Of a stretch of 64,000 nt of DNA, positions 1 through 64,000 are shown one piece after another. The stretch is taken from contig CANLQL010000002.1 in the NCBI GenBank assembly GCA_947493265.1, positions 620,001 through 684,000 of the forward strand, read 5' to 3'. The translations under genes and the position numbers were made by a program. Below the pieces are notes generated by a model that made no database searches, was not told the DNA's origin, and worked only from the letters and a program-made list of their open reading frames with translations. Position 1 is the first letter of the stretch. The number at the start of each line of letters is the position of its first letter. The stretch comes from an uncultured Litoreibacter sp. GTDB lineage: Bacteria; Pseudomonadota; Alphaproteobacteria; Rhodobacterales; Rhodobacteraceae.

Positions 1-1
1 G

Positions 2-274
2 CTGCAAGCGGTCAATCCAAAAGCCTATGTGGTGAACACGACCCTGTTTTCGGGGTTTGTCCTCTTTGAAAGTACGTATCTGTTCGAGGTGGCCGTCAAG
101 TTTCTCATCGTCAATGCGATCTGGATTTCGATCCATTTCCTATGGCTTTGGCTGGGCAGTTCGATCAAAAAGCTGAATCTGTCCGCGCGTTTGCAACGCA
201 TCATCAATATCGCGATGGCCTGTGCAATGCTGGGGGTTGTCGCGCTGGCCGCGCTGACGGCAACGCGGGTTTAG
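2..274 (+). CDS. LysE/RhtB family amino-acid exporter, C-terminal part
   Basis: Only the last 90 residues lie in the window; the reading frame is open from base 2, so the 5' end is outside. The fragment begins with Gln-Ala-Val-Asn-Pro-Lys-Ala, the conserved loop of LysE/RhtB exporters, and continues with two or three hydrophobic membrane segments (about window residues 10-25, 30-52 and 70-88). The family pumps amino acids such as threonine, homoserine lactone or lysine out across the inner membrane; the substrate cannot be told from this piece. It is convergent with xthA, and the two stop codons overlap by 4 bases. Confidence 0.75.
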   Translation: MQAVNPKAYVVNTTLFSGFVLFESTYLFEVAVKFLIVNAIWISIHFLWLWLGSSIKKLNLSARLQRIINIAMACAMLGVVALAALTATRV

Positions 275-1050
275 GCCGCCAGTTCAACCCAAACCGGGAC
301 ATGATCCGACGGCTTTTCACGGCCGCGGATACCTGCATCGATCTGGCAGTCCACCATCAGATCTGCGCATTGCGGTGTCATCAGAAAATGGTCAATCCGG
401 ATCCCGTCATTGCGGTTCCAGGCACCGGCTTGGTAGTCCCAAAAGCTATATTGTTCAGGGGCTTGGTTGCGGGCGCGAAACGCCTCCGTGAAGCCTAGAT
501 TGACAATCTTGCGCCATGCCGCGCGGCTTTCAGGGCGAAACAACGCGTCCTCACGCCAGCCGTCTGGGCGCTTTGCGTCCTCGGGTTGCGGGATGATGTT
601 GTAATCGCCAGCCATGAGCGCCGGCATCTCGCTGTCCAGCAAGGCTTGCGCGCGCTTATATAGCCGTTCCATCCACGCAAGCTTGTAGTCGTATTTCGGG
701 CCGGGGGCGGGGTTTCCGTTGGGCAGATACAATCCGCAGATGCGCAAAGCTACGTCACCCACAACGGTGGCTTCGATCCACCGGGCCTGTTCGTCTTCGT
801 CGTCACCGGGCAAGCCGCGGGTCACATCCTCAAGCGGCATTTTGGACAGGATCGCCACACCATTGAAGCTTTTCTGACCGTGCGTTTCGACATTGTAGCC
901 GCGGTCTTCAAATAACTCGCGCGGGAAGTTTTCGTCGACGGATTTGATTTCCTGAAGGAGCGCCACATCCGGTTGCGCTTCGTCCAGCCAATCCCCCAAT
1001 GCGTTTATCCGCGCTTTGATGCCATTGATGTTAAACGTGGCGATTTTCAT
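271..1050 (-). CDS. xthA: Exodeoxyribonuclease III (AP endonuclease)
   Basis: 259 aa, the usual length of the ExoIII/Xth family. It cuts DNA at abasic sites and degrades 3' ends of duplex DNA in base-excision repair, in the cytoplasm. Family motifs are in order: MKIATFNINGIK at the N-terminus (metal-site Asn), LLQEIK (metal-binding Glu, about residue 34), a Gly-Leu-Tyr-Leu-Pro-Asn-Gly loop, MAGDYNI (active-site Asp/Asn, about residue 150), RIDHFL, and the terminal SDHVPV with the catalytic His. I chose the ATG at 1050 because translation from there begins exactly at the conserved MKIATFN; an upstream in-frame start would add 12 unrelated residues. Confidence 0.96.
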   Translation of the reverse strand: MKIATFNINGIKARINALGDWLDEAQPDVALLQEIKSVDENFPRELFEDRGYNVETHGQKSFNGVAILSKMPLEDVTRGLPGDDEDEQARWIEATVVGDVALRICGLYLPNGNPAPGPKYDYKLAWMERLYKRAQALLDSEMPALMAGDYNIIPQPEDAKRPDGWREDALFRPESRAAWRKIVNLGFTEAFRARNQAPEQYSFWDYQAGAWNRNDGIRIDHFLMTPQCADLMVDCQIDAGIRGREKPSDHVPVWVELAA

Positions 1051-1107
1051 GGTCGCGTGCCCCCTATTGCAAAATGTATCGCCCACAGCGCGGGGCAGGG
1101 CAAGCGT

Positions 1108-1806
1108 TCAATGGGCTGTTTTTGCGGCCTCCAGCCAAAGCGTATCGAGCCTGCGTAAGGCTGCCGCATCAAATTTCTTGGCCTCTTCCCAATAGCGACC
1201 AGAGGCCACGAAATATCCAAGCTCTGCTTCCAACGCCTGAGCCCTGGAAACCTTTTCCGGATCAAACGTCTGGGGCTTGTTGCGAAGCGCTTCTTGCGGT
1301 GCTGCGCGCGGGAATACCAACCGGCTTTCATCGGTGGACAGGTTCACACAAGCACAGCCCTGGCCTGCGGCAAGGATCATCAGGCGCGCTGATTTTGCTT
1401 CAAGCGATTGCAAGGTTACATCGGCGCGCAGGGGGTCCGGATCTCCGGTTCCGTAAAAGTGCGTCGGGCCATCGGGGCGGTAAACCATGTCACATCCCAA
1501 GAAGGCCAGAACCTGCGGCTGGTGACATTTCAGCGCTGTATAGGCGGCAGTAAACGCCATTGTGCCACCGGCATAGACAAAGCCGCCATAGGCGTTTTGC
1601 GCGGGCACAAACACGTCGGCGCGGGTCAGTTTCTGGGTATTGCCACGGCTTGGTGGCAAGCGGTCCACTGGGAAATCTTCGGGAAAGATCAACTCGTCCC
1701 AGTCAGGGCGAACGCGCCAAGCGTTATTGATTGCCATCCAGTGGTCAAATGAGGGTTTCGGCCAGTCCGCCGCCTGAACAGCATTGGGTCCACTGCCGAG
1801 GATCAA
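1108..1806 (-). CDS. Conserved protein of unknown function with a nucleotide-fold-like GSGPNA start
   Basis: 232 aa if started at the TTG at 1806. I do not recognise a named family. The N-terminal Ile-Leu-Gly-Ser-Gly-Pro-Asn-Ala looks like the first strand and glycine turn of a Rossmann-like fold, as in MptE/DUF115-type proteins, but that is a guess. Later come AINNAWRVRPDW and LAFLGCDMVY, with no signal peptide or membrane segment. The start is doubtful: a strong ribosome site AAGGAG (1826-1831) lies 7 bases before an in-frame ATC codon (1816-1818), while TTG is 19 bases away. Starting at ATC gives 236 aa and completes the first hydrophobic strand. It lies 57 bases upstream of xthA on the same strand. 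Confidence 0.7.
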   Translation of the reverse strand: MILGSGPNAVQAADWPKPSFDHWMAINNAWRVRPDWDELIFPEDFPVDRLPPSRGNTQKLTRADVFVPAQNAYGGFVYAGGTMAFTAAYTALKCHQPQVLAFLGCDMVYRPDGPTHFYGTGDPDPLRADVTLQSLEAKSARLMILAAGQGCACVNLSTDESRLVFPRAAPQEALRNKPQTFDPEKVSRAQALEAELGYFVASGRYWEEAKKFDAAALRRLDTLWLEAAKTAH

Positions 1807-1825
1807 GACGGAATTGATGACGCTA

Positions 1826-1831
1826 CTCCTT
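1826..1831 (-). promoter_or_regulatory. Ribosome-binding site that argues for an ATC start
   Basis: Read on the minus strand this is AAGGAG, a near-perfect Shine-Dalgarno sequence. Seven bases downstream is an in-frame ATC (1816-1818). No ATG or GTG is in frame between it and the rest of the coding region; the nearest standard start is TTG at 1806, too far for this site. Confidence 0.5.
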
Positions 1832-1965
1832 GGTGAATTGGCCAGAATTTAGGGCGCGATTCGCTCAAATCTAGCTCAAAAGCCGAATAATTAGCGCCAA
1901 ATCCGGGATAATTCTCTCTTTTCATCAAGGATTTATTCGAAATATTGAACGAAGGTGAATTTTAG

Positions 1966-2051
1966 ATGAGCGAAATCTTGCTTATCGTGCTAATGTAATG
2001 AGTGTGGGGGTAACGAGTTTTGCGGCGGATGTCTGAGAAGGCATCCGTCGC
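1966..2051 (+). other. Possible small transcript: 10-codon ORF followed by a 10-bp hairpin
   Basis: In the 260-base gap between two minus-strand genes, the plus strand has AAGGTG (1952-1957), then ATG at 1966 opening a 10-codon frame (MSEILLIVLM) that stops at 1998, then a hairpin with arms 2022-2031 and 2042-2051 (10 pairs, one G-U). Only a weak T-run follows. The surrounding DNA is AT-rich and must also hold the promoter of the minus-strand gene ending at 1108. It could be a small RNA, a leader peptide with no downstream gene, or chance. Confidence 0.25.
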
Positions 2052-2077
2052 CTTAGTTTCCATCCCCTGCGATTGCC

Positions 2078-2407
2078 TTACATTGAAAAACTTGTCCCGC
2101 ATCCGCACGAGCTTGTGGCGTTGGGATTGTTGATCACGAACCGGGCCCCAATCAACTCTTCGGTGAAGTCGATTACGGCATTTTCCAGAAATGGCAGGGA
2201 TACGGTGTCGACGATAACTTTTTCGCCGTCCTTCTCCAAAACCAGATCATCTTTCGCGGGATCATCAAGCTTGATCTCATACTGAAAGCCGGAACATCCG
2301 CCACCTTCCACGGCCACGCGCAAGGCTTGGCCTTGGGTGCCTGCACCAATTTCAGCAAGCCGCGCGAAGGCGCGATCGGTAACTGTGGGGGGCAATGTCA
2401 GCGACAT
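2078..2407 (-). CDS. erpA: A-type iron-sulfur carrier protein (ErpA/IscA family)
   Basis: 109 aa. A-type carriers deliver 2Fe-2S or 4Fe-4S clusters to apoproteins in the cytoplasm. The three ligand cysteines are in the standard arrangement: one in GGGCSGFQY (about residue 38) and two in the C-terminal SSCGCG. I start at the ATG at 2407 (MSLTLPPTV), since the longer in-frame extension to 2482 is unrelated to the family and would run to within 13 bases of the divergent dgt start. A second A-type carrier is encoded at 54985-55347 beside sufT. ErpA is the better name for this copy because it stands outside a suf cluster, but erpA and iscA cannot be separated firmly by eye. Confidence 0.88.
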   Translation of the reverse strand: MSLTLPPTVTDRAFARLAEIGAGTQGQALRVAVEGGGCSGFQYEIKLDDPAKDDLVLEKDGEKVIVDTVSLPFLENAVIDFTEELIGARFVINNPNATSSCGCGTSFSM

Positions 2408-2495
2408 ATCTGTGATCCGTCTCGAAACTGGGTTGATTTCAATATAGGGAGGGAACGGGACAGTCACAAGAATCTGAAACAAGATTGGGCAGAAT

Positions 2496-3656
2496 ATGAC
2501 GCTTGCACCTTATGCGTGCGATCCAAAGGACAGCCGCGGGCGGCTTTTTCCTGAGGAAGAAAGTACCTTTCGCAGCTGTTTTCAGCGGGATCGGGACAGA
2601 ATTATCCACGCCAGCGCGTTTCGGCGCTTAAAGCACAAGACGCAAGTTTTCATCGAACATGAAGGCGACTACTTCCGCACGCGGTTGACCCACTCGATCG
2701 AAGTGGCGCAGGTGGCGCGCACAATCTCCAGCGTGCTGGATCTGAATTCCGAACTGACAGAGGCGGTCGCGTTGGCCCATGACCTTGGTCATCCGCCCTT
2801 TGGCCATACAGGTGAAGACGCATTGAATGTGCTGATGGCCCCGTATGGTGGATTTGATCACAACGCGCAGGCGCTGAAAATCGTAACTTCGCTGGAACGC
2901 CATTACGCCGAGTGGGACGGGCTGAACCTGACTTGGGAATGTCTGGAAGGCATCGCAAAGCATAACGGTCCTGTCACGGGTGATTTGCCCTTTGCACTCA
3001 GCGACTACACGGCGCGTCACGACCTGGAATTGGGCACTTTTGCAAGTGCGGAAGCGCAAGTGGCCGCCCTGGCGGATGACATTGCTTATAACAATCACGA
3101 TCTGCACGATGGACTTCGGGCAGAGCTGTTTTCCACCGACGAGCTGGCAGAGCTGCCCATTTTGGACAGCTGTTTTGCGGAAGTTGACCGGATTTACCCT
3201 GATTTGAACTATTACCGGCGCCGGCACGAAGCCTTGCGACGTTTTTTTGGTGTTTTGGTTGAGGATGTCATTGGGGTGGCACGGGGCCGCTTAACCGAAT
3301 TGGCCCCGAACCGCGTGGAAGATATTCGCGGGGCCGGGCGCGCGATGGTGCAATTTACCCCAGCTTTGTGGACCGACCTAAAAGTGATCCGCGAATTCCT
3401 GTTTGTGCGGATGTACCGCGCCCCGGCAGTGATCGAGATGCGCGAGAAAGTCACAAGCGTGGTGATGGAGCTGTTTCCACTTTTCATGGAAGAGCCGGAA
3501 TTGCTGCCAAAGCAATGGCGCAAGGATGTGGCCGATGCGGGGGAAGATGAAACCGCACTGGCTAGGATCGTCGCAGACTATATTGCGGGCATGACGGATC
3601 GGTTTGCCATTCAGGAACATGCCCGCCTTTTCGATCGCAAGCGGGTCGCCACCTAA
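2496..3656 (+). CDS. dgt: dGTPase-like deoxynucleoside triphosphate triphosphohydrolase
   Basis: 386 aa, the length of the alphaproteobacterial (type 2) Dgt family. It hydrolyses dNTPs to the nucleoside and triphosphate, helping to set dNTP pools. The HD-domain metal ligands are clear: TRLTHSIEVAQVAR (first His, about residue 67) and AHDLGHPPFGHTGE (His-Asp pair, about residue 92); an Arg-rich RRLKHKTQVF segment precedes them. The ATG at 2496 gives MTLAPYACDP, as in relatives. It is divergent from erpA, so the short space between them, about 90 bases, must hold both promoters. Confidence 0.93.
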   Translation: MTLAPYACDPKDSRGRLFPEEESTFRSCFQRDRDRIIHASAFRRLKHKTQVFIEHEGDYFRTRLTHSIEVAQVARTISSVLDLNSELTEAVALAHDLGHPPFGHTGEDALNVLMAPYGGFDHNAQALKIVTSLERHYAEWDGLNLTWECLEGIAKHNGPVTGDLPFALSDYTARHDLELGTFASAEAQVAALADDIAYNNHDLHDGLRAELFSTDELAELPILDSCFAEVDRIYPDLNYYRRRHEALRRFFGVLVEDVIGVARGRLTELAPNRVEDIRGAGRAMVQFTPALWTDLKVIREFLFVRMYRAPAVIEMREKVTSVVMELFPLFMEEPELLPKQWRKDVADAGEDETALARIVADYIAGMTDRFAIQEHARLFDRKRVAT

Positions 3657-3819
3657 AGGCGCAGCTTCGCTGCCCATGATATTTTGGCTTGTTCGGCCCA
3701 AGTGCCTCACTGCGCGGCATCATGCCAAGGTCGCGTCCGGTGATTGAAGGGCTGGACGTGGGCGCGGGGCATGTTAAACCGCGCGTCAAGACCAAACCCA
3801 TGTTTTGAAGGCCAGCGCC

Positions 3820-5562
3820 ATGAACCTTTTTGCCGAAATCCGGACCGTCGTCATCTCAGCTTTGAATGAGATGGTGCGCGACGGCGCGCTGCCGGAAGGT
3901 CTGGAATTTGCCAATGTCGCAGTGGAGCCCCCGCGGGATGCGGCTCATGGTGACATGGCGACCAACGCGGCGATGGTTTTGGCCAAACCCGCAGGTTTGA
4001 AACCGCGCGATATCGCGGCGGCTCTGGCCCCGCTCTTGCTTGCTGATCCTCGGATCGAGGGGGCCGATATTGCCGGGCCGGGGTTTTTGAACCTGCGGCT
4101 TGGGGCGTCTGTCTGGCAAGGCGTCGTTGGGACGATCCTGTCGCAAGGGTCTGATTTCGGGAAATCCGACATGGGGCAGGGCAAACGGGTCAATGTCGAA
4201 TATGTTTCAGCCAACCCGACAGGTCCTTTGCATGTGGGTCACACGCGGGGCGCGATTTTTGGCGACGCTTTGGCGAGCCTGCTGGATTACGCAGGCCATG
4301 AGGTTACGCGGGAATACTACATCAACGATGGCGGCGCGCAGGTCGATGTCTTGGCGCGGTCTGTCTACTTGCGGTATTTGGAAGCGCATGGCCAAGAGGT
4401 CGCGTTTGAAGATGGTACCTATCCGGGCGACTATCTGATCGAAGTGGGGCAGGCGCTGAAGGACAAGGTCGGCGATCAGTACATCGACAAGGGCGAACAG
4501 TATTGGCTGGAAGACGTCCGGGGCTTTGCCACCGACGCGATGATGGAGATGATCAAAGACGATCTTGCAACCGTCGGTGTCGAAATGGACGTCTATTTCA
4601 GTGAGAAATCGCTGTATGGCACAGGCCAGATCGAAGCGGCGATTGAGGATCTGAAAGGCAAAGATCTGATCTATGAAGGCACGCTTGAGCCGCCGAAAGG
4701 GAAAGTGCCGGAAGATTGGGAGCCACGGGAACAGACGTTGTTCCGGTCCACGGCGCATGGCGATGATGTCGACCGGCCCGTGAAGAAATCCGATGGCTCC
4801 TGGACCTATTTCGCACCGGATATTGCCTATCATTTCAACAAGGTAGAACGCAAATTTGATGCTTTGATCGACGTTTTCGGCGCGGATCACGGCGGCTATG
4901 TCAAGCGGATGAAGGCGGCTGTGTCTGCCTTGTCTGACGGCAAGGTGCCGCTGGATATCAAGCTGACGCAATTGGTGCGGCTTTATAAAAACGGTGAACC
5001 GTTCAAGATGTCCAAGCGGGCGGGGACGTTCATCATGTTGCGCGATGTGGTCGCGCAGGTGGGCGCGGATGTCACCCGGTTCCATATGCTGACGCGGAAA
5101 AACGACGCGCCTTTGGATTTCGATTTCGACAAGGTGCTGGAACAGTCGAAAGACAACCCGGTCTTCTATGTGCAGTATGCACATGCGCGGGTGAGCTCGG
5201 TGTTGCGGAAAGCGCAAGAGGCGGGGATCGCTTGCGATGACGCAACTCTGGCCAAGGCAGACTTGAGCCTGAACGCGCATGAGGCCGAACAAGCCTTGGC
5301 GGCCAAGCTGGCGGAATGGCCGCGTTTGGTAGAGATCGCCGCGCGGACCAACGAGCCGCACCGGATCGCGTTCTATCTGTATGAATTGGCAGGGGAGTTT
5401 CACGCCTTGTGGAACCGGGGCAATGACGCGCCGGAATTGCGGTTCTTGCAGGATGATATTGCCACGTCACAAGCAAAAATCGCCCTCGCGCGTGCCTCGG
5501 CGATTGTTATTTCTGCAGGTCTTGGTATTCTAGGGGTAGCTCCGGCAGAAGAAATGCGCTGA
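3820..5562 (+). CDS. argS: Arginyl-tRNA synthetase
   Basis: 580 aa. Class I aminoacyl-tRNA synthetase charging tRNA-Arg. It has the N-terminal ArgRS tRNA-recognition domain (residues 1-90), the HIGH signature as [10 protein letters not shown] (about residue 134), the KMSKS signature as FKMSKRAG (about residue 395), and a C-terminal all-helical anticodon-binding domain containing [13 protein letters not shown]. The ATG at 3820 follows GAAGG at 3807-3811; an in-frame TTG at 3805 is less likely. The preceding 163-base gap to dgt holds no gene that I can support. It heads the argS-SPOR-nagZ-scpA-scpB order typical of Rhodobacteraceae. Confidence 0.97.
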
Positions 5563-5650
5563 CACATCATGATCAGGGCCTCTGTCTGAGTGAAACGAGC
5601 AGGCGGAACGACCACCCGGCACAAAAGCTGGGGGCAAAGAGGCAAATGAT

Positions 5651-6601
5651 ATGGCAGATGCGCATTACGACGCGGGTTACGGCGGTAATTCTTCAAATTC
5701 AGATGGCACACAAACCGGCATTATGGCCGCGAGTTTGCATTGGTTTGGGGCGTTAAGTTCCATCGCATTGGTGGTTGGGCTTCTTTACTGGGGCTACGAG
5801 CTGACCGTGCGCGATGTCGCCAATGTGCCGGTGATCCGCGCGTTGGATGGTCCGTCACGGGTACAACCGGAAGACCCCGGCGGACAATTGGCATCGCATC
5901 AGGGGCTTGCCGTGAACAGAGTCCAGTCTGCGGGTGAGGCGGAAGGCCCCGCGCCGCGGATCGTGTTGGCCCCATCCCCGGTTGAACTTAGCGAAGACGA
6001 CATTGTTCTAGGGGCTGCCCCAGCATCTGAGGAAGAGGCACAGACCCAAACGGCGCTGGCCACCCCGACAGAAGATGATGTGCTGCAACAAGCGCGCGCG
6101 CGTGCTGAAGCCTTGGCCAACGAACTTGCGCAAGGTGTCGAAGCGCTGGAGCCGCTTGCGCCGGTGGAAGAGAATGCGCCAAGTATCGAAGTTATTTCGC
6201 AAGCCATTCCCGGTGTGAAGCAGTCGCCGCGCCCCGGCGTGCGCCCCAAGACCACCACTGTCAGTTTTGATCAATCGGCCGCAGTTTCCGCTGCGGTTGC
6301 TGCGGCGTTGAACCTGGGCTCCGTCGAAGTTGACGCGGCATCGCTCGCACCTGGCACGCGTCTTGTGCAACTGGGTGCATTCGATGATCGCGCGTCTGCG
6401 GAAGCCGCCTGGGATAAGATCGCTGGGCAGTTTTCCGACTATATGGTCGACAAACAACGTGTGATCCAGGAAACCGAAAGCGGTGGCCGAACCTTCTTCC
6501 GCTTGCGGGCTGCGGGTTTTGACGGGTTAAGTTCCTCACGCCGTTTCTGTGCAGTTCTGGTTGCAAAGAACGCAGTTTGCATCCCGATATTGGCGCGCTA
6601 A
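5651..6601 (+). CDS. Membrane-anchored SPOR-domain protein
   Basis: 316 aa. The N-terminus is cytoplasmic and Gly/Asn-rich, followed by one membrane helix (about residues 27-48), a long Pro/Ala/Glu-rich periplasmic region (50-230), and a C-terminal SPOR domain beginning near RLVQLGAFDDRASAE (about residue 236) and ending with a conserved Cys pair. SPOR domains bind denuded glycan strands of peptidoglycan, usually at the division site. The ATG of nagZ follows the stop codon directly, so the two are co-translated. A pairing with NagZ, a peptidoglycan-recycling enzyme, fits a cell-wall role. Confidence 0.88.
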   Translation: MADAHYDAGYGGNSSNSDGTQTGIMAASLHWFGALSSIALVVGLLYWGYELTVRDVANVPVIRALDGPSRVQPEDPGGQLASHQGLAVNRVQSAGEAEGPAPRIVLAPSPVELSEDDIVLGAAPASEEEAQTQTALATPTEDDVLQQARARAEALANELAQGVEALEPLAPVEENAPSIEVISQAIPGVKQSPRPGVRPKTTTVSFDQSAAVSAAVAAALNLGSVEVDAASLAPGTRLVQLGAFDDRASAEAAWDKIAGQFSDYMVDKQRVIQETESGGRTFFRLRAAGFDGLSSSRRFCAVLVAKNAVCIPILAR

Positions 6602-7594
6602 ATGCCTGATGGCGCTTATATTTTTGGCTGCGAAGGCACCAAACTCAGCGCCCCCGAGAAAGCCTTTTTTGCGACGTCCCAACCTTGGGGCTTTATCCTG
6701 TTTGCCCGCAATGTAGAAACTCCGGACCAGTTGCGGGGTTTAACAAACTCCTTGCGCAACGCGGTCGGGCGCAACGCGCCGATCCTGATCGATCAGGAAG
6801 GCGGGCGGGTTCAGCGGATGCGGGCACCGCATTGGCGAGAATACTTGCCCGCGCTTGATCAGATCGAACAGACCGGGGCCAAATCCCTGCGGGCCACGTT
6901 TCTACGCAACCGCTTGATTGCTGCGGAATTGCATGACGTTGGAATTGACGTGAATTGCGCGCCGTTGGCCGACGTTGTGCGCCCCGACAGCCATCCTGTT
7001 TTGCGCAACCGCTGTTATGGCGGCGATGTCGCCAGCGTCGTGGCCCACTGCATGGAAACCGAACGCGGCTTGCTGCAAGGTGGCGTGCTGCCTGTGCTCA
7101 AGCATATTCCGGGTTATGGCCGCGCGGTGGTAGATGGACACAAGGACCTGCCGCGGGTGGATGTCTCCCGGGAAGAACTCAACACCATTGATTTCGCTCC
7201 GTTCAAGATGCTTGGCCATATGGCGATGGGTATGACGGCGCATATCGTGTTCCCTTGCATTGATGATCTGCCTGCCACGACGTCGCCAAAAGCGATGGCG
7301 ATGATCCGGGACGAGATCGGCTTTGGTGGGCTGATCATGACCGATGATATCTCCATGGAAGCGTTGTCGGGCAGTGTCGCGGAACGCGCGCAGGCGTCTT
7401 TGGCGGCGGGGTGTGATCTGGTGCTGCATTGCAATGGCAATCTGGATGAAATGGCCGGTGTCTCAGATATCAGCGGGTCGATGACGCAGGATGCGGTTCA
7501 ACGTGGCGACAGAGCGCTGGCACAGCGTCAAACGCCAACACCTGTTGACATTTCAGCGCTCGAGCGTGAGTTTCAAACGCTCATTGGCGGGTAG
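6602..7594 (+). CDS. nagZ: Beta-N-acetylhexosaminidase (peptidoglycan recycling)
   Basis: 330 aa, glycoside hydrolase family 3. NagZ removes N-acetylglucosamine from anhydro-muropeptides in the cytoplasm. Seen: ILIDQEGGRVQRM (about residue 60), the family signature KHIPGYGRAVVDGHKDLP (about residues 167-184, with the His/Asp loop typical of NagZ), and GLIMTDDISMEAL (catalytic Asp, about residue 247). There is no signal peptide, in keeping with a cytoplasmic enzyme. The ATG touches the stop of the SPOR gene, and scpA starts 3 bases after the nagZ stop. Confidence 0.95.
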   Translation: MPDGAYIFGCEGTKLSAPEKAFFATSQPWGFILFARNVETPDQLRGLTNSLRNAVGRNAPILIDQEGGRVQRMRAPHWREYLPALDQIEQTGAKSLRATFLRNRLIAAELHDVGIDVNCAPLADVVRPDSHPVLRNRCYGGDVASVVAHCMETERGLLQGGVLPVLKHIPGYGRAVVDGHKDLPRVDVSREELNTIDFAPFKMLGHMAMGMTAHIVFPCIDDLPATTSPKAMAMIRDEIGFGGLIMTDDISMEALSGSVAERAQASLAAGCDLVLHCNGNLDEMAGVSDISGSMTQDAVQRGDRALAQRQTPTPVDISALEREFQTLIGG

Positions 7595-7597
7595 GAA

Positions 7598-8389
7598 ATG
7601 ACCGACACAGATAACTGGGAAACGGGCGATGTTGAGGCGCGGCTGGAAGCCGAAGCCTTGATCGTTGATGTCGATGGGTTTGAAGGCCCGCTTGATATTC
7701 TGTTGACCTTGTCGCGCACTCAGAAAGTTGACCTTCGCAACGTCTCTGTCTTGCAACTGGCAGAGCAATATCTGGCCTTTATCGACAAAGCCAAATCACT
7801 GCGGCTGGAATTGGCGGCGGACTATCTTGTGATGGCGGCTTGGCTGGCCTTCCTGAAATCGCGCCTTCTATTGCCGCCCGATCCAACTGAGGACGGCCCG
7901 TCTGGGGAAGAATTGGCCGCGCATCTCGCGTTCCAGTTGGAACGGCTGTCTGCCATGCGTGATGCCGCTGCAAAGCTGATGGCGCGCGACCAGCTGGGCC
8001 GCGATTTCTTCAAACGCGGGATCCCGGAAGATGTCACGCGGACAAGGCGCGTCACCTATACTGCGACGCTTTTGGACCTGATGCAGGCCTATAGCCGCAT
8101 CCGCACGAAGGATGAATTCCGCCCCTTCACGATGGACCGCGAAAAAGTCTTCACGATGGAGCAAGCGCTGGATCGGATGCGCGGACTGATTGGGTTTGCT
8201 GGCGATTGGTCCGACCTGACATCCTATTTGCCCGAAGGGTGGGAAACCGACCCGGTCAAGCGCCGGTCAGCGACGGCGGCAACCTTTGCGGCGTCTCTGG
8301 AACTGGCCAAAGCAGGCGCAATTGAGTTAAGGCAGGGCGACGTATTCGCCCCGATCCAAATCCGCAAAAGGTCTGCGCCGCATGGCTGA
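7598..8389 (+). CDS. scpA: Segregation and condensation protein A
   Basis: 263 aa. ScpA is the kleisin that, with ScpB, bridges SMC heads in chromosome condensation. The N-terminal kleisin motif is present as FEGPLDILLTLSRTQKVDL (about residues 28-46), followed by LAFLKSRLLLP, and the C-terminal winged-helix region ends in GAIELRQGDVFAPI. It overlaps scpB by 8 bases, so translational coupling is likely. The length is normal for the family. Confidence 0.95.
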   Translation: MTDTDNWETGDVEARLEAEALIVDVDGFEGPLDILLTLSRTQKVDLRNVSVLQLAEQYLAFIDKAKSLRLELAADYLVMAAWLAFLKSRLLLPPDPTEDGPSGEELAAHLAFQLERLSAMRDAAAKLMARDQLGRDFFKRGIPEDVTRTRRVTYTATLLDLMQAYSRIRTKDEFRPFTMDREKVFTMEQALDRMRGLIGFAGDWSDLTSYLPEGWETDPVKRRSATAATFAASLELAKAGAIELRQGDVFAPIQIRKRSAPHG

Positions 8390-9035
8390 AGATACAATTC
8401 AGGAAGAGACCCTTTTCGAAGCCCCTCCTATGGCTGAACAGGAGCGGATGGTCGAAGCCATTTTGTTTGCCACATCCGAGCCGATCACGGTGCGCGAGCT
8501 TGAGGCGCGGATGCCGCATGGCTCTGATCCTGCGGAAGCGCTGGTCTATCTCAAGAAGCGCTACGAGGGGCGGGGCGTCCAGGTCATCCGTGTGGGCGAT
8601 GCCTGGGCTATTCGGACAGCTGGTGATCTTGGTTTTCTGATGCAAAAAGAAACGGTTGAGACCCGCAAGCTGAGCCGTGCGGCGATCGAAACCCTGGCGA
8701 TTGTGGCCTATCACCAGCCGGCGACGCGGGCCGAGATCGAAGAAATTCGCGGTGTTTCCGTTTCTCGTGGTACAATAGATCAGTTGATCGAATTGGAATG
8801 GATCCGCTTTGGACGTCGGCGCATGACGCCGGGCAGACCCATCACATTCGTGGTGACACAGAACTTCCTCGACCACTTCGGGTTGGAGAATGCGCGTGAC
8901 CTTCCGGGCCTGAAGGAGCTTCGTGCCTCTGGGTTGTTGGACAACAGGCCACCTCCGGGCGGAGATTTGTCATTGGATGATGACGAAGATGAAGATGAAA
9001 GCCCAGAAGGTCAAAACGAGCTATTTGAGGATTGA
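8382..9035 (+). CDS. scpB: Segregation and condensation protein B
   Basis: 217 aa. ScpB dimerises and binds the ScpA kleisin of the SMC complex through tandem winged helices: about residues 20-85 (MVEAILFATSEPITVREL) and 95-175 (LSRAAIETLAIVAYHQP, then the EEIRGVSVSRGTIDQL helix). The tail is very acidic (DDDEDEDESPEGQ), which is common in alphaproteobacterial ScpB. It starts inside the scpA end. In relatives I would expect tatABC to follow; here a 67-aa gene starts 1 base after its stop. Confidence 0.94.
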   Translation: MAEDTIQEETLFEAPPMAEQERMVEAILFATSEPITVRELEARMPHGSDPAEALVYLKKRYEGRGVQVIRVGDAWAIRTAGDLGFLMQKETVETRKLSRAAIETLAIVAYHQPATRAEIEEIRGVSVSRGTIDQLIELEWIRFGRRRMTPGRPITFVVTQNFLDHFGLENARDLPGLKELRASGLLDNRPPPGGDLSLDDDEDEDESPEGQNELFED

Positions 9036-9036
9036 A

Positions 9037-9240
9037 ATGAACGCTGGTCGCGCAATCAACATGATCATTCGAATGGTCGTTGGCAGATTTTTGAACGTTG
9101 GGATCAACAAAGGCATCGACGCGATGGCCAAGCGCCAAGATCGCCCCGACGCGACGCCGGAGCAAAAGAAGAAGTCTCAGGAGGCGACCCAAAAGATGCG
9201 CCAATCGATCAGAATTATCCGTCGCTTTATGCGGTTCTGA
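9037..9240 (+). CDS. Small basic conserved-type protein, unknown function
   Basis: 67 aa, starting with ATG 1 base after the scpB stop, so probably co-translated. It begins with an amphipathic helix (MNAGRAINMIIRMVVGRF), then a charged Lys/Gln-rich middle and an Arg-rich end (IRIIRRFMRF). No domain is recognisable. The basic, helical make-up could suit membrane-surface or nucleic-acid binding, but this is a guess. It stands where tatA is expected in related genomes, but it lacks the Phe-Gly hinge and acidic tail of TatA. Confidence 0.65.
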   Translation: MNAGRAINMIIRMVVGRFLNVGINKGIDAMAKRQDRPDATPEQKKKSQEATQKMRQSIRIIRRFMRF

Positions 9241-9283
9241 GCCGCAGTCTTCGCAGTACTGCCGCGTTCAAAGGAAAACCTCT

Positions 9284-10009
9284 GTGCCAACTGACCCGCT
9301 TGATCTTCCTGCTTACACGTCTTTTGAAGGCATGTCGGATTGCCCGAAATGGCGCGCGGCACTGGCATCTTTGAATTCACATCTCGCTGCCGCATTAGTT
9401 GCGGAAAATGCCGAAGTGTCCCTGAATGGGAACTTATTTTACGCCCATAAAGATCTGGAATTTCAGAAAAAACCCTTGCTTGAAGATTATGAAGGCAAGC
9501 GGCGCAACTTGTTTAAGCTGGCGCAAGGGTCCAGCAAATTTCTTGAGGTTGGCGTGAACGGAGGCCACAGCCTGTTCCTAGCGCTGAGTGCCAACCCGAA
9601 CCTGCACTGTATCGGGATTGATATCTGCGCGCAGATATCGCCCACCTGGGCGCGGGTCGATATCTATGTGCCAGCGGCGTTTGAATGGTTGGCCGCAGCG
9701 TTTCCTGGACGCACGGCCTTCGTCACGGGCAACTCACTGGTGGAGCTTCCGCGCTTTGTCTTGGACAATCCTGATGAAAAAATCGACCTTCTGCATCTTG
9801 ATGGGGCCAAAGACACGCATCTGCGCGAATTTCTGGCAGCTCAACCGGTCTTAACCCGCGGGGCGCATGTAATCGTTGATGACACGAACACCCGCCCGGT
9901 GAAGCAAAGCATGCAGCAAATGTTGCAGTTGAAGCTTGCGCAACATGCAGATGCAGGGGTGCTGGGTCTGGAGACGACTTTTGGTCACCGAGTACTGAGC
10001 GTGATATAA
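9284..10009 (+). CDS. Class I SAM-dependent methyltransferase (Methyltransf_24-like)
   Basis: 241 aa from a GTG at 9284, with AAGGA 8 bases upstream; longer frames reach back into the 67-aa gene. Residues about 80-190 form a Rossmann methyltransferase core: FLEVGVNGGHSLFLAL (SAM-binding glycine loop), an acidic strand end GIDICA, then IDLLHLDGAKDTH, and VIVDDTN near the end. The last motifs resemble the macrocin O-methyltransferase/Methyltransf_24 group, in which Asp residues hold a metal. The substrate is unknown. It is convergent with the dCTP deaminase gene, the stops being 1 base apart. Confidence 0.75.
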   Translation: MPTDPLDLPAYTSFEGMSDCPKWRAALASLNSHLAAALVAENAEVSLNGNLFYAHKDLEFQKKPLLEDYEGKRRNLFKLAQGSSKFLEVGVNGGHSLFLALSANPNLHCIGIDICAQISPTWARVDIYVPAAFEWLAAAFPGRTAFVTGNSLVELPRFVLDNPDEKIDLLHLDGAKDTHLREFLAAQPVLTRGAHVIVDDTNTRPVKQSMQQMLQLKLAQHADAGVLGLETTFGHRVLSVI

Positions 10010-10010
10010 G

Positions 10011-11102
10011 CTAGGCTTTTACCGCTTTGAAATGCTTTGATAATTTCAAGCCTTGGCCTTGGTAATTGGACTTCAATTCTGCGCCGTAAAGTTGCTCCGG
10101 CACCTCTGACATCCGCTCGTAGACAAGACGTCCAACGACTTGGCCGTGCTCCAATACGAAGGGGGCTTCGTGGCAGCGAACTTCCAAAACTCCGCGGGAT
10201 CCTTGGCCGTCTTCGGCATGTCCGAAGCCGGGATCAAAGAAGCCGGCGTAGTGGACACGGAACTCTCCGACCATTGCCAAATAGGGGGCCATTTCGGCTG
10301 CGCAATTTGGCGGGATGGTGATCGCTTCACGGCTGACAAGGATATAGAACGCGCCTGGGTCAAGAATGATCCGACCTTCTGTGGTCCGGACCTCTTCCCA
10401 ATAGTCAGACGGGTCATAGAACCCCAGTTTGTCCAGATCGATGACCCCGGTATGAGGTTTTGCGCGGTAGCCGACCAGATCGCTGTTTTCAGGTTTTAGA
10501 TCGACTGAAAAGCCCAGCCCGTCCTTGATCACCGGCACGCCCGACACGATTGGCGTCGTTTTGTGCAGTTCCGCCAGTTCGGGGTCGGAAAACTCAGTTT
10601 CGCCGCAGCGGAAGATAATCTGGTTCAGCATCTGGCCTGTGCGAGCGACCACGGAAAAGGAGCGGGGGCAAATCTCGACATAAAGCGGTCCGGAATAACC
10701 GCCGGGCACGCGATCAAATTCGGTCCCATTGTCGGTGATTACACGGGTCAGCAGATCAAGCCGCCCGATGGACGATTTCGCCGATGCTGCCCCGGTCAAG
10801 CCGCCCGGCAGGTTCAGCGCCTCTTGCAATGGCACGACGTAAACGCAGCCTTTTTCCAGAACCGCCCCGTCGGTCAGCGAAAACGCATGCATCTGGAACG
10901 CGGCGAGCCGGTCAGAAACGGTGTTGCCTTTGCCCGCGAGAAAGGAAGCGCGAACGCGATAAGCAGTTGTTCCTAAACGAAGATCAAGGGATGCCGGTTG
11001 GATTTGTCCAGGTGTGATCGCGGTGTCTGACGTGATCGCACGGTCCGCAATAAGCTGCTTGAGTTGCGCATCTGAGAGAACGCCGTTTACATAATGGGTC
11101 AT
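10011..11102 (-). CDS. dcd: Double-length 2'-deoxycytidine 5'-triphosphate deaminase
   Basis: 363 aa, nearly twice the about 190 aa of E. coli Dcd. It converts dCTP to dUTP for dTMP synthesis. The N-terminal half has the dUTPase-like fold signature QPASLDLRLG (about residue 36) and the trimer-interface AKSSIGRLDLLTRV (about residue 105). The C-terminal half has a second related barrel, with REAITIPPNCAAEM and VHYAGFFDPGFGH. Long forms like this are known in alphaproteobacteria. Start ATG at 11102 (MTHYVNGVL); an upstream ATG adds nine non-family residues. Confidence 0.88.
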   Translation of the reverse strand: MTHYVNGVLSDAQLKQLIADRAITSDTAITPGQIQPASLDLRLGTTAYRVRASFLAGKGNTVSDRLAAFQMHAFSLTDGAVLEKGCVYVVPLQEALNLPGGLTGAASAKSSIGRLDLLTRVITDNGTEFDRVPGGYSGPLYVEICPRSFSVVARTGQMLNQIIFRCGETEFSDPELAELHKTTPIVSGVPVIKDGLGFSVDLKPENSDLVGYRAKPHTGVIDLDKLGFYDPSDYWEEVRTTEGRIILDPGAFYILVSREAITIPPNCAAEMAPYLAMVGEFRVHYAGFFDPGFGHAEDGQGSRGVLEVRCHEAPFVLEHGQVVGRLVYERMSEVPEQLYGAELKSNYQGQGLKLSKHFKAVKA

Positions 11103-11137
11103 CGTCAGTTCCGCCTTGTCCCCGGTCAAAAGACACG

Positions 11138-11169
11138 AAACGCCCGCGGCAGAAAGCCCACGGGCGTTT
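11138..11169 (-). terminator. Hairpin terminator after tRNA-Pro
   Basis: Perfect 9-bp outer stem (11138-11146 with 11161-11169), with an inner 3-bp extension around an AGAAA loop. On the minus strand it lies 6 bases past the tRNA 3' end and is followed within a few bases by a TCTTTT run. It should end the tRNA transcript before dcd. Confidence 0.65.
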
Positions 11170-11175
11170 TGATAT

Positions 11176-11252
11176 TGGTCGGGCTAGCAGGACTCGAACC
11201 TGCGACCTTCCGTCCCCCAGACGGACGCGCTACCAGGCTGCGCCATAGCCCG
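11176..11252 (-). tRNA. tRNA-Pro(GGG)
   Basis: 77 nt including an encoded CCA (11176-11178 complement). The acceptor stem CGGGCTA pairs with TAGCCCG. The anticodon stem TCCGT/ACGGA closes a loop CTGGGGG, giving anticodon GGG, which reads CCC and CCU (Pro). The T loop has GGTTCGAGTCC. It sits between the merR-like gene and dcd, a usual place in Rhodobacteraceae. Confidence 0.96.
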
Positions 11253-11352
11253 ACGAATGCCCCTTCATACGGAATTTGCGGGCAGGGGCAAGGCCTTGCT
11301 GCGTCAAATCTGGCATCAGACAGGGTGGTCAAGCCCCAACACAGGGCGCGCA

Positions 11353-12363
11353 TCAGGAGGTGCCGGTCTCTTGCGCCATCCGATCACGCAGGGCTGCGAG
11401 GCGGTCGTGCAACTCTTGCAGATCAGCGCGCGCGGGCTTGTCTTCCAACGCCGTTTGCAGGCCGGCATCGTAAAGGGCCAGCACGGCTTCCAATTTGGCG
11501 GTTTGTTGCGGTGACAAGTTGACACTCTCCAAATCGGTAGAAACCGGGGGCGGGGGCGCAGGTTGCGGATCTTCAGGTGCTGTTTCAGGCGCAGCGTCAG
11601 GTGCTGTTTCCGTTTGATCTTCGCCTTGATCACCGGAAGTTTCGTCAGCCTTTTCAGGGGCTTGTTCGTCGCCAGCCTGGTCTTCTTCCAGACCTGCAGG
11701 TGCCCCGGATTTATCCGCACGTTCAAGTAGTGCTTCTTCTTCGATCAGCGCGGCTTCTTCGTCCATAGAAGCCTGACGTTTCGCATTGCGTGACTGCGGC
11801 GCGGCGTCATTTTCAGCCTCATCAGCCTCATCAGCCTCATCAGCCTCATCAGCCTCATCAGCCTCATCAGCCTCTTCCTGTGAATAGGCTTCGTCGCGGA
11901 CTAACTCCTCAGCGGGGGCGGGCTGGTTCGCATCATCTGGCTGTGCGGCGTCTTCGTCGGATGCGCTGGCAGTATCTGCGAGTTCTGCATCTTCGATCTG
12001 TGCAGATTTGCGTGCGGCTAAGCGTTCAGCCCGCCGCGCGCGTCTTGCAGCACGTCGCGCGTCCGCTTCGTCATCCGAGATATTCGTGATCGGGGGCGAC
12101 AGGGCGGAAACCGCTTTGACGCCTTCATCCTTGATCATTTTCTGGACGCCGCGAATGGTCAAACCGTTGTCGTGCAGAAGCGTTTTGATGCCGCCGATCA
12201 ATTCCATATCGGCCGGGCGATAATACCGCCGGCCACCGGCGCGCTTGACCGGCTTGATCTGCGTGAATTTGCTTTCCCAAAATCGCAAGACATGCGCTGG
12301 AATGTCCAACCAGTTGGCAACTTCACTTATTGTTCGAAAGGCCTCGCGGGCTTTATCCGGCAT
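11353..12363 (-). CDS. MerR-type regulator with a long acidic tail
   Basis: 336 aa. Residues 8-75 are a MerR-like winged helix: [20 protein letters not shown], then the wing GGRRYYRP and a recognition-type helix through [10 protein letters not shown]. The rest, about 250 residues, is low-complexity and very acidic (Glu/Asp/Ala/Pro), with seven near-identical Ala-Asp-Glu units (about residues 163-183), then a short helical C-terminus. The effector-binding domain of classic MerR proteins is absent. Relatives with this N-terminus and an acidic tail lie next to ihfA in many Rhodobacteraceae. DNA binding is well supported; the target and signal are unknown. Confidence 0.88.
11813..11875 (-). repeat. 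In-frame 9-bp tandem repeat (7 units)
   Basis: On the plus strand TCAGCCTCA is repeated six times exactly, followed by TCAGCCTCT. In the merR-type gene this encodes repeated Glu-Ala-Asp units. The DNA copies are identical to the base, so the array is recent and probably varies in copy number by slippage without shifting the frame. Confidence 0.95.
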
Positions 12364-12387
12364 TGTTTGGGTTCACCACAGACCGGT

Positions 12388-12690
12388 TCAGGATTTATTC
12401 CCAGACGCGACCCGTTCTTTCATCAGATGTGATGGGCGGAAGGTCAAAACACGACGGGGATGAATTGGAACTTCTTCGCCAGTTTTCGGGTTCCGTCCGA
12501 CACGCGCAGTTTTCTCACGAACGCTGAATGTTCCAAAAGAAGAAACCTTTACCTGCTCGCCAGAGACCAGCGCGTCCGACATATGGGTCAGAACAGATTC
12601 AACCAAATCAGCAGACTCGTTTCGTGACAATCCGACCTCGCGAAATACGGCTTCGCTCAGATCCATGCGCGTCAATGTCTTCGAACTCAT
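12388..12690 (-). CDS. ihfA: Integration host factor alpha subunit
   Basis: 100 aa. IHF-alpha and IHF-beta form a heterodimer that bends DNA sharply at specific sites. The HU/IHF fold is clear: N-terminal helices ([19 protein letters not shown]), the beta-core FGTFSVREK, and the DNA-inserting arm [12 protein letters not shown] followed by RRVLTFRPS. The leading [12 protein letters not shown] identifies alpha rather than beta or HU. It lies 24 bases upstream of the merR-type gene. Confidence 0.96.
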
Positions 12691-12718
12691 TTTATCCCCC
12701 GTTTGTAAAATTTGACCA

Positions 12719-12748
12719 ACAGTACGGGAAGCGCATTTTCCGAGTCAA
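12719..12748 (-). promoter_or_regulatory. Possible ihfA promoter
   Basis: On the minus strand TTGACT (12748-12743) and TACTGT (12724-12719) are separated by 18 bases and lie about 30-60 bases before the ihfA start, in the AT-rich gap after fabH. The match to sigma-70 elements is fair. Confidence 0.35.
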
Positions 12749-12791
12749 TATCAAGGGCTTGTAAGCTGCCGTTTAAGCGGATTTAGAAGCG

Positions 12792-13754
12792 TTATACCCG
12801 TAAAACCACGGATCCCCACGCCAATCCGCCACCTATTGCTTCCATTACAAGGACTTGGCCGGGCGAAAAAGTGCCCTTTTCGTGCGCAACTGACAACGCC
12901 AAGGGAATCGATGCGGCAGATGTGTTGCCATGATCCTGGACTGTGACGACGACCTGGCTCATCGGGACGTCCATCTTTTGCGCGGTTGATCTGATGATCC
13001 GAAGATTGGCCTGATGAGGAACAACCCAGTCAACATCCGAGGTGCTGAGCCCGGCTTTGTCCAAAGCGGTATGTGCGGTTTGTGCAAGTTTCTCCACAGC
13101 GTGGCGGAAGACTTCCTTGCCTTGCATGACCAAGACACCCGCGGTCTGGGTGGAGGACACGCCGCCATCAACATACAGCAGATCGCGGTATTGCCCGTCG
13201 GAGTTCAGGTCCGTGGCAAGGATGCCTGCCTCGGTGCCTTCCTGGGCTTCCAAAACGACCGCACCGGCCCCGTCGCCAAACAGCACGCAGGTGGTGCGAT
13301 CTTCCCAATTCATAATCCGTGAAAATGTCTCTGCGCCGATAACCAGAACACGGGTTGCTTGGCCGGACACGATCAGTGCATTGGCGTTGGCCATTGCGAA
13401 GACGAAACCGGCACATACGGCCTGCACGTCAAAGGCAAATCCTTTGGTGATACCCAGCTTGCCTTGAACAACGGTCGCGACGGCGGGGAAGGTGGTATCG
13501 GGCGTCGATGTTGCGACAACAATCGCGTCGATTTCACTGGCGCCCATCCCCGCATTTTTCAGTGCAGCAAGGGCCGCGTTCGTTGCAAGATCAGAGGTCA
13601 GCTCCCCGTCAGCGGCAAAATGGCGACGCTCAATCCCAGAGCGGGTTTTGATCCACTCATCGGTGGTGTCGACCATCGTTTCGAGTTCGGAATTTTCGAC
13701 AACGCGCGCGGGTAGATAATGCCCCACGCCGCGCATCACTGCTCTGAGTGTCAT
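12792..13754 (-). CDS. fabH: Beta-ketoacyl-ACP synthase III
   Basis: 320 aa. FabH condenses acetyl-CoA with malonyl-ACP to start fatty-acid synthesis. The Cys-His-Asn triad is visible: VQAVCAGFVFAM (Cys about residue 113), PHQANLRII (His), and GNTSAASIPLAL (Asn). N-terminal GVGHYLPARVV and DEWIKTRSGI are family hallmarks. The start overlaps the end of plsX by 4 bases, giving a coupled plsX-fabH pair in the rpmF-plsX-fabH order conserved across bacteria. Confidence 0.97.
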   Translation of the reverse strand: MTLRAVMRGVGHYLPARVVENSELETMVDTTDEWIKTRSGIERRHFAADGELTSDLATNAALAALKNAGMGASEIDAIVVATSTPDTTFPAVATVVQGKLGITKGFAFDVQAVCAGFVFAMANANALIVSGQATRVLVIGAETFSRIMNWEDRTTCVLFGDGAGAVVLEAQEGTEAGILATDLNSDGQYRDLLYVDGGVSSTQTAGVLVMQGKEVFRHAVEKLAQTAHTALDKAGLSTSDVDWVVPHQANLRIIRSTAQKMDVPMSQVVVTVQDHGNTSAASIPLALSVAHEKGTFSPGQVLVMEAIGGGLAWGSVVLRV

Positions 13755-14827
13755 GGTTGTCCCACGCTGTTTTTGTCCCCGTTCTCATCACCTTGACCTG
13801 ACGCGGTGGCCGATGCAACCCGCGCGGCAAGCTTATCGCCAAATCCGGTCTGTGCGAGCGTAAAGGCCAGCTTGATCGCAGCGGAAACACCCGTGGCGTC
13901 CGCCGATCCGTGAGATTTCACCACTGTACCATTCAACCCCAGAAAAACACCGCCATTCACTTTGCGCGGGTCGATCCGTTTGCTGAGTCTGCGCAAAGAC
14001 GGGTAGGCCAACAAGGCTGCGATCCGCGATAATGGCGTGTATTTGAAGGCTTCGCGCAACAGCTCCCCGATCAGGCTGGCGGTTCCTTCCGCTGTTTTCA
14101 GCGCCACGTTGCCGGTAAATCCATCCGTCACGATTACGTCGACACGGTCGGATGGGATGTCGCCGCCTTCGACAAACCCGACATAGTCGAAATTGTTCGG
14201 GGCGGCGGCTTGGGCAATCAGGTCATGGGCCACTTTCAATTCGGCGCGGCCTTTGTGTTCTTCGGTTCCAACGTTCAGCAGACCAACGCGCGGTCGGGTC
14301 AGGCCGAAGCCGTTGCGGGCATAAGACATGCCCATCAAGGCGTATTGCAGCAAGTCGTCTTGGTCGGCGCGGATATCGGCACCAACGTCCAGCATGATGT
14401 TGAAGCCCGACGCGTTTCGGGACGGCCAAAGGCAGGCGATGGCCGGGCGGTTGACGCCTTCGACCTTGCGCAACCGGATCATGGAGACGGCCATTAACGC
14501 GCCGGTATTGCCGCAGCTGACACAGACCGACGCATCGCCTGCGCGGACGGCTTCTATTGCAGACCACATGGACGTGCGCTTGCCATGCCGCATGACATGG
14601 CTGGGTTTTTCGTCCATCCGCACGACTTCTTCGGCGTCGCGGACCTCACAAATGTCAGAAATCTTGCGCTTGGCAATCAGTGTTTCGAGTTCCAGCTTCG
14701 GGCCGTGAACGACAAACCGGATATCAGGATTTTTTGCGGCAGAAAGCGCCATACCAGCGACAACCGTCGCTGGTCCAAGATCGCCGCCCATTGCGTCGAT
14801 CGAAATGACTGTATTGGTGTTGCCCAC
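13751..14827 (-). CDS. plsX: Phosphate acyltransferase PlsX
   Basis: 358 aa. PlsX makes acyl-phosphate from acyl-ACP, feeding PlsY in phospholipid synthesis, as a peripheral membrane enzyme. Seen: ISIDAMGGDLGPATVVAGM at the N-terminus, SCGNTGALMAVS (about residue 105), and LLNVGTEEHKG and VTDGFTGNVALKTAEG in the second half, all family signatures. The start ATG (14827) lies 46 bases after the rpmF stop. Confidence 0.97.
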   Translation of the reverse strand: MGNTNTVISIDAMGGDLGPATVVAGMALSAAKNPDIRFVVHGPKLELETLIAKRKISDICEVRDAEEVVRMDEKPSHVMRHGKRTSMWSAIEAVRAGDASVCVSCGNTGALMAVSMIRLRKVEGVNRPAIACLWPSRNASGFNIMLDVGADIRADQDDLLQYALMGMSYARNGFGLTRPRVGLLNVGTEEHKGRAELKVAHDLIAQAAAPNNFDYVGFVEGGDIPSDRVDVIVTDGFTGNVALKTAEGTASLIGELLREAFKYTPLSRIAALLAYPSLRRLSKRIDPRKVNGGVFLGLNGTVVKSHGSADATGVSAAIKLAFTLAQTGFGDKLAARVASATASGQGDENGDKNSVGQP

Positions 14828-14873
14828 CCGGTTGCCTGCTTTTGCCGCTTAGTTGTTGCGACGCAGACTAGCC

Positions 14874-15080
14874 TTAGGCCGCGTCTTCGTCCAGATCGAC
14901 TTCGTCGGCCAAAGCCACAACTTCGCGATCATCATAGTGACCACATGCGCCGCAGACGTGGTGCGGGCGCTTCAGCTCACCGCAGTTGGAGCATTCATTG
15001 GGGTTATCTGCCACCAATGCGTCGTGGGACCGGCGGTTGTTCCGGCGCGAACGGGTAACTTTATTCTGCTGGACAGCCAT
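14874..15080 (-). CDS. rpmF: 50S ribosomal protein L32
   Basis: 68 aa. It starts [20 protein letters not shown], as in alphaproteobacterial L32, and keeps the four cysteines of the zinc-binding form (CSNCGELKR and CGACGHYDD). The tail is acidic. The ATG is at 15080; in-frame sequence upstream is not L32-like. A TTGACA on the minus strand (15193-15188) in the 180-base gap before the gene might be a -35 box, but I see no good -10 at the right distance. Confidence 0.97.
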
Positions 15081-15262
15081 GTCTCGTCCTCGGGTGTGTA
15101 AGGGTGCAAACGCGCACCGCAATGTTTCTAGTAAAGGTCAGTTTCACGGGCGTCTAAAGGCATTCGCGGCCCACGTCCAGACTGATCTGTCAAAAGAAGC
15201 GAGAAAATACGCATAAAATGGAAATAGGCAAGGGTGATCTCGCCACATCAGCGCTTCGCAGC

Positions 15263-15796
15263 TTAGTTTTTATCTTCCAATTTGCCTTTCAACGCGGCCA
15301 GCCCTGCAAAAGGCCGGGCATCTTCGTCGCGCATCGGGGTTTCGCCGGGTTTTGTGTAGACCATTTCACCCAATTCAGCCCCCTCAGCGCGTGGATAGGC
15401 GGGCAATGCAAGCGCCAGCGCCTCTTTTGTCAGGGTCAGGATGTTAATTTCGGCCTCCAACGGCTCGGAAGAATCGTCATCCGGCATCTCAACCTCGCTT
15501 TCATCCGGCATGTCCCAATCCGCCAGATAGACCCGCATCACAGGTTCTTCGATCCGGGTTGTTACGGGCTCAAGCGTGACAACACAGGGTTGGACAACGG
15601 TTGCGCCCAGTTTGCCAGAAAACTGCCAATCCTGCTTGCCACGCGCTTTCAGAACGCCTTCCAGGCGCAGCTTGCGCAAGGCAGTGATGCCAAGGTCTTC
15701 AGCAATTGCTGCCATTTCAGGGGCGTTTGGTTGAAACGCGATGTCATAGTCGCGGCGCGGGTTCAGGTCAGCTGTTCGAAATACAAGATCGCTCAA
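15263..15796 (-). CDS. yceD: YceD/DUF177 family protein
   Basis: 177 aa. YceD proteins lie upstream of rpmF in most bacteria; in plants and some bacteria the family is tied to 23S rRNA processing. Here the gene has the family pattern: a variable start (VFRTADLNPRRDYDI), LRKLRLEGVLKARG and CVVTLEPVTTRIEEPV (equivalent to the usual C(V/L)TL.P region), and a C-terminal acidic LPAYPRAEGAELGE. I place the start at a TTG (15796) with GGGAGG 6 bases upstream (15803-15808); a longer frame to 16015 runs into the divergent bamE gene and is not family sequence. Confidence 0.88.
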   Translation of the reverse strand: MSDLVFRTADLNPRRDYDIAFQPNAPEMAAIAEDLGITALRKLRLEGVLKARGKQDWQFSGKLGATVVQPCVVTLEPVTTRIEEPVMRVYLADWDMPDESEVEMPDDDSSEPLEAEINILTLTKEALALALPAYPRAEGAELGEMVYTKPGETPMRDEDARPFAGLAALKGKLEDKN

Positions 15797-15802
15797 GGCT
15801 TG

Positions 15803-15808
15803 CCTCCC
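15803..15808 (-). promoter_or_regulatory. Ribosome-binding site deciding a TTG start for yceD
   Basis: GGGAGG on the minus strand, 6 bases before TTG at 15796. It fixes the start at a codon that gives the family's usual length. Confidence 0.7.
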
Positions 15809-15914
15809 TCTTTGGATCACGCAGGGTTCAGGTGTGGTATGCGCATCGTTCTTGAACACGCGCCCGACCTTCTGTAAGCCGGAGGGACGGGTAAGAGCAA
15901 GTGACGAGGGCGCT

Positions 15915-16388
15915 ATGAAATCGCAGAGTTTGCGCAAAACCACAAAGCGCCGGATGGCCGCTTTGGTGGCGCTCAGTGCGATGGCCCTGACCGCATGTTC
16001 AGAAGTCATTCGCAACCACGGCTATGCCCCCACCGATGAAGAGCTTTTGGACATCGTTGTCGGCGTGGATACACGTGGCACGGTGGAAGAGGTGGTTGGC
16101 AAACCATCCACGTCCGGAGTTCTGGCGGGTGGTGACTGGTTCTATGTCGGGTCCCAAGTGCGCCATTTCGGTGCACGTGCACCAGAGGAAATTAACCGCG
16201 AGGTCGTCGCCATCACGTTTGATAGCAACGACACCGTCCAAAATATCGAGCGTTTTGGGCTTGAGCGCGGTCAGGTTGTGACCTTGTCACGCCGCGTCAC
16301 GGAAACAACGATCCAAGACGCGACGTTTATTCGTCAGATTATCCGCAACATCGGTCGGATCGACGCCGGAAACCTGTTGGACAACTAG
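15915..16388 (+). CDS. bamE: Outer-membrane assembly lipoprotein BamE/SmpA
   Basis: 157 aa. BamE is a lipoprotein of the BAM complex that inserts beta-barrel proteins into the outer membrane. The signal sequence is basic then hydrophobic ([18 protein letters not shown]) with lipobox Leu-Thr-Ala-Cys, so the mature N-terminus is Cys at about residue 33. The SmpA/OmlA core follows: [16 protein letters not shown] and [14 protein letters not shown]. It is divergent from yceD, with about 118 bases between the starts. The stop codon overlaps that of msrB on the other strand at the palindrome CTAG. Confidence 0.9.
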
Positions 16389-16780
16389 TCCGCTTCGTCA
16401 AATTTCAGCGCCGCCCCATTGATGCAGTAGCGCAGACCTGTTGGCTGTGGTCCGTCGGGAAACACATGCCCGAGATGTCCCTCGCACCGGTTGCAATGCA
16501 CCTCGGTGCGCTTCATGAACCAGCTGTTGTCCTGGCTCTCGCCGACCATTTCGTCATCGAGCGGTTTGTAAAAGGACGGCCAACCGGTTCCTGATTCGAA
16601 CTTCGTTTTGGCGTCAAATAGCGGCGCGTCGCAGCCAGCACAGCGAAATGTCCCATCCGCCTTTGGGAAGTTGTCATGGGTATGCGCGCGTTCGGTGCCG
16701 TGTTTGCGCAGGACTTTAAACGCCATATCAGACAGGCTTTCACGCCACTCAGCTTCTGTCTTCTCTACTTTTTCGACCAT
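16385..16780 (-). CDS. msrB: Peptide methionine-(R)-S-oxide reductase
   Basis: 131 aa. MsrB repairs methionine-R-sulfoxide in proteins. Two zinc CxxC pairs are present (CAGCDAPLF and [16 protein letters not shown]), with the catalytic Cys in [11 protein letters not shown] near the C-terminus. There is no signal peptide, so it is the cytoplasmic form. The ATG at 16780 ([12 protein letters not shown]) is preferred to an upstream ATG at 16813 because family similarity begins with the Glu-Trp-rich start. It is tail-to-tail with bamE. Confidence 0.95.
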
Positions 16781-16916
16781 CAGCGACCCTCTCTTTGTGT
16801 TGTTGCCATTCATTTACAGTCCCGCTTTAACCAAAAGCGGCGTACCGTTCAGAGGTTAATGTAGGGTCGCCGGGGCCTGCGTCCAAGCGGGCGGTCACTG
16901 TCAAAGGGGCAAATTC

Positions 16917-17666
16917 GTGCAAGATTGCGTGTTCGGACGTTACAACCTGCGGGAAGCGGTCAGTGTCGAGGACCTGACAGCGGCACAGCATTTGCGCGGT
17001 TTGGTGTTCCGTGCAGGGCGCGATGACCGGGATCAGTTTGACAGCCGCTGCAAACATATCCTGATTGAGGACGGTGCCAGCGGGCAAGTGGTGTGCTGCT
17101 TTCGATTGCTGGTTCTGCAGGATGGTGAAGACATTCAAAACAGCTACTCCGCACAATATTACGAGCTTTCTTCCCTGCGGGGCATTGAAGGGCCGATGAT
17201 CGAATTGGGCCGGTTTTGCGTTCATCCTGGTTGCTCTGACCCGGATATATTGCGCGCTGCCTGGGGCGCGTTGACGAGATACGTCGATGAGATCGACGCA
17301 CAATTGCTTTTTGGCTGTTCTTCCTTCGCGGGCATTGAAGAAGCTGACTATCTTGATGCTTTTTCGCTGTTGCGCGAACGCCACCTTGCGCCGAAACGCT
17401 GGTTGCCGCGTGTCAAAGCTCCACGGGTGTTTCCGTTCGCCTCAAAATTGCGGCTGAGACGGCCGAACCTGAAAGCTGCGATGCGGGCAATGCCGCCGCT
17501 CTTGCGCACCTATCTGATGATGGGGGGCTGGGTCAGTGATCATGCGGTGATCGACCGTGATCTAAACACCTTGCACGTCTTTACGGGGCTGGAGGTCAGG
17601 GCCATTCCGCCTGCGCGCGCACGCGTGCTTCGCGCTGTTGTTCCGCAGGCCCAAGCGGGCAGTTGA
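16917..17666 (+). CDS. olsB: L-ornithine N-alpha-acyltransferase (ornithine lipid synthesis)
   Basis: 249 aa from a GTG at 16917 with AAAGGGG upstream. OlsB transfers a 3-hydroxyacyl chain from ACP to ornithine to make lyso-ornithine lipid, a phosphorus-free lipid common in marine Rhodobacteraceae. It has the GNAT-like OlsB/hemolysin pattern: AQHLRGLVFR (about residue 27), CCFRLLVL, IELGRFCVHP (about residue 99), and LLFGCSSFAGIE (about residue 140). The partner OlsA/PlsC-type acyltransferase, often adjacent, is not here: the next gene is an ABC-F protein 31 bases on. Confidence 0.85.
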   Translation: MQDCVFGRYNLREAVSVEDLTAAQHLRGLVFRAGRDDRDQFDSRCKHILIEDGASGQVVCCFRLLVLQDGEDIQNSYSAQYYELSSLRGIEGPMIELGRFCVHPGCSDPDILRAAWGALTRYVDEIDAQLLFGCSSFAGIEEADYLDAFSLLRERHLAPKRWLPRVKAPRVFPFASKLRLRRPNLKAAMRAMPPLLRTYLMMGGWVSDHAVIDRDLNTLHVFTGLEVRAIPPARARVLRAVVPQAQAGS

Positions 17667-17697
17667 CCTTCACCGCCGGACCAATTAGCCGGGCGGT

Positions 17698-19503
17698 ATG
17701 GCACGTGCACCTCACCTTCAACTATCTGACATTTCCCTGACATTCGGCGGTGATCCGATCTTTGCGGATCTGGATCTTGTCGTTCAAGCCGGGGACCGGG
17801 TTGCTTTGGTTGGGCGCAACGGATCAGGTAAATCCACGCTGATGAAGGTCATGGCTGGTCTGGTTGAACCGGATGCAGGGTCACGTATCCTCGCACCGGG
17901 TGTCACGACCGGGTATATGGAGCAAGACCCTGATCTAGCAGGCTTTTCCACTTTGCGGGATTTTGCAATCAGCGGCCTCGATATCGCGGAGGCCTATAAG
18001 GTGGAAGCCGCAGCAGAGGGGTTGAAGCTGAACCTTGACGCGTCGGTTGATACGGCTTCGGGTGGCGAACGTCGGCGTGCCGCTTTGGTTAAGCTGCTTG
18101 CTGAAGCGCCTGAATTGATGTTGCTGGACGAGCCGACAAACCACCTTGATATCGAAGCGATTGGCTGGCTTGAGGACGAGTTGAAGACCACCCGGACAGC
18201 CTACATCCTGATCAGCCACGACCGGGCATTTCTGCGTGCTCTGACGCGCGCGACGCTTTGGATTGACCGTGGCCAGGTGCGTCGTCAAGAAACAGGGTTT
18301 GACGGGTTTGAGGCTTGGCGCGACAAGTTGTGGGAAGAAGAAGACGACGCACGCCACAAGTTGAACCGCAAAATCAAGGCAGAGGCGCGCTGGGCCGTCG
18401 AAGGGATTTCGGCAAGGCGCAAGCGCAATATGGGGCGGGTCCGGGCGCTGGGCGAATTGCGGGCAGAAAAAGCCGCGCAGATCAAACGCCAGGGGACCGC
18501 CGCAATGGCCTTTGAAGCTGGCCCCAAAAGCGGCAAGCAGGTCGTCGTCGCGGAAGGTATCTCGAAAGCGTTTGGCAATCGGCAGATTGTGCGGGATTTC
18601 TCTATCAAGGTTGGGCGGGGCGACCGTGTCGCCTTCGTCGGACCCAATGGTGCGGGGAAAACAACACTTCTTAACATGCTGATTGGACGCGAAAACCCTG
18701 ACAGCGGGTCAATCAAACTGGGGACAAATCTGGTTCCAGCGGTGTTTGATCAAAACCGGGCAGAACTGAACCCGGATGACACGCTATGGGCGTCGCTGAC
18801 CGAAGATCCCGCAACCCGCGTGCGTGGGCAATCCGATTTTGTCATGGTGCGCGGGACCCCCAAGCACATCGTTGGCTACCTTAAAGAATTTCTGTTCAAT
18901 GAGGCCCAGGCGCGGGCCCCTGTCCGGTCCTTGTCGGGCGGCGAAAAAGCGCGGCTTTTGTTGGCGCGGATCATGGCACGGGAAAGCAACTTGCTTATCC
19001 TTGATGAACCGACCAACGATCTGGACATTGAAACACTTGATCTGCTGCAAGAGCTGATTGCCGAATATGACGGTACGGTTCTTCTGGTCAGTCACGACCG
19101 GGATTTTCTGGACCGGGTCGCTACGACGACCGTGGCGCTCAAGGACGGGCACGCGGTGACCTATGCGGGCGGATGGAGCGATTTTCGCGCCCAAAAAGGC
19201 GCGGATGAGATGACCGACGCCCCGAAGCCCACCGCTCGAAAACAAGCTACAAAACCAACGCAAACCAATACCAAGGAAGGTCTGAGTTTCACGCAAAAAC
19301 ACAGGCTTGAAGTTCTGCCCGCCGAAATAGAACGGCTTGAGGCAGAGATTGCCAAACTTACCGAAGTTTTGTCTGATCCCGATCTATTCACCCGGGAGCC
19401 TACAAAGTTTGCCAAAGTCACAGACGCTTTGGTCGAACGCAACACTGCGTTGTCTGAGGCGGAAGACGAATGGATGGACCTTGAAGAAAAATCAAATGGT
19501 TAG
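17698..19503 (+). CDS. uup: ABC-F family ATPase (Uup-type)
   Basis: 601 aa. Two ATP-binding cassettes in one chain without membrane segments: the first with GRNGSGKST (about residue 38), SGGERRRAAL and LLDEPTNHLDIEA; the second with GPNGAGKTT (about residue 318), SGGEKARLLLA and LILDEPTNDLDIE. The linker between is basic and helical, as expected for an ABC-F ribosome-binding arm. The tail (about 510-601) is a Lys-rich then coiled-coil region, typical of Uup. ABC-F proteins act on stalled or maturing ribosomes. No strong ribosome site precedes the ATG. Confidence 0.9.
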   Translation: MARAPHLQLSDISLTFGGDPIFADLDLVVQAGDRVALVGRNGSGKSTLMKVMAGLVEPDAGSRILAPGVTTGYMEQDPDLAGFSTLRDFAISGLDIAEAYKVEAAAEGLKLNLDASVDTASGGERRRAALVKLLAEAPELMLLDEPTNHLDIEAIGWLEDELKTTRTAYILISHDRAFLRALTRATLWIDRGQVRRQETGFDGFEAWRDKLWEEEDDARHKLNRKIKAEARWAVEGISARRKRNMGRVRALGELRAEKAAQIKRQGTAAMAFEAGPKSGKQVVVAEGISKAFGNRQIVRDFSIKVGRGDRVAFVGPNGAGKTTLLNMLIGRENPDSGSIKLGTNLVPAVFDQNRAELNPDDTLWASLTEDPATRVRGQSDFVMVRGTPKHIVGYLKEFLFNEAQARAPVRSLSGGEKARLLLARIMARESNLLILDEPTNDLDIETLDLLQELIAEYDGTVLLVSHDRDFLDRVATTTVALKDGHAVTYAGGWSDFRAQKGADEMTDAPKPTARKQATKPTQTNTKEGLSFTQKHRLEVLPAEIERLEAEIAKLTEVLSDPDLFTREPTKFAKVTDALVERNTALSEAEDEWMDLEEKSNG

Positions 19504-19514
19504 GGGAGAAGCCG

Positions 19515-20489
19515 ATGGTTGATGTCACGCTGGAACAGATCGAGGAATTGTCGTTCATGGCGCTTTGTAAACATGGTGCTTCGGATTGGGTCGCACGTGA
19601 GGTCGCCAAGGCGGTAAGGCGCGCGGAAGAGACCGGCAACGTGATTTGCGGGCTCTATTATCTTGAAAGCTACTGTTTGCAGCTGACCTCTGGCCGGGTC
19701 AAAGGTCAGGTGGAACCCGAGGTAAGCACCCCGAAACCAGCCAGCGTCAAATCGGACGCGAAGTTTGGTTTTGCGCAGGCCGCTTTTGCGCGCGGCCTGC
19801 CGGTGGCGATTGAAGCTGCGAAGACCAATGGCACGGCTAGCTTTGCCGTGGCCAATGCGCATACCTGCACGTCGCTGGGGTTCTTCACCGAACAAATCGC
19901 GGCACAAGGCCTGATCGGCATTGGCTTTACCAACGCGTCGCCGGTTGTGGCCCCTCCGGGTGGCAACAAGGCGGTCATTGGCACCAATCCGATCGCGATG
20001 AGTGTGCCGGGGCAGGGTGCCCCTGCGATGCATTTCGACTTCTCAACCTCCGCAGTTGCGTTGGGCAAGATCACCATGGCCAAGGCGGCGGGCGAAGACA
20101 TTCCGCTGGGCTGGGCCGTGGATGCGGAGGGCAATGCGACCACTGATCCAACAGCGGCCTTGGGTGGCGCGCTGGTCTCGGTCGGAGGGTACAAGGGGTG
20201 GGGCTTCGGCCTAATGGCAGAGGTTTTGGCGGCGGGCATGACCGGGTCGGTCAACTCGCTGAATGTCAGTGGCTTGAAACTGCCCGATGGGCCGCCCCAC
20301 GGGTTGGGCCAGTTCTATTTGCTGCTTGATCCAGGCACCTATACGGACGCCTTCGCGGACCGTTTCGCAACCGTTGCTGATGCCGTCGACCAGCAAGAGG
20401 GCGCGCGTATCCCGGGCGCGCAACGCGCTGAGAAGAACGTCGTGGAAGTTGCTGATACGCTTTGGGAAAAACTGTCTGAGCTGACCTAA
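19515..20489 (+). CDS. Ldh-family (malate/L-lactate/ureidoglycolate-type) dehydrogenase
   Basis: 324 aa. It belongs to the NAD(P)-dependent LDH2/MDH2 family, which oxidises 2-hydroxy acids and is unrelated to Rossmann dehydrogenases. Supporting segments are ANAHTCTSLGFFTEQIAAQG (His/Thr region, about residues 112-131), GTNPIAMSVPGQG (about residue 155), FDFSTSAVALGKI (about residue 175), GWAVDAEGNATTDP and GGYKGWGFGLMAEVL (about residue 225). The substrate cannot be decided. It is convergent with a DMT transporter gene with a 4-base overlap, and an SDR lies beyond, which suggests a small hydroxy-acid or sugar-acid module. Confidence 0.88.
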   Translation: MVDVTLEQIEELSFMALCKHGASDWVAREVAKAVRRAEETGNVICGLYYLESYCLQLTSGRVKGQVEPEVSTPKPASVKSDAKFGFAQAAFARGLPVAIEAAKTNGTASFAVANAHTCTSLGFFTEQIAAQGLIGIGFTNASPVVAPPGGNKAVIGTNPIAMSVPGQGAPAMHFDFSTSAVALGKITMAKAAGEDIPLGWAVDAEGNATTDPTAALGGALVSVGGYKGWGFGLMAEVLAAGMTGSVNSLNVSGLKLPDGPPHGLGQFYLLLDPGTYTDAFADRFATVADAVDQQEGARIPGAQRAEKNVVEVADTLWEKLSELT

Positions 20490-20935
20490 GATTTTCCAGC
20501 GACCTGGGTCAAAAACACGCCGCCTGCCATCACCAGAATGCCCGCCATACGGGTCAGTGTCAGGCTGGCTTGGGTCGCGCCGAACAGTCCGAAATGGTCG
20601 ATCAGTGCGGCGGATATCAACTGCCCAAGCAGCACAAAAAACACCGCATTTCCAACGCCGAAATGCGGGGCGATGAAGGTGATCGACAGCACGTAGAACG
20701 CGATCAACGCACCGGCAAGAAACAGGTGTTTCGGGGCGAGCATGGCCTTCTGAAATGGCTCCACCCCCATGAAGACCGCGACGCAAAGCGACGTTAGAAA
20801 CGCGACTGCAAACAAAATTACGGAGGCTGAGGCGGGTGCCCCAATTTCGCGCCCCAAGGCGGCGTTCAAAGCGGCCAGAACCGGGATGCCGATGCCTGCG
20901 ATCAGCATGATCATTGCGTAGGACGTATTGGACAT
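20486..20935 (-). CDS. Small DMT-superfamily transporter (DUF606/YdcZ type)
   Basis: 149 aa, about half the length of EamA proteins, with five hydrophobic segments. It is hydrophobic nearly throughout, with AGIGIPVLAALNAALGREIG at the N-terminus and FFVLLGQLISAALIDHFGLFG in the middle, the pattern of the DUF606 group, which works as a dimer of short subunits. The substrate is unknown. It lies 9 bases after the SDR stop on the same strand, so the two are probably one transcript. Confidence 0.85.
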   Translation of the reverse strand: MSNTSYAMIMLIAGIGIPVLAALNAALGREIGAPASASVILFAVAFLTSLCVAVFMGVEPFQKAMLAPKHLFLAGALIAFYVLSITFIAPHFGVGNAVFFVLLGQLISAALIDHFGLFGATQASLTLTRMAGILVMAGGVFLTQVAGKS

Positions 20936-20944
20936 GTGGCCCCC

Positions 20945-21691
20945 CTAATATGTTGCGCGGCCGCCGGACAAATCGAATACTGCCCCGGTGGTGAAACTGT
21001 TTTCCGCGCTGACCATCCAGGTGATCATATTGGCGGCTTCCTCAACCTCCAGAAACCGCGCGCGGGGGATTTTGGACAGCATATAGTCGATATGTTCTTG
21101 GCTCATCTGGTCAAAAATCGGCGTTCTGGCGGCGGCTGGCGTGACGCAATTCACGGCAATATCCATGTCGGCATTTTCCTTGCCTGCGGATTTCGTGAAC
21201 CCGATGACGCCTGCCTTGGAGGCGGAGTAGGCGCAGGCGTTCGGGTTGCCCTCCTTGCCCGCGATGGAGGCGATGTTGACGATCCGCCCATAGCCCCGCG
21301 CGCGCATGCCGGGCAGCACCGCTTTGTTGGTGTTGAATGTGCCCGTCAGGTTCACGGCGACGATCTGCGCCCAGGCGTCGTCGTCATAATCCTCGACCCG
21401 CGCGTTGGGCCCCGCGATCCCGGCAGAGTTGATCAGGATATCGACGGGGCCAAGCGCTTCTTCGCTTAATTTCAATGCCTTACGGACGGAAGCTATGTCG
21501 GCGATATCGCAGCTGGCCGCGAAAGTGTCGCCGTCCAGACTGCTCATGATGCTTTCATTTTGCGCCGCGCTCTGATCCCAGGAGGCGACCCGCGCGCCAG
21601 AGCCCAACAAGCGTTCCACCACCGCCAAACCGATGCCCTGCGCGCCGCCTGTGACGACGGCTGTCTTGCCGCTCAGATCATATGTGTTCAT
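20945..21691 (-). CDS. SDR-family NAD(P)-dependent oxidoreductase
   Basis: 248 aa. Classical short-chain dehydrogenase: coenzyme loop VTGGAQGIGLAV (about residue 14), INSAGIAG, Ser in NIASIAGKEG and the catalytic Tyr-Lys in AYSASKAG (about residue 155). Conserved PAAARTPIF follows. The closest named groups I can think of are 2-keto-3-deoxy-L-fuconate dehydrogenase and FabG-like enzymes; the substrate is open. Start ATG at 21691 (MNTYDLSGK). It probably works with the neighbouring Ldh-type dehydrogenase and DMT exporter. Confidence 0.88.
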   Translation of the reverse strand: MNTYDLSGKTAVVTGGAQGIGLAVVERLLGSGARVASWDQSAAQNESIMSSLDGDTFAASCDIADIASVRKALKLSEEALGPVDILINSAGIAGPNARVEDYDDDAWAQIVAVNLTGTFNTNKAVLPGMRARGYGRIVNIASIAGKEGNPNACAYSASKAGVIGFTKSAGKENADMDIAVNCVTPAAARTPIFDQMSQEHIDYMLSKIPRARFLEVEEAANMITWMVSAENSFTTGAVFDLSGGRATY

Positions 21692-22033
21692 GGTCCCTCC
21701 CGATTTTTGGTCGGAGGTTAGGCCGTTTGTGGGGGATTGAAAACTGTCCAATGGCGTGTCGCGCGTTTTCGTGGGTGGAGCCCCGGGGCACTAATATTTA
21801 GCGCTTTGCCGTGAACGAAGTGCCGCGACGACTCCGCAATAGCTGCGCTATCGCTCTGTCTTAACCGCTGATACTACGTACCAACGTGCCTGAACCGAGG
21901 GGTGGGCGAGAAGCGCCCTCCCCATGGAGGAGGGTGAGAAATGTCTTGGAAACTGTCTCGGAGACAGTTTCAGTTTCGAACGGGCGAAGCCCCGGATACG
22001 GGCGCGCCCGGCTACACCGGGCCAGATCGAGGG
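21692..22033. other. Gene-free stretch of 342 bases with several inverted repeats
   Basis: No convincing coding region on either strand. It lies between the starts/ends of two minus-strand genes and should hold the promoter of the SDR gene on its left side. The right half is rich in symmetric sequence: CCCTCC/GGAGGG (about 21917-21935), the perfect palindrome at 21949-21971, and a GC-rich block with the palindrome GGGCGCGCCC (22000-22009) inside CCGG repeats just past the end of the unknown AT-rich gene. The GC-rich block could end transcription from parE and that gene. Confidence 0.6.
21949..21971. repeat. Perfect 11-bp inverted repeat with a 1-base centre
   Basis: GAAACTGTCTC, G, GAGACAGTTTC: every base pairs over 23 nt. 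Symmetry this perfect with a 1-base centre cannot form a normal hairpin loop and looks more like a dimeric protein-binding site or a recombination/transposon end. No repressor gene is adjacent. I do not recognise it as a known dif, parS or CtrA site. Confidence 0.85.
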
Positions 22034-22801
22034 TCAGTAAAGAATTTCCAGTATGGCTGCCAGTGCAATAATCGCTGTTAAATTAATAATCCACTGGGTT
22101 TGCCTAGTCGCATCCCTATGGCGTCGCTCTTCTAGAGAGTGAGATGCAATCTCAGCGAGGGCTTTGCCATGTAATTTATAGTTTGTTCCGGTCCGGCTTA
22201 ATTCCCCGGATTCAACAAACGAGTCTAGAATCAACGTTAGTTTTGCGAGAATTTCTTGGTTTTGCGGGTGGCCCCAAATTTGATGGCTGTAAAGGTTCTG
22301 ATAGATTTCAAAAGGGTTGATTTCGCCTTCATAGATTACCGGTATGGATTGCTCTGCTGCCCGACTAATGTGCATATCAATGACAGTTTGCAGCACTTCA
22401 TACCGATCTTCTCTGATTTTCAATGTTCGGTTGAAGTACTGTTGGCTCATTTTCTCGCGAAGAATTTGCCTCTGAGGGAAAAGCGTAACCTGGGATTTTA
22501 AGTAATCAAAGTAGCCAAGATATTTGATTTCGATACCTTTAAACCAATGCCTAACGATTAGCTGTGCTTGGTTAATGTTTTCGTCTCTGATGCTACACTC
22601 ATAGCGCGTTTTTTCGTCTTCGATTTGGTAGCACAGGATGTGTCCTTTTCTTACTTCCTGAACTCGTACTTTTGGACCCTTCCCCTCGAAGTGTAGGAAC
22701 GCGGCCATGAAATTATTTTCTTTGCTTTGTGAAATCCAACCTAGCGGCGCAGGCCGTTTAAGTATCTGGGTGAGAATAAGTCTTTTGAGATAAATGTTCA
22801 T
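22034..22801 (-). CDS. AT-rich gene of unknown function, joined to the parE stop codon
   Basis: 255 aa, not recognised. Composition is visibly lower in GC than all neighbours, with many AAA, TTT and ATT codons. The last 20 residues form a hydrophobic membrane anchor (IINLTAIIALAAILEILY), preceded by a charged SLEERRHRDATRQ. Residues about 170-220 (EILAKLTLILDSFVESGEL, then YKLHGKALAEIA) look like a winged-helix-type segment, weakly. The rest is polar and soluble, so it is a tail-anchored cytoplasmic protein. Its ATG follows the parE TAG with no gap, so it is probably translated from the parE message. Most likely acquired by transfer. Confidence 0.7.
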   Translation of the reverse strand: MNIYLKRLILTQILKRPAPLGWISQSKENNFMAAFLHFEGKGPKVRVQEVRKGHILCYQIEDEKTRYECSIRDENINQAQLIVRHWFKGIEIKYLGYFDYLKSQVTLFPQRQILREKMSQQYFNRTLKIREDRYEVLQTVIDMHISRAAEQSIPVIYEGEINPFEIYQNLYSHQIWGHPQNQEILAKLTLILDSFVESGELSRTGTNYKLHGKALAEIASHSLEERRHRDATRQTQWIINLTAIIALAAILEILY

Positions 22802-24760
22802 CTAAACATCCACATCCTCCACAAAACGCGCGTTCTCTTGGATGTACTCAAACCTCAACTCAGGTTTTTTCCCCATCAATCGCTCGACCAGATCGCCGGT
22901 TTCGCCGGGGATGTCCTCGTCAATCGTCACGCGGATGAGTTTGCGGGTTTTGGGGTCCATGGTGGTTTCTTTGAGGTCTTTTGCGTCCATCTCGCCCAGA
23001 CCTTTGAAGCGCGAGACGTCGATTTTTCCTTTGCCGCCAATGCCTTTTTCCAGCCACGCGTCACGCTCCGCCTCATCAAGGCAATAGACGCGGTGGGCCC
23101 CTTGGGTCAGTCGGAACAGGGGCGGGCAGGCCAGATACAAATGCCCCGCATCGATGAGCGGGCGCATCTGGGTGAAGAAGAACGTCATCAGCAGCGACGC
23201 GATATGCGCGCCGTCGACATCGGCGTCGGTCATGATGATGATCTTGTCGTAGCGCAGGTCTTCGATGTTGAAGCGCGTGCCCATGCCGACGCCAAGCGCC
23301 TCGCACAGGTCCGAAATCTCGGCGTTGGTGGTCAGCTTTGAGGACGCCGCGCCCAGCACGTTGAGGATTTTGCCCTTCAGCGGCAAAAGCGCTTGGGTTT
23401 CCCGGTTGCGCGCACCTTTGCCAGAGCCACCGGCGCTGTCACCCTCCACGATAAACAGCTCCGTGCCTTCGCGGGTTTTGGAGGTGCAGTCGGTCAACTT
23501 GCCGGGCAGGCGCAGCTTCTTGGTCGCAGATTTGCGTTGCGTTTCTTTTTCCTGACGCCGGCGCAAGCGTTCTTCGGCGCGCAGCACCAGAAAATCGAGG
23601 ATTGCACCGGCAGATTTGGTATCCGCGGCCAGCCAGTTGTCGAAGTGATCCCGGACGGAGTTTTCGACAAGGCGCTGGGCCTCGGTGGTGGCAAGGCGGT
23701 CTTTGGTTTGGCCCACAAATTCCGGCTCCCGGATAAAGCAGGACACCAGCGCGGAGCCGCCCGTGGTCAGGTCGTCGCGGGTGATGGAGGCGGCCTTCTT
23801 GTTCGACACCAACTCCCCGTAGGCTTTGATGCCTTTGAGGATCGCGGCCCAGAATCCGCTTTCGTGGGTGCCGCCTTCGGGCGTGGGCACGGTGTTGCAA
23901 TAGCTTTGGATGAAGCCATCGCGGGCAGGGGTCCAGTTGATCGCCCATTCGACCTTGCCGGGTGTGTTGAACTTTTCCTGAAAATCCACGGTTCCTGCGA
24001 ACGGGTTTTCGGCGTAGGTCGCCGCGGACCCCAGCGTTTCTTTCAGGTAGTCGGCCAGTCCGCCGGGGAAGTGGAACGTGGCTTCTGTCGGGGTTTCGCC
24101 ATCATTGATCGCGGATTTCCAGCGAATCTCCACGCCCGAAAACAGGTAGGCTTTGGAGCGGATCGATTTGAACAGACGGGCCGGTTTGAAGCGGTGGGTG
24201 CCGAAAATCTGGTCGTCTGCGTGGAAGGTCACAGTGGTGCCGCGCCGGTTCGGGGCGGCGCCGATTTTCTCGACAGGACCCAGCGGAATGCCGCGCGAAA
24301 AGCGCTGTTCGTACAGCTCCCGGTCGCGGGCCACCTGCACGACCATGCTGTCGGAAAGCGCGTTGACGACAGAGGCCCCGACGCCGTGCAATCCGCCTGA
24401 TGTCTGATAGGCTTTGCCCGAGAATTTGCCGCCCGCATGCAAGGTGCACAAAATCACCTCAAGCGCTGATTTGTCAGGAAATTTCGGGTGCGGGTCTACC
24501 GGAATGCCGCGGCCATTGTCGCGGATCGTGACGGAGAAATCATCGTGCAGCTCCACCTCGATGCGGTTGGCGTGTCCGGCCACGGCTTCATCCATGGAGT
24601 TGTCGAGAACTTCGGCGACCAGATGGTGCAGCGCGCGTTCGTCTGTGCCACCGATATACATGCCGGGGCGTTTGCGGACGGGTTCCAACCCCTCCAGCAC
24701 TTCAATGGAGGACGCATCATAGGCGTCGGGTCCTGTTGCGGACAAAAGATCATCGGCCAT
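22802..24760 (-). CDS. parE: DNA topoisomerase IV subunit B
   Basis: 652 aa, the length of alphaproteobacterial ParE (GyrB is about 800). It is the ATPase half of topoisomerase IV, which unlinks daughter chromosomes. GHKL ATPase: EVLDNSMDEAVAGHA (Asn/Glu, about residue 43) and GLHGVGASVVNAL (about residue 115). The TOPRIM domain has LFIVEGDSAGGSGKGARNR (about residue 430) and TDADVDGAHI. The C-terminus ends in the family's Arg-Phe-Glu-Tyr-Ile-Gln motif. The start ATG at 24760 (MADDLLS) is preferred to an upstream frame to 24829. It is divergent from nuoA, with 273 bases between. Confidence 0.95.
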   Translation of the reverse strand: MADDLLSATGPDAYDASSIEVLEGLEPVRKRPGMYIGGTDERALHHLVAEVLDNSMDEAVAGHANRIEVELHDDFSVTIRDNGRGIPVDPHPKFPDKSALEVILCTLHAGGKFSGKAYQTSGGLHGVGASVVNALSDSMVVQVARDRELYEQRFSRGIPLGPVEKIGAAPNRRGTTVTFHADDQIFGTHRFKPARLFKSIRSKAYLFSGVEIRWKSAINDGETPTEATFHFPGGLADYLKETLGSAATYAENPFAGTVDFQEKFNTPGKVEWAINWTPARDGFIQSYCNTVPTPEGGTHESGFWAAILKGIKAYGELVSNKKAASITRDDLTTGGSALVSCFIREPEFVGQTKDRLATTEAQRLVENSVRDHFDNWLAADTKSAGAILDFLVLRAEERLRRRQEKETQRKSATKKLRLPGKLTDCTSKTREGTELFIVEGDSAGGSGKGARNRETQALLPLKGKILNVLGAASSKLTTNAEISDLCEALGVGMGTRFNIEDLRYDKIIIMTDADVDGAHIASLLMTFFFTQMRPLIDAGHLYLACPPLFRLTQGAHRVYCLDEAERDAWLEKGIGGKGKIDVSRFKGLGEMDAKDLKETTMDPKTRKLIRVTIDEDIPGETGDLVERLMGKKPELRFEYIQENARFVEDVDV

Positions 24761-25033
24761 TGGGCTGCTCTGTTTTTGTTTTTTGTTGTCCAGATTAGAG
24801 CAGGTTTTGCGACGGAACGGTAGGGGCAATACGTCTTGTTTCTAACGCGCAGGCGTGGCAGGGCGAATTGTTCTCGTACCCGGCGATGCTGCGCGGATAC
24901 AACGCATTAAAATTCCGCCCAAAAAGCGTAGTTTGTCGGGGCAGCTTTGGTTGACGCCCCCGCGCGTGCGGCGTAAACATGCGGCCAGCCAACAGAGCGT
25001 TCGGGCACGCCCGCGCGCAAGAAGGAGACATAC
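24761..25033. promoter_or_regulatory. Divergent promoter region of parE and the nuo operon
   Basis: 273 bases with no coding region that I can support. It must start the long nuo transcript rightward and parE leftward. The only element I can place firmly is the nuoA ribosome site GAAGGAG (25021-25027), 6 bases before a GTG start. Minus-strand TAATCT near 24793 could be a parE -10 box. I see no clear repressor operator. Confidence 0.5.
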
Positions 25034-26527
<1,494 letters not shown>

Positions 26528-26531
<4 letters not shown>

Positions 26532-27751
26532 TGGACGGGGGCAACAAGTTTGACGACGCTCTGACGGGCGAACAGAAGATCCGCAATTTCAACATCAATT
26601 TCGGGCCTCAGCACCCGGCAGCCCATGGCGTGTTGCGTCTTGTGCTGGAGTTGGACGGCGAAATCGTCGAACGCTGCGATCCGCATATTGGGCTTTTGCA
26701 TCGCGGTACCGAAAAGCTGATGGAAAGCCGGACCTATCTGCAGAACCTGCCGTATTTCGACCGGCTGGATTATGTGGCTCCGATGAACCAGGAGCATGCC
26801 TGGTGCTTAGCGATTGAAAAGCTGACGGGCACCGAAGTGCCGCGTCGTGCATCGCTGATCCGGGTGCTTTATTCCGAGATCGGGCGCGTGCTGAACCACC
26901 TGTTGAATGTGACTACGCAGGCTTTGGATGTGGGGGCTTTGACGCCGCCGCTCTGGGGGTTTGAAGAACGCGAAAAGCTGATGGTGTTTTACGAACGCGC
27001 CTGCGGTGCGCGTCTTCACGCAGCTTATTTCCGACCCGGAGGCGTACATCAGGACCTGCCGAACGAATTGCTTGATGATATTGAAGCCTGGGCGGATCAT
27101 TTCCCCAATGTGATTGATGATATCGACGGGCTGCTCAGCGATAACCGCATCTTCAAGCAGCGCAACGCCGATATCGGCATCATCACTGAAGATGACATTC
27201 AAAACTGGGGCTTCTCCGGTGTCATGGTGCGGGGGTCCGGTCTGGCTTGGGACCTGCGTCGGGCGCAACCTTATGAATGCTATGACGAGTTTGAATTCCA
27301 AGTGCCAGTCGGCAAAAACGGCGATTGCTTTGATCGCTACCTGTGCCGGATGGAAGAGATGCGCCAATCGACGTCCATCATCAAGCAGGCAATTGCCAAG
27401 CTGCGCGCACCTGAAGGGCAGGGCGATGTCATGGCGCGCGGCAAGATGACCCCGCCAACCCGTGGGGAGATGAAAACCTCCATGGAAGCGCTGATCCACC
27501 ACTTCAAGCTTTACACCGAAGGCTTCCACGTCCCAGAGGGCGAGGTTTACGCCGCGGTTGAAGCGCCCAAGGGCGAGTTCGGCGTCTATCTGGTCGCGGA
27601 TGGAACCAACAAGCCCTACCGCACCAAAATTCGGGCACCGGGGTTCCTGCATTTGCAGGCCATGGACTATATCTGCAAAGGCCACCAATTGGCGGATGTC
27701 GCCGCAATTATCGGCACGATGGACGTCGTGTTTGGGGAGATTGATCGGTGA
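26528..27751 (+). CDS. nuoD: Complex I subunit D (49 kDa, quinone site)
   Basis: 407 aa. With NuoB it forms the quinone-binding cavity. The conserved [20 protein letters not shown] is near residue 26 (His at the quinone head), then HRGTEKLME and [11 protein letters not shown] (Tyr that hydrogen-bonds quinone in homologues). The C-terminus ends with DVVFGEIDR, as in the family. Two ATGs are in tandem (26528 and 26531); the first overlaps the nuoC stop. Its own stop overlaps the GTG of the next small gene. Confidence 0.97.
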
Positions 27752-28128
27752 AAGGGATAATCCTAATAGGTCTGATGGCGACGGCATCTTCCGCTGTGGC
27801 TGATGACGGTTGGATTTTGTACGCTCCGCCACCCGGACAGCTGGTAGGAAATACCGCAGGCGCTGAGTACCTTCAGGAATTGCTTCGCGGGTACGAGGAT
27901 ACCTTCTATGCCGTCGAGGATGCCGCTTCGAACGATCCCAATGCGCTCAAAGAGCAATGTGTTCAGCGCCTGCGCAGTGCGGCGCAGCAGATTGGGTACG
28001 CATTACAAGGTTTCAGCTACGACCTCTCATTGGCCGTGGAGGGCAAGTACCCTCCACTTGCGGGTGTCGAGTGCAGGATTTCGGCCAGCAGCGACCTCAG
28101 CGTAAATATAGAAACGAGAGAGAAGTAA
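27748..28128 (+). CDS. Small exported protein inside the nuo operon, unknown function
   Basis: 126 aa from a GTG that overlaps the nuoD stop (GTGA). A signal peptide ([20 protein letters not shown]; cleavage after Ala-Val-Ala, about residue 18) sends it to the periplasm. The mature part is about 107 aa with just two cysteines (in EQCVQ and VECRI), which could form a disulfide. No domain is recognised. nuoE begins immediately after its stop codon. It is the first of four exported two-cysteine proteins in this operon. Confidence 0.75.
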
Positions 28129-29250
28129 ATGCTCCGCCGTCTTTACCACGACCAACCCGAGACATTTGCTTTTACCAAGGCCAATCAGGCTTGGGCGGAG
28201 GCTCAGATCACGAAATACCCTGAAGGACGTCAGGCGTCTGCGATTATTCCGTTGCTTTGGCGTGCGCAGGAACAAGAGGGCTGGTTGACCCGTCCCGCCA
28301 TTGAGCACATCGCAGAGATGCTAGGCATGGCCTATATTCGCGCGCTCGAGGTGGCCTCCTTCTACTTCATGTTCCAACTGCAACCTGTGGGCTCGGTCGC
28401 GCATATCCAAGTGTGCGGCACGACGTCTTGCATGATTTGCGGGGCTGAAGATCTGGTTGCCGTGTGCAAAGAGAAGATCGCCGCCAAACCGCATCAGTTG
28501 TCAGCCGATGGCAAGTTCAGCTGGGAAGAGGTTGAATGCCTTGGATCATGCGCGAACGCACCGATGGCACAGATCGGCAAAGACTACTACGAAGACCTGA
28601 CCTCCAAACGAATGGGCGAGATTATTGACGAGTTGGCCGTTGGCAATGTGCCGACGCCCGGTCCGCAAAATGGCCGCTATGCAGCGGAGCCTTTGAAAGG
28701 TCTGACATCGCTGACCGAATATGACAGCGGCAAGACCAAATATAATGCGTCTGTGCAGCTGGCCACTGATATTGGCGATACGGTCAAGCGCATCGATGGT
28801 ACGGAAGTGCCGCTGCTTACGCCTTGGCAGGGTAAAACAGCGAAGAAACCTGTCGCTAAAAAACCTGCCGCAAAGACGCCCGCGAAAAAAGCGGTGCCTT
28901 TGACCAAAGCTGAGGCGGAAGCCAAGAAAACGGCCAGACCCAAGACCGGGACGGATGCAAAGGCCGCAAGTAAGCCAGCGGCCTCAAAAGCGTCCAAGGC
29001 GAGTTCTGATGGTCCCGAGCAGCTGAAAAAGGCGCGCGCTGGTGGTGCAGATGACCTCAAGCTGATCTCAGGTGTTGGGCCGAAGTTGGAGCAAACGCTC
29101 AATGAGATGGGCTTTTGGCATTTTGATCAGATCGCGAAATGGAAAAAAGCGGATGTCGCTTGGGTCGACAGCCGGTTGAAATTCAAGGGTCGGATCGAAA
29201 GAGACGATTGGATTAAACAAGCGAAGACACTCGCAAAGGGTGCAAAATGA
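28129..29250 (+). CDS. nuoE: Complex I subunit E with a C-terminal helix-hairpin-helix extension
   Basis: 373 aa; classic NuoE is about 160-240 aa. Residues 1-165 are the thioredoxin-like 2Fe-2S subunit that binds Nuo[15 protein letters not shown] (C-x4-C, about residue 98) and [10 protein letters not shown] (C-x3-C, about residue 137). After about residue 230 comes a Lys/Ala/Pro-rich linker (235-295), then a compact domain (296-373) with [19 protein letters not shown], a helix-hairpin-helix sequence of the type seen in nucleic-acid-binding proteins. The same domain ends the protein at 29305-30090. The extension is known in Rhodobacteraceae NuoE; its job is not. Confidence 0.95.
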
Positions 29251-29303
29251 CAAATATCGCGCTGAAACAAGCGTTTACGACCAGAAATGGACAGGGAGAG
29301 TGA
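29247..29303 (+). CDS. Possible 18-codon relay ORF between nuoE and its paralogue
   Basis: ATG at 29247 overlaps the nuoE stop as ATGA and has AAGGG 6 bases before it. The frame encodes [18 protein letters not shown] and stops at 29303, 1 base before the ATG of the next gene. Such a length is too short for any fold. It may only carry ribosomes on to the next start, or be chance. Confidence 0.35.
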
Positions 29304-29304
29304 C

Positions 29305-30090
29305 ATGAACCAGAATTCCGGAGGACTGACTTGCGCGATAGGCTGTTTGCTGATTGCAGGTCTAGGCGGCGCGATGGTCGCTGCCATGCTGTGGTTTTTA
29401 GCTGATTACGCAATTATCGCGGCGATTTTCTTTGGTGGTATTGCCGCCATCCTCGCGTTTTTCTTTTTGAACTGGGCGTTCTGCCGTGGGTTGCCCGCGG
29501 TTAACGAGGCAACAGTAGAAACACCATCGGTGCAAGCTGAACCTGTGAAAGCTGCGGCGGCACCTGCCGCGTCTGCCCCTGTTGCAACGTCAACGCCTGC
29601 CTCGTTGGTTTCGGACGTGCCGGATGCGAAACCCGCGCCGAAAGCTGCTGCGGCACCCGCTGCGAAAAAACCAGCAGCCAAAAAACCAGCGGCAAAGAAA
29701 CCGGCTGCCAAGAAGCCTGCTGCGAAGAAAGCGCCAGCGAAAGCGGCAACGGAGAAACCCGCTGCAAAGCCAGCGGCCAAGAAGGCTGCAAAGCCAGTCG
29801 CCAAAGATGGCAAGCCGCCCATGCTGAAGAAAGCGCGTGCGGGTGGTGCTGATGATCTGAAACTGATCAAAGGCGTTGGTCCGAAGCTGGAAGGCACTCT
29901 GAACGAATTGGGCTTCTGGCATTTCGATCAGATCGCTGGCTGGCGCAAGAAAGAAGTTGAATGGGTCGATGAGCGTCTGAAGTTCAAAGGCCGCATCGAT
30001 CGTGATGAATGGATCAAGCAAGCCAAAACGCTTGCGAAGGGTGGCTCAACCGAGTTCGCAAAGCGCGTCAAAAAAGGCGACGTGTATTGA
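29305..30090 (+). CDS. Membrane-anchored paralogue of the NuoE C-terminal domain
   Basis: 261 aa. Two hydrophobic segments near the N-terminus (about residues 12-35 and 38-62) are followed by a cytoplasmic or periplasmic Ala/Pro/Lys-rich tract (65-175), including five PAAKK units, then a domain (about 176-248) that matches the NuoE tail at 62 of 73 positions by my count: [42 protein letters not shown]. It ends with a basic KRVKKGDVY. No complex I subunit has this layout. ATG at 29305 with GGGAGAG upstream. It suggests that the domain works both on NuoE and at the membrane. Confidence 0.8.
   Translation: MNQNSGGLTCAIGCLLIAGLGGAMVAAMLWFLADYAIIAAIFFGGIAAILAFFFLNWAFCRGLPAVNEATVETPSVQAEPVKAAAAPAASAPVATSTPASLVSDVPDAKPAPKAAAAPAAKKPAAKKPAAKKPAAKKPAAKKAPAKAATEKPAAKPAAKKAAKPVAKDGKPPMLKKARAGGADDLKLIKGVGPKLEGTLNELGFWHFDQIAGWRKKEVEWVDERLKFKGRIDRDEWIKQAKTLAKGGSTEFAKRVKKGDVY
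29656..29730 (+). repeat. Five PAAKK protein repeats (15-bp units, diverged in DNA)
   Basis: The five units encode Pro-Ala-Ala-Lys-Lys, but their codons differ (CCC/CCA/CCG/CCT, AAA/AAG). The repeat is old and held at the protein level, in contrast to the base-identical array at 11813. Confidence 0.85.
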
Positions 30091-30102
30091 GGATGAGGTC
30101 GC

Positions 30103-30330
30103 TTGAGTAACGACAGCAATAAGTCCGGTCCGCCGCGTGGGAGGATCATCGCTTTGATGATCGCGGCGACCGGCATTGTCTATGTCGTCGTTCAGGTGTT
30201 CGGGTCGATCTATGGCTGGTCCAACCGGGCTATGGCATTTTTCGACCTTGCGGCTCTGGCCATGTTTGGTTGGGCGCTTGTCGAAGTGTTTTTGATCTGG
30301 CGGAACCGCCAGGATGATAAGGAAAGCTAA
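30103..30330 (+). CDS. Small two-helix membrane protein (DUF5337 type)
   Basis: 75 aa from a TTG at 30103. It has a short polar start, two membrane helices (about residues 14-33 and 41-64) and a charged tail (WRNRQDDKES). Length, position before nuoF and the DLAALAMFGWALVEVFLIWR helix fit the DUF5337 proteins found in Rhodobacteraceae nuo operons. Its function is unknown. It may be a supernumerary membrane subunit of complex I or an assembly aid; this is inference from position only. Confidence 0.75.
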   Translation: MSNDSNKSGPPRGRIIALMIAATGIVYVVVQVFGSIYGWSNRAMAFFDLAALAMFGWALVEVFLIWRNRQDDKES

Positions 30331-30333
30331 GCG

Positions 30334-31620
30334 ATGCTGGCAGATAAAGACCGGATCTTTACCAATCTCTATGGGATGCATGACCGGACCCTGAAAGGGG
30401 CCAAGGCGCGTGGTCACTGGGATGGAACAGATAAGCTGATCAAGGCGGGCCGGGATTCTATTATCGAGACGATGAAGGCCTCTGGCTTGCGCGGACGCGG
30501 CGGCGCTGGGTTTCCTACTGGTTTGAAGTGGTCTTTCATGCCCAAGGAAAGCGACGGGCGTCCCGCGTATCTGGTTGTGAATGCCGACGAGTCCGAGCCA
30601 GGCACCTGCAAAGACCGCGAAATTATGCGCCATGACCCGCATACACTGATTGAAGGCTGCCTGATCGCCAGCTTCGCGATGAATGCCAATGCCTGCTACA
30701 TCTATATCCGTGGCGAGTATATCCGCGAGAAAGAAGCGCTGCAGGCTGCGATTGATGAATGCTACGAGGCCGGACTTGTTGGGCCGAACGCCGCCAAATC
30801 CGGATGGGATTTTGACATTTACCTGCATCACGGCGCAGGCGCCTATATTTGCGGCGAGGAAACCGCGCTTCTGGAAAGCCTTGAGGGCAAGAAGGGGATG
30901 CCACGGATGAAGCCGCCATTTCCGGCGGGTGCTGGGCTGTATGGCTGCCCCACAACTGTGAACAACGTTGAAAGCATTGCTGTTGTGCCGACGATCCTGC
31001 GTCGCGGCGGGGACTGGTTTGCGAGCTTCGGGCGTCCGAACAACACCGGCACAAAGCTTTTTGCTGTCTCCGGCCATGTGAACAACCCGTGTGTGGTTGA
31101 AGAAGCCATGAGCATTTCCTTTGAAGAGCTGATCGAAAAGCATTGCGGTGGCATTCGCGGTGGCTGGGACAACTTGAAGGCTGTGATCCCCGGCGGGTCT
31201 TCCGTGCCCTGCGTGCGCGGTGAGAACATGAAAGACGCGATCATGGATTTCGACTATCTGCGAAATGATCTGCAGTCCGGTCTCGGGACAGCCGCGGTCA
31301 TCGTGATGGATCAGGACACCGATATTATCAAAGCGATTTGGCGCTTGGCGAAGTTCTACAAGCACGAGTCCTGTGGTCAGTGCACGCCATGTCGCGAAGG
31401 CACCGGCTGGATGATGCGGGTGATGGAACGCCTAGTGACGGGCGAGGCAGGCGTTGAGGAAATCGACATGCTGCTGGACGTCACCAAACAGGTTGAAGGT
31501 CACACGATCTGTGCGCTGGGCGACGCGGCGGCGTGGCCCATTCAGGGCCTGATCCGCAATTTCCGCGACGAGATCGAAGACCGGATCAAGCACAAACGCG
31601 GCTTGGTCGCAGCGGAGTGA
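30334..31620 (+). CDS. nuoF: Complex I subunit F (NADH, FMN, cluster N3)
   Basis: 428 aa. NADH-oxidising subunit. FMN/NADH site: [20 protein letters not shown] (about residues 50-69) and [19 protein letters not shown] (about residue 170). The N3 4Fe-4S ligands are [12 protein letters not shown] (three Cys, about residue 347) and [10 protein letters not shown] (fourth Cys, about residue 391). ATG start 3 bases after the DUF5337-type gene. Confidence 0.97.
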
Positions 31621-31625
31621 TCTAG

Positions 31626-31865
31626 GTGAGTTTCCTCAAGCGCATATGGGATGGAAGTCTGAGCCTGCTTGCCGGGCTTGTTGTTCTGTTCGTGGCGCTT
31701 GTTCCGGCGTGGTTCACCCATATCGCGGCCACAGCAGACCTGGCCCCTGCCTGGGTCTATGTCTGCGCGGTGTTGCTGTCTTTGGGTTCAGCCACGATTG
31801 CATTTGATTTTCTGCGCAAGGGCATGCGGGGCATTTCTCCGGCGCGGTCACGGAGGCGCGGATAA
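31626..31865 (+). CDS. Small two-helix membrane protein in the nuo operon
   Basis: 79 aa from a GTG at 31626. Two membrane helices (about residues 12-32 and 41-62), then an Arg-rich tail (RSRRRG) that should stay in the cytoplasm. No named family. The stop overlaps the start of the next lipoprotein gene by 1 base (TAATG). Position between nuoF and nuoG suggests a link with complex I. Confidence 0.65.
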   Translation: MSFLKRIWDGSLSLLAGLVVLFVALVPAWFTHIAATADLAPAWVYVCAVLLSLGSATIAFDFLRKGMRGISPARSRRRG

Positions 31866-32197
31866 TGCGGATACTTCTCTTGCTTTCGATGATCTTGGCA
31901 CTTGCGGCATGCGGCAACCGCAACCCGGCACGCAATGCGACGACCAATGTTGAATTGCCCTTTGAAACCAAGCTGGACCGGGGCGAGGACCCGCGTGATA
32001 TCGCAGTCCGGGTTGAGCATGAAGGCAACGGTCTGGAAGAAGTTCGCGAAAGCGTTCGGTTCGAGGCGACGAAATATTGTCTGCTCAACTTCGGTGGCTC
32101 TGACACGGACTGGGACATTGATCCTGCGACAGATGATTGGGCGTTCACCCAAGACGGCGATGAGTTAATTTTCACAGCCAGATGTACGGTGCGGTGA
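31865..32197 (+). CDS. Small lipoprotein in the nuo operon, two extra cysteines
   Basis: 110 aa. Signal II sequence MRILLLLSMILALAACGN with lipobox Leu-Ala-Ala-Cys, so the mature Cys is at residue 16. The next residue is Gly, not Asp, so outer-membrane sorting is possible. Two more cysteines sit in ATKYCLLNF and FTARCTVR, suited to one disulfide. The ordering (helix with Cys, acidic loop, final beta-strand with Cys) resembles that of the protein at 35103. It overlaps its neighbours by 1 base on each side. Confidence 0.72.
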   Translation: MRILLLLSMILALAACGNRNPARNATTNVELPFETKLDRGEDPRDIAVRVEHEGNGLEEVRESVRFEATKYCLLNFGGSDTDWDIDPATDDWAFTQDGDELIFTARCTVR

Positions 32198-32685
32198 TGC
32201 AGCAGCCAGAGGGACATCATCTTGCTGAGCTGAATGTCGGGCGTCTTCTTACCGCCCCGGACGATCCGCTTGTGGACGAGTTCATGCGCAACATCGACCG
32301 CATCAACGGGCTTGGCAAACGTATGCCGGGCTTCGTTTGGATGATGGAAAGTGAAGGGGCCGAAGGGAACACCGGAACCAAGATCGATGGTGACGAAAGA
32401 TATGTACCGAACCTGACGGTTTGGGAAGATGTGGCCTCGCTGGAAACCTTCGTTTGGGGAACGGTTCACAAGCAGTTTTACGAACGTCGCCGCGAATGGT
32501 TCGAAAAGCTGGAAATGCACTTTGTCATGTGGTGGGTGCCGGTTGGCCATAACCCAACGCTTGAAGACGCATTGAAACGTCTTGACGCAAGACGTGAACA
32601 CGGAGATAGCGAAAACGCCTTCGGGTGGGATTATCTTAAGCAGGCAAAACTGCATAAGACCCATTCCTGTAAGGAGGATGCGTAA
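32197..32685 (+). CDS. DUF3291 domain protein
   Basis: 162 aa. The DUF3291 fold is a dimeric alpha-beta barrel-like protein related to heme-degrading monooxygenases; function is unproven. Seen: LAELNVGRLLTAPDDPLVDEF at the start, PGFVWMMESE, NLTVWEDVASLETFVW, and a His/Trp-rich region with WWVPVGHNPTLEDA. I start at the ATG (32197) that overlaps the lipoprotein stop (TGATG). No signal peptide. DUF3291 genes are usually not in nuo operons, so its place between nuoF and nuoG is unusual. Confidence 0.82.
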   Translation: MQQPEGHHLAELNVGRLLTAPDDPLVDEFMRNIDRINGLGKRMPGFVWMMESEGAEGNTGTKIDGDERYVPNLTVWEDVASLETFVWGTVHKQFYERRREWFEKLEMHFVMWWVPVGHNPTLEDALKRLDARREHGDSENAFGWDYLKQAKLHKTHSCKEDA

Positions 32686-33086
32686 TGATCCGTTCTATGA
32701 CACTCACCCTTGTTTTATTGGCCTCAACAGCGGCAGCTGATGCCCGTGTAGCCTTGCAAGACAGCAAAACCATTGAAGATGGTCTGGTTATCGTGGCCAT
32801 CGGTGACGCGTTGCGCAAAAATTGCGACACGATCACGCCGCGTGTGTTCCGCGCCTATGGCTATGCGCGCAAGCTGTACAATCAGGCCCGGGCCCTGGGC
32901 TATTCAGACGATGAAATTGACGCCTATCTCGACAGCGAAGCCGACAAGGCGCGCGTTCGTGGAAAAGCGGGTGCCTACCTTGCCAAACAAGGTGTGAAAA
33001 AAGATGACCCGGCCAGCTACTGCGCGGCGGGACAAAGTGAAATTGAACGCAATACGCAAATTGGCGTTCTTCTGAGGACGAAATAA
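32685..33086 (+). CDS. Exported DUF5333-type protein in the nuo operon
   Basis: 133 aa. A signal peptide ([20 protein letters not shown], cleavage about residue 18) sends it to the periplasm. The mature protein is mostly helical ([38 protein letters not shown]) with two cysteines (KNCDT, SYCAAG). This matches the DUF5333 proteins common upstream of nuoG in Rhodobacteraceae. The start overlaps the DUF3291 stop by 1 base, and nuoG starts 4 bases after its stop. Function unknown. Confidence 0.82.
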
Positions 33087-33090
33087 ACCT

Positions 33091-35106
33091 ATGTCTGACC
33101 TGCGAAAAATCATCATTGACGACACTGAGGTAGAGGTTGATCCGCGTTTGACGCTGATCCAGGCCTGCGAAGAGGCGGGGGTTGAAATCCCGCGCTTCTG
33201 CTATCACGAGCGTCTGACGATCGCAGGCAACTGCCGGATGTGTCTGGTGGAAGTTGTTGGTGGCCCGCCGAAACCTGCGGCGTCCTGTGCGATGCAGGTC
33301 AAGGATTTGCGCCCTGGCCCAGAGGGTGCGCCACCTGTGATCAAAACGAACTCGCCGATGGTCAAGAAGGCCCGCGAAGGGGTGATGGAATTTCTGCTGA
33401 TCAACCACCCGCTGGATTGCCCGATCTGTGATCAGGGTGGCGAATGCGATTTGCAAGACCAGGCAATGGCTTACGGCGTGGACTTCTCACGCTTCCGGGA
33501 GGCCAAACGTGCCTCGACGGATCTGGATCTGGGTCCGCTGGTTGAGACCCATATGACGCGCTGCATTTCCTGCACGCGCTGTGTGCGGTTCACGTCCGAG
33601 GTCGCGGGGATTACCCAGATGGGCCAGACCGGACGCGGCGAGGATGCCGAAATCACCTCCTACCTGGGGGAGACGCTGAATTCAAACCTGCAGGGCAATA
33701 TCATTGACCTGTGTCCAGTGGGGGCGCTGACCTCCAAGCCTTATGCGTTTACCGCCCGCCCGTGGGAGCTGACGAAGACCGAAAGCATTGATGTGATGGA
33801 CGCGCTTGGTTCCAACATTCGCATCGACACCAAGGGCCGCGAAGTGATGCGGTTTTTGCCGCGCAACCATGATGGTGTGAACGAGGAGTGGATTTCCGAC
33901 AAAACTCGGTTTGTCTGGGACGGCCTACGTCGCCAACGGCTTGATACGCCGTATATTCGCGAAAACGGAAAACTTCGCAAAGCCAGCTGGCCCGAAGCCT
34001 TGTCGGCCGCCGCTGCGGCGATGTCGGGCAAGAAGGTCGCGGGCCTTGTTGGCGATTTGGTTCCAGTTGAAGCGGCTTATGCCTTGAAACAGCTGATCGA
34101 AGGCCAAGGCGGTGTCGTGGAATGCCGCACCGATGGGGCCAAGCTGCCAGCAGGCAATCGCGGTGCCTATGTCGGCACGGCGAAGATCGAAGATATCGAC
34201 AGTGCCAAAGCGATCATGCTGATCGGGTCCAACCCGGCTGTAGAAGCCCCGGTTCTGAATGCACGAATTCGCAAGGCCTGGAGCGAAGGTGCCAATATTG
34301 GCGTTATCGGTGAGAAGGTCGATTTAACCTATGAACACAATTACTTAGGCGCAGGACCTGAGACAATTACGGAACTTTTGGGCCGCGATCATGCGGACGT
34401 TAGCAAAATCCCATCGCTGATCATCGTAGGTCAGGCGGCGTTGACCCGGGCTGACGGCGAAGCGGTGCTTGCGGGCGCAATCGCGTTGGCGGAAAGCACG
34501 AAATCGGGCCTCCTGATCTTGCACACCGCCGCTGGGCGGGTTGGTGCGATGGATGTCGGGGCTACCGCTCCGGGTGGGATCAGCGACGTTCTGGGTGCAG
34601 AGGTGATCTACAATCTTGGCGCGGATGAGGGCGATATCCCATCCGGTCCGTTCGTGATTTATCAAGGAAGCCACGGCGATAGGGGTGCGCATCGCGCCGA
34701 TATTATTCTGCCGGGTGCAGCCTACACCGAAGAACAAGGCTTGTTCGTCAACACCGAAGGACGGCCCCAATTGGCGCTGCGGGCCGGGTTTGCACCGGGT
34801 GAGGCCAAGGAAAACTGGGCGATCCTGCGGGCACTTTCCGCTGAAATGGGCGCAACGCTGCCCTTCGACAGCATCGCGCAGCTGCGCAGTGCTTTGGTGG
34901 CAGAGGTTCCGCATCTGGGTCAGGTGGACCACGTCGTTGAAAACGAACTTGCGCCATTGCCAAAAGGTAAGATTGACAAAGCGGCCTTCGGATCAGCCAT
35001 TTCTGATTTCTATCTGTCCAACCCGATCGCACGGGCCAGCACTTTGATGGCTGAACTCAGCGCGAATGCGAAAGCGCGCTCTGGTACATCGATGGCGGCT
35101 GAATGA
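33091..35106 (+). CDS. nuoG: Complex I subunit G (75 kDa, Fe-S clusters N1b, N4, N5)
   Basis: 671 aa. N-terminal ferredoxin domain with a 2Fe-2S site ([22 protein letters not shown] has three of the ligands; SCAMQV the fourth), then the His-Cys cluster ([18 protein letters not shown], about residue 108), and the 4Fe-4S ligands [14 protein letters not shown] (about residue 154) and [11 protein letters not shown] (about residue 207). The rest is the molybdopterin-oxidoreductase-like domain, lacking a cofactor site, as in other Nqo3/NuoG. The stop overlaps the next ATG by ATGA. Confidence 0.97.
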
Positions 35107-35474
35107 TGCGTCCATTGGCCATCATAGCCACAGGCCTTGGGGCCTGCACGCCGACAGGTGACGTTCTGCGCGATTATCAGGGGGCAAACCTTGAAATTAT
35201 CGACGCAGATCTGGTCGCTGTGAAGGTGGCGATGGCCGGTGCAGAGCTGGAAACAGACGTGCAGGCCTATGCAGATTGCGCGGCGGCACAATACGCATTG
35301 GATGAAGGCTACGGATTTGCGCGAAACATCCGCAGAAAAGTGGATCAAGAGGGTAGTATCTGGCGCGGCGATGCGGTTTACACGCTGTCAAAGTCGCTGC
35401 CGCGCGGCGAAACAACAATAGACGCTGAAGTTGTGGTGTCCGGCTGTTTGGATGCCGGCATCCCAACGGTCTAA
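35103..35474 (+). CDS. Small probable lipoprotein in the nuo operon, unknown function
   Basis: 123 aa. The short signal ([18 protein letters not shown]) contains Leu-Gly-Ala-Cys, a good lipobox, so lipid attachment is likely. Two further cysteines are in YADCAAAQ and VSGCLDAG near the end, probably a disulfide. No domain recognised; the pattern of one helix-Cys and one final-strand Cys is like that of the lipoprotein at 31865. It is read from an ATG overlapping the nuoG stop; a second ATG follows 3 bases later. Confidence 0.7.
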
Positions 35475-35489
35475 AAGGCGAGAGAAGAC

Positions 35490-36527
35490 ATGGCTGATTT
35501 TCTGACAACCGGACCCGGCATCGCGCTGATTATTGTTGCGCAATGTCTGGCGGTGATTGCGTTCGTGATGATCTCGCTTTTGTTCCTCGTCTATGGTGAC
35601 CGTAAAATCTGGGCGGCTGTGCAGATGCGCCGTGGTCCAAATGTTGTCGGCATCTTTGGCCTGCTGCAAACCGTGGCAGACGCCTTGAAATATGTCGTCA
35701 AAGAGATCGTGATCCCTGCCGGTGCGGATAAAACCGTCTTCATGTTGGCCCCGCTGATTGCCTTTGTTCTGGCGATGATTTCCTGGGCCGTGATCCCGTT
35801 TTCTGACACGTGGGTGTTGGCGGATTTGAACGTTGCGATCTTGTATATCTTCGCGATCGGATCGCTTGAGGTTTACGGCGTGATCATGGGCGGCTGGGCG
35901 TCGAATTCCAAATATCCGTTTCTGGGCTCGCTCCGGTCTGCGGCGCAGATGATCTCCTATGAGGTGTCTATTGGTCTGATCATTATCGGTGTGGTTCTGT
36001 CCACGGGGTCGCTGAACTTTGGCGATATCGTGCGGGCGCAGGATGGCGATTATGGCTTCTTTAGCTGGTACTGGCTGCCGCATCTTCCGATGGTGTTCCT
36101 GTTCTTCATCTCGGCATTGGCTGAAACCAACCGACCGCCGTTTGATTTGCCGGAAGCGGAATCTGAATTGGTTGCGGGCTATCAGGTCGAATACTCCTCC
36201 ACGCCGTTCCTGCTGTTTATGGCAGGCGAATACATAGCCATCTTCCTGATGTGCGCGCTGATTTCCTTGCTGTTCTTTGGCGGCTGGTTGTCCCCGATTC
36301 CGATCTTGCCGGATGGTCCATTGTGGATGGTCGCCAAGATGTCGTTCTTCTTCTTCATGTTCGCGATGGTTAAAGCCATCGTGCCGCGCTACCGCTACGA
36401 CCAATTGATGCGCTTGGGTTGGAAAGTCTTCTTGCCGTTTTCGCTGGCTTGGGTCGTGATCGTAGCCTTCTTTGCACAATACGGAGCCTTCGGCGGCGCT
36501 TACGCTCGCTGGGCTGTGGGGGGCTGA
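35490..36527 (+). CDS. nuoH: Complex I subunit H (membrane, quinone entrance)
   Basis: 345 aa with eight membrane helices. NuoH links the two arms and lines the quinone tunnel. Seen: [20 protein letters not shown] in the first loop, and [20 protein letters not shown], the acidic loop conserved in all NuoH/ND1, then [10 protein letters not shown]. Start ATG 15 bases after the preceding gene with AAGGCGAGAG before it. Confidence 0.97.
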
Positions 36528-36528
36528 T

Positions 36529-37020
36529 ATGGCTGTTTCTGCATCACGTTTTTTGAAGTACTTCCTGCTGCTGGATATCGCCAAGGGCTTCCAGTTGGGC
36601 TTCAAGTATTTCTTTGCCCCGAAAGCGACATTGAATTACCCGCACGAGAAGGGACCGTTGAGCCCACGTTTTCGCGGTGAACATGCGTTGCGTCGCTATC
36701 CCAACGGGGAAGAGCGTTGCATTGCGTGCAAACTGTGTGAAGCGATTTGCCCGGCGCAGGCGATCACAATTGATGCGGAGCCGCGCGATGATGGGTCCCG
36801 CCGGACCACGCGATATGACATCGATATGACCAAGTGCATCTATTGCGGCTTCTGTCAGGAAGCCTGCCCGGTGGATGCGATCGTGGAAGGTCCGAACTTC
36901 GAGTTCGCAACCGAAACACGCGAAGAGCTGTATTACGACAAGACCAGGCTCTTGGAGAATGGCGACCGTTGGGAAGCCGAGATTGCGCGCAATCTGGAAA
37001 TGGATGCACCCTACAGATGA
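36529..37020 (+). CDS. nuoI: Complex I subunit I (two 4Fe-4S clusters, N6a/N6b)
   Basis: 163 aa. It carries two ferredoxin motifs: [15 protein letters not shown] (about residue 64) and [15 protein letters not shown] (about residue 103), which relay electrons to N2. The hydrophobic start ([17 protein letters not shown]) lies along the membrane arm. ATG at 36529, 1 base after the nuoH stop. Confidence 0.97.
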
Positions 37021-37424
37021 GTGACGCAGGCAACCCTTTTGAGGCCATGATGAAGATGGGTCAGGACATGGCAAAAGCCATGAACCCGGCGCTTGAAGGC
37101 TTCACGCCCAAGGGCTTTGAAAACATGATGCCCACGATGTCGGCTGACATGATGGAGCAATTCATGGGCAAGACGTTCAACCCCGAAGGTTTGGACGCGA
37201 AGACCCGGTTGTTGCTGACATTGATGGCTCTGACCATTCAGGGGGCACAGGCCGAAAGCCAGATCCGTCTAACGGTCCGTCATCTGGTTGAAGCCGGAGC
37301 AACGAAACAAGAAATTGCCGAAACCATTGCGCAAGCCGCGATGTTTGGCGGCGTCCCTGCCATGAGCAAAGCGATGGAATTGGCCACCGAAGTGCTTGAT
37401 GCAGGTCAGGAAGGGAAAAGCTGA
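37017..37424 (+). CDS. Carboxymuconolactone-decarboxylase-like protein without cysteines
   Basis: 135 aa; ATG overlaps the nuoI stop (ATGA). The C-terminal half fits the CMD/AhpD-like fold: [39 protein letters not shown] and [17 protein letters not shown]. It has no cysteine at all, so the CxxC peroxidase chemistry of AhpD is excluded. The N-terminal half is Met-rich ([29 protein letters not shown]). Role unknown; a Met-rich, oxidant-absorbing or metal-contacting segment is a possible but unproven reading. Confidence 0.8.
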
Positions 37425-38038
37425 TGGGGTTTGCGGATTTTGCATTTTACCTTTTCGCGATCACAGTGGTGACATCGGGGCTGTTTGTTGTGGTCAGTCG
37501 CAACCCGGTCCATTCGGTGCTGTGGTTGATCCTGGCATTCCTGTCCTCGGCGGGCCTTTTCGTGCTTCTGGGTGCTGAGTTTGTCGCGATGCTGCTGATC
37601 ATTGTCTATGTCGGCGCGGTCGCGGTGCTGTTCCTGTTTGTTGTCATGATGCTGGATGTGGATTTCGCGGAACTGCGTGGCGAGTTGGCAAAGTTTGTCC
37701 CGCTTGCTGGGCTTATCGGCGTGATCTTGTTGATGGAACTGGCGCTGGTCTTCGGCGTTTGGGAAACCGCCGAAAACGCGACCGCATTGCGTGACGCGGT
37801 CACGCCCGCCATGTCTGAGACCCAGAACACCGCCGCCCTGGGCGAGCTGATCTACACCAAATATATTTATCTTTTCCAAGCTGCTGGCCTGATCCTGCTG
37901 GTTGCGATGATCGGGGCCATTGTCCTGACGCTGCGCCATCGCCCGGACATCAAGCGCCAGAACATCCTCAGCCAGATCTACCGCGACCCGGCCGAGCAGA
38001 TGGAGCTGAAAGACATCAAACCGGGGCAGGGGCTATGA
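37424..38038 (+). CDS. nuoJ: Complex I subunit J
   Basis: 204 aa, five membrane helices. Helix 3 has the conserved [22 protein letters not shown] region with the pi-bulge typical of ND6/NuoJ. Start overlaps the previous stop by 1 base (TGATG); its stop overlaps nuoK (ATGA-type). Confidence 0.96.
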
Positions 38039-38340
38039 TCGGACTTGAACATTATCTGACGGTCGCGGCCGCGTTGTTTGTCATCGGCATCTTTGGCATC
38101 TTCGTGAACCGCAAGAACGTGATCATCATCTTGATGTCGATCGAGCTGATGCTGCTGGCGGTCAATATCAACCTCGTGGCCTTTTCCAGCTTCCTTGGCG
38201 ATCTGGTCGGTCAGGTATTCACGCTGTTTGTCCTGACAGTGGCTGCTGCGGAAGCCGCGATTGGTTTGGCAATTCTGGTCTGTTTCTTCCGGACCCGCGG
38301 CTCTATCGCCGTTGAAGACGTCAACGTGATGAAGGGCTAA
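38035..38340 (+). CDS. nuoK: Complex I subunit K
   Basis: 101 aa, three membrane helices. Conserved Glu residues of the proton path are present in [19 protein letters not shown] (about residue 35) and [13 protein letters not shown] (about residue 70). Confidence 0.97.
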
Positions 38341-38344
38341 GAAC

Positions 38345-38455
38345 ATGACCCTCGCAATGTGGATCGCAATTCTGATTTCCGGCGCGGGAGGTGCTGCGGC
38401 TGTGCTGTATTTTGCATGGCCGGATGTCGCCGCACCAAATAAGAACAAAGGCTAG
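38345..38455 (+). CDS. 36-residue single-helix membrane peptide between nuoK and nuoL
   Basis: ATG at 38345, 4 bases after nuoK; TAG at 38453. The frame reads [20 protein letters not shown], then [16 protein letters not shown]: one Gly/Ala-rich membrane helix (about residues 5-24) and a short polar tail. The coding frame is clean, fits the operon spacing exactly (nuoL ATG 7 bases later) and is the only way to fill this gap. It may be a supernumerary helix of the membrane arm. Too short for homology by eye. Confidence 0.65.
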
Positions 38456-38462
38456 TCGAGCT

Positions 38463-40571
38463 ATGGAAACCATTATCCTTTTTGCCCCCCTCCTTGGCGC
38501 ACTTCTGTGCGGCTTCGGATGGAAGTTCATGGGCGAGCAGGCGGCCTGCGTCATCTCGACCGGCTTGCTGTTTCTATCGGCGATCCTCAGCTGGGTCGTG
38601 TTCCTGACCTTTGACGGCACGCTGGAGCAAATCAACATACTGCGTTGGATCGAAAGCGGCACGCTTAGCACCGATTGGGCGATCCGCATGGACCGGCTGA
38701 CAACGATCATGCTGATCGTGATCACTACGGTTTCCAGCCTCGTACATCTCTATTCCTTCGGCTACATGGCCCATGATGAACATTTCGGCGAAGGCCATAC
38801 ATATAAACCACGGTTCTTTGCTTACCTGAGCTTCTTTACCTTCGCGATGTTGATGCTGGTGACAGCGGATAACCTTGTGCAAATGTTCTTTGGCTGGGAA
38901 GGCGTGGGCGTTGCTTCCTACTTGCTGATCGGGTTTTACTACAAGAAACCATCGGCCAATGCCGCTGCCATCAAGGCCTTCGTGGTCAACCGGGTTGGGG
39001 ATTTCGGCTTTGCACTGGGGATCTTCGGGATTTTCCTGCTGGTCGACTCGATCAATTTCTCCGACATTTTCGCCGCCGCGCCGGAGATTGCAGAAACGCA
39101 GATCAGCTTCCTATGGACCGAATGGAACGCGGCAAACCTTCTGGCCTTCTTGCTGTTTATCGGCGCAATGGGTAAATCCGCGCAGCTGTTCCTGCACACC
39201 TGGTTGCCAGACGCGATGGAAGGCCCGACCCCTGTGTCAGCCTTGATCCACGCAGCGACCATGGTAACCGCCGGGGTCTTCCTTGTGTGCCGCATGTCGC
39301 CGCTGATCGAGTTTGCGCCAGAGGCCAAACAGTTCATCGTGATCGTCGGGGCCTCGACCGCGTTCTTCGCGGCCACGGTGGGGCTTGTGCAAAACGACAT
39401 CAAGCGCGTGATCGCCTATTCAACCTGTTCGCAGCTGGGCTACATGTTCGTGGCCGCTGGCGTCGGTGTCTATTCAGTGGCGATGTTTCATCTGCTGACA
39501 CACGCGTTCTTCAAGGCGATGCTGTTTCTTGGCGCAGGCTCTGTCATTCACGCGATGCATCACGAGCAGGACATGCGCAACTATGGCGGCCTGCGTAAGA
39601 AAATCCCGATGACCTTCTGGGCAATGATGCTGGGCACGCTGGCCATCACCGGCGTGGGTATTCCGCTGCTTTATCTGGGCTTCCCGGTTGGCTTTGCGGG
39701 TTTCGTCTCGAAAGATGCGATCATTGAAAGCGCCTATGCAGCTTCCCCAATGGGCTTTGCGTTCTGGATGCTGGTCGTCGCGGCGCTGTTTACCAGTTTC
39801 TACAGCTGGCGTTTGATGTTCCTGACGTTCTACGGCGCGCCGCGCGGCGACAAGCACACCCATGAACATGCCCACGAGTCGCCCAAAACGATGCTGGTGC
39901 CTTTGGGTGTTCTGGCCTTTGGTGCTGTGTTTGCCGGCATGGTGTTCTACAAGCCGTTCTTCGGCTCTTTCGAGAGTGTCGAGAAGTTCTTTGGCATCAC
40001 CGCCGAAAAACACGCGCTGGTTGAGCCTGCCGATCTGAGCCTGATTGCACCGGCCTATGCGGCGGGCGATAGCGACGGCAAAGAGGGCAAGCACGAAGAT
40101 CACCGCGTGGTGGGCGCACCCGGCGATGGCGCGATCTTCATGGCCGAAAGCAACACAGTGCTGCACGACGCCCATTACGTACCGAAATGGGTCAAAGTCT
40201 CGCCCTTCATCGCGATGCTACTGGGCTTTTTCACGGCTTGGGTCTTCTACATCAAAAACCCATCTCTGCCGGGCAGGCTGGCGACCGCGCAACAGCCGCT
40301 TTATCAATTCCTGCTGAACAAATGGTATTTCGACGAGCTTTACGACGTGATCTTCGTCCGCTCCTTCAAGTGGCTGGGCGGGTTCCTTTGGCGGCGGGGT
40401 GACGGCAACGTTATTGACGGCTCCATCAACGGGGTGGCCATGGGCATAATTCCATTTTTCACACGTATCGCCGGGCGGGCGCAGTCGGGCTTCATGTTCC
40501 ACTACGCGTTTGCAATGGTGATCGGCATCGTGGTGTTAATCACCTGGTTTGCCATCGGGTTGGGGGGCTGA
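38463..40571 (+). CDS. nuoL: Complex I subunit L (antiporter-like)
   Basis: 702 aa. Distal proton-pumping subunit with the long lateral helix at the C-terminus. Seen: [19 protein letters not shown] (Glu, about residue 145), [20 protein letters not shown] (Lys/His channel region, about residue 246), and a C-terminal soluble loop rich in Asp/Gly/Lys/His (about 515-565) before the lateral helix. The ATG at 38463 gives [15 protein letters not shown]; a longer in-frame stretch runs back into the 36-residue gene and is not family sequence. Confidence 0.97.
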
Positions 40572-40575
40572 GATC

Positions 40576-42117
40576 ATGGATAATCTTCTGTCGATCATTA
40601 CCTTCATGCCGCTGGTCGCTGCGGTCATCTTGGGTCTTTTCCTGCGCGGCGATGATGAAGCGGCGCAGCGCAACGCGAAATGGCTGGCGCTGATTGCGAC
40701 TTCGGCCACGTTCTTGCTGTCGATCTTCCTTTATACCGGGTTCGATCCGGCCAATACCGGCTTCCAGTTTGTCGAAGAACGCGAATGGCTTTTGGGCTTG
40801 CAGTACAAAATGGGTGTCGATGGTATTTCGGTGACGTTTGTTTTGCTGACCACGTTCCTGATGCCGCTGGTCATCGCGTCTTGCTGGGACGTCAAACACC
40901 GGGTCAAAGACTACATGATTGCGTTCCTTTTGCTGGAAACCCTGATGCTGGGCGTGTTCTGCGCGCTTGATCTGATCTTGTTCTACCTGTTCTTCGAGGC
41001 GGGCCTGATCCCGATGTTCCTGATCATTGGGATCTGGGGCGGGGCAAACCGCATCTATGCCAGCTTCAAGTTCTTCCTTTATACGCTTCTGGGCTCTGTC
41101 CTGATGCTGGTGGCAATGATCGCCATGTATATGGATGCAGGCACAACCGACATTCCAACATTGCTCAGCCATAGCTTCGGTTCGGAAAGCTTCAGCCTGT
41201 TGGGCATTCAAGTCATCGGTGGCGCGCAGACGCTGATGTGGCTGGCCTTCTTTGCCAGCTTCGCGGTCAAAATGCCGATGTGGCCGGTTCATACCTGGTT
41301 GCCTGACGCACACGTGCAAGCGCCAACGGCAGGCTCCGTGGTTCTGGCGGCGATCTTGCTGAAGATGGGCGGCTACGGCTTCTTGCGCTTCTCTCTGCCG
41401 ATGTTTCCGGTCGGGTCCGAGATTATGGGGCCATATGTACTTTGGCTTTCTGCAATCGCGATTGTCTATACATCGCTGGTAGCGCTCGCGCAGCATGATA
41501 TGAAAAAGCTGATCGCTTATTCCTCCGTGGCCCATATGGGGTACGTGACAATGGGGATCTTTGCGGTGAACCAGCAGGGCGTTGACGGTGCTATTTTCCA
41601 GATGATCAGCCACGGCTTTATCTCTGGCGCGCTCTTCCTGTGTGTTGGAGTGATCTACGACCGGATGCACACACGGGAGATTGACGCCTATGGTGGACTG
41701 GTCAACAAGATGCCCGCCTATGCGATGATCTTCATGCTGTTCACCATGGCCAATGTTGGTCTTCCCGGCACGTCGGGCTTTGTGGGTGAGTTCCTGACAT
41801 TGATGGGTATCTTCCAGGTCAACACCTGGGTCGCCGTTGTGGCCACGTCTGGTGTAATCCTGTCGGCGGCTTATGCGCTGTGGCTCTACCGCCGCGTGGT
41901 CATGGGAGACCTGATCAAGGAAAGCCTGAAATCAATCACCGATATGTCCCGCCGGGAACGTGCGATCTTTGCGCCGTTGGTTGTGATGACGATCCTTCTG
42001 GGCGTCTATCCAGCGCTCGTCCTTGATATGATCGGACCCAGCGTCGAGGCGCTGGTCTCCAATTACGACACTGCCGTTCTGAATTCAGAAGCGGCCACGG
42101 CATATGCCGAGAATTGA
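40576..42117 (+). CDS. nuoM: Complex I subunit M (antiporter-like)
   Basis: 513 aa, about 14 membrane helices. Seen: [20 protein letters not shown] (conserved Glu, about residue 119), [37 protein letters not shown] (about residue 237) and [13 protein letters not shown]. Start ATG 4 bases after the nuoL stop. Confidence 0.97.
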
Positions 42118-42128
42118 AAGCCTGAGCC

Positions 42129-43568
42129 ATGATCCAAACTGATCTCGCCATTGTTCTGCCGGAAATCATCCTCGCTGTGTTTGCGATGGTGGCTTTGATC
42201 GGCGCTGTCTACACGGGCAAGGACAAGACCGCGCCGCTTATCTTATGGCTGACAGCCGGGTTGTTCGTGGCTTTGGCCGCGTGGATCGGGTTCACCGGGG
42301 AAGGCACGCAGGAAGCCTTTGGCGGGGCCTTTGTCGATGATGGGTTCGCCCGGTTCGCGAAGGTGACGATCTTGCTGTCGGCAGCCGCAATCCTGCTGCT
42401 TAGCCAGGACTTCATGACCCGTCATGACCTGTTCCGCTTTGAATACCCGATCTTGTTGGCGCTTGCTGTCGTCGGCATGATGATGATGGTCTCCGCCGGT
42501 GACCTGATGGCACTTTACATGGGCCTGGAGCTGCAATCGCTGTCGCTATACGTCGTGGCCGCCTTGCGCCGCGATAGCGTCAAGTCCACGGAGGCGGGTC
42601 TGAAATACTTCGTGCTCGGCGCGCTGTCCTCTGGCCTTTTGCTCTACGGTGCCTCGCTGACTTATGGCTATGCAGGCACCACGCTGTTCTCGGGCATCGT
42701 GTCGACCTTGCATGAGGGCCATAACTCCCTCGGTCTGATCTTCGGTCTGGTGTTTATCGCTGCGGGCCTGGCCTTCAAGGTTTCTGCTGCGCCGTTTCAC
42801 ATGTGGACCCCGGATGTCTACGAAGGCTCGCCCACTCCGATCACAGCTTTCTTCGCAACAGCCCCGAAAGTTGCCGCGATGGCGCTGTTTGCGCGGGTTG
42901 TGCATGACGCGTTCGGCGGTGCTGTTGGGGACTGGACACAGATCGTCGCGTTCTTGTCGGTGGCCTCCATGTTCCTGGGTGCGATTGCTGCGATTGGGCA
43001 GCGCGACATCAAACGTCTGATGGCTTATTCCTCCATCGCCCATATGGGGTTTGCCCTGATGGGGCTGGCCGCTGGCACTGCCGAAGGTGTGCAGGCAATG
43101 CTGATCTATATGGCGATTTACGTCACGATGAATATCGGCACATTCGCCTTCATCCTGAGCATGGAAAAAGACGGCCATCCAGTCACGGATATCGATGCGC
43201 TGCAGAACTATTCCAAGCAGGAGCCGGGCCGTGCTTTGGCGATGCTGGTGTTGATGTTCTCGCTGGCTGGCATTCCGCCGCTGGTCGGCTTCTTTGGTAA
43301 GTTCTACGTGCTGAAGGCCGCCGTGGACGCCAATATGACATGGCTTGCTGTCGCAGGTGTCATCGCATCGGTTATCGGTGCGTTCTACTATCTGCGGATC
43401 ATCTACTACATGTATTTCGGCGAAGAACGCGACGCGCTGGATGGGTCCATGCCGATCGTGGGGTGGACGCTTCTGATGGGCTCTGCTGCGATCATGGTTG
43501 TCGGTGTGATCAACCTCTTTGGGATCGAAGGTTTGGCGCTGGCCGCTGCGGGTGCTCTTGTCAACTGA
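42129..43568 (+). CDS. nuoN: Complex I subunit N (antiporter-like)
   Basis: 479 aa, about 14 membrane helices. Seen: [20 protein letters not shown] (Glu, about residue 132), [20 protein letters not shown] (about residue 223) and [18 protein letters not shown]. It ends the complex I set. The end overlaps the probable birA start by 17 bases. Confidence 0.97.
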
Positions 43569-44307
43569 GGCGAACCTCTGGCCGGAAGGCTACGACAAGA
43601 TCACGCTGGAAACGGTGGACAGCACAATGGCGGAGGCCGCGCGTCTGGCCCCGTCCCTCAGGGGTCCGACCTGGATCATCGCCCGCACGCAAACTGCTGC
43701 AAAAGGCCGTCAGGGCCGTCCGTGGAAAAACCCCGAAGGCAATTTCGCAGCGACTTTGCTGATGCGTCCGGAAGGCACCGCAGCGGATGCGGCCTTGCGG
43801 TCGTTTTTTGCGGCGAACGCCCTTTATGAGACCCTGAGCCTTTATACAGATCGTACGCGATTGGCCGTCAAATGGCCCAATGATGTGCTTATGAATGGCG
43901 GGAAGATCGCGGGCATTCTGTTGGAAAGCGCAGGGCAGGGAACCGGGGTTGCGTGGCTGTCCATCGGCATCGGCGTCAACCTCGTGGCCACACCTGACGT
44001 AGCGGATGCGATGTTTCCACCGATCAGCCTTGCAAGCGCGGGTGGACCAGCCCCAGACCCCGAGGAATTCTTGGAAGCGCTCGCCGTCAATTTTGCGACC
44101 GAAGAAGCGATCTACGCCAAGTTGGGATTTGCCCCAATTCGCGAAAGCTGGCTTGCCAAAGCAGCCCGTCTGGGCGAGGTCATCACCGCGCGCACCCCGC
44201 GTGAAGAGGTTACCGGCGTGTTTGAGACCATAGACGCGCAGGGCACTCTTATTCTAAAGACGCCCAAAGGTTTGCGCCCGATTCCGGCTGCAGACGTCTA
44301 TTTTTGA
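43552..44307 (+). CDS. birA: Biotin-[acetyl-CoA-carboxylase] ligase
   Basis: 251 aa with the GTG start at 43552; TTG at 43558 or 43519 are alternatives, none with a strong ribosome site, so it may rely on coupling from nuoN. BirA activates biotin and attaches it to carboxylase carrier proteins. Seen: [13 protein letters not shown], the biotinyl-AMP loop [19 protein letters not shown] (about residues 45-63; the usual GRGRxGR is here GRQGRPW) and [20 protein letters not shown]. The N-terminal DNA-binding domain of E. coli BirA is absent, so it is not a repressor. Confidence 0.9.
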
Positions 44308-44317
44308 GGACTTGGCC

Positions 44318-45088
44318 ATGCTCTTGGCAATTGATTGCGGCAACACGAACACCGTCTTCTCGATCTGGGATGGGCGCAGCTTTATCGCGACCTGGCGCAC
44401 AGCGACTGAATGGCAGCGCACGGCGGATCAATATTACGTCTGGCTGACCACGTTGATGAAATATCAAGACATCGAGGTCGAGATCACCGAAATCATCATC
44501 TCGTCCACGGTGCCGCGGGTTGTGTTCAACCTGCGTGTCTTCGCAGACCGGTATTTCGACACGCGCCCGTTGGTTGTCGGCAAAGATGGCTGCAAGCTGC
44601 CTGTGGATGTCCGCGTTGACGAAGGTACGCAAGTGGGGCCGGACCGGTTGGTCAATACCGTAGCCGGGCACGATATTTTTGGCGGCGATCTGATCGTGGT
44701 CGATTTTGGAACTGCCACGACTTTTGACGTTGTTGATACGGACGGGGCCTATATTGGCGGGGTGATTGCGCCGGGTGTAAACCTAAGCCTGGAAGCGCTG
44801 CATCAAGCTGCCGCGGCCCTTCCTCACGTCGATATTTCTAAGCCACAGGCGGTGATTGGGACAAACACGGTGGCGTGTATGCAATCGGGCGTTTTCTGGG
44901 GCTATATCGGCCTGATCAAAGAGATTTGCGCCCGGATCAAGGCAGAACGTGGTCGGGAGATGAAGGTTATCTCCACCGGCGGTCTTGCCCCCTTGTTCCA
45001 GCAGTCAGAAGCCCTATTTGATGACTTCAACGATGAACTGACCATGCATGGGCTGGTCGTCATCAACAGCTATAACAGATCGGAATAA
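44318..45088 (+). CDS. coaX: Type III pantothenate kinase
   Basis: 256 aa. First enzyme of coenzyme A synthesis, the CoaX type that needs a monovalent cation. Seen: LLAIDCGNTNTVFSIWDG (phosphate 1 loop), GPDRLVNTVAG (about residue 106), VVDFGTATTFDVVD (phosphate 2 loop, about residue 128), and GGVIAPGVNLSLEALHQAAA. ATG at 44318; a TTG at 44312 is a weaker choice. It is 10 bases after birA. Confidence 0.95.
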   Translation: MLLAIDCGNTNTVFSIWDGRSFIATWRTATEWQRTADQYYVWLTTLMKYQDIEVEITEIIISSTVPRVVFNLRVFADRYFDTRPLVVGKDGCKLPVDVRVDEGTQVGPDRLVNTVAGHDIFGGDLIVVDFGTATTFDVVDTDGAYIGGVIAPGVNLSLEALHQAAAALPHVDISKPQAVIGTNTVACMQSGVFWGYIGLIKEICARIKAERGREMKVISTGGLAPLFQQSEALFDDFNDELTMHGLVVINSYNRSE

Positions 45089-45090
45089 CG

Positions 45091-46755
45091 ATGGCGGGCG
45101 AGCAGCTCATTTATCTGCCTCTTGGTGGGGCAGGCGAAGTTGGCATGAACATGTATCTCTACGGCTATGGCCGGAAGGGGAAGGAACGGTTCATCCTGGT
45201 TGATATGGGTGTGACCTTCCCGGATATGGATGGCTCCCCCGGGGTCGATCTGATCTTCCCGGATATTGAATGGATCGCCGATCGCGCCGACCAGTTGGAC
45301 GCGATTTTCATCACCCACGCCCATGAGGATCATATCGGCGCTGTCGGGCATCTGTTGGGGCGTTTGAATGCGCCGATTTATGCGCGCAAATTTACTGCGC
45401 ATATTGGCCGCATGAAGCTGGAAGAGCATGGGTTTGACGGCACCCAGATACAGACTGTGGGTCCAATGCCCACGCAGGTTGAGGCCGGTCCGTTCAAAGT
45501 CGGCTTCATGCCAATCTCCCATTCGATCCCGGAATCAAGCGCATTGATCATCGACACCCCAGAAGGCCGTGTCGTGCATTCGGGCGATTTCAAGATTGAT
45601 GAAACCCCGGTTCTTGGCGAACCCTTTGACCGGAAGGCCTGGGGCAATCTGGGCCCTGTAAAAGCGCTGGTTTGTGACAGTACAAACGTGTTTTCGCGCC
45701 ATGAAGGCCGGTCGGAGATTACCGTTGGCCCTGCGATCACCAAGATCGTTTCGGAAGCTGAGGGCATGGTTGTGGCGACCACGTTCGCGTCGAATATCGC
45801 GCGGGTTAAAACGCTTGCGGATGCGGGGATTGCGGCGGGCAGATCGATTGTCTTGATGGGCCGGGCGATGAAAAAGATGGTCGCGGCAGGTCTGGAAACA
45901 GGTGTGATCGACACATTCCCCCCGACCGTTGCCCCGGAAGAGGCGCAAAGCATCCCGCGCGATCATCTGATGCTGCTGGCCACTGGCAGCCAAGGCGAAC
46001 GGCGCGCAGCCTCGGCTCAATTGTCGCGCGGTAAATTCCAAGGATTGACCCTGAAAGAGGGTGATTTGTTCCTATTTTCCTCAAAAACCATCCCCGGAAA
46101 TGAGGTTTCCGTTGGGCGGATCGTCAATGCCTTGTCCGAGATGGGCGTTGATGTGATCGACGATAAGATGGCTGATATTCATGTTTCCGGCCATGCCAAC
46201 CGCCCCGATCTAGAGGAAATGCACCGCCTTGTGCAGCCGCAAATCCTGGTGCCAATGCACGGCGAACATCGGATGCTGCGCGAGCACGCGAAGCTGGGAA
46301 CGGCAAACGGGATAGCGTCCATCGTGGCACCGAACGGGACGATGATTTCGCTGTCTGGCAACCGCCCCGAGATTGTTGAGTTTGTTGAGACCGGCAGGCT
46401 TTACCTGGATGGCTCCGTACAAATCGGCGCATTGGACGGCATCGTTCGAGACCGTATCCGCATGGCGCTGAACGGGCAGGTGGTGATTGGTGTTTTGATC
46501 GATGAAGAAGACGCGCCTTTGCTGGATGCGTGGTGCGAATTGAAGGGTCTGGCTGAAACCGGGCAATCCAACGCGCCGCTGGCGGAAATTCTTGAAGATG
46601 ACGTGGGCCAATTCCTTGGCCGCGCCGATGACAAGACGATTTTGGATGATGACAAGCTGGAAGAGGCGATCAAACGCCTCGTCCGCCAGTCCTGCTTGAA
46701 TGAAATTGGCAAGAAGCCGGAAGTGATCGTTCTGATCTCCCGGCTTGCTGCCTAA
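45091..46755 (+). CDS. rnj: Ribonuclease J
   Basis: 554 aa. Metallo-beta-lactamase/beta-CASP RNase that processes and decays RNA from 5' ends. Seen: YLPLGGAGEVGMNMYLYGYG at the start, the zinc motif FITHAHEDHIGAVGHLL (about residue 71), HSIPESSALII, VVHSGDFKID (about residue 152), and beta-CASP CDSTNVFSRHEGRSE and LLATGSQGE; HVSGHAN and VPMHGEHRM complete the site. It starts 2 bases after coaX, so the nuo-birA-coaX-rnj block is probably transcribed together. It is convergent with an RNA helicase gene. Confidence 0.95.
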   Translation: MAGEQLIYLPLGGAGEVGMNMYLYGYGRKGKERFILVDMGVTFPDMDGSPGVDLIFPDIEWIADRADQLDAIFITHAHEDHIGAVGHLLGRLNAPIYARKFTAHIGRMKLEEHGFDGTQIQTVGPMPTQVEAGPFKVGFMPISHSIPESSALIIDTPEGRVVHSGDFKIDETPVLGEPFDRKAWGNLGPVKALVCDSTNVFSRHEGRSEITVGPAITKIVSEAEGMVVATTFASNIARVKTLADAGIAAGRSIVLMGRAMKKMVAAGLETGVIDTFPPTVAPEEAQSIPRDHLMLLATGSQGERRAASAQLSRGKFQGLTLKEGDLFLFSSKTIPGNEVSVGRIVNALSEMGVDVIDDKMADIHVSGHANRPDLEEMHRLVQPQILVPMHGEHRMLREHAKLGTANGIASIVAPNGTMISLSGNRPEIVEFVETGRLYLDGSVQIGALDGIVRDRIRMALNGQVVIGVLIDEEDAPLLDAWCELKGLAETGQSNAPLAEILEDDVGQFLGRADDKTILDDDKLEEAIKRLVRQSCLNEIGKKPEVIVLISRLAA

Positions 46756-46759
46756 CGCT

Positions 46760-48355
46760 TCAGCTTTCGGCCGCTTCGTCGGCCTGATCTGCAATTTCAG
46801 GCTCTGCCGCGGGTTCCGCGGTGGAGTTTGCAGGTCCCCCGCGTCGTTCGTCAAAGCTCATTGCGATAAAGCCGGGCAAGTGATCGCCGAGACCCACAAC
46901 CTTCGGGCCACGATCATCGTTGCGCCCGCGTCCACGTCCGCCCCGACCGCGCGCGTTACGGTTGTCGCGGCGATCATCTGATTTAGCCTCAGACTTAGGG
47001 TCGGTTTTTGGCTCTGACTTTGCGTCTTCTTGCGGTGCTGCCTGCGCCTCCGGTTTTGGCGTTTCTTTCGCCTCGACCTCTTGTTTTGGCGCGTCCTCAG
47101 CGGCTTTTTCTTCCGGTGCAGGTTTTTCAGCAGATTTGCGGCTGCGACGGCGGGATTTTGGTTTGTCCTCGGACTGTTCAGCCTCTTCCCGTGGTGCTGG
47201 CGCTTTTTGCGCCCCGGTATCACCGCGTGGAATTTCGGTTTTGATCAGGTCCTCAATTGCTTTGAGAAGCTTTTCATCCTTGGGCGTGGAGATCATCATC
47301 GCGGCACCTTTGCGGCCCGCACGACCCGTCCGTCCGATCCGGTGCACATAATCTTCCGCATGTGACGGGACATCGAAGTTGAACACGTGGCTGACATTCG
47401 GAATATCGAGGCCGCGCGCGGCCACATCAGATGCCACAAGAAAACGGATCTTGCCGTCCCGGAACCCTTCCAAGGTCCGCGTCCGGTAGGATTGGTCCAG
47501 GTCGCCGTGGATCGGTTCGGCGTCATGTCCGTATTTTTTCAAGGACTTAGCGACAATATCGACGTCAACCTTGCGGTTGCAGAAGATAATTCCGTTGGTC
47601 ACAGCTTCGCCTTCCTGATCGATCAACTGACGCAGGAAATCGCGTTTCTGTTTGGCTTGGGCATCGCGGCGCGCGCCGGCAAGTTCAAACAATTGTTGGG
47701 TGATCGTATCCGAGGTCGTCGCCTGACGGGCGACTTCGACCCGTGCCGGATTGGACAGGAATGTGTTTGTGATCCGCTCAATCTCAGGGGCCATTGTGGC
47801 CGAGAAAAACAGCGTTTGCCGGGTGAAGGGCGTCATCTGAAAAATACGCTCAATATCGGGGATGAACCCCATATCCAGCATCCGGTCAGCTTCATCGACG
47901 ACCATGATCTTGACGTCTGACAGGATCAGTTTGCCTCGCTCGAAATGGTCCAGAAGGCGGCCTGGTGTGGCAATCAATACGTCGACACCACGATCGATCA
48001 GCGCGTCTTGTTCTTTGAAGGACACGCCGCCGATCAGCAAAGCTTTGGTCAGCTTTGTGTGTTTGGCGTAGGCGTCGAAATTCTCAGCGACTTGAGCCGC
48101 CAATTCGCGGGTCGGGGCCAGAACAAGGCTACGTGGCATCCGCGCGCGGGCGCGTCCGCGATTGAGAAGCGTGATCATCGGCAGCGTAAAGCTGGCGGTT
48201 TTGCCGGTCCCGGTTTGTGCGATCCCCAAGACGTCGCGGCCTTCCAAAGCGGGGGGAATTGCGCCCGCTTGAATGGGCGTGGGTTCGGTGTAGCCGGTTT
48301 CCTCAACAGCTTTGAGGACTTTGGCGTGAAGTTTCAGGTCAGTGAATTTTGTCAT
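46760..48355 (-). CDS. rhlE: DEAD-box RNA helicase (RhlE-type) with acidic and Arg-Gly tail
   Basis: 531 aa. All helicase motifs are present: AQTGTGKTASFTLPM (about residue 44), PTRELAAQV, TPGRLLDHFE, VDEADRMLDMGF (about residue 155), FFSATM, and HRIGRTGRAGRKG (about residue 340). The tail after about residue 390 is low-complexity: Lys/Glu/Pro-rich, then an NARGRGGRGRGRNDDRG box of the kind that binds RNA, then a conserved-looking GLGDHLPGFIAMSF. It converges on rnj with 4 bases between stops; RNase J and a DEAD-box helicase may share decay tasks, but contact is inference. Confidence 0.92.
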   Translation of the reverse strand: MTKFTDLKLHAKVLKAVEETGYTEPTPIQAGAIPPALEGRDVLGIAQTGTGKTASFTLPMITLLNRGRARARMPRSLVLAPTRELAAQVAENFDAYAKHTKLTKALLIGGVSFKEQDALIDRGVDVLIATPGRLLDHFERGKLILSDVKIMVVDEADRMLDMGFIPDIERIFQMTPFTRQTLFFSATMAPEIERITNTFLSNPARVEVARQATTSDTITQQLFELAGARRDAQAKQKRDFLRQLIDQEGEAVTNGIIFCNRKVDVDIVAKSLKKYGHDAEPIHGDLDQSYRTRTLEGFRDGKIRFLVASDVAARGLDIPNVSHVFNFDVPSHAEDYVHRIGRTGRAGRKGAAMMISTPKDEKLLKAIEDLIKTEIPRGDTGAQKAPAPREEAEQSEDKPKSRRRSRKSAEKPAPEEKAAEDAPKQEVEAKETPKPEAQAAPQEDAKSEPKTDPKSEAKSDDRRDNRNARGRGGRGRGRNDDRGPKVVGLGDHLPGFIAMSFDERRGGPANSTAEPAAEPEIADQADEAAES

Positions 48356-48393
48356 TTATATCCAAATGTTGCAGCATTTTGCGGCAGTGATTT

Positions 48394-48417
48394 GGGACGC
48401 AGGTGCCAACGCGTCCC
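48394..48417 (-). promoter_or_regulatory. Hairpin in the leader of the helicase gene
   Basis: GGGACGC (48394-48400) pairs with GCGTCCC (48411-48417) around a 10-base loop, in the 138-base gap between prfC and rhlE. It lacks a T-run on the minus strand, so it is not a clear terminator for prfC. It would sit in the rhlE 5' leader. Confidence 0.35.
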
Positions 48418-48493
48418 TGCGTCGTCCTGCAGACGTTTTCCACAGGTATGCTGCATGTAGCGCGGAACACCCGAAAGGTCAATAAAAGCGGGG

Positions 48494-50101
48494 CTAGACC
48501 ATCATTTCCTTGGTCGCAGACAGAGTGACGTCGGGGTAGTCACGCTCAATCCGGTCGATATCCCACTGAAGCCGGGTCAGGTAGACCACATCGCCGTCAT
48601 TGTCGTGGCTGATATGCTGTTTATTTGCGTCGCAAAATTTTTCAACGGCGTCTTTGTCACCAGTCACCCAACGGGCAGAGGTGAATTGCGATGCTTCAAA
48701 GCGCACGGGAAGGCCGTATTCCAGCTCGATCCGGGATGCCAGGACTTCAAATTGCAGCGCGCCGACAACGCCCACGATAAATCCGGACCCAAAAGCCGGT
48801 TTGAACACCTTGGCAGCGCCTTCTTCGGCAAACTGCATCAACGCTTTTTCAAGGTGTTTGGCCTTCAGCGGATCGCCCGCGCGGGCGGTTTGTAGAAGTT
48901 CCGGAGCGAAGGACGGAATGCCTGCAACGCGCAGCATTTCCCCTTCTGTTAGCGTGTCACCGATGCGCAACTGACCATGGTTCGGGATGCCGATGATATC
49001 ACCGGCCCAGGCCTCTTCCGCCAATTCGCGGTCCGCGGCTAGAAACAGCACTGGGTTGGAAATCGCCATCGGTTTTTTGGTCCGCACATGGGTCAGTTTC
49101 ATCCCACGTTTGAAATGGCCCGCAGCCATGCGTACAAAGGCCACGCGGTCACGGTGTTTCGGGTCCATATTTGCCTGCACCTTGAAAACGAAACCCGCGA
49201 CCTTCTTCTCGTCGGGGGAAATCTGCCGTGGCTCTGCCTTTTGCGGCTGCGGTTCCGGGCCGAAATCAGCGATGCCCTTCATCAATTCCTGCACCCCGAA
49301 TGAATTGATCGCGGAGCCGAACCAGATCGGTGTCAGCGTGCCGTCCAACAGCGCTTGCTGGTCAAATTGCGGCAGCAATTCCCGCGCCATTTCGACCTCT
49401 TCCAGGAACTTCTCAAGCAAATTTGCGGGGACGTGTTCGGCCAGTTTCGGATCATCAAGGCCCTTAATTTCAATGCTTTCGGCGACCTTGTTACGGTCGG
49501 CGCGATCCATCAATTCCAACCGGTCATTGAGCAAATCATAGCACCCAAGGAAGTCGCGCCCCATGCCGATGGGCCAAGAAACAGGTGTCACGTCAATCGC
49601 AAGGTTTTCTTGGATTTCGTCAATAATCTCAAACGTATCGCGGGCCTCGCGGTCCATTTTGTTGCAAAAGGTCAAGATCGGAAGGTCGCGCAGGCGGCAA
49701 ACCTCGAACAATTTCTGGGTCTGGCTTTCGACCCCTTTGGCCCCATCAATCACCATAACGGCGGCATCAACTGCGGTCAGCGTGCGGTAGGTATCTTCCG
49801 AAAAATCGGAGTGGCCGGGTGTGTCCACCAGGTTGAATCGGTAGGTTCCAAAGTCAAACGACATCGCGGAGGCCGAGACGGAAATACCCCGGTCTTGTTC
49901 CATCTTCATGAAGTCGGACCGGGTCCGTCGTGCTTCGCCTTTGGCGCGCACTTGGCCAGCCATCTGAATGGCGCCGCCGTAAAGCAGGAACTTCTCGGTC
50001 AGAGTGGTCTTGCCAGCATCCGGATGCGAAATGATCGCAAACGTGCGGCGACGCGCAATTTCCGGCGGGAGTTCGGGGGTATTTGAGCTGCGATCCAACA
50101 T
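48494..50101 (-). CDS. prfC: Peptide chain release factor 3
   Basis: 535 aa. GTPase that recycles release factors RF1 and RF2 from the ribosome. G1 as SHPDAGKTTLTEK (about residue 24), the RF3-specific AGQVRAKGEARRTRSDFMKM, then EQDRGISVSASAMSF (switch), VDTPGHSDFSEDTYR (G3, about residue 95), and FCNKMDR (G4, about residue 150). Length and motifs separate it from EF-G and LepA. ATG at 50101 (MLDRSSN) rather than the upstream frame to 50137. Confidence 0.96.
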   Translation of the reverse strand: MLDRSSNTPELPPEIARRRTFAIISHPDAGKTTLTEKFLLYGGAIQMAGQVRAKGEARRTRSDFMKMEQDRGISVSASAMSFDFGTYRFNLVDTPGHSDFSEDTYRTLTAVDAAVMVIDGAKGVESQTQKLFEVCRLRDLPILTFCNKMDREARDTFEIIDEIQENLAIDVTPVSWPIGMGRDFLGCYDLLNDRLELMDRADRNKVAESIEIKGLDDPKLAEHVPANLLEKFLEEVEMARELLPQFDQQALLDGTLTPIWFGSAINSFGVQELMKGIADFGPEPQPQKAEPRQISPDEKKVAGFVFKVQANMDPKHRDRVAFVRMAAGHFKRGMKLTHVRTKKPMAISNPVLFLAADRELAEEAWAGDIIGIPNHGQLRIGDTLTEGEMLRVAGIPSFAPELLQTARAGDPLKAKHLEKALMQFAEEGAAKVFKPAFGSGFIVGVVGALQFEVLASRIELEYGLPVRFEASQFTSARWVTGDKDAVEKFCDANKQHISHDNDGDVVYLTRLQWDIDRIERDYPDVTLSATKEMMV

Positions 50102-50154
50102 AGCACGCGATATAGGCGCGTGCGCGCCGCTGCGCAATCGGTTCTGTGTGACCG

Positions 50155-50595
50155 CTAGAGGGTTGCGCTTTGACGCATTGGTGAAACGGGCATGTCAGCA
50201 AGCTCGGCAGGGACGGCTACCAGCGGGATTGTGTGGCTCGCTTGGACCGTCTCAGTGTCATAGGTTTCGATCTGTATCAGTTCGTAATGTGCGGCGGGAT
50301 CGATAGCTGTTTCGCATTGCAAGATCGTCTCCCCCCACATGTCCTTGCCGACCAGTACAATCAGACTGTCGCCGTGTGCGGTCATCATTGTCAGTTGACA
50401 GCTGAAGGTAACAGCACCACGCAAAACGTGTTCTGTCGTATCTTGGCCCAGATGGTAGATATCGCCTGCTACCAACGCTGGGATGTCTTGCAATCCATCG
50501 CGATGATTGACCCCATCGGTCACTTGAAAATCCCGTCCCAAATAGACGAAACAGCGCGGGTTCGCTTCGATATCGTTCAACATAGTTTGGTTCAT
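50155..50595 (-). CDS. Protein of unknown function
   Basis: 146 aa, not recognised. No signal peptide or membrane segment. It seems mostly beta-strand: RCFVYLGRDFQVTDGVNH, YHLGQDTTEHVLRGAVTF, and DSLIVLVGKDMWGETILQCE, with a Thr/Glu/Val-rich end (TYDTETVQASHTIPLVAVP). The general look recalls parts flanking Hint domains in marine alphaproteobacterial proteins, but no Hint motif is present. It lies 53 bases upstream of prfC on the same strand. Confidence 0.6.
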   Translation of the reverse strand: MNQTMLNDIEANPRCFVYLGRDFQVTDGVNHRDGLQDIPALVAGDIYHLGQDTTEHVLRGAVTFSCQLTMMTAHGDSLIVLVGKDMWGETILQCETAIDPAAHYELIQIETYDTETVQASHTIPLVAVPAELADMPVSPMRQSATL

Positions 50596-50797
50596 CAGGT
50601 GGCAGCCTCATCTCTCCGTTCGTCAAATGGGGCAGATCCATCGGACGAAACGTGTCACATTTCTTATGATCTAGGGCGGTAGAGTCCAAATTTCATGGGC
50701 AAAATCGCTTTGGGCTTCCCCGTAAATAGAACACTTTTCGCCGTGGGGCTGCGGTGATAGTCCTGAAACCAGCATTTTTGGAAAAGGGAGCGCGGCT

Positions 50798-51577
50798 GTG
50801 GATCTAGGAATTTCGGGAAAACGGGCATTTGTCGGCGCGTCCAGCAAAGGTCTGGGCCTTGGATGCGCGCGCGCTTTGGCAGAGGCTGGCGTGGATGTCA
50901 TCTTGAACGGACGCACAGCGGAAACCGTGGAGCAATCTGCAGCAGATATCCGTGCTGATTTCGGCGTTGACGTGACCTGCGTGGCCACCGATATTACCAC
51001 GCCTGACGGCCAACAGGCCGTCTTGGATGCAGCGCAAGGCGTTGATATACTTGTTACAAATGCGGGTGGCCCGCCCCCTGGATTTTGGAGCGATTGGTCA
51101 CGCGATGATTTCATCAAAGCGCTTGATGGCAACATGCTGACACCGATCGCCTTGATGACGGCTCTGCTGCCATCGATGATCGACAAAGGCTGGGGACGGG
51201 TGGTCAATATCACGTCCGGGTCGGTCAAAGCGCCTATCCCACAGCTTGGATTGTCAAATTCGGCGCGCGCAGGACTGACAGGGTTTGTCGCGGGAACGTC
51301 ACGTCAGGTGGCCCCGCACGGGGTGACGATCAACAACCTATTGCCGGGCATCCACGCCACTGACCGCGCAGTTGGGTTGGACGGTGCGGTATCGAAAGCG
51401 CAAAATATTTCGATGGAAGATGCAAAGGCAGCCCGCCAAGCCACGATTCCTGCGCGCCGATATGGCACTGCGGATGAGTTTGGCGCGACCTGCGCGTTTC
51501 TGTGTTCACAACATGCGGGCTTTATTGTCGGGCAGAACATTCTGCTGGACGGTGGCGCGATCAACGCAACGCTCTGA
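50798..51577 (+). CDS. SDR-family protein lacking the catalytic Tyr and Lys
   Basis: 259 aa from a GTG (50798) with GGGAG upstream. The Rossmann fold is intact: VGASSKGLGLGCARALAEAG (coenzyme loop, about residue 13), VTNAGGPPPG (about residue 85) and NITSGSVKAPI (catalytic-Ser region). Where YxxxK is expected the sequence is LSNSARAGLTGF, i.e. Ser for Tyr and Arg for Lys. The C-terminal VGQNILLDGGAI is normal. A known subgroup of FabG-like proteins shows this change; whether it is active, or on what, is open. Confidence 0.85.
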   Translation: MDLGISGKRAFVGASSKGLGLGCARALAEAGVDVILNGRTAETVEQSAADIRADFGVDVTCVATDITTPDGQQAVLDAAQGVDILVTNAGGPPPGFWSDWSRDDFIKALDGNMLTPIALMTALLPSMIDKGWGRVVNITSGSVKAPIPQLGLSNSARAGLTGFVAGTSRQVAPHGVTINNLLPGIHATDRAVGLDGAVSKAQNISMEDAKAARQATIPARRYGTADEFGATCAFLCSQHAGFIVGQNILLDGGAINATL

Positions 51578-51662
51578 AAACCGGGCAGATAGTCTTGTCG
51601 CGGCTGGCCGGGGCTGATACCGCCTATCCTGATTGTTTCTATCGGATACGGGGCAGGCAGAC

Positions 51663-52736
51663 GTGACGCCGAGGCTGGAGCTGCAACAGATCAACAAATC
51701 TTTCGGCAGCGCACGCGTTGTCGATGACTTATCGTTGCAAGTCGCTCCGGGCGAAATCACCTGCCTTCTGGGACCGTCAGGATGCGGCAAGTCGACCACT
51801 TTGCGCATCATTGCCGGGATCGAGCGCCAAGACCGCGGATCGATTATTGAAAACGGTGCAGTGGTCAGCGATGACGGCATTCATCTTGCCCCGGAAGACC
51901 GCTCTATCGGGTTGATGTTTCAGGACTTTGCGCTGTTTCCGCATCTGGACGTTGCCGGAAATGTCAGCTTTGGCCTGACCGGATCGAAATCAAATAAGGC
52001 AAAACGTGTCGGCGAGTTGCTGGAACGGGTGCATCTGGCAGGGTTTCAGACCAAATTTCCCCACCAACTGTCGGGCGGGGAGCAGCAGCGCGTTGCTTTG
52101 GCCCGTGCGCTTGCCCCGAAACCCGCAATCATGTTGATGGACGAGCCGTTCTCGGGCCTCGACAATCGTCTGCGTGATGGCATCCGGGATGAGACCTTGA
52201 TGGTGCTGAAGGAAGAAGGCACTGCGGTGGTTCTGGTCACGCATGAACCGGATGAAGCTATGCGGATGGCAGATACGATTGCGCTGATGCGGGGTGGCAG
52301 CATCGTGCAGATTGGCAATCCCTATAACCTGTACAATTCCCCGGTCGACAAGGCTGCTGCGGCGTTCTTTTCGGATATCAATATCATTCGTGGCCGCTCA
52401 AACGGAGCGCTCACGGAAACACCGTTTGGCCAGTTTCTGACACCGGGTCATGCAGATGGGGCGGAAGTGGAGATTATCATTCGCCCGCAACATTTGCGGA
52501 TCGACTTTGATCGGCAGGGACGGGGTCCGAACCCGACACCACAAGAGGGCACACCCGCGAAAGCCACCGTGGAACGCGCCCGGTTTATGGGACGCGAAAG
52601 CCTGGTGGAGTTTCGGATGGAGTTTGACGGGTCGATCCTGAAGGCCACGGTTCCGGCAGTGTTTTTGCCAAAACCCGGCACGACTTTGTGGTTAACGATG
52701 GGGCGCGACCGCTGCTTTGTGTTCCCGGCCAGCTAG
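51663..52736 (+). CDS. ABC transporter ATPase (FbpC/PotA-like), no adjacent permease
   Basis: 357 aa from a GTG at 51663 (an in-frame TTG at 51633 is possible). Walker [11 protein letters not shown] (about residue 38), Q-loop FQDFALFPHLDV, signature LSGGEQQRVALARALAPKP (about residue 138), Walker B IMLMDEPFSGLD, and a C-terminal TOBE domain (about 285-355, with IIRPQHLRID and FMGRESLVEF). The pattern NKSFGSARVVDDLSL and FPHLDVAGNVSFGL is closest to ferric-iron importers (FbpC). No binding protein or permease lies next to it, so partners are elsewhere or it is left over. Confidence 0.85.
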   Translation: MTPRLELQQINKSFGSARVVDDLSLQVAPGEITCLLGPSGCGKSTTLRIIAGIERQDRGSIIENGAVVSDDGIHLAPEDRSIGLMFQDFALFPHLDVAGNVSFGLTGSKSNKAKRVGELLERVHLAGFQTKFPHQLSGGEQQRVALARALAPKPAIMLMDEPFSGLDNRLRDGIRDETLMVLKEEGTAVVLVTHEPDEAMRMADTIALMRGGSIVQIGNPYNLYNSPVDKAAAAFFSDINIIRGRSNGALTETPFGQFLTPGHADGAEVEIIIRPQHLRIDFDRQGRGPNPTPQEGTPAKATVERARFMGRESLVEFRMEFDGSILKATVPAVFLPKPGTTLWLTMGRDRCFVFPAS

Positions 52737-52737
52737 T

Positions 52738-53907
52738 CTAGCGTGTCACAACAAGACGCTCTAACCCATGGAAATGATAGAGATTTGCGTATCTCGGTGG
52801 CTCTGCCAGTTTTAGGTTGGGGCAGCGTTCGAACAGGATCGGTATGGCGCGTGCAATCTCCATCCGGGCCAAAGGTGCACCTACGCAGAAATGAATGCCA
52901 CCGCCAAAACTGGTGTGGATGGGCTTGCGTCGGGTGACATCGAAAACAGCCGGTTTGGGATAAGCGGCGGGGTCACGATTGGCGGCCCCCAGAAGCAGAC
53001 CAACCTGGTCGCCGCGTTTAAAATGATGACCGAATGCTTCGATGTCTTCCATCGCATAACGGGTGAACATATGCAGCGGCGGATCGTGGCGCAGCGCCTC
53101 TTCCGCCAGTGCGTTCGGGTCGTCAAACGGGCGCAGGCCTGTTTCAAGCAGTGTTTTGACCGCGTTGCCCAAGGTATGCACAGTCGCCTCATGACCTGCG
53201 TTCAAAAGCAGAATACAGGTAGAGAACAGTTCATCCCGCGACAGCTTCTCCCCGTCTTCTTCGGCGGCGATCAGGGCAGAGATCAGGTCATCGCGCGGCG
53301 CGGCCCGTCTTTGGTCGATATAGCTGTTGAGATACGCCACAAAAGCCTGCGTCGCCGCCACCGCGCGCTGTTCATCTGCTGTGGTTCGCTTGGCTTGATA
53401 CATCGCCACCATCGCGTTCGACCATTGCAAAAGCTCCGGCGATTTTTCTTCTGGAACCCCCAGGAGCCGTGCAATGATGATCACCGGAAGTTGTTGGGCA
53501 AACTGGCTGAGAAGATCAAATGGGCCGTCAGGAAACTGGTCGATCAAGTGGTGAGAAAGATTAACGATTTCAGGCTCTAACGTGGCGATCCTGCGAGATG
53601 TGAATGCCCGCATAACCAATCCGCGCAGACGAGTATGGCGGGGGGGCTCCAGTTCCAGCATCGAGTGCGCTTCTACGTCGTAGAAGGGCTGCAAATCGGC
53701 CGGGTTCGGCTGCTGAAGGTCTGGTGATAATTCGCGTCCAAAGCGCTTGTCGCGCAAAAGCCTGGATACAACGTCATGGTGCGCTGAAACAGGCATGTCA
53801 TAGTCCTGCCAATGCACCAACTGACCCATTTCGCGCAGGCGGTCGTAGAACGGGTACGGGTCTTGGACGAAGTCCGGTTCTGTCGGATCTTGATGGGCCG
53901 TTTGCAC
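52738..53907 (-). CDS. Cytochrome P450
   Basis: 389 aa, soluble bacterial type. Heme ligand loop FGGGIHFCVGAPLARME (Cys about residue 340), I-helix LLNAGHEATVHTLGNAV (about residue 238, the Ala-Gly-x-Glu-Ala/Thr oxygen-activation motif), K-helix EEALRHDPP (ExxR) and PPRHTRLRGLVMRAFT (about residue 88). Starts at GTG 53907. It is last in the sufT-sufA-tfoX-tpiA-P450 operon, 3 bases after tpiA. No ferredoxin or reductase gene is adjacent. Substrate unknown; CYP family cannot be set by eye. Confidence 0.93.
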   Translation of the reverse strand: MQTAHQDPTEPDFVQDPYPFYDRLREMGQLVHWQDYDMPVSAHHDVVSRLLRDKRFGRELSPDLQQPNPADLQPFYDVEAHSMLELEPPRHTRLRGLVMRAFTSRRIATLEPEIVNLSHHLIDQFPDGPFDLLSQFAQQLPVIIIARLLGVPEEKSPELLQWSNAMVAMYQAKRTTADEQRAVAATQAFVAYLNSYIDQRRAAPRDDLISALIAAEEDGEKLSRDELFSTCILLLNAGHEATVHTLGNAVKTLLETGLRPFDDPNALAEEALRHDPPLHMFTRYAMEDIEAFGHHFKRGDQVGLLLGAANRDPAAYPKPAVFDVTRRKPIHTSFGGGIHFCVGAPLARMEIARAIPILFERCPNLKLAEPPRYANLYHFHGLERLVVTR

Positions 53908-53910
53908 GTG

Positions 53911-54657
53911 TCAGGCGGTTTCAAGTGCGGCGATAATCCCGGAAAAATCCTCCGCTTTCAGGGATGCGCCACCGACCAACGCGCCATCGACGTTTGACAC
54001 GGCGAAAATCTCTGCGGCATTGGTTGGCTTGACCGAACCGCCGTATAGCACACGGATTGCGTCTGCTTCGTCACCGAAACGGGTTTTGAGTTCCGCACGG
54101 ATGAAATCATGAACTTCGGCGATTTGGTCCAAAGTGGCGACCTCACCGGTGCCGATGGCCCAGACCGGTTCATAGGCGACGACGGTGTTGGCACCGCTCA
54201 CCCCGTTGGGCAGGGACTCTGCCAATTGCGTGCCGACAACATGCAGGGTGGAATTGGTTTGCCGATGGTGCAGCGTTTCACCCACACAAACCACAGCCAC
54301 CAGCCCGGCGGCATGGGCGGCTTCGGTCTTTGCGCGCACTACTTCGTCGGTTTCGCCATGGTCGGCGCGCCGTTCGGAATGCCCCAGGATGACGTAGCCG
54401 GCACCTGCGTCGCGCAGCATTTCGGCAGAGATATCGCCGGTATGCGCCCCAGAGGTTGCGGCGTGACAATCCTGCCCGCCAATGGCTAGGGCGTGATCCC
54501 CGGCTTCCACCAGCGCGCTTGTGATTATTGTGGCAGGTGGGGCAATCATGATGTCGCAAACAGGGGTTCGGTGCAGCTTGGTCAGCTTGCCAATCTCGGC
54601 CAGATTTGCCCCAAGCCCGTTCATTTTCCAGTTTCCGGCTGCAAGTTTGCGGCGCAT
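53911..54657 (-). CDS. tpiA: Triosephosphate isomerase
   Basis: 248 aa. Interconverts dihydroxyacetone phosphate and glyceraldehyde 3-phosphate. The active site is complete: AGNWKMNG (Lys), [11 protein letters not shown] (His, about residue 94), [15 protein letters not shown] (Glu and loop 6, about residue 163), and [15 protein letters not shown]. It starts 1 base after the tfoX-like stop and leads into the P450 gene. Confidence 0.97.
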
Positions 54658-54658
54658 C

Positions 54659-54988
54659 TTAGCCCTCCAAATTCGAAAGTGTTTCCCGAGCTAAAGAGCA
54701 GGCAAGCTCCGGGTCGTCAAGGGCGGCGTCGGGCATCGTCCAATAGGGCATCGACGTAACCTTGCCATCTTTTCTGGTGTATTGCCAACGGGTTGCGCCC
54801 ATATCTTCAAGCTTTTCGGCCATCTCACCCTGTGCTTTCAGAAAGAGTTGCCCATCTGAATAGAGCAGTGCAAAAATCGTCCCGGATGCGTAGATGCACA
54901 GCCCGCCCATCATTTTGCGGGTCGTCAGATCATCAAATTCGGAGAACAGGTCAAGCGCGTGCGCGATATCTTCGTCAGAGACGCTCAC
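54659..54988 (-). CDS. TfoX/Sxy N-terminal domain protein
   Basis: 109 aa, a single TfoX_N domain: [20 protein letters not shown] (about residues 24-43) and [18 protein letters not shown], then [15 protein letters not shown]. In gammaproteobacteria the longer Sxy/TfoX controls competence genes with CRP; short stand-alone versions are widespread and their role is not known. ATG overlaps the sufA stop by 4 bases. Confidence 0.85.
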
Positions 54989-55347
54989 TTTTGGAAAAGT
55001 GACTCATCAAACTTGATTGATTCACCGCAACCACAGGCCTCGGAGACGTTGGGGTTGTTGAATTTGAACCCGGATTCCAGAAGCGAGGTTTCGTAGTCGA
55101 TCTCGGTGCCAAACAAGAACATCTGTGCCATCGGTGCGATCATCACACGCGCGTTGCCTTGTTCGACAACTTCGTCATTCGGGTCGACCTCGTCAACATA
55201 GTCCATCGTGTATTCCATGCCCGCGCATCCGCCTTTTTTGACACCGATGCGCAAACCCTGATGGCCGTTGTTTTCCATCAGCTTCGCGATTTGAACTTCC
55301 GCCTTTGGCGTGATCGTGACCGCTTGTTTGCCGGGAATACCAAACAT
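54985..55347 (-). CDS. sufA: SufA-type iron-sulfur carrier
   Basis: 120 aa. A-type carrier with ligand cysteines in VKKGGCAGMEY (about residue 40) and EACGCGESI. It overlaps sufT by 1 base, and SufT/DUF59 proteins are SUF-system partners, so sufA is the likely name. A second carrier (erpA, 2078-2407) differs in sequence, so the two likely have separate clients. The sufBCDS genes are not in the window. Confidence 0.9.
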   Translation of the reverse strand: MFGIPGKQAVTITPKAEVQIAKLMENNGHQGLRIGVKKGGCAGMEYTMDYVDEVDPNDEVVEQGNARVMIAPMAQMFLFGTEIDYETSLLESGFKFNNPNVSEACGCGESIKFDESLFQK

Positions 55348-55709
55348 TACATGAACCCCAACTCTAGCTTGGCTTCATCGCTCATCATTTCCATGCCCCA
55401 GGGCGGCTCCCACGTGATTTCGACATCGACCTGTTTGATGCCGGCAATCGGTTCAATGGCTTCTGCCAGCCAGCCGGGCATTTCACCGGCAACCGGACAG
55501 CCCGGTGCTGTCAGGGTCATCAACACTTTGGCTTCGTTTTGGTCATTGATATCAATGGTATAGACAAGGCCAAGGTCGTAGATGTTCACCGGAATTTCAG
55601 GGTCATAGACACTGCGGCACGCGTTTACGACGTCATCGTAAAGCGGGTGATCCGTGGTGGATGGCGTGATCAGGGGCGCGCCCTGTAGTTCTTCGAATGG
55701 CTGGTTCAT
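55347..55709 (-). CDS. sufT: SUF-system Fe-S maturation protein SufT (DUF59/MIP18)
   Basis: 120 aa. DUF59 domain: VVNACRSVYDPEIPVNIYDL (about residues 27-46), YTIDINDQNEAKVLMTLTAPGCP (the Cys near residue 75) and VDVEITWEPPWG. It helps to mature Fe-S proteins. ATG at 55709 (MNQPFEE). It heads a five-gene minus operon; 172 bases separate it from the divergent MATE gene. Confidence 0.93.
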   Translation of the reverse strand: MNQPFEELQGAPLITPSTTDHPLYDDVVNACRSVYDPEIPVNIYDLGLVYTIDINDQNEAKVLMTLTAPGCPVAGEMPGWLAEAIEPIAGIKQVDVEITWEPPWGMEMMSDEAKLELGFM

Positions 55710-55881
55710 ATCTCGCACGCGAAATCTATTGTTGAGTGAATATATAAGGATTGCGGGGCGGGGCGTCTAGGGGCGCTGCAGAATTGCCTGCGCAATTGTC
55801 CTGAATGTGATGTTGGATGCTAACGTTCGAATTGCGGTGAAAGATATTGCGAGGGGCAGGGCGAAGGCGTAGGGCTGGGCC

Positions 55882-57243
55882 ATGACCTATCCCCAGCATA
55901 TTCGCGCTGTCCTGACGCTTGGATTGCCGTTGATCGGCTCGCAACTGGCGCTGTTTGCGATCGGGTTGGCCGATACGATCATGTTGGGATGGTACGGCGT
56001 GGAGCCGTTGGCGGCCTCTGTGCTGGCCACATCTTTGTTTTTCTTGCTGTTTTTAATGGGCGCGGGCTTTGCCTTCGCGGTGATGCCCATGGCCGCAGAA
56101 GCCGCCAGCCGGGATGATATCGTGCGCACACGCCGGGTCACACGGATGGGCTTGTGGCTCAGCGTGATTTTCAGTGCAGCCGCGTTGCCAATTATGTTCT
56201 GGTCGAACGCGCTTTATTTGATCTTGGGACAAGAGCCGCGATTGGCAGAATTGGCGCAAAGCTATCTGCGGATCGCCGGATTTGGCCTGATCCCGGCCTT
56301 GCTGGTCACGGTTTTGCGCAGCTTTTTGTCCGCGTTGGAGCGCACCCAGATCATCTTGTGGATCACCTTGCTTGCTGTCGTGACAAATGCCTGCCTAAAC
56401 TGGGTGTTCATCTTCGGCAATCTTGGGTTTCCGGAACTGGGCATCCGTGGTGCGGCCATTGCGTCAGTTGCGACGCAAACCCAAAGCCTATTGCTGAGCG
56501 TGGCCTATATCGTCTTCCTGAAACCTCTACAGGTCTATGCGTTGTTCCAACGGATTTGGCGGCCCGATTGGGTCGCGTTTGGCGAAGTGTTCCGCCTTGG
56601 CTGGCCGATTGGCCTGACCAATTTGGCGGAAACCACGATGTTTACAGTGTCCGCCATCTTTGTCGGCTTGATTGGAACAATCCCGCTAGCCGCCCACGGG
56701 ATTGCGCTGCAAATCGCGTCTGGTACGTTCATGGTGCATGTGGGGCTGAGCCAGGCTGCGACGATCCGGGCGGGCCGGGCGCTTGGTCGTGGCGATGTGC
56801 CCGGGTTGGGGCGCGGCGCGCGGACGGCCTTCGGTCTGTCGATGGTGTTCGTTGCGGTGACTGTTTTAGTCTTCCTGTTAGTGCCAGAACTTCTGGTGTC
56901 CGGCTTCATTGCACCGGAAGAAGCGGCGCGGACGGAAATCATCGCGATCGGCGTGACCTTGTTGGCCGTCGCTGCATTGTTCCAGCTGGTTGATGCAGTT
57001 CAGGTGATGGCGCTGGGGATGTTACGCGGCATTCAAGATACGCGGATGCCGATGATCTATGCGACGATCAGCTATTGGGTTGTCGGCATTCCTTCCAGCT
57101 ACGTGATTGGCATCCACTTAAATTTTGGCCCGGTCGGCGTGTGGCTTGGCCTTGTGATCGGATTGGCCTTGGCTGCGGTTCTGATCTGGGCGCGGTTCTT
57201 GAACCTTTTGCGCGCAATGGAAATTAAGGCAAGCGCGGCGTAA
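55882..57243 (+). CDS. MATE-family multidrug exporter
   Basis: 453 aa, twelve membrane helices. MATE proteins push cationic compounds out using Na+ or H+. N-terminal LTLGLPLIGSQLALFAIGLA with the conserved Asp-Thr-Ile-Met-Leu-Gly-Trp-Tyr-Gly that follows; FFLLFLMGAGFAFAVMPMAA; and in the second half GLTNLAETTMFTVSAIFVGL and MVHVGLSQAATIRAGRALG mark the NorM-like branch. No regulator adjacent. Divergent from sufT. Confidence 0.93.
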   Translation: MTYPQHIRAVLTLGLPLIGSQLALFAIGLADTIMLGWYGVEPLAASVLATSLFFLLFLMGAGFAFAVMPMAAEAASRDDIVRTRRVTRMGLWLSVIFSAAALPIMFWSNALYLILGQEPRLAELAQSYLRIAGFGLIPALLVTVLRSFLSALERTQIILWITLLAVVTNACLNWVFIFGNLGFPELGIRGAAIASVATQTQSLLLSVAYIVFLKPLQVYALFQRIWRPDWVAFGEVFRLGWPIGLTNLAETTMFTVSAIFVGLIGTIPLAAHGIALQIASGTFMVHVGLSQAATIRAGRALGRGDVPGLGRGARTAFGLSMVFVAVTVLVFLLVPELLVSGFIAPEEAARTEIIAIGVTLLAVAALFQLVDAVQVMALGMLRGIQDTRMPMIYATISYWVVGIPSSYVIGIHLNFGPVGVWLGLVIGLALAAVLIWARFLNLLRAMEIKASAA

Positions 57244-57255
57244 TCTGCAGGCCGG

Positions 57256-57657
57256 TCAGTCCTGTGACATCGCCTCGGCCTTTTTGCGTACGAGGACAGA
57301 GCGCAGATCGTGCATGGCCATCAGCAAATCATCCGTCACCTCGTCCAATTGTTCTGGTGTGGCACGGGTTTGGGCCCAATGGGTCGTCAGGTTAAGGTAG
57401 TCGACCGCCCGGTAAATATCGTCGATGGCCCGGGTTTCCAGGACGGCTTCACGCTCCGCCATCCAGTCGCGAATGACCTCGAGATCGTCTTCAGACAGCT
57501 CTGTATCTCCATGCGGCTTGATATCCCCGTTGCGGATGTTGATCACCGCGATCTGGTTCATATCAATGCGCCGGTGGCGGTTTTCGGTGTCGACCAGAAA
57601 AACGGCCGCGCCGTTCTCACGAACGCGAAAATAATAGCGGGGAAGCTCGTTGGACAT
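57256..57657 (-). CDS. Conserved-type protein of unknown function
   Basis: 133 aa, soluble. The first half looks beta-rich (LPRYYFRVRENGAAVFLVDT, RRIDMNQIAVINIRNGDIKP), the second helical and acidic (LSEDDLEVIRDWMAEREAVL, VTDDLLMAMHDLRSVLVRKK). No family recalled. I start at the ATG 57657 (MSNELP); upstream in-frame codons to 57699 lack such character. It is convergent with the MATE gene, 12 bases apart. Confidence 0.65.
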   Translation of the reverse strand: MSNELPRYYFRVRENGAAVFLVDTENRHRRIDMNQIAVINIRNGDIKPHGDTELSEDDLEVIRDWMAEREAVLETRAIDDIYRAVDYLNLTTHWAQTRATPEQLDEVTDDLLMAMHDLRSVLVRKKAEAMSQD

Positions 57658-57702
57658 GGCGGATCGGTCTTGGTTGTTAGAATTGTGCCACGCTAGCACA
57701 TT

Positions 57703-57734
57703 CAGACACGCGACCGGAACCGCGATTGTGTCTG
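57703..57734. repeat. Inverted repeat with 7-bp arms
   Basis: CAGACAC (57703-57709) pairs with GTGTCTG (57728-57734), with a further GCG/CGC pairing inside. It lies in the gap between the polyol operon end and the unknown gene at 57256-57657. Confidence 0.5.
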
Positions 57735-57781
57735 GTCTGGCAGTGAGACCTGCAAAACCGATGAACAGTAATGTAGTCGCA

Positions 57782-57802
57782 CCGCGGTAATTCTGACCGC
57801 GG
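57782..57802 (-). terminator. Hairpin at the end of the polyol operon
   Basis: CCGCGGT and ACCGCGG form a 7-bp stem with a 7-base loop, 16 bases after the stop of the last polyol gene. No T-run follows on the minus strand, so it may protect the 3' end or work with Rho rather than terminate by itself. Confidence 0.45.
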
Positions 57803-57818
57803 CGAGCTACAGATCATC

Positions 57819-58853
57819 TCAGGTGCGCAGGCCTGTCGCTTTGTCGAAGCAATGGACCAGTTCGGGTTTGATCGCGAAGCTCAGCAATGCGCCTTTTTCC
57901 TCGGCCGGGGGCTGTTCGGTCTTGGCGATAAACTCGACCCCAGTTTGGGTGATCAAATGCACCAAGGCATATTCGCCAAGGTTTTCTACCAGCTCCAATG
58001 TGCCCTGGATCGCTGCGTTCGCAGGTGGACAGGGCAACAGATGTTCAGGACGCAGGCCAACTTCAACAGCGTCGGAAACCTCACGCCCCAGCGCTTTCTG
58101 GGCGGTGGCTGGCAGATCAGCGGCACCGAAGAAATTCATTTTCGGGCTGCCGATGAATTGCGCAACGAAGGCGTTGGCTGGGCGTTCGTAAAGATCGATG
58201 GGGGAGCCCACCTGTTCAATCCGACCATCTCGCAGAACCACGATCTTGTCGGCCAAAGTCATCGCTTCCACCTGATCATGGGTCACGTAGATCATGGTTG
58301 TTTTCAGCCGCTCGTGCAGGCGTGCGATTTCAAGACGGGTCTGCACGCGTAGGGCGGCATCAAGGTTCGAGAGCGGTTCATCAAACAAGAAGACTTCCGG
58401 GTCACGGACGATCGCGCGTCCGATGGCCACACGTTGACGCTGGCCGCCCGAAAGGTTGCGCGGTGAGCGGTCCAGATAATCGGTGATCTGCAAGATCTCT
58501 GCGGCGGCCTTCACCCGGCGGTCAATCTCGGCGGGGTCGGTTTTGGCCTGTTTCAAACCAAAGGCCATGTTCTTGTAAACGGTCATATGCGGATAGAGCG
58601 CATAGGTTTGAAACACCATCGCCACGCCACGTTTGGATGCGGCAACATCGTTGACTTCTCTGTCGCCGATGGCCACAGACCCGCCGCTGATTTCCTCAAG
58701 CCCGGCGATCATCCGGAGCAAGGTGGATTTGCCGCAGCCCGAAGGACCGACGAAAACGACAAACTCACCGTCTTCGATATCAAGGTCGACGCCATGCATC
58801 ACCTGCGTGTCGCCATAGCTTTTCTTTACATCACGTAGTGTCAGACCGGCCAT
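57819..58853 (-). CDS. smoK: Polyol ABC transporter ATPase (SmoK/UgpC/MsmK type)
   Basis: 344 aa. Walker [18 protein letters not shown] (about residue 36), [20 protein letters not shown], signature [20 protein letters not shown] (about residue 134), Walker [15 protein letters not shown], and H-loop VTHDQVEAM, with a C-terminal MalK-like TOBE region (about 235-340). It energises the permeases at 61926-63712. It starts 13 bases inside the end of the dehydrogenase gene, and ends the operon. Confidence 0.93.
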
Positions 58854-60262
58854 TTTGCCTCCATCTCAGCTATATTGCGCCGCAAAGAGACGGCAAATTC
58901 TGGATATGTTTCGGGAAGGTCGCCCCAAAGTTGGCGACTGGTGATAAATTCGTCTGTGCCCAGCATGGATTTCAGCTGGTCCCAGCTTGGTTCAAGATAG
59001 TCGAACGGGATTTTTCCAGCAGCGGCGCGTTGCGAAAACTGGTGCCAACTTGCGATGCTGCGGATCGCATATTCCGGATTGATCCCTTGCTTGTAGCAAC
59101 CCTCAAGCGTCGGGCGGATAAAGATCGGGAATTTCGCCATGCCATCCGCACAGATACGCGCAACCGTGTCGCCAATGGCCCGGTTGCTGAACCGGCAGGC
59201 AATCTCGCTGAGGTAATCCTGTTTGGAAAATGGCAGATCAAGGGTCAGCGCAGGCAGTACTTCATCTGTTTCAAACCTTTGAAAATGCTCAAGAAGATGT
59301 GGGACACGCATGGCCCCGTCAAAGGTTTCCACCCCGTCGAGAGCCGCCAGGTAGCACAACGCCGTGTGGCCGCCATTCAGGACCCGGATTTTGGTTTCCT
59401 CATAGGGATCGACATCCGGCGTGACCGTCACGCCCGCTTGGGCAAGGTCTGGCATCGCAGCAGCGGATTTATCTTGCAGAACCCATTGTGTAAAGTCCTC
59501 CGCCATGATTGGCGAGGTTACTTCCGCCCCGACCAGTTCGCTGATCTCTGTGCGCAGGGCAGGGGCGCTGCGTGGTGTGATGCGATCCACCATGGAGCAG
59601 GGGAAGGCCACATTTTCATCAACCCATGCAGCCAGATCGGTGTCACCGCAAAGCGCCAGATAGGCCAGCAGGTTGCGATGCAGCATTTTGCCGTTTCGGC
59701 GAATATTGTCACAGCATGCGATTGTCAGCGGCGCGGCACTGGTGGTCATTCTGCCTTGCAGTGCGGCCCGAAGATATCCGTAAACACTTTGCGGCTGATC
59801 ACCTATTGCTTCGGCGGCAATCACCGGATCCGCGGCATTCAGATTGCCGTTTGGATCCGTGTAATAACCGCTTTCCGTGACCGTGATGGTGACCAAATGG
59901 ACAGATGTTTCGGACAGAAGCGCTTGCGTCGCGTCGCGCTGCGCGCTCCAGTCGAAAAATGCCACATGGCTGCGCACGCGGCGCAACTCAACATCGCCTT
60001 TCGCGCTGACGGATTTCAGGAAGTAGCCGTCATGGCGATTGATATCATCTGCTGCGTTTTGAAATTGCTGCGCTTCCGAGGCGCGCAAATTCACGGCGGC
60101 AATCCCCCATCTCAGATCGCCGGACGCCTGCATATAGTCGTCCATATAGACGGCCTGATGGGCGCGGTGAAACGCACCAAATCCCAGATGCACAACGCCC
60201 ACAGCACAGGCATTGCGATCATAGGTCGTTGCCGCGATCCGGCTCAGCGATGCGGTATTCAT
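58841..60262 (-). CDS. mtlK: Mannitol 2-dehydrogenase (polyol dehydrogenase family)
   Basis: 473 aa, the long-chain mannitol dehydrogenase family, which oxidises D-mannitol (or D-arabinitol/sorbitol) to a ketose with NAD+. Seen: [20 protein letters not shown] (coenzyme region, about residue 25), [15 protein letters not shown] (about residue 180), [11 protein letters not shown] (about residue 220), and the catalytic-Lys region [17 protein letters not shown] (about residue 293; in homologues Lys-x5-Asn-x2-His). ATG overlaps the AraC-type regulator stop by 4 bases. It sits between regulator and ATPase in the operon. Confidence 0.93.
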
Positions 60263-61158
60263 GTGGTCATCTCCGCATCGGGGTCAGGGAACAAATCTTT
60301 GCGTGCCGCTTCACGATACGCAGTTGGGTTCATCCCTTTCATTTTCAGAAAGTGGCGATTGAAATTGGCAATGTTGCGAAAGCCTGCTTGTTGGCTGATC
60401 TCAACGACAGGGTCGTCGGACGCATAGAGAAGCGCGCAGGCCTTGCCGATCCTGATCCGGGTCACAAATTCGACAAAGCGGTGGCCTGTGACCGACTGGA
60501 AGTTTCGGCTGAAGGTGACATCCGTCATGTTTGCGATTTCGGCGGCTTTGCCCAAGGTGATGTCTTCTTTGTAGTTTTCGGTGATGTAGTCGACGACCAT
60601 ACCGATACGCGCATGTTTGCTGCCGCCTTCAGGCTGGAACAGCTTCGCCACTGACAAAGACCGTTTTTCGGCATGTTCGTTCAGGCGCACGAGGAACCGG
60701 ATGAAAGCCAGAATGCGTTCGGGGCCTTCATTGTCGCGGATCGATTCCATATGGCCGCGCGCAAACGTCGCGTTGAACCCTTCGAACAGAATGCCGGATT
60801 TTGCAGACATCAGCATGTCGCGCACCTGGGCGAATTCGGGGAACCCGGTTGCCAGCTTTTCCACGCTTTCATGGCTGAACTGCACCAGCATATCGCGCAA
60901 CGCGACAGAGTTGTCGCTGACGTCATCGGTAATCCAATTGTGGGGCAAGTTTGGTCCGGTCAGGTAAAGGAACCCTGGCTCAAATTCTCCGATATAGTCG
61001 CCGATAAAGGCTTTGCCGCGGGTGGCGACGATCAGGTGCAATTCGTATTCTTCATGGGCGTGCCAGCGGCACAGCTCCGTGGGCCAGCCATGTTCAAGAT
61101 AGCGGATCGAACGCGTTGTGCGATCGACAACCTCAATCTTTGGAACGATGATTGACAT
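60259..61158 (-). CDS. AraC-family regulator of the polyol operon
   Basis: 299 aa. N-terminal cupin-like sensing domain (about residues 25-110, with AHEEYELHLIVATRGKAFIG and GPNLPHNW), and C-terminal AraC DNA-binding domain (about 195-290): ITLGKAAEIANMTDVTFSRN and the second helix-turn-helix ending in NRHFLKMKGMNPTAYRE. Being inside the operon, it likely senses the polyol and controls its own transcript; repressor or activator is not shown. Confidence 0.92.
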   Translation of the reverse strand: MSIIVPKIEVVDRTTRSIRYLEHGWPTELCRWHAHEEYELHLIVATRGKAFIGDYIGEFEPGFLYLTGPNLPHNWITDDVSDNSVALRDMLVQFSHESVEKLATGFPEFAQVRDMLMSAKSGILFEGFNATFARGHMESIRDNEGPERILAFIRFLVRLNEHAEKRSLSVAKLFQPEGGSKHARIGMVVDYITENYKEDITLGKAAEIANMTDVTFSRNFQSVTGHRFVEFVTRIRIGKACALLYASDDPVVEISQQAGFRNIANFNRHFLKMKGMNPTAYREAARKDLFPDPDAEMTT

Positions 61159-61164
61159 GACGCG

Positions 61165-61926
61165 CTACCTCAACACATTGCCGCCATCGACACCGATGGT
61201 CTGGGCGGTCATATATTCAGATTGTGCGCTGGCTAGAAAAACCGCAGCGCGGGCCACGTCAGCCGGATCGCCCATATAGCCAAGTGGAACGGCTTCACCG
61301 ACTTCGCGCTTTTTCTGGCCAAGAGGCTTGCTCTCAAACTTCGCAAACAAGGCGTCAACGGTTTTCCACATAGGCGTGTCGATCACGCCGGGGCTGATCG
61401 CATTGACGCGAATTTTATGCGGGGCGAGGGCAAGTGCTGCGGACTGAGTGTAGCTGATCACCGCTGCTTTGGTCGCGCAATAATGCGCCACCAGCGCTTC
61501 GCCGCGATGACCCGCCTGCGAGGCCAGATTGATGATTGAACCTTGCTGTTTCTGGGCCACCATCGATTTTGCAGCGGCCTGCATGATCGCATAGAAGGCG
61601 CGGACATTGACACCAAACAACCGGTCCAGCTGGTCTAGGTCCCCTTCCTCCAGCACGCTGCCCATCGCAAACAGCGCGGCATTGTTGAACAGAATATCCG
61701 GCTTGATCTCGGCGATCCAATCGCAACAGGCGCTTAGGTCTTGATCGTCCAGCAAGTCAAATCGCTTATAGGTCGCCGGGCCATCGAAACTGTCAGCGAT
61801 ATCGGTCGCGTAGACTGTCGCGCCAAGGGTGGCAAAATGCGCCACTGCACTGGTCCCGATGCCACCAGAGGCACCGGTTACAAGGCACGTCTTGCCTGTC
61901 AGGTCAGTGGGCGCTGCGTTCAGCAT
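61165..61926 (-). CDS. smoS: Sorbitol/polyol dehydrogenase, SDR family (SmoS-like)
   Basis: 253 aa. Coenzyme loop VTGASGGIGTSAV (about residue 17), FNNAALFAMG, INLASQAGHRGEALVAHY with the catalytic Tyr, then CATKAAVISYTQSA (Lys). The ASQAGHRGEALV stretch and the FESKPLGQKKREVGEAVPLG tail closely recall SmoS of Rhodobacter sphaeroides, an NAD-sorbitol/galactitol dehydrogenase (from memory). The ATG at 61926 overlaps the permease stop by 1 base (TAATG). Confidence 0.88.
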   Translation of the reverse strand: MLNAAPTDLTGKTCLVTGASGGIGTSAVAHFATLGATVYATDIADSFDGPATYKRFDLLDDQDLSACCDWIAEIKPDILFNNAALFAMGSVLEEGDLDQLDRLFGVNVRAFYAIMQAAAKSMVAQKQQGSIINLASQAGHRGEALVAHYCATKAAVISYTQSAALALAPHKIRVNAISPGVIDTPMWKTVDALFAKFESKPLGQKKREVGEAVPLGYMGDPADVARAAVFLASAQSEYMTAQTIGVDGGNVLR

Positions 61927-62762
61927 TACTTGACGGCTCCGAAGGTCAGGCCTTGCACAAGCTGTTTCTGACAGAACCATCCCAAGATCACGATCGGCAT
62001 AACTGCTGCGGTTGATACGGCGGACAGGCGACCAAAGAACAGGCCTTCTGGCGCGCGGTTGCCTTCGATAAGTTTCGACAAGGTCGCGGCATCGACCGTG
62101 GTCAGGCGAACCGTCCAATAAGCCTCATTCCAGCAGAAGATGAAGCACAGCAGCGCTGTGGAGGCGACACCGCCCCAAGCCAATGGGATCAAGATGTCTT
62201 TGATTTCACCCCACGTGGTCACACCGTCCATTTTTGAGGCTTCAATGATCTCTTTCGGGATCTCTTTGAAATAGGTGAACAGCATCCAGATCACGATCGG
62301 CAGGTTGATCAGGCAAAGCACAAGGATCACCAGAAAATGCGTGTCGAAAATCCCAAGGAAGTTCTTTGTCAGGAAGGTCATCGGGTACAGCACGGCTGCG
62401 GCTGGAAGCATCTTTGTGGACAGCATCCACATCAAGATGTCCTTTGTGTGCCGGCTTGGATTGAACGCCATCGCATAGGCTGCGGGCACGCCGACAAACA
62501 GGGCAAACAACGTCGCAAATGTAGACGTGATGACCGAGTTTGTCGCAAAGCGCCAATAGTCATAGTTCTGGGTCATGTTGGTGTAGTTTTCCAGTGTCGG
62601 GGTAAAGGAAAATAGCATCTCCGGTTTGACCGCGTCTGCGTCGGTTTTGAAACTTGTGAAGACCAGCCAGAAGATCGGAAAGAAGAAAATCAGTGCGATC
62701 GTCCAGGCCAAGACGGGCCAAAGAACAGTGCTGAGTTTTGAACGGTCTGTAACAGCTGCCAT
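61926..62762 (-). CDS. smoG: Polyol ABC transporter permease (SmoG-like)
   Basis: 278 aa, six membrane helices. Inner-membrane permease of the MalG class. The EAA loop that docks the ATPase is IPKEIIEASKMDGVTTWGEI (about residues 170-189, with Asp-Gly). N-terminal WTIALIFFFPIFWLVFTSFK is the first helix. It pairs with the permease at 62774, 11 bases upstream. Confidence 0.93.
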   Translation of the reverse strand: MAAVTDRSKLSTVLWPVLAWTIALIFFFPIFWLVFTSFKTDADAVKPEMLFSFTPTLENYTNMTQNYDYWRFATNSVITSTFATLFALFVGVPAAYAMAFNPSRHTKDILMWMLSTKMLPAAAVLYPMTFLTKNFLGIFDTHFLVILVLCLINLPIVIWMLFTYFKEIPKEIIEASKMDGVTTWGEIKDILIPLAWGGVASTALLCFIFCWNEAYWTVRLTTVDAATLSKLIEGNRAPEGLFFGRLSAVSTAAVMPIVILGWFCQKQLVQGLTFGAVK

Positions 62763-62773
62763 TGTCTTTTCCC

Positions 62774-63712
62774 CTAATCCATCAAGCTCTTGCCGACCAT
62801 GCGCAGCAAGAAGATTGCAATGATGTTGGCCAGAATGACCGCGAAAATTCCGGTGGCGCTGGCTGCACCAATATTGTTCGAAGCGAACTCGCCAATCAGA
62901 TAGGGCAGGTTCTTGTTGCCGTTGCCGCGGCTGACGATCTCGATCTCGGCGTAAAGCGACAGGTGGAAGATCGACTGGATCATCACCACAATCGCGATGG
63001 GCCGGGCCAGATGTGGCACAGTCAGGTTGATGAATTGCGACCAGGGGCTTGCGCCATCCAGCGTCGCGGCCTCTTTCTGGGACTCGTCCTCAGATTGTAG
63101 CGACGTCATGAAGATCAGAACTGCAAACGGTGTCCATTGCCATGTCACCATCATGATAACCGCATAGGCCGAGGTTTGTGTGGCCCGGAACGAGATTGGC
63201 TCAATCTCTGGCCAGAGCGAGAAGAATGCGCCGAGAACTGGGAAATCCCGAAGACCGGCGACAAGACTGTTCATGCCGTCAACGGCGATCCCTTGCAGGC
63301 CAAGGACCGGGTCCAGGATCATGTTGATCCACAAAACGGCGTTCACCGCAGGCATCACGAAGAAGGGCGAAATTAGAAGCACGCGTACGATGCCGCGGCC
63401 AGGGAAGGATCGGTTGACCAGGACAGCGATGCCGAGGCCCAAAATAACCGTCAGGATCAGAATGCTGCTGACAATAAAAACGGAGTTCTGAATGGCGAAC
63501 CAGAAATCTTTGGCGTTCAGGACATATTCGTAGTTGCCGAACCCGCGCCAATTGCTTGGGCTTGGGGTTGTCCATTCAGGACGCCGCAGATTGTTCAGCA
63601 CATAGCGGATGAACGAAAAGTACAGCGTCATGCTGAGCGGGACGATCATCCAGATCAGCAGCAGGATTACTGCAGGCGTCTGGAGAAGGCGTGGTATCGA
63701 ACGATCAGACAT
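62774..63712 (-). CDS. smoF: Polyol ABC transporter permease (SmoF-like)
   Basis: 312 aa, six membrane helices, MalF class. The EAA-type loop is SEDESQKEAATLDGASPWSQF (about residues 212-231), followed by LTVPHLARPIAIVV. N-terminal TPAVILLLIWMIVPLSMTLY gives the first helix. ATG at 63712 follows a 195-base gap after the binding-protein gene. Confidence 0.93.
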   Translation of the reverse strand: MSDRSIPRLLQTPAVILLLIWMIVPLSMTLYFSFIRYVLNNLRRPEWTTPSPSNWRGFGNYEYVLNAKDFWFAIQNSVFIVSSILILTVILGLGIAVLVNRSFPGRGIVRVLLISPFFVMPAVNAVLWINMILDPVLGLQGIAVDGMNSLVAGLRDFPVLGAFFSLWPEIEPISFRATQTSAYAVIMMVTWQWTPFAVLIFMTSLQSEDESQKEAATLDGASPWSQFINLTVPHLARPIAIVVMIQSIFHLSLYAEIEIVSRGNGNKNLPYLIGEFASNNIGAASATGIFAVILANIIAIFLLRMVGKSLMD

Positions 63713-63907
63713 GTCTCGGGACCCCTTGCAAAGCAGTCAATGTGCCAACGGAAGTATCTGCGAATGGTTGATTGACCGAAGACCATAGTCAAGTTCTGCG
63801 GTCTGGCTGTGCCTTAAAACGGGGCCGCCATGCCGGGCAATCAGGTTCGTATGTTTGGGACGGCCCGGCAGCGTACTGCCGGGCCAGATTTGGTCGAAGG
63901 ACCTGAC
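63713..63907 (-). other. Gap between binding-protein and permease genes
   Basis: 195 bases with no coding region. It holds the hairpin at 63862-63885, and probably the leader of the permease mRNA. Confidence 0.6.
63862..63885 (-). terminator. Strong intra-operon hairpin after the binding-protein gene
   Basis: GGCCCGGCAG and CTGCCGGGCC form a perfect 10-bp stem with the 4-base loop CGTA, 22 bases after the binding-protein stop codon. No T-run follows on the minus strand. In sugar ABC operons such hairpins stabilise or partly end the binding-protein mRNA, so that it is made in excess over the permeases. Confidence 0.75.
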
Positions 63908-64000
63908 TTAGTAGCCAGCCTCGTCCATGATCGCGACGGCTGCGGCTTGCGCGGCTGCCAGTGCGTCTTCTACGGATTTGGCACCGGAAAGGGCTGCTGC
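63908..64000 (-). CDS. smoE: Polyol ABC transporter substrate-binding protein, C-terminal end
   Basis: Only the last 30 residues are present; the rest lies beyond the window. They read as an Ala-rich amphipathic helix (SVEDALAAAQAAAVAIMDEAGY) ending with Gly-Tyr, usual for the C-terminus of sugar/polyol binding proteins (SBP family 1). The identity rests mostly on operon position before smoF and smoG. Confidence 0.7.
   Translation of the reverse strand, partial: AAALSGAKSVEDALAAAQAAAVAIMDEAGY

Follow-up and report, generated by a model that had tools for sequence, protein, structure and literature searches.

Why should NuoE of complex I and a small membrane protein encoded next to it end in the same domain? 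The question is raised by a stretch of 64,000 nucleotides from an uncultured Litoreibacter sp. (hereafter the window), where the genes follow each other in the order nuoE, gene of the 261-residue protein, DUF5337 gene and nuoF, the first two separated by 54 bases. The features are, in order of position:

28129..29250, + strand: nuoE, 373 residues (open reading frame, Pfam and NCBIfam matches), with a 2Fe-2S thioredoxin-like core at residues 24-169, an extension to about residue 237, then a linker and the tail domain
29032..29244, + strand: NuoE tail domain, residues 302-372 (BLASTP, subtype comparison)
29305..30090, + strand: gene of the protein-O relative, 261 residues (the longest open reading frame has 267 residues, from 29287)
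29326..29484, + strand: two-helix membrane hairpin, residues 8-60, with a cysteine pair at residues 10 and 60
29485..29823, + strand: Lys/Ala/Pro-rich flexible linker of the 261-residue protein (low pLDDT)
29824..30087, + strand: C-terminal helix-hairpin-helix-like domain of the protein-O relative (BLASTP, model, structural neighbours)
30103..30330, + strand: DUF5337 gene between the protein-O gene and nuoF (PF17272, 82.1 bits, cut-off 27)
30334..31620, + strand: nuoF (open reading frame; named from sequence and place in the nuo operon)

NuoE scores 611.7 bits with PRK12373, the NCBIfam model for long NuoE proteins, whose cut-off is 514. Five small genes are interspersed between the nuo genes (27748-28128, 31865-32197, 32182-32685, 32685-33086 and 35103-35474); two of them are DUF3291 and DUF5333, the other three gave no Pfam match at E 0.01, and some of the five look exported, as judged by eye from their N-termini.

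A protein-O relative and the domain it shares with NuoE

The membrane protein proved to be a relative of a reaction-centre subunit, which an earlier note on this DNA, made from the sequence alone, had missed. Protein-O entered the literature in 2025 as a part of the reaction centre, with neither its function nor its origin known; in the structures from Dinoroseobacter shibae (PDB 8yy9, 8yz2 and 9jpb) it sits between the reaction centre and the LH1 ring. That report places its gene between nuoE and nuoF, already describes the shared domain and proposes a role in assembly or in a quinone channel (PMC12079452). Entry 9km0 has the same chain sequence, and 9lts_A also comes from D. shibae. The 261-residue protein aligned to D. 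shibae protein-O with residues 7-261 on 7-239 (E 1.2e-34). In its model, two helices (residues 8-32 and 37-60) and the C-terminal domain are confident and the linker between them is of low confidence, in line with the earlier prediction of a two-helix membrane anchor, and Foldseek assigned the hairpin the shape of 8yy9_O (probability 1.00, with TM and Z support and no match at E 0.001). Judged by sequence, Cys10 and Cys60 match the D. shibae disulfide pair Cys10-Cys59. Moreover, the gene occupies the same place as in D. shibae, and the host genome has two Photo_RC genes of pufL/pufM type. Sequence, fold and gene place thus show the protein to be the protein-O orthologue of this phototroph.

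The earlier note had counted 62 of 73 identical residues between the two tails. BLASTP bore this out for a C-terminal domain of about 75 residues, with 62 of 74 identical at E 2e-45, which rules out chance likeness; the last ~15 residues of the protein-O relative are absent from the NuoE tail. The isolated domain was modelled at a pLDDT of 91.5, and its structural neighbours were RadA (Z 7.5, the best) and NusA AR2 (Z 7.3), both helix-hairpin-helix and both with middling Z. The NuoE tail missed the gathering cut-off of Pfam HHH_5 (13.6 vs 27 bits), models of the domain and of the 261-residue protein had no Foldseek match at E 0.001 or better, and the PHROG phage protein families gave no match to this protein or its domain at E 0.001.

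A search of the whole genome for the domain, at E up to 10, returned three matches: NuoE, the 261-residue protein and ribosomal protein L21, at its C-terminus. In L21 (239 residues, L003:1525-2244, - strand) a Lys/Ala-rich linker precedes the domain, so that the copy on L21 mentioned in the earlier note is indeed present in this genome. The domain is also shared by the NCBIfam models for L21 (PRK12278), S2 (PRK12311) and the phasin PhaH (NF045508), fusions that are alike in the C-terminal domain and unrelated in their N-terminal parts. Within the class, 19 of 192 genomes matched the protein-O domain at 1e-6, and several of these belong to families other than that of the window. Separately, in ten genera an extra open reading frame between nuoE and nuoF has no membrane helix and ends in the same domain (in L037, at L037:2469-3269, L045, L054, L057, L076, L082, L107, L113, L147 and L162), and several of these have N-terminal parts that look phasin-like by eye.

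Protein-O with and without reaction-centre genes

The distribution was surveyed in 150 genomes of the same family, one per genus, 147 with NuoE and 57 with Photo_RC. The stretch from nuoE to nuoF was taken from 146 genomes and counted in 145, leaving out G130, which a contig break splits into two pieces; G093 (contig end) was also left out, and G028, G120 and G139 had no NuoE match. Protein-O was defined as an open reading frame between nuoE and nuoF with at least one membrane helix and the domain, and the counts cover that place only. Helices were called by an in-house hydropathy rule, and three genera scoring one helix were counted as having protein-O.

By this definition protein-O is found in 93 of 145 genera: in 43 of 55 phototroph genera and in 50 of 90 without reaction-centre genes (Fisher p 0.007), the latter group being open to inflation where reaction-centre genes went missing together with a plasmid or escaped the assembly. 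On a tree of the genera, built with FastTree from NuoE and NuoF only, phototrophy and protein-O changed in the same direction in 5.4 of 13 independent pairs and in opposite directions in 1.4 (median p 0.22, ranging from 0.008 to 1 over pairings). After control for the tree the association is therefore unproven. A limited literature search found no report of protein-O in non-phototrophs.

The NuoE tail occurs in 118 of the 145 genera. Tail and protein-O are found together in 82, the tail only in 36, protein-O only in 11 and neither in 16, so that protein-O accompanies 82 of 118 tails, as compared to 11 of 27 genera without one (Fisher p 0.007). On the tree, however, 17 independent comparisons show joint changes (4.1) about as often as opposed ones (4.0); gain and loss of the two are independent. 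The earlier note had considered a functional pair unlikely if the membrane gene were missing from most relatives with the tail. The pair survives on that count, while an obligate pair is not indicated by the changes on the tree.

Within the window's genus, 20 of 21 genomes had a match at E 1e-20, 19 hold both copies of the domain and 12 have Photo_RC; the two genomes without both copies are 57 and 82% complete. Seven congeners without reaction-centre genes, listed as 99% complete (G150-155 and G163), have protein-O with its hairpin. Among three close species of this kind, dN/dS was 0.04-0.06 in the hairpin, 0.10-0.14 in the linker, 0.00-0.15 in the domain and 0.00-0.06 in the NuoE tail, congruent with the earlier proposal that the domain is kept by selection. 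In wider comparisons, with silent sites near or at saturation, the hairpin gave 0.07-0.10 without reaction-centre genes and 0.05 to 0.21 in phototrophs. The ratios cover ten pairs; saturation made four values uncomputable in the hairpin, linker and domain columns (pairs 164/168, 165/168 and 164/165), and likewise that of the NuoE tail for pair 150/163. The 'NuoE' row of G162, in fact its L21, was dropped before the tree and dN/dS. Protein-O is hence under purifying selection in congeners without reaction-centre genes, where it seems to have work in spite of the missing reaction centre. Since 50 of the 90 genera lacking these genes also keep it, its role is probably not photosynthesis alone, rather a more general job, of which the role published for photosynthesis covers no more than a part. 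New here are the presence of protein-O in such genera and the purifying selection on it; gene place and shared domain were already known.

The hairpin cysteines are gained and lost jointly. In 92 hairpins (G060 left out), both positions are Cys in 59, neither in 32, with one mismatch (Fisher p 6e-24), and on the tree the two positions change jointly in 9 of 10 independent pairs and in none in opposite ways (p 0.004). Phototrophs contribute 22 hairpins with both and 20 with neither; the others contribute 37 with both, 12 with neither and the mismatch. In view of these counts, the disulfide bond of D. shibae looks real and is not a trait of photosynthesis. With 32 of 92 hairpins lacking both cysteines, the pair is not a strict criterion for protein-O. 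As a separate observation among 42 phototrophs, hairpins without the pair mostly occur together with PufX (16 of 20, whereas PufX accompanies 7 of the 22 hairpins that have both cysteines; Fisher p 0.002), for which kinship alone may account.

Age of the pair and exchange of the domain

From many silent differences the earlier note had inferred an old pair, or one corrected at the protein level. Indeed, the two copies use the same codon at 20 of 55 identical residues, leaving out Met and Trp, where the codon usage of six window genes would predict 22.7. Silent sites are accordingly saturated, which rules out a recent duplication.

The domain comes in two subtypes, set apart by a one-residue indel. 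Family-wide, the longer subtype is the commoner on both proteins. Within the genus, it is found on 15 of 19 NuoE tails, the shorter on 4 (G000, G156, G158 and G160), while of the 19 protein-O domains 11 are of the shorter subtype and 8 of the longer (G150-155, G163 and the phototroph G157). The window has the shorter subtype on both proteins, and it is this subtype that phototrophic congeners carry on protein-O. The window NuoE tail is 76-80% identical to the protein-O domains of G164-169, as compared to 65-72% to their NuoE tails. Forcing the 19 NuoE tails of the genus into one clade cost 49 log units (p-AU 0.003), ruling out cleanly separate NuoE and protein-O domain lineages within the genus.

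The window NuoE tail is thus of protein-O type. We infer that the domain was exchanged through gene conversion between the neighbouring genes, an event that would be old because silent sites are saturated. Convergence is a possible source of the likeness as well; the domain tree has three long branches. Across 82 genera, the domains of NuoE and protein-O from one genome have a likeness of 0.687, vs 0.647 (sd 0.004) after permutation, a comparison made without tree control. The domain closest to a NuoE tail belongs to the NuoE of another genus in 49 of the 82, to the genome's own protein-O in 7 and to another protein-O in 19, with ties in 7; since it is mostly another NuoE tail, exchange is occasional. 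At the nuo loci of G003 and G094 (L038 and L127), the two domains are 94 and 97% identical, as if recently homogenised.

Proposed role and relation to known systems

The explanation that fits best as a whole, held tentatively and with a little less than even confidence, is a hairpin of membrane complexes that bears a tethered docking domain, has a job beyond photosynthesis and shares an exchanged domain. The protein-O hairpin would pack into a large membrane complex, in phototrophs RC-LH1, as shown for D. shibae (PMC12079452) and, going by the title and chain of 9wqv, in Rhodovulum sulfidophilum. A long flexible tether would hold the helix-hairpin-helix-like domain on the cytoplasmic side, as suggested by the topology described for D. 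shibae (PMC12079452). The domain would then most likely serve as a protein docking tag, with complex I, the membrane complexes of protein-O and some ribosomes either sharing a cytoplasmic partner or binding each other. NuoE and protein-O have swapped this domain in evolution: the NuoE tails do not form a clade, and gene conversion is the likely route. The tether of the earlier note survives in this general form, unproven, the domain being membrane-anchored on one of the proteins. Counting against docking are the uncoupled gain and loss of tail and protein-O and the 36 of 118 tail genera without protein-O at this place. Protein-O is also commoner in phototrophs and may thus have a photosynthetic role.

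Protein-O could instead be a membrane-anchored accessory of complex I, the two tails meeting and RC-LH1 binding being a second use of the hairpin. The gene's place between nuoE and nuoF in 93 genera, the shared domain and its exchange speak for this, yet we consider it unlikely: gain and loss are independent, and the abstract of the report on the P. denitrificans complex I structure names NDUFS4, NDUFS6, NDUFA12 and a methyltransferase as extras and nothing protein-O-like (PMC11522691), in a species that may itself lack the gene.

That protein-O is in essence an RC-LH1 subunit, its other copies being leftovers of recently lost photosynthesis and the shared tail incidental, is a poorer prospect still, despite its commonness in phototrophs. 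More than half of the genera without reaction-centre genes keep it, congeners of this kind maintain it by purifying selection, and the gene lies in the nuo operon. Nor was complementarity with PufX seen, which passed the cut-off in 24 of 43 phototrophs with protein-O and in 6 of 12 without.

Alternatively, domain and Lys-rich linker might bind nucleic acid or the ribosome and so anchor the nucleoid or translation at the respiratory membrane. RadA as best structural neighbour, the domain on L21 here and in the S2 and L21 models, and the basic linkers of the window (+17 and +13) would agree. The Lys-rich linker reported by the earlier note is real in this window but not a general trait, as the 92 protein-O linkers have net charges between -35 and +34, 44 of them at -5 or lower and 16 at +5 or higher; NuoE linkers are about even (31 of 115 and 33 of 115, respectively). 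With protein-O linkers more often acidic than basic, and the domain about neutral (median charge -1 to -1.5), the nucleic-acid tether is weakened. The near neighbour NusA AR2 was, by its structure title, solved in complex with a protein, SuhB. Overall we regard this possibility as very doubtful.

Comparably little confidence attaches to a bolder extension of docking, in which NuoE tail and protein-O would be two ends of one system joining complex I to protein-O's membrane complex: in phototrophs a complex I/RC-LH1 assembly passing light-made quinol to reverse electron flow, in non-phototrophs another quinone enzyme. Least credible is the obligate functional pair competing for one partner of the earlier note, where the raw co-occurrence across genera and the 19 of 21 congeners with both copies, the other two being incomplete, are offset by the loss of the association on the tree.

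That protein-O is widespread and under selection among the complex I genes of bacteria lacking reaction-centre genes suggests a general membrane protein of the respiratory operon, which the reaction centre has adopted or shares. Such species offer simple tests in which photosynthesis does not blur the outcome, and the idea that complex I and RC-LH1 are physically linked becomes concrete and testable.

Among known systems, protein-U of Rhodobacter sphaeroides RC-LH1 has no C-terminal domain in its library chain of 48 residues (7vy2_U), and the D. shibae study calls the sequences of protein-U and protein-O quite distinct (PMC12079452). Chain a of 9wqv, labelled '41 kd complex i subunit' in the R. 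sulfidophilum LH1-RC, is alike over residues 11-247, covering hairpin and domain, and has 110 residues in the structure library vs 52 for 8yy9_O; our literature search found no paper on this entry. Compared to D. shibae protein-O, the window protein, known from sequence and model, is only 28-29% identical in the hairpin, has a longer Lys/Ala/Pro linker (119 vs 92 residues) and carries the domain subtype that is one residue shorter. The two are nonetheless alike in the hairpin, the cysteine pair, the long flexible linker, the C-terminal domain, the gene place and the phototrophic host.
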